The notes under the pieces are model-generated. The model was given only the letters and a program-made list of their open reading frames with translations. It ran no database searches and was not told where the DNA came from. Shown one piece after another: positions 1-15,398 of a stretch of DNA of 15,398 nt. This DNA comes from Candidatus Abyssobacteria bacterium SURF_5 (GTDB lineage Bacteria; Abyssobacteria; SURF-5): assembly GCA_003598085.1 (NCBI GenBank), contig QZKU01000050.1, positions 1-15,398 of the forward strand. Direction: 5' to 3'. The position numbers were made by a program, and so were the translations under genes. Each line of letters starts with the position of its first letter. Position 1 is the stretch's first letter.

Positions 1-2
1 GC

Positions 3-92
3 TATGAGAAACGAGCTGATAGCTACGAAGGCCTACTGGAGATCGCATGCGCCCTAATAACCTTTCGACAATGCATTATTATTTACGGATAA
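3..92 (+). CDS. IS5-type transposase, C-terminal end (partial, runs off left edge)
   Basis: Frame 3 is open from the left edge to a TAA at 90-92 and encodes 29 residues beginning YEKRADSYEGLLEIACALI and ending in ITFRQ plus a short hydrophobic tail. The pattern Y-E-K-R-A-(D/E)-x-Y-x-x-(L/M)-L-x-x-A-x-A-(L/M)-I-x-F-R is the usual C-terminal helix of IS5-family DDE transposases; this is recognised from memory of the family, not from a search. The catalytic part lies outside the window, so I cannot say whether the element is intact. No terminal inverted repeat or target duplication could be identified downstream. Confidence 0.72.
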   Translation, partial: YEKRADSYEGLLEIACALITFRQCIIIYG

Positions 93-342
93 ATTCTTAA
101 TCTCCTTGCCTTTCTGCAGGCAAATGCTTGTGCGGCCGGGCCCTCTCAGAAAACGCGTGGCAATCATGATCGGGCGAAAATACTCCTGCCTCGAAAAACG
201 AGTTATCCGGCAAGTTAATGCGTCTCTAAATCCGATTCTAATTCATAAAGATTTTGATAACAATGATTTACACCCTTTAATGACGCTTTCCACCGCGCAA
301 ACCTCTTATGTCCGCCGATCACTCCTACCGTTAATTTTTTTC
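93..342. other. AT-rich intergenic stretch without a convincing gene
   Basis: This roughly 250-base region is more AT-rich than the genes to its right. An 84-codon frame (106-360, TTG start) is open but has no ribosome binding site and no recognisable motif, so I treat it as chance. A weak hairpin (TGCCT 107-111 with AGGCA 118-122) lies shortly after the transposase stop and could belong to the end of the insertion element. Nothing else is supported. Confidence 0.5.
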
Positions 343-371
343 TTGATGAATCATATATGACGTGATAAAAT
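343..371 (+). promoter_or_regulatory. candidate sigma-70 promoter
   Basis: TTGATG (343-348) and TAAAAT (366-371) are separated by exactly 17 bp and resemble -35 and -10 boxes. An AT-rich tract containing TTAATTTTTTT (331-341) lies just upstream, where an UP element would be. Transcription would start near 378, about 30 nt before the ribosome binding site at 409-414. It is the best promoter candidate I found and would serve the mini-ORF and the gene at 538. Confidence 0.45.
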
Positions 372-418
372 CCCTTCACCTCTGAAAAATGCGCGGGAAA
401 TCAACTTTAGGAGGATCC

Positions 419-454
419 ATGAAAATCCCTGCCCTGATCTTACGTGATCCATAG
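419..454 (+). CDS. 11-codon mini-ORF with strong ribosome binding site (leader peptide or gene stub)
   Basis: A perfect AGGAGG (409-414) with a 4-nt spacer precedes ATG 419. The frame encodes MKIPALILRDP and stops at TAG 452-454. The start looks like the first residues of a signal peptide (M-K followed by hydrophobic residues), as in the other genes here, so it may be the stub of a decayed exported-protein gene. Alternatively it is a short translated leader of the gene at 538, 83 nt downstream. A similar arrangement occurs at 2809-2832. No function can be assigned. Confidence 0.4.
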   Translation: MKIPALILRDP

Positions 455-524
455 CCCCTGCGATCCTTCTCAAGGCACAGGCGCCCTGAACCAGACGAAG
501 TGCATCGGTGATTTACTCAACCTC

Positions 525-530
525 AGGAGG
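525..530 (+). promoter_or_regulatory. ribosome binding site deciding the start of the gene at 538
   Basis: AGGAGG sits 7 nt before ATG 538. It shows that translation starts there and not at the upstream in-frame ATG 508, and it places the signal peptide directly at the N-terminus. Confidence 0.8.
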
Positions 531-537
531 CAAGTTT

Positions 538-1371
538 ATGAAAAAGGCTGCGGTCACATCTGTCGCATTGTTCTGTTTCCTGCTTGCCGCTTCGGCCCAT
601 GCTATCCCGATCAACATCACCAGTTCGGGCATGGAAGTGGTCGATCCGGCGTCATTCATCCTGCATAACGTTCTTGTTGGGCCCAAACTCTATCGGGTGG
701 ATTTCAGTTGGAATCCCTCCACGAATCTTTTCTATCCCACCGGCTATACCCTCGAGATACCGGCATTTAAGGCTTGGGAGTACTTTCCACTGCACGTCGG
801 CGACACCTGGACGTATCGGCGGCATGACGGCGGCATAGTAACCGTCACGATCGCAGGCATCGATAGCATCTGCGGCGTGCCCTGCATGAGGAGGGAATAC
901 TCGACCGGCACAAAAGAATGGTGGGTGAGCGACTCCACCGGCATCTGGCTGGCGAAAGTGCAGAATCCAGACAACTCTTACGTCCTCTTTTGCCCGCTGA
1001 AGTTATGTAACCCCTACACCTATGTCGGCTTTTCAAAGCTCACTCCGTATGAGGATGTTCCTATATATGATCCTTATGGGACCCTCGTCGGCACGATGAC
1101 CGGCTATTTCAGCTATACCGGCGTTGCAGTGGAGACAGTGGTCACTCCCGCCGGCACCTTCATGGATGCCCGGCGCTGCAACATGGCGCAGTCTTACACG
1201 AATCCATGGACCAGCAACATGACGACAGATGATATCTGGTTTTCGCCCGGCGTCGGAATTGTCAAAATCATGTCGAACGATGTCGCCTCGTCCGGCGGCA
1301 TCATGACCTACAGCTACAGCGAAGTCCTTCTTCTCGAAAGCGCGACCGTCGGCGGAGTTTCGTATCCATAA
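538..1371 (+). CDS. secreted protein of unknown function, paralogue 1
   Basis: This gene encodes 277 residues. It begins with a signal peptide (about residues 1-22: positive MKK, hydrophobic core, AHA cleavage site), so the mature protein should be exported. The mature part starts IPINITSSGMEV and contains a WEYFPLHVGDTWTYRRHDGG segment. It has two short Cys pairs (CGVPC and CPLKLC), a TPAGTF segment and a late SPGVGIVK. The FPL-x-VGD-TWTY opening with later TPAGTF and PGVGIVK is a recurrent pattern in exported hypothetical proteins of Gram-negative bacteria; I know of no proven function. It is clearly homologous to the gene at 1819, sharing Cys spacing and the C-terminal ESATVGGVSYP. It is probably an all-beta extracytoplasmic domain whose Cys pairs could form disulfides. 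It may be transcribed from the promoter candidate at 343-371. Confidence 0.85.
   Translation: MKKAAVTSVALFCFLLAASAHAIPINITSSGMEVVDPASFILHNVLVGPKLYRVDFSWNPSTNLFYPTGYTLEIPAFKAWEYFPLHVGDTWTYRRHDGGIVTVTIAGIDSICGVPCMRREYSTGTKEWWVSDSTGIWLAKVQNPDNSYVLFCPLKLCNPYTYVGFSKLTPYEDVPIYDPYGTLVGTMTGYFSYTGVAVETVVTPAGTFMDARRCNMAQSYTNPWTSNMTTDDIWFSPGVGIVKIMSNDVASSGGIMTYSYSEVLLLESATVGGVSYP
1331..1367 (+). repeat. 37-bp exact repeat, copy 1 (3' end of paralogue 1)
   Basis: The last 37 coding bases before the final codon position are identical to 2618-2654. They encode the ESATVGGVSYP tail. The flanking bases differ on both sides, and the rest of the two genes differs at many synonymous positions. Confidence 0.9.
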
Positions 1372-1373
1372 CT

Positions 1374-1637
1374 CACGGCGAGACAGAAAATCCATATGTC
1401 CATGTCATCATGCTCATGGAGGCTGGCGTAACAGTGACTACTCCGGATGGTGTTTTCAGCAACTGTCTCAAGATTATCGAATCCGACATTGAAGGTGATG
1501 AGGGAGAAGCGGAGATCATGATCTGGGCGCCGGATATCGGGGAGGTGAAGACCTGGGCCGCCGGTGTGGAAGATGCTGATGGAGAGATATCTTTAGGAAC
1601 AGGAATCGACCAGATAGTAAACCACGGTTCGTTTTAA
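1374..1637 (+). pseudogene. C-terminal fragment of a third member of the small secreted-protein family
   Basis: The frame encodes a segment with VTVTTPDGVFSNCLKI followed about 20 residues later by WAPDIGEVKTW. This matches the order VETVVTPAGTF then WFSPGVGIVKI in the gene at 538 and is the usual end of this family. There is no signal peptide, and the only nearby ATG (1410) has no ribosome binding site. The frame is already open upstream, across the stop of the preceding gene and out of phase with it. It therefore looks like the 3' remnant of a truncated gene, ending at TAA 1635-1637. A short, translated, free-standing protein cannot be excluded. Confidence 0.55.
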
Positions 1638-1744
1638 CGTGTTTTCGATGCTCAATCGGTGTTTCCGCAATGGCGTGAATGGATGATGGTGAGAGACATC
1701 GATGGTCCGGAGCAGGTTTGAAGGAGTTCGGCCCACCATGACCG

Positions 1745-1778
1745 CCGGCGTGCAGGGACGATGCGCCGGGAACCTGCA
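1745..1778 (+). promoter_or_regulatory. two overlapping GC-rich stems in the 5' leader of the gene at 1819
   Basis: CCGGCG (1745-1750) pairs perfectly with CGCCGG (1764-1769). The loop contains TGCAGG (1751-1756), which pairs perfectly with CCTGCA (1773-1778). The two 6-bp stems either exclude each other or form a pseudoknot-like fold, about 27 nt before the ribosome binding site AGGAG (1805-1809). The remainder of 1638-1818 shows nothing else I can support. Confidence 0.35.
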
Positions 1779-1818
1779 TGTTTTACTGGTAGCTTAGGGC
1801 GAAGAGGAGAAGAGACCC

Positions 1819-2658
1819 ATGAGAAGACTGTCCGTCATATTCCTGATTGTTCCGTGTTTTTTCTTTCTTTCTGTGGGTGAAAGCTTTTCTATTCCGCTCG
1901 ACATCACCAATTCGGGTATGGAGGTAACCGCGCCGAACGAATTCATCCTGCACAATGCGATCTCCGGCTCAAAAATGTACTACGGTGTCTTTCAGTGGAA
2001 TCCCTCAAGTAACGTGTTCGCGCCCACAGGCAGCGGAATGCAGTCGCCTGTTCTCAAGTTTTGGGAGTATTTTCCATTGCACCTCGGCGATACCTGGACC
2101 TACCGACGGCATGACGGCAGCGCGGATATCCGGACAGTGACCGCGGTGGAGGATGTCTGCGGTATGCCGTGCATGAAGCTGGAGGGCTCGAACGGGATAA
2201 ATCTCTGGTGGGCAAGCGATAGTTCCGGCATCTGGCTGGCGAAAGCCGAGATCGTCGGCTATCAGACTACCATATTTTGTCCGTTGAAGATATGTAATCC
2301 ATACACCTATTTAGGCTTTTCGAAGTTGACGCCGTTTGAGGACGTTCCGATTTATGACGGGGCCGGTATATTTATGGGCACCATGAGCGGCTATCATTGT
2401 TACAGTGGAAACAGCTTGGAGACGGTGGTCACGCCTGCGGGAGTCTTTCCCGACGCGGTTCGCACAAACTGGGTGTTTTCGTGGACAGACCCCTGGGGCA
2501 CCTGTGTTCGCACGCATGAGTTTTGGAGTGTTAAGGGCATCGGAACCGTGAAGCGTGTCACTGCCGAGTCTGATAGTTCCGGCGGCGCACTGATTCGTAC
2601 GCACAATGAAGTGGTGGTTCTCGAAAGCGCGACCGTCGGCGGAGTTTCGTATCCGTAA
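1819..2658 (+). CDS. secreted protein of unknown function, paralogue 2
   Basis: This gene encodes 279 residues. ATG 1819 follows AGGAG (1805-1809) with a 9-nt spacer. Residues 1 to about 24 form a signal peptide (MRRL, a phenylalanine-rich core, then ESFS before IPLDITNSGMEV). The protein aligns along its whole length with the gene at 538. Shared features are FILHN near the N-terminus, WEYFPLHLGDTWTYRRHDG, CGMPCM, SGIWLAKAE, FCPLKICNPYTYLGFSKLTP, a VVTPAGVF segment, a GIGTVK segment, and the identical C-terminal ESATVGGVSYP. The four cysteines in two short pairs are conserved between the copies, suggesting structural disulfides outside the cytoplasm. The conservation across many synonymous differences shows that both copies have been selected as proteins. 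Its function is unknown. Confidence 0.85.
   Translation: MRRLSVIFLIVPCFFFLSVGESFSIPLDITNSGMEVTAPNEFILHNAISGSKMYYGVFQWNPSSNVFAPTGSGMQSPVLKFWEYFPLHLGDTWTYRRHDGSADIRTVTAVEDVCGMPCMKLEGSNGINLWWASDSSGIWLAKAEIVGYQTTIFCPLKICNPYTYLGFSKLTPFEDVPIYDGAGIFMGTMSGYHCYSGNSLETVVTPAGVFPDAVRTNWVFSWTDPWGTCVRTHEFWSVKGIGTVKRVTAESDSSGGALIRTHNEVVVLESATVGGVSYP
2618..2654 (+). repeat. 37-bp exact repeat, copy 2 (3' end of paralogue 2)
   Basis: Identical to 1331-1367; see that entry. It spans the codons of the ESATVGGVSYP tail and stops one base before the third position of the last proline codon. Confidence 0.9.
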
Positions 2659-2741
2659 GGATCCATAGGGGCCGATCAGGGGAAGAGAAGAAATGACAAT
2701 TGAAGTTAGATGATCTCGTGGAGCAGAAGAACTCATATGTT

Positions 2742-2829
2742 ACAGGAATAGTTTTGCTTTATAGACGGCGGCATAGCAGAACTTTTCAGGAGATGGGAGA
2801 GAAAAACCATGAGATCAAGAAAGCTCTTA
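2742..2829 (+). repeat. duplicated 5' leader, copy A
   Basis: These 88 nt match 14921-15009 at about three quarters of positions by hand alignment. The core, TTTTGCTT then AGACGGCGGCATA (2752-2775), has only two mismatches in 24 nt. The similarity runs on through the GGGAG ribosome binding region, the ATG and the first seven codons (M-x-S-R-K-L-L). In copy B this leads into an intact LVIVD signal peptide; in copy A it stops after seven codons. The core could be a cis-regulatory RNA or promoter element, or just inherited leader sequence. Confidence 0.7.
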
Positions 2830-2832
2830 TAG
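2809..2832 (+). pseudogene. 7-codon stub of an LVIVD-type exported-protein gene
   Basis: GGGAG (2795-2799) and then ATG 2809 start a frame encoding MRSRKLL and ending at TAG 2830-2832. The intact gene at 14989 begins MTSRKLL and continues into a hydrophobic signal sequence, so this is best read as the 5' stub of a gene of that type, cut at codon 8. Alternatively it serves as a leader peptide for the terminator just after it. Confidence 0.45.
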
Positions 2833-2835
2833 CAT

Positions 2836-2865
2836 GCCCGAGGAGTAAGAGTCGGGCTCTCTTTT
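2836..2865 (+). terminator. probable intrinsic terminator or attenuator
   Basis: GCCCGA (2836-2841) pairs perfectly with TCGGGC (2852-2857) around a 10-nt loop and is followed by the pyrimidine-rich tract TCTCTTTT (2858-2865). It begins only 3 nt after the stop of the mini-ORF at 2809-2832 and lies about 100 nt before the S8 protease start. It could end upstream transcription or attenuate read-through into the protease gene. Confidence 0.6.
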
Positions 2866-2967
2866 ATCAATAAACATCAAGGAACAACTGTGTCCGTGAT
2901 TTGCGTGGATCAAAGTGATGCGCGCAAAGCTGCCGCAAACACGGTTGCTAAACAGGAGGGGGGACTT

Positions 2968-5721
2968 ATGAAGATAGTCCGCGTGGTTGAAGTTTTCCTC
3001 GTTTCTTTCATGTTATGTTTTCCCTTCTTCGTTCCAAAAGAAGCGGCGGCTGATGCCAACCAACCCCGCTACAAGGAAGCAGAGCTTCTTATCAAATTCA
3101 AACCGGGAGTTACAGCAGAGCAACTAGGCCAAATCCAGAGCGCCTTTGGACTGGAGACCCTGCGGCATTTTGAACTTATCGATGTGTATCACATGAAGAT
3201 AGATGGAAGAGGGCTGACGGTTGCAGACGCTGTGGAATCGCTCAAAGGGGTCCAGGAAGTCTTATTCGCGGAACCCAATTATATCGTTTCGATAGATACA
3301 GGCGTGATTCCCGATGATCCTGATTTCTATCGATTATGGGGATTGCGACGGATTGAGGCGCCTGAGGCATGGTATTTTGTCACCGGCAAGACCGACCTTG
3401 TTGTCGGGGTAATTGACACCGGCATTGACTACAACCACGAAGACCTTGTCCGGAACATGTGGATGAATCCCGGCGAGATGCCCGGCAATGGCATAGATGA
3501 CGACGGGAACGGGTACATTGATGATTTGTATGGCATCGATGCATGCAATGACGACACCGATCCGTATGATGACCATGGCCACGGCACTCATTGCGCAGGC
3601 ACCATCGCTGCTGTAGGAGATAACGGTATTGGACCGGTCGGCGTGTGCTGGAACATCAAGCTTATGGCCCTCAAGATGTTGGCCTCGAACGGGGAGGGGA
3701 GTAATGCCGATGCGATAGAATGCCTGGAATATGCGACCATGATGAAACGATTTTACGGTATCGATGTAAGGCTGACCAGCAATAGCTGGGGATGGACGGG
3801 ACCGCCCGATGAGGCTTTGAGGTATGCCATAGAAGCATCTGGAAACCAGGATATGTTGTTTATCGCCGCTGCCGGAAATGAAGGCGAGGACAACGACACG
3901 GAGCCGAGAAATTATCCCTCAAGTTATACTCAATACAATATTGTCGCCGTTGCCGCCACAACCCCTTCCGACGCGCTTTCCTCCTACTCGAATTATGGAG
4001 CATCGAGTGTCGATCTGGGCGCTCCGGGAGATGACATCTTCAGCACGCTCCCGGGGAATCAATATGGATATTCCTCAGGCACCTCGATGGCCACTCCTCA
4101 CGTCGCCGGAGCGGCGGCCCTTCTATGGGCATATTATCCGGACCTTCAGAACGCAGATATCAAGGACAGGCTGTTGCAGAACGTGGATCCGGTTCCGAGT
4201 CTGGAGGGTTTGCTCCTGACCGGCGGCAGGCTAAACATCGCAAAGGCGCTTCAACGGCCGCTCACTCAGATTACCCTGAAGAATCCTGTTAACGAGAGCA
4301 CATTACTTTCCTCTGTCCCCACCCTCCGGTGGAGTCCCGATGGAGGCACCAGCGATAATGTGTTCGCAGTGGAATTCAGTTTATCTCCCGGCTTCTCCAA
4401 GTATTGGTCGACTTACGAGAATCTGCACGAACGAATCGAAGAAACCGACTGGGTGATTCCCAAAGCGCTATGGGATGCCACTCCTGCCGAGGCGCCGGTT
4501 TACTGGAGGATCCGCGGGGCCGATGTACATGACTTGCCCGTGAATATCATAACGAGCGACCAACTATGGTCGGTGTACAAAGGATCGGGATGGGACCGGA
4601 CCTTTGGCGACGTCCATGATGAAGCTGGTTACAGCGTTGAGCAAACAGCGGACGGTGGGTATATTCTGGCGGGATTCACCAATTCCCTCACCGGAGGAGG
4701 CGGCTACGATATCTTGTTAATGAAAACGGATGCGAACGGAGAGGTCGCACCGGGGTGGCCCGATGGAGGAAGAAGATACGGCGGCTCGCTGGATGATTTC
4801 GCGTATTCCGTTCAGCAGACTGCTGACGGCGGTTATGTCATTGCTGGTGAAACACGCTATTCCGAGGAGAATAACGTCTCAAACGGACTGGTGATAAAGA
4901 CAGACTCGAACGGAGGGCTTGAATGGGAGAGCCAATTCGGCGATATCTCCTTCAGGGACTATTTCCGTTGCGTTAGCCAGACATCTGATGGAGGATACAT
5001 CCTTACCGGCCACACCAAGACGTTTGGCCAGGGACCGTCCGATGGTGATGTTTGGCTCGTCAAGCTTGATGCAAATGGTGATCGCTTATGGCAGACGAAT
5101 CTAGACTATGTGGGAGATGACTACGGGCAGAGCGTTCAGGAAACAACCGACGGCGGCTACATCATTGCCGGGTACAGAAAACCCCCGGGAGAGGATTATG
5201 ATGGTTTCGTCATGAAAACAAATGCCGGCGGTCAACCAGAGTGGGCATCTTATCCTGTATTTGGGGGAGAAGGCGACGATGCAATTCGCTGCATCACGCA
5301 AACAGCCGATGGGAAATACGTCTTTGTCGGACGCACACTGTCTTTTGGAGCTGGAAGTGGGGATGCATGGTTGGTCAAGCTTGATACGAATGGAAACAAG
5401 GAATGGCCTTCCGACAGACTCTTTGGCGGACCGGAGAATGACGGAGCTTGGAGTGTGCGACAAACAACGGACGGCGGATTTGTTCTTGCAGGCCACACCG
5501 ATTCCTACGGCATAACCGGTGACCGTGATGTCTGGTTAATCAAGACCGATCCTGCCGGAACCGAGCTATGGAATAAGCGTTTCGGAGGATCCTCTGCAGA
5601 TGAAGGCCTTTGCGTGCAGGAGACAACTGATGGAGCTTACATCATCAGCGGTTCGACCGCTTCTTTCAAAACATATGGCAGGAGTGACAGTGATGCATGG
5701 CTCATAAAGCTGGTTCCGTAA
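2968..5721 (+). CDS. secreted subtilisin-family (S8) serine protease with Ig-like module and seven-repeat C-terminal domain
   Basis: This gene encodes 917 residues. ATG 2968 has AGGAGG (2954-2959) upstream with an 8-nt spacer and opens a signal peptide (about 1-30, ending EAAADA), so I prefer it to the upstream GTG 2890. A fervidolysin-like propeptide follows (about 34-110: ELLIKFKPGV to FAEPNYIV). The S8 domain has the full triad: D150 in VIDTGID, H205 in HGTHCAG and S373 in GTSMATPHVAG, with oxyanion N304 in AAGNEG. A calcium-loop-like NGIDDDGNGYIDD lies between D and H, as in many fervidolysin-like enzymes. Residues 430-541 form an Ig/Fn3-like module also found at the end of the protein at 12446. 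Residues about 545-917 hold seven repeats of about 50 residues (S-V-x-Q-T-x-D-G-G-Y-x-x-A-G, then W-L-x-K-x-D), enough for a seven-bladed propeller. The protein likely autoprocesses and degrades or matures extracellular proteins; its substrate is unknown. Confidence 0.93.
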   Translation: MKIVRVVEVFLVSFMLCFPFFVPKEAAADANQPRYKEAELLIKFKPGVTAEQLGQIQSAFGLETLRHFELIDVYHMKIDGRGLTVADAVESLKGVQEVLFAEPNYIVSIDTGVIPDDPDFYRLWGLRRIEAPEAWYFVTGKTDLVVGVIDTGIDYNHEDLVRNMWMNPGEMPGNGIDDDGNGYIDDLYGIDACNDDTDPYDDHGHGTHCAGTIAAVGDNGIGPVGVCWNIKLMALKMLASNGEGSNADAIECLEYATMMKRFYGIDVRLTSNSWGWTGPPDEALRYAIEASGNQDMLFIAAAGNEGEDNDTEPRNYPSSYTQYNIVAVAATTPSDALSSYSNYGASSVDLGAPGDDIFSTLPGNQYGYSSGTSMATPHVAGAAALLWAYYPDLQNADIKDRLLQNVDPVPSLEGLLLTGGRLNIAKALQRPLTQITLKNPVNESTLLSSVPTLRWSPDGGTSDNVFAVEFSLSPGFSKYWSTYENLHERIEETDWVIPKALWDATPAEAPVYWRIRGADVHDLPVNIITSDQLWSVYKGSGWDRTFGDVHDEAGYSVEQTADGGYILAGFTNSLTGGGGYDILLMKTDANGEVAPGWPDGGRRYGGSLDDFAYSVQQTADGGYVIAGETRYSEENNVSNGLVIKTDSNGGLEWESQFGDISFRDYFRCVSQTSDGGYILTGHTKTFGQGPSDGDVWLVKLDANGDRLWQTNLDYVGDDYGQSVQETTDGGYIIAGYRKPPGEDYDGFVMKTNAGGQPEWASYPVFGGEGDDAIRCITQTADGKYVFVGRTLSFGAGSGDAWLVKLDTNGNKEWPSDRLFGGPENDGAWSVRQTTDGGFVLAGHTDSYGITGDRDVWLIKTDPAGTELWNKRFGGSSADEGLCVQETTDGAYIISGSTASFKTYGRSDSDAWLIKLVP

Positions 5722-5730
5722 TACAGATGA

Positions 5731-5772
5731 GTCCCGCAAAATCGTCAGGTGACGGAGTTCGGTTGTCCCGCA
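5731..5772. promoter_or_regulatory. inverted repeat flanked by direct repeats in the gap before the C25 gene
   Basis: CGTCA-GG-TGACG (5743-5754) is a perfect 5-bp inverted repeat. It is flanked by two copies of GTCCCGCA (5731-5738 and 5765-5772), and a third TCCCGCA lies at 5818-5824. This 170-nt gap also holds two AAAGGAGG motifs (5861-5868, 5877-5884). The repeats could be an operator, but they are short enough to be chance. Confidence 0.25.
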
Positions 5773-5878
5773 GGAATAACTTCTGATTTGTGAAAGTCAG
5801 TTTTGGCGAGAAATTATTCCCGCAGTGCACGGATGAAAAGACACTGTTTTCTACACACCAAAAGGAGGATATTCTGAA

Positions 5879-5884
5879 AGGAGG
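5879..5884 (+). promoter_or_regulatory. ribosome binding site deciding the start of the gene at 5892
   Basis: AGGAGG with a 7-nt spacer to ATG 5892. A second AGGAGG (5863-5868) lies 16 nt upstream; its only in-frame partner at good spacing would be CTG 5874. I choose ATG 5892 because a signal peptide begins there. Confidence 0.7.
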
Positions 5885-5891
5885 GATCGCT

Positions 5892-8800
5892 ATGTTGAAC
5901 ATGAGATTGCGTCGCGAATTCCTGTTTCTCGCAGTATTCATTCTCTCGATCAACTATTCCGCCTATTCTCACTCTTCTCACATTGAAGGCCGCTCCGGCC
6001 CGAGATGGCCCAAGAATCTGCTGTGGTCGGCATCGACACATGCAAGAACCGCCGCGCCAACTCGGACGCTTCATGATGTTGAATTTCAGAGAGATGGTCT
6101 GAGCGTCCTGTTAACCGATTCCAGCATCGCAGATCAAGATTTGCTGAAATTGTCGGATGTGCACGTCGCGTTTCTCTCCGGATGGGCGCCAACATCGACA
6201 CCCGGAAAGGGACGTGAATGGAATAAAGTCAGACGCGCCTTCTACAGAGAAAATGCGGGGGCGTTTGGAATCGAGCATCTCATCGATTACGACCCGAAGC
6301 AAGAGCGCATCTCAACTTTTCGAATAATAGAAGTCCTGCGAACGCAATCTCACGGTGAAGCATTCTCCGTCCGCGTATCGGGCGAATCAAGGCCGGTTTC
6401 CGTTATCGAGCCTGTTGAGATCGAACGGAATCTTCTTTCAACTCATGGCGATGCCGCGAGAATAGTGTCCTGCATTCTCTATTGGCCGGCTTCCGAGCCT
6501 CTCTGGCGCATTCGAATCATGGATGAGACCGGCTATGACTATGTGGTAAAAGCCGCCACTGGCGACCTGATTTCGATGGCCAAGGACCCCGATATCACGC
6601 CAGCTTCGCCGGTTGCGCAGCCGGGGCGTGAAACCCTCTCACCAAAGCGCCCGCCAACCAATTTGCCCAATTTGCGACAGCAGGACCTATTTGAGGACCG
6701 AAGCGCTTTTCTGATCAACGTGCCCAATGAACTGTCGCCCATGGATATGAATGTCCCTGCCGCGGTTGCAGCCGCCTGCCACATATACTCCGCGAAGCCC
6801 GTCATCCTTTTCACCGACTCCATTTTTGATTGCGAGGAGCACGAGTGGTTTCTGGAGGATTATGCGCCGGGACAGATATTTGCCGTCGGATGTTATGTTG
6901 ATCCTTCAAGTGTGGCCTGCCCTGTAATCTCTGTTCAGGGAGAACCGCCGAGCGAAGTCGCCGCGAACCTTGCATACCTTGGCTGGAGCGCCAGCTCTTC
7001 CGCCGTCCTCACGGACTCTGAAGATTACAAGGCGGCTCTTTGCGCGCCTCCCCTGTGCAAGCGGCTTCAGGCGCCCCTGTTGTACTTTGAAGGGGAAAAT
7101 CTTCCCCAGATCACATCAGACTGCCTCTCCGCACTCGGTGCGGAAGACGTGTTTGTCATAGGAAACTGCCCTCCGACGGTCCTGAACGCTCTTATCGCCC
7201 TGGGTTGCACGGTGGAAATCTTGCCTGACGCCGGTTCGGTTGCGGAGAAAATGGAGGAGGAAGGACAAGTTGTTGACTATGTCGCCATGACGAATCCATC
7301 GGACCGGAACGGAGGCCTGGTCCCAAAGCTGTCCTTATTATCCTGTGTATTGGCCGCGCATCGAAACGGTGTTGTGTTGCCGCTCGAGTATGACGCCGTG
7401 TGGAAACAGCCCTATTACTGCACCGACACAACAACAACTCAACCCGACGGCGCCGTCGTTGGCCAAAAGTCGCTTTACGCGTGGTGGATCACCAGTACGC
7501 CTCCGACGCTGGAGCCGGGTTTCGTTCCCGAGTTCCATCCGGTTAACGGGCAGTACGGGTATGGGAATGTCCTCGGATGGGGCCGCAATCCGTTCTGCCT
7601 CGGCGCTTCCACTGACACAGCCTCGCTCTATGATCTGGCGCTGATCGACCTCGATGATAATAAGGTTTATGGTCCCGGCGAGCTGTTCTCGTCGGCGGAG
7701 TACTTTTCTTTTTATACTCCGCAGGTCGGAGAACGCACCTACCGGATTGACACCATTGGCGGATCGGAAAAATGGTGGGAAGACAGAGGCTACATGCTCG
7801 TCTCATTCCTCACGTGGAAGACCGGGACCGCCCAAATCGAGGGGATGGATTATCCATTTCTCTTGACATCGTTAGGGTTTGGCCAGGCGCTTGGATATTA
7901 TGACGTCGTCCAAATCGATTCGAACAGGGACGGCGATTTCGGCGATGCGGGTGAAGAACCCCGTTTTTCCGGAGAGCCCGTGACGGTTGGATCGCTTCAA
8001 TACGCTCCCACTATTGGAGTGGAGGATTACAAGACCGCGGGAGATCTCAAGCTTACCTATCCGTCTAAGGAAGAGATTTCGCAGAGTCTCTCTGATTTCT
8101 ACAGCGATCATCTCGACCATCCGCCGGAGTATCTGGCCATTGTCGGCTATCACACGGCGCTCCCGTTCGGGATCACGTACTGCGCATACGAAGGGACGGA
8201 AGATCTCCCGACAGATTACTACTACGGAGACTATGACGACGATCCGTTTGTTGACTTGGGAATAGGAAGAATCATCGGAGAGAACCACCGGTACGCTTCA
8301 GGAGCGGTCGCGCGAAGCGTTGCGTATGACGACATTTTTGATCCGGCGAACGCCTGCGTGCTCAGCATCGATCGGGGGCTGGGATTCGGCAACGAGGCCA
8401 TCCGCCAGATGGGGAACGTCGGATACACCGGCGCCGTATGCCGCGATCCCATCGACGTATGGTCGGATGACCAAATGGAGAACAAGACCGCCATTCTCCA
8501 CGATAATCATGCCGGAAGCTATGGATGGGTAGGCGGGCCGGTATGCACATTTCACAATCGATTGTCTCCGTGCGTGGCTGCGTCGGCGGGATGCAGCACC
8601 GCCAGCCTCGACTTTACTTCGCCCGTTTATTCGATCATAAACAGGTTTTTCCAGTGCGGCGCAATTTGCTACGCGGGGAATACTCGGAACGCCTCCAATC
8701 CCGGCTATTCCTATCATAGTATGTTCTGGGCTGCATTGAGCGCAGATGCACCTCTTGGCAAGGCGAATCTTGCCGCGCTCAACCATCAGCGATACATCTG

Positions 8801-10799
8801 CCTGGAAGAGGGAGATGCTCCTACTGCCTCTCAGGTCGCTTGCTATGAGGCTGTCATGTTTGGAGACCCTGCCGTCCGGCTGGCTTTTCTTCAACCGCCC
8901 GCTGTGGCGGCAGCGCGTATGGAGAAATCGATGGCTGGCGATGAGGCCTACTATATCGGGCCGGGCGAATGGTGGGAGGACAGCATTGAGGCACAATATC
9001 AATACTCAGCGCCCGGCGTTTACTTTGTCAATGACCCCATGTATCTCTACCATTTTGCCAATGTTCCAATCCCCTATCAGACGGAATTGGAAAGCGTTGT
9101 GCAACTGACTTCCTTGCCGTCTCCTCTTGGATGGACCGGGTACTATTTTGTGGATCAGCAGGCTGATGGAGAGGACGCGGTCCTGTGGCGCATTCGGGTC
9201 AAGGACTACAATCGGACAACGGGGGAAATATATTCAGAGACTGACTATGTCGAGTATCTCCTGAATATAACAAGCGAATTCCCCAGGACTCTCTATGTTG
9301 ACGCCGTCAGCCCATGTCCCGGCATCGGAAGCGAGGCGAATCCCTACTGCAACATCCAGACGGCCATCAATAATTCGCTTGACGGCGACACGATCATTGT
9401 GCGCGACGGCGCCTACACCGGCGCAAGCAACAAGAATCTCGACTTTTCGGGAAAAGCGATAACTCTTCGCTCCGAAAACGGCCCGGAGAATTGCATTATC
9501 AACTGCGAGGGCGACGGGAGAGGGTTTTATTTCCACACGTATGAAGGCCCGGCTTCCGTCGTCAAGGGGTTCACGGTCCGAAACGGGTACGCGTCAGGAT
9601 CGTATCCCACAAATTCGGGGGGCGCGATCCTGTGCGTCTCCGCCTCGCCCACTCTTGAGAACCTTATCCTGATCGATAACACCGCCACAACAGGCGGCGG
9701 AATTTTTTGTGTCGAGGGCTCATCCCCGGCGATCAGGAACAGCCGGCTATCCGGAAATTACGGAGACTTCGGCGGAGCGATCCGGTGCATGTATTCGTCC
9801 AGCCCCACTCTCTACAACTGCGAAGTAACCGCCAATTCCGCCTATTCGCACGGCGGAGGAATCTCGTGCGAGATAGAATCCTCCCCCATCATTACGGCCT
9901 GCAATATCAGCAATAACTGGCTCACGTTTTCCGGGGGATATGGCGGCGGATTGGATTGCTACTACTATTCATCGCCGACGCTCACCAACTGTACGATCGC
10001 CGGCAACTCGGCCAATAAGGGGGGCGGGATCCGTACGCAGTATTATTCTTCTCCAAGAATTAGATATTGTTCCTTCTCCAACAATTCCGCTGAATGGGGC
10101 GGGGGAATCGGATGTTACTACAATTGTTCAGTCACCATTGAAAATTGCGTCCTTTGGAATGATTCCGCTGTCAATGGACCGGAAATAGCAATCTTCTCCA
10201 CCACTGATCCCTCCCTGGTGTCTGTCGCCAACAGCGACGTCAAGGGTGGACAACCGGCCGTCTATCTCGAATCCGGCTGCACCCTCGACTGGGGCGCCGG
10301 CAACATCGACGCCGATCCGCTGTTTGCCGGCGGAGGCGACTATCATCTCACTGGAACCTCTCCGTGCATCGATGCCGGGACCGACGCGGGAGTCTATGAC
10401 GACATCGACGGAGACTTGCGTCCGCGCGGCGCGGGCTTCGATATCGGCGCGGACGAGTATTACGAGGTCAGCATGAAACTCGAGCCCGATGCCGCCACGG
10501 TCGAGCGCGGCGGAACGCTCGGCTACGATGTGACGCTGACCAACCACACCGCGACAACGCTGACATTCAAGTATCTCACGAATGTGACTCTGCCGAACGG
10601 GAGTCCGTATCCGCCATCGGGCGCGTTACTCGGGCCGAAGACCATTATGCTCGCTCCCTACGCCAGCCGCTCGGCGCATTTGACGCATCTGATTCCGATG
10701 AGCACGCCGCTCGGTACATACACCTACAACGCCTATATCGGAGTTGCTCCACCCACTCCGATGAACGAGCGGCACTTCGATTTCGAGGTGGCGCCATAA
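5892..10799 (+). CDS. large exported C25/gingipain-like cysteine peptidase with cell-wall-binding-like repeats and C-terminal right-handed beta-helix
   Basis: This gene encodes 1635 residues. A signal peptide occupies about 1-28. Residues about 199-231 resemble a PepSY-type strand-turn (LWRIRIMDETG, then AATGDL). Residues about 270-477 contain segments like cell-wall-binding repeat 2 (AKPVILFTDS with IFAVG; APLLYF with DVFVIGN). A calcium-loop-like DSNRDGDFGD lies near 676. Residues about 710-1000 resemble the C25 peptidase fold: PEYLAIVG, then DYYYGDYDDDPFVDLGIGRI. Candidate catalytic residues are H873 (DNHAGS, where gingipains have GHG) and C901 (SAGCSTA), followed by GDPAVRL. Residues about 1132-1524 are a right-handed beta-helix of coils such as SPTLTNCTIAGNSA-x-x-GGGI, ending in the DADPLF and FDIGADEY hallmark. 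An Ig-like tail (1525-1635) ends NERHFDFEVAP. The beta-helix and tail recur in the next gene. Peptidase activity is inferred; substrate and attachment are unknown. Confidence 0.85.
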   Translation: MLNMRLRREFLFLAVFILSINYSAYSHSSHIEGRSGPRWPKNLLWSASTHARTAAPTRTLHDVEFQRDGLSVLLTDSSIADQDLLKLSDVHVAFLSGWAPTSTPGKGREWNKVRRAFYRENAGAFGIEHLIDYDPKQERISTFRIIEVLRTQSHGEAFSVRVSGESRPVSVIEPVEIERNLLSTHGDAARIVSCILYWPASEPLWRIRIMDETGYDYVVKAATGDLISMAKDPDITPASPVAQPGRETLSPKRPPTNLPNLRQQDLFEDRSAFLINVPNELSPMDMNVPAAVAAACHIYSAKPVILFTDSIFDCEEHEWFLEDYAPGQIFAVGCYVDPSSVACPVISVQGEPPSEVAANLAYLGWSASSSAVLTDSEDYKAALCAPPLCKRLQAPLLYFEGENLPQITSDCLSALGAEDVFVIGNCPPTVLNALIALGCTVEILPDAGSVAEKMEEEGQVVDYVAMTNPSDRNGGLVPKLSLLSCVLAAHRNGVVLPLEYDAVWKQPYYCTDTTTTQPDGAVVGQKSLYAWWITSTPPTLEPGFVPEFHPVNGQYGYGNVLGWGRNPFCLGASTDTASLYDLALIDLDDNKVYGPGELFSSAEYFSFYTPQVGERTYRIDTIGGSEKWWEDRGYMLVSFLTWKTGTAQIEGMDYPFLLTSLGFGQALGYYDVVQIDSNRDGDFGDAGEEPRFSGEPVTVGSLQYAPTIGVEDYKTAGDLKLTYPSKEEISQSLSDFYSDHLDHPPEYLAIVGYHTALPFGITYCAYEGTEDLPTDYYYGDYDDDPFVDLGIGRIIGENHRYASGAVARSVAYDDIFDPANACVLSIDRGLGFGNEAIRQMGNVGYTGAVCRDPIDVWSDDQMENKTAILHDNHAGSYGWVGGPVCTFHNRLSPCVAASAGCSTASLDFTSPVYSIINRFFQCGAICYAGNTRNASNPGYSYHSMFWAALSADAPLGKANLAALNHQRYICLEEGDAPTASQVACYEAVMFGDPAVRLAFLQPPAVAAARMEKSMAGDEAYYIGPGEWWEDSIEAQYQYSAPGVYFVNDPMYLYHFANVPIPYQTELESVVQLTSLPSPLGWTGYYFVDQQADGEDAVLWRIRVKDYNRTTGEIYSETDYVEYLLNITSEFPRTLYVDAVSPCPGIGSEANPYCNIQTAINNSLDGDTIIVRDGAYTGASNKNLDFSGKAITLRSENGPENCIINCEGDGRGFYFHTYEGPASVVKGFTVRNGYASGSYPTNSGGAILCVSASPTLENLILIDNTATTGGGIFCVEGSSPAIRNSRLSGNYGDFGGAIRCMYSSSPTLYNCEVTANSAYSHGGGISCEIESSPIITACNISNNWLTFSGGYGGGLDCYYYSSPTLTNCTIAGNSANKGGGIRTQYYSSPRIRYCSFSNNSAEWGGGIGCYYNCSVTIENCVLWNDSAVNGPEIAIFSTTDPSLVSVANSDVKGGQPAVYLESGCTLDWGAGNIDADPLFAGGGDYHLTGTSPCIDAGTDAGVYDDIDGDLRPRGAGFDIGADEYYEVSMKLEPDAATVERGGTLGYDVTLTNHTATTLTFKYLTNVTLPNGSPYPPSGALLGPKTIMLAPYASRSAHLTHLIPMSTPLGTYTYNAYIGVAPPTPMNERHFDFEVAP
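10764..10795 (+). repeat. 32-bp exact repeat, copy 1 (3' end of the C25 gene)
   Basis: The bases encoding NERHFDFEVAP, up to the last full-match base before the stop, are identical to 12274-12305. The codons just upstream differ, and the stop codons differ too (TAA here, TAG there). Confidence 0.9.
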
Positions 10800-10848
10800 A
10801 GGCAGTTTAATTATTATGGCAAAGCCTTCAACCAGAAGGAGGAGCAAC

Positions 10849-12309
10849 ATGAAGAGGCTGTATGTGCCAGTTCTCTTGGCGCTGGCTGCCGCCATAAGCG
10901 CCGCGTCTCCAGGTTCTGCGGACACCTACTATGTGCCGGACGACTTCGTGACAATCCAGGCGGCGCTTGATGCGGCGGCAAACGGTGATGAAATCATCGT
11001 GCGGGACGGCACTCATGCAGGCACAGATCTGACTTTCGCAGGCAAGGCTTTGACGTTGCGTTCAGAGAATGGACCTTCGGCCTGCATTATCGAAGGGGCG
11101 GAGAGCGGTTGGGTTTTTCGGTTCGGCAACGAATCTTCCGATTCGATACTTGATGGATTCACTATAACCCATGGCCCCGCTGGCGGGATAGTCTGCATGT
11201 CCTATTCCTCGCTTGCGATCACCAACTGCATCGTTACCGGGAATGGGGGCGAGATGGCCGGCTTCGGCGGCGGAATTTACTGCAGCTATTCCGATCCGAC
11301 AATCACAAACTGTGTCATTACCGATAATTCGCTCGGGGCTTTCGGCGACGGGGGCGGTATCATGTGTTGGAGCGCATCTCCAACCATCGCCAATTGCGTC
11401 ATCAGCGGCAATTCGGTCGGCTACATGGGTGCAGGCGGGGGCATCCACTGTTACTATTATTCTTCTCCGGTAATAACCAACTGCACAATCACCGGCAATT
11501 CAGCAACGGACAACGGCGGCGGCGGCGGGATTTACAGTATGAACTCCACGCCCGTGATTACCAATTGCACAATCAGCGGCAATTCTTCGCATTTTGCTGG
11601 AGGAGGACTTCATTTTGAAGGAGCGGCCGGCTTGGAGACGCTCATCAACTGCATTGTATGGGGGAATGAAACGGCTCTGGATGTTGGAAATGAAATCTAT
11701 ATTGGAACGTACGGCCATGTCCTCACCGTCGGTTCTACCGATGTAAGAGACCGACTCGGTTTCGATGACGTATATGTCGATCCTCTCGCCATATTGAATT
11801 GGCTGGAAGGCAACATCAACGCCGATCCACTATTTGTGGGTGCCGGCGACTTCCATCTCACAGCCGGCTCGCCGTGTGTCGATTCGGGGGCGGCTGCCGC
11901 AATCGATGACGATATCGATGGCGATCCGAGGCCGCGCGGGGCCGGCTTCGACATGGGATCCGACGAATTCTATGAAGTCAGCATGCGACTTGTTCCCGAT
12001 GCGGATGAAGCATCAAGAGGCGGTTCACTTGGATATGATGTGACGGTCACGAATCACACTGATGTCGTGCAGACATTCGAGTACTGGACCATGGTTCGAT
12101 TGCCTAACGGTTCGATGTATCCCCCATCGGGTGCGCTCTTCGGGCCGCACACAGTGAATCTTCCTCCCTTCGCGAGCGGATCAGCGCACCTGTCGCATGC
12201 AATTCCAGTGATCGCACCTTTGGGGATGTATACTTACAATGCATATATCGGGCCGAATCCGCCGTTGCCGACAAACGAGCGGCACTTCGATTTCGAGGTG
12301 GCGCCGTAG
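10849..12309 (+). CDS. exported right-handed beta-helix protein
   Basis: This gene encodes 486 residues. AGGAGG (10837-10842) with a 6-nt spacer sets ATG 10849; an upstream in-frame ATG (10816) lacks a site. A signal peptide covers about 1-24, with an alanine-rich core and PGSA before DTYYVPDDF. Residues 25 to about 370 form a right-handed parallel beta-helix: an IQAALDAAANGDEIIVRDG opener, then coils of about 25-30 residues built on ITNCTITGNSA and GGGI, closed by NINADPLF, SPCVDSG and DGDPRPRGAGFDMGSDE. Residues about 374-486 are an Ig-like tail ending NERHFDFEVAP. The whole mature protein aligns with the last 500 residues of the C25 protein, only 49 nt upstream, so the two are probably co-transcribed. 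No catalytic residues of polysaccharide lyases are evident. An adhesive or scaffold role is plausible but not shown. Confidence 0.9.
   Translation: MKRLYVPVLLALAAAISAASPGSADTYYVPDDFVTIQAALDAAANGDEIIVRDGTHAGTDLTFAGKALTLRSENGPSACIIEGAESGWVFRFGNESSDSILDGFTITHGPAGGIVCMSYSSLAITNCIVTGNGGEMAGFGGGIYCSYSDPTITNCVITDNSLGAFGDGGGIMCWSASPTIANCVISGNSVGYMGAGGGIHCYYYSSPVITNCTITGNSATDNGGGGGIYSMNSTPVITNCTISGNSSHFAGGGLHFEGAAGLETLINCIVWGNETALDVGNEIYIGTYGHVLTVGSTDVRDRLGFDDVYVDPLAILNWLEGNINADPLFVGAGDFHLTAGSPCVDSGAAAAIDDDIDGDPRPRGAGFDMGSDEFYEVSMRLVPDADEASRGGSLGYDVTVTNHTDVVQTFEYWTMVRLPNGSMYPPSGALFGPHTVNLPPFASGSAHLSHAIPVIAPLGMYTYNAYIGPNPPLPTNERHFDFEVAP
12274..12305 (+). repeat. 32-bp exact repeat, copy 2 (3' end of the beta-helix gene)
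   Basis: Identical to 10764-10795; see that entry. It encodes NERHFDFEVAP. Confidence 0.9.
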
Positions 12310-12380
12310 TTTGGTAGATTCGCAAAATAAGGTCCATGCGCCATGCGGGAGCACGGCGGCGTCACAGTGGTTCTTTCCAA

Positions 12381-12404
12381 TGAAAAATTATTTTTCAGTG
12401 AAAA
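12381..12404. promoter_or_regulatory. three-arm inverted repeat upstream of the LVIVD gene
   Basis: TGAAAAA (12381-12387) pairs with TTTTTCA (12391-12397) across a TTA loop. The same middle arm also pairs with TGAAAA (12399-12404) across one G. The arms can form alternative hairpins in RNA or a repeated operator in DNA. The site is 42 nt upstream of ATG 12446. No clear promoter boxes could be fitted around it. Confidence 0.35.
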
Positions 12405-12445
12405 GATACGGGAGAAAAAAAGGTGCCAATGAAGGGAGAATATGC

Positions 12446-14641
12446 ATGAGTAAGAGATTCAGGCTTGTTTTGGCTACCCATTTCGTGCTTCTTTGCCTTT
12501 TTTGCAACAACTCTATAGCGCATGCGGCCTGCGAGCCGCACTTCACGCCTATCGTCGGCACGCTGAGTGTCGAAAGCGTGAATGGTCTGGCGGTCTCTGG
12601 AGATTATGCCTATTTAACCACATGGTATGGGCTAACAATTGTGGATGTCTCGACTCCTGCAAGCCCTGTCCAGGCCTCTTCACTTGAAGGGATCGGCTCA
12701 TGTTACGGCGTTGCCGTATCGGGATCATACGCATATCTCGCGTCAGAAAGCTATGGACTTTTTATTGTTGATGTCTCGAATCCGGAAGCACCGGTGCTGG
12801 CGGGATCGCTAGCCACTCCGGCGTATCAAGTCGCGGTCTCAGGGGCGTATGCATATGTTGTAGGCAGCGCCTGGTTGCAGGTGGTGGATGTATCGAATCC
12901 GGCGTCTCCCGTAATCGTGGGCTCGGCGGATCTGCCGGATTGGCCAAATGATGTGGCTGTCTCCGGTTCATATGCTTACGTAGCCGTCGGTCTGACAGGG
13001 CTCTGCATCCTCGATGTGTCTGCACCGGCGTCACCATCCATCGTTGGCTCGATCGACACGCTTCACCTGGCCTCCGGTGTGGCCATTGATGATTCCTATG
13101 TTTACGTTGCCGATGGATATGCCGGCCTCGTGATCATCGATGTTTCTCTTCCTGCGGTTCCTTTCATAGCCGGGACGGTAGCCGCAGGGCTGCCGTTCGA
13201 CACGGCGACGGATGTGGCTGTTAATGGAGACATTGCCTTCGTCACGTCATATTACGCAGGTCTTCAGATTGTGGACATTACCTCACCTGTCGAATCATTT
13301 GTTATCGGATCCGCACCCGTACAAAGCAGCTTTCCCGCCTCCTATGTCGCCTGGGACGGCGATTACGCGTACGTAGTCGCTTACGGATACGAAGAAAATT
13401 TCCTGGTCGTCGATGTCTCGGACCCCCTTTCTCCTCATATGATCAGCTACCATTCCACTTTGGGACCGGCCTATGGGATCGATGTGTCCGGAAACTACGC
13501 GTATGTTGCGGAGGAATGGGAAGGGGTTGAGATACTCGACATCAGCGACCCCGCCGCGCCTGAAATAGTTGGGGGCGTGGATACTCCGGGCCGCGCGACA
13601 GAGCTGATAGTATCCGGCAATTTTGCTTACGTTGCCGACGGATGGGGAGGCGGTCTGCAGGTTTTGGATGTTACGAATCCATCCACGCCCCACATAGAGG
13701 GTTCGGTTGCGACCCCCGGTTTGGCGGTGGATATCGCCCTTTCAGGGAACTATGCATATGTGGCCGATTCCACGAGTCTCCTGGTTGTCGATGTTTCGAG
13801 CCCGCAGTCGCCGTTCATTGCCGGTTCACTCGATATTTCCGCGCTGCGGGTCGCGGCATCGGGTTCGTATGTCTATGTTGTTGGCAGCCCCACGGGATTG
13901 AGAGTAGTGGATTGCAGCAATCCTGCCGCGCCCGTTGTCGCAGGAATGGTAGAGTTAAGCGGTCCGCGCGACGTGGAGGTGCAGGGTTCGTATGTCTATG
14001 TCGCCGCCGAGGAAACAGGAAATTTCGGCGTGCACGTTGTAGATGTATCCAATCCGTCGGCGCCTTATATCGTTGGATGGGTTGGTGCACAGGGTGAAAT
14101 CCACAAAATCGAACTGGCGGATTCCTGCGCCTATATCGCGGGAAATAGTTATACTTATTCTCCGTTCCTCCAGGTCATAGAGATATCCGATCCCGCCTTT
14201 CCCATTTCACTCGGTTCTTTCAGTAACGGAATTACTTCCTACGATGTCGCAGTCTCCGCATCTCACGCCTATCTCGCGCATTATGCATTCGGCATCAGCG
14301 TGGTTCAATTGTGCCCCGAGCTCTTCAGGATAAACCTCGAGGCGCCCGCAGACCTGGCAGTGTTATCGCAACCGCCCACTTTCTCCTGGACCGCCAGCGG
14401 CGGAACAAATAATGCATTCGCGGTTGATGTCAGCGCTTCAGCCGGATTCACAAAATATTGGTCCACATACGAGAACCTGCACCAGATCATCACCGAAACA
14501 AGTTGGGCCATGTCGCCCGCCGTCTGGGACATGATTCCCGCCGGCGCAAGACTATATTGGCGCGTGCGCGGGGCGGACCTGGACGTTGCGCCGCTCGATA
14601 TCATCACCAGCGACGAGGTCTGGTCGTTCACAAAAGAATGA
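12446..14641 (+). CDS. exported LVIVD-repeat (beta-propeller) protein with C-terminal Ig-like module
   Basis: This gene encodes 731 residues. ATG 12446 follows AAGGGAG (12432-12438) with a 7-nt spacer and opens a signal peptide (about 1-31, MSKRFRL then a hydrophobic core ending IAHA). The frame is open further upstream, but only as overlap with the preceding gene. Residues about 39-625 hold fourteen LVIVD repeats of about 40 residues, with consensus D-V-A-V-S-G-S-Y-A-Y-V-A-x-x-x-x-G-L and then VVDVSNPxxPxIxGS. Fourteen equals two seven-bladed propellers. LVIVD repeats are found in bacterial and archaeal surface proteins. Residues about 626-731 are the same Ig/Fn3-like module as in the S8 protease (KYWSTYENLH, YWR-x-RGAD, IITSD). 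It may be a surface or matrix protein; whether the shared module lets it bind the same partner as the protease is inference. Confidence 0.92.
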   Translation: MSKRFRLVLATHFVLLCLFCNNSIAHAACEPHFTPIVGTLSVESVNGLAVSGDYAYLTTWYGLTIVDVSTPASPVQASSLEGIGSCYGVAVSGSYAYLASESYGLFIVDVSNPEAPVLAGSLATPAYQVAVSGAYAYVVGSAWLQVVDVSNPASPVIVGSADLPDWPNDVAVSGSYAYVAVGLTGLCILDVSAPASPSIVGSIDTLHLASGVAIDDSYVYVADGYAGLVIIDVSLPAVPFIAGTVAAGLPFDTATDVAVNGDIAFVTSYYAGLQIVDITSPVESFVIGSAPVQSSFPASYVAWDGDYAYVVAYGYEENFLVVDVSDPLSPHMISYHSTLGPAYGIDVSGNYAYVAEEWEGVEILDISDPAAPEIVGGVDTPGRATELIVSGNFAYVADGWGGGLQVLDVTNPSTPHIEGSVATPGLAVDIALSGNYAYVADSTSLLVVDVSSPQSPFIAGSLDISALRVAASGSYVYVVGSPTGLRVVDCSNPAAPVVAGMVELSGPRDVEVQGSYVYVAAEETGNFGVHVVDVSNPSAPYIVGWVGAQGEIHKIELADSCAYIAGNSYTYSPFLQVIEISDPAFPISLGSFSNGITSYDVAVSASHAYLAHYAFGISVVQLCPELFRINLEAPADLAVLSQPPTFSWTASGGTNNAFAVDVSASAGFTKYWSTYENLHQIITETSWAMSPAVWDMIPAGARLYWRVRGADLDVAPLDIITSDEVWSFTKE

Positions 14642-14920
14642 GTAACAAGCTTAGTGACCCGGCTCATAGCTGCAAATAGATATGGTAATGTCGAACATTG
14701 TTGAAGATAGCACATGTATCTTCATTGTCGATCATTCCTGCGAAGGGAGGAGTCCAGAAAACCGAAATCGGCGAAGAAGACTGCTCAGCTTCGGCGCCGG
14801 CAGCTGCGCAAGCAACTCGTGTTCTGAAGGCTTTCTCCATGTATATACTGGCCACGAGCAAGAGCCGAACCCCATACATGGATTAGCAGGTGAAGGACCA
14901 GAGCATACCATAACTCAGAG
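14642..14920. other. intergenic stretch with no convincing gene
   Basis: The gap between the two LVIVD genes is 347 bases. It holds a degenerate REP-like hairpin (14734-14753) and, at its right end, leader copy B. Open frames at 14682 and 14698 have no ribosome binding site or recognisable motif, and I regard them as chance. No intrinsic terminator was seen after the stop at 14641. Confidence 0.5.
14734..14753. repeat. degenerate REP-like palindrome
   Basis: ATTCCTGC (14734-14741) and GGAGGAGT (14746-14753) form seven of eight pairs (one G-T) around GAAG and are followed by CCAGA. This resembles the common intergenic repeat ATTCCCGC-GAAA-GCGGGAAT-CCAGA that I know from deltaproteobacterial and other genomes. 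Only one degenerate copy is in the window. Confidence 0.4.
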
Positions 14921-15009
14921 ACGGGAGAATTTTGCTTCACAGACGGCGGCATAACTGAATCGTTCAAAAAGGTGGGAGGAAAAAAACAATGACATCGAGA
15001 AAGCTGTTA
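14921..15009 (+). repeat. duplicated 5' leader, copy B
   Basis: Homologue of 2742-2829. The core TTTTGCTT and AGACGGCGGCATA is at 14930-14953. GGGAGG (14974-14979) gives the ribosome binding site for ATG 14989, and the match ends within the signal peptide codons. Here the leader is attached to a real LVIVD gene. Confidence 0.7.
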
Positions 15010-15398
15010 GTGCTAACTTTTCTATCGGTAGTAACGGTTATAGTTTATTCACATGAAGCTTTTGCACACGATCCATGCGATATCAGATTTCCTCCTATCG
15101 TCGGTTCTGTCGATGTATCTTATGCTTCAGACGTTGCTGTCTCCGGCTCGTATGCCTATATTGCGGATGGGGCAGTCGGATTGCGAATAGTCGATGTCAC
15201 TGACCCCACTTCGCCTTTTGTTGCCGGTTCGATCGATACCCCCGGTTACGCACAAAGCGTTGCGGTCTCGGGTTCATATGCGTACATCGCCGATGGTTCT
15301 GACTCATTTTGGACACTTTGGGCTTGGGTTTGGTCAAAAATCTGCAAAAACCCCTTATTTTTTGGGGGTTCGATTTTCCGGAAGTCGAAATGTAGTGC
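14989..15398 (+). CDS. second exported LVIVD-repeat protein, interrupted or incomplete
   Basis: ATG 14989 follows GGGAGG (14974-14979) with a 9-nt spacer. A signal peptide covers about 1-26 (MTSRKLL, hydrophobic core, EAFA). One complete LVIVD repeat follows (SDVAVSGSYAYIADG, then LRIVDVTDPTSP), then the start of a second (SVAVSGSYAYIADG) that breaks off at about 15299. From there the frame stays open to the window edge but encodes residues unlike LVIVD (rich in W, K and F), where a GL-x-VVDVSNP strand should come. The intact part resembles the repeats at 12446-14641. The gene is either disrupted by an insertion at about 15300 or the sequence there is a junction artefact. The true C-terminus is not in the window. 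Confidence 0.75.
   Translation, partial: MTSRKLLVLTFLSVVTVIVYSHEAFAHDPCDIRFPPIVGSVDVSYASDVAVSGSYAYIADGAVGLRIVDVTDPTSPFVAGSIDTPGYAQSVAVSGSYAYIADGSDSFWTLWAWVWSKICKNPLFFGGSIFRKSKCS
15300..15398. other. unrelated AT-rich sequence breaking the LVIVD gene, possible mobile-element end
   Basis: At 15300 the repeat pattern stops within one codon and the sequence becomes AT-rich and homopolymer-rich. It starts TGACTCATTTTGGACACT, a TG start followed by a TTTTGGACACTT-like motif that recalls the ends of some IS21-type elements (from memory, unverified). AACCCC and GGGGTT (about 15348-15370) form a hairpin around a T-rich loop. No transposase frame is visible in the 99 bases available. Confidence 0.4.

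Follow-up and report, generated by a model that had tools for sequence, protein, structure and literature searches.

The gingipains RgpA, RgpB and Kgp (family C25, PF01364) are exported multidomain proteins in which a catalytic region with a His/Cys dyad is followed by a beta-rich domain, haemagglutinin domains and a type IX C-terminal domain (CTD). The catalytic triad of Kgp consists of C477, H444 and D388 (PMC6426963). The Firmicutes CWB2 proteins (Cwp6, Cwp8, SlpA and Cwp66; PF04122) are known for a different module: in C. difficile, three CWB2 repeats with the PILL motif are required for anchoring to the polymer PSII (PMC4973711). The gene product described here resembles the gingipains in its catalytic region, in the region of the His/Cys dyad, in the beta-rich domain after it and in being an exported multidomain protein, but it carries a CWB2-like region in front, has (N/S/A)H(A/S) where the gingipains have GHG, and ends in a beta-helix in place of the haemagglutinin domains and CTD. 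With the Firmicutes CWB2 proteins it shares profile-level homology and PILL-like motifs in two repeats, but its region falls below the Pfam cut-off, has two rather than three recognisable repeats and is fused to a C25 peptidase. Residues 1133–1528 are those of a typical right-handed beta-helix/choice-of-anchor Q exported protein, except for the fusion to a peptidase. The nearest counterparts are proteins of Planctomycetota (loci L041–L051 and L098–L115), which have the same domain order, fall in the same clade and keep the invariant H873 and C901, but are mostly 680–890 residues long and have neither the N-terminal region nor the beta-helix.

The window, that is, the whole 15,398-nucleotide stretch of Candidatus Abyssobacteria bacterium SURF_5 DNA that was analysed, contains the gene on the plus strand, to which all coordinates below refer. 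It is a single unbroken frame of 1635 residues running from the ATG at 5892 to the stop at 10799, with an AGGAGG ribosome-binding site 5' of the ATG; the opposite strand of the same interval has many stops. Starting from the in-frame GTG at 5790 would put 34 further residues before the signal-like stretch; this start has no signal peptide at its beginning and is the poorer choice. From the ATG, residues 1–26 (5892..5969) form a putative Sec signal peptide, basic and then hydrophobic and ending in SAYS, from which Sec export of the protein is predicted. The sequence-only reading had proposed that CWB2-like segments, a C25-like peptidase and a beta-helix occur in one exported protein. This was borne out by the single frame and by matches to PF01364 and PF13229 above their cut-offs.

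The C25 catalytic region spans residues 724–1000 (8061..8891). PF01364 matched it at 57.6 bits against a cut-off of 23 (E = 1.6e-15), over residues 724–814 and roughly 889–997, so the proposed C25 similarity was confirmed by profile search. The same family was above cut-off in all 12 members of alignment A1, and the window genome contains one C25 protein. A C25-only profile (A2) matched Lys-gingipain at E = 1.4e-4 with C901 placed on C477, and hhalign against 30 ordinary planctomycete C25 domains gave 98% probability and E = 9.5e-14; in that alignment C901 falls on the Cys of these domains and H873 on the His of GHG. The region is followed by a beta-rich C-terminal domain of the subfamily (residues 1000–1125; 8889..9266) that is kept in the relatives and may be Ig-like. 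AlphaFold2, run without an alignment, gave pLDDT values of 33 and 30 for residues 260–1140 and 720–1000, respectively.

The candidate catalytic residues had been placed at H873 in DNHAGS and C901 in AGCSTA, and these positions (8508..8510 and 8592..8594) proved right. In a set of 26 members, made up of loci from across Planctomycetota and the window genome, both were invariant, as were G900, D907, D775, D782, D784, R793, G923, A924, G929, R932, N964, D992 and P993. The exact GHG motif, which is usual in C25 but not required, the His being its catalytic part, is absent: the family has (N/S/A/E/D)H(A/S), in which the His is kept, and the glycine after the His is Ala in the window protein. Since HMMER paired H444 of Kgp with H870, which lies three residues from H873, H870 was considered as the catalytic His, a choice that MAFFT also gave. 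It was rejected, because H870 is not invariant among the 26 members and is replaced by Tyr in L115 (YFNHSGPGTW), while H873 is always present. Ordinary C25 proteins have Y at position −3 from the GHG His (NYTGHGAVERW), matching the Tyr of L115, and a W lies six residues past H873 in the window protein (NHAGSYGW), likewise in L115, as in GHGxxxxW. The Tyr in L115, the invariance of H873 and the spacing of the W together identify H873 as the counterpart of the GHG His. C901 (in AGCSTASLD) aligns with both Kgp C477 and the Cys of ordinary C25 proteins.

We considered the possibility that the caspase-like domain is kept as a non-catalytic binding or scaffold module, a degenerate state that the sequence-only reading had also allowed for. 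NHA stands in place of GHG, and no clear third catalytic acid was found: among the members there is no invariant acid at the position aligned with Kgp D388, and D827 of the window protein is a weak candidate for which the relatives mostly have Glu one position on. Furthermore, the window protein lacks W829, which 25 of the 26 members have, and it sits on a long C25 branch. However, if the enzyme were dead, its active-site residues should have been lost in some lineages, and H873, C901, the G900 that precedes the Cys and the D907 that follows it are invariant in all 26. This makes degeneration unlikely, and the window protein is probably an active cysteine protease, as predicted from these conserved residues.

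In front of the catalytic region lies the CWB2-like region (approximately residues 268–450; 6693..7241). The PF04122 profile itself reached only 14.0 bits against a cut-off of 24.9 (E = 0.08, residues 357–424), and a search with it across the genome gave no match. In contrast to the PF04122 score, phmmer aligned this stretch with Cwp6 in its CWB2 region (E = 8.7e-6), and family profiles matched Cwp6 at 5.7e-18 and 3.3e-20. A profile of the CWB2-like region alone, compared with the PDB, matched Cwp6 at 3.3e-20, Cwp8 at 1.4e-13 and SlpA at 3e-6; other S-layer proteins were weaker than 3e-6. When such a profile was built without the window row, it recovered window residues 269–508 at E = 1e-43, with none of 200 shuffles matching, and it had no match to ordinary C25 proteins. 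We use the name CWB2-like, rather than CWB2, because the region is below the PF04122 cut-off and yet has profile homology to Cwp6 and Cwp8.

Only two repeats are recognisable. Each contains one PILL-like motif, PVIL (residues 303–306) and PLLY (residues 395–398), and the two align to each other weakly. The third segment has no such motif and gave no alignment to repeat 1 or 2. Residues 455–510 could by eye plausibly be the start of C25 instead of a third CWB2 repeat, but profile comparison gave no support for this. The proposal of CWB2 repeats before the peptidase was therefore upheld by the Cwp6 profile match, but not as a full set of three. Because three repeats are required in C. difficile, the PSII-anchoring function should not be transferred to this protein, and PSII is not expected to be its ligand.

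A similarity of this kind could also reflect a generic Rossmann-like resemblance instead of common descent with CWB2. The sub-threshold PF04122 score and the presence of only about two repeats are consistent with such a resemblance, as are the PRPP synthetase and SDR chains found lower in the match list of the PDB comparison. In that list, however, the best eight chains are all CWB2 proteins, headed by the Cwp6 and Cwp8 matches given above, and unrelated folds appear at 0.03; PF04122 was also weakly matched by 8 of 12 subfamily members, the best at 8.4e-5. We regard a merely generic resemblance as quite unlikely. Judged from these profile comparisons, the similarity to CWB2 is real, though remote.

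The distribution of the combination was determined by whole-genome searches covering Planctomycetota and the window's own phylum, which comprises three genomes including that of the window. The other two genomes of the phylum had no C25 and no relative. Residues 1–1141 were matched in 16 of 392 Planctomycetota genomes, 12 of which gave relatives of the CWB2-like-C25 subfamily; one of these (G148) contributed no more than a fragment, located at the end of a contig. The remaining four had weak matches, and the three inspected were ordinary C25 proteins with GHG intact. The eleven near-complete relatives match the CWB2-like and C25 parts within one open reading frame and are co-linear, in the order signal peptide, CWB2-like region, C25 and C-terminal domain. 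In one class, a profile search found matches in 28 of 154 genomes, more than 20 of them clearly belonging to the subfamily. Ordinary C25 proteins are common (PF01364 matches in 187 of the 392 genomes), making the CWB2-like-C25 form a minority type.

Profiles made from the relatives without the window row matched the window protein at E values of about 1e-42 to 1e-44, with none of 200 shuffles matching. In a tree with 30 ordinary C25 domains, the 12 CWB2-like-C25 domains, the window's included, form one clade with 100/100 support. The position of the window protein inside the clade is less sure, given the length of its branch (1.74). Two longer, divergent members, L114 (1214 residues) and L115 (1133 residues), have other N- and C-terminal extensions; their genomes also contain the short form. 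The gene neighbourhoods have nothing common to all members, and no full relative was found on viral contigs or plasmids. We found no name or description for the combination of CWB2-like and C25 regions in the open-access literature. By these sequence comparisons, it is a recurrent, monophyletic subfamily. The suggestion that the architecture is new thus holds in part: the CWB2-like-C25 core recurs, whereas the N-terminal region and the beta-helix tail were unseen in the other genomes and, within the genomes searched, look specific to the window lineage.

The N-terminal region (residues 27–267; 5970..6692) has no detectable family and is single copy in the genome; a Pfam search with residues 27–240 gave no match. 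It is perhaps a propeptide. Between the CWB2-like and C25 regions lies a linker or insert (residues 451–723; 7242..8060), of which residues 463–510 are kept in the relatives in alignment A1. It contains DxNxDG-type loops (DSNRDGDFGDAGE), a motif by which it may possibly bind calcium. Calcium-binding-like DxDxN/DxNxDG...E loops at residues 583–598 and 672–690 (7638–7961) are partly kept in the relatives.

The beta-helix and choice-of-anchor Q segment occupies residues 1133–1528 (9288..10475), matching PF13229 (Beta_helix) at 64.2 bits against a cut-off of 25.9 (E = 1.4e-17) and NF041518 at residues 1484–1523. The helix was also matched in a planctomycete. It is followed by a C-terminal domain of 111 residues (10464..10796), which in this genome is carried by five proteins, including the C25 protein and the product of the next gene. 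Two large proteins with YD/RHS-like N-termini (L089 and L090), which end in this domain, are among the five. As had been noticed from the sequence, the helix exists as a separate adjacent gene: a stand-alone gene (10816..12309) lies 16 bp downstream, and its product, which shares both the helix and the C-terminal domain, is 56% identical to residues 1268–1635 of the C25 protein. Sequences resembling the helix and C-terminal region also occur on around a dozen further contigs of the genome. Because the next gene has the module and the relatives do not, the C25 protein probably gained it by local module shuffling, from its neighbour or from a paralog. The longest stretch of DNA that the gene shares exactly with other parts of the window measures 32 bp and lies at the 3' end of the gene, and nine loci with other paralogs yielded no exact match of at least 16 bp. 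An assembly join at the boundary between C25 and the helix is therefore unlikely.

The shared C-terminal domain bears on whether the protein might act as a sortase- or transpeptidase-like C25 enzyme that processes other surface proteins, such as the carriers of the 111-residue domain, in the manner of PorU in type IX secretion. PorU is a relative of C25, and NF052324, a PorU-related N-terminus, weakly matched two members of the subfamily. However, this match was marginal (E = 0.004), the carriers number only five, and the genome's single C25 protein itself bears the domain it would process. Furthermore, the C25 protein had no match to a type IX CTD family, and its NCBIfam matches up to E = 1 included no T9SS sorting domain. 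We consider such a role very unlikely.

Several other genes of the window, all on the plus strand, were noted as well. At 508–1371 and 1819–2658 are neighbouring, paralog-like exported proteins of about 280 residues, which share the motif IPxxITxSGMEV behind the signal and a terminal VLLESATVGGVSYP or similar sequence. Pfam gave no more than a sub-threshold DUF3108-like match for the first of them and nothing for the second. The gene immediately upstream of the C25 gene (2890–5721) encodes an S8 subtilase in which delta-60/SBBP-like repeats come after a fervidolysin-like propeptide. The middle of this protein and the C-terminus of an LVIVD protein (12239–14641) have in common a segment, GFxKYWSTYENLHxxIxETxW...YWRxRGAD..., which is another shuffled module. 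The listed start of the latter gene overlaps the previous gene; the more probable start lies near 12446 (MSKRFRLVLATHFVLLC) and gives a signal peptide. A further LVIVD protein (14989–15396) runs off the contig; its last approximately 30 residues look unlike the repeats, perhaps due to a contig-end error.

The gene product is likely to be a clan CD cysteine peptidase (family C25) that is exported and falls in a subfamily with a CWB2-like region before the catalytic domain. The order of its domains, its homology, the monophyly of the subfamily and the conserved H873 and C901 can be read from the sequences. Mechanistically, C901 would attack the peptide bond with H873 acting as base, and the N-terminal region might act as a propeptide. 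The CWB2-like region might dock to a glycan, or fold against the enzyme as a regulatory module, while the beta-helix and C-terminal domain might tether the enzyme to the cell surface or to a polysaccharide. More tentatively, the distinct C25 subfamily of Planctomycetota and the window's small phylum could be one in which a CWB2-derived module regulates or targets the peptidase, in glycan-gated or wall-tethered proteolysis and not in S-layer anchoring, with the window lineage adding the beta-helix for surface or polysaccharide binding.

The window protein varies a known type of enzyme and does not represent a novel class of system. The C25 subfamily that it helps to define is recurrent: in it, a module known from Firmicutes for wall anchoring stands in front of a gingipain-type protease and the variation of GHG is conserved. 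The protein comes from a genome in which a standard beta-helix module is attached to exported proteins of unrelated kinds. For the subfamily, Cys-dependent activity would be predicted, together with a function of the CWB2-like region that differs from PSII anchoring.
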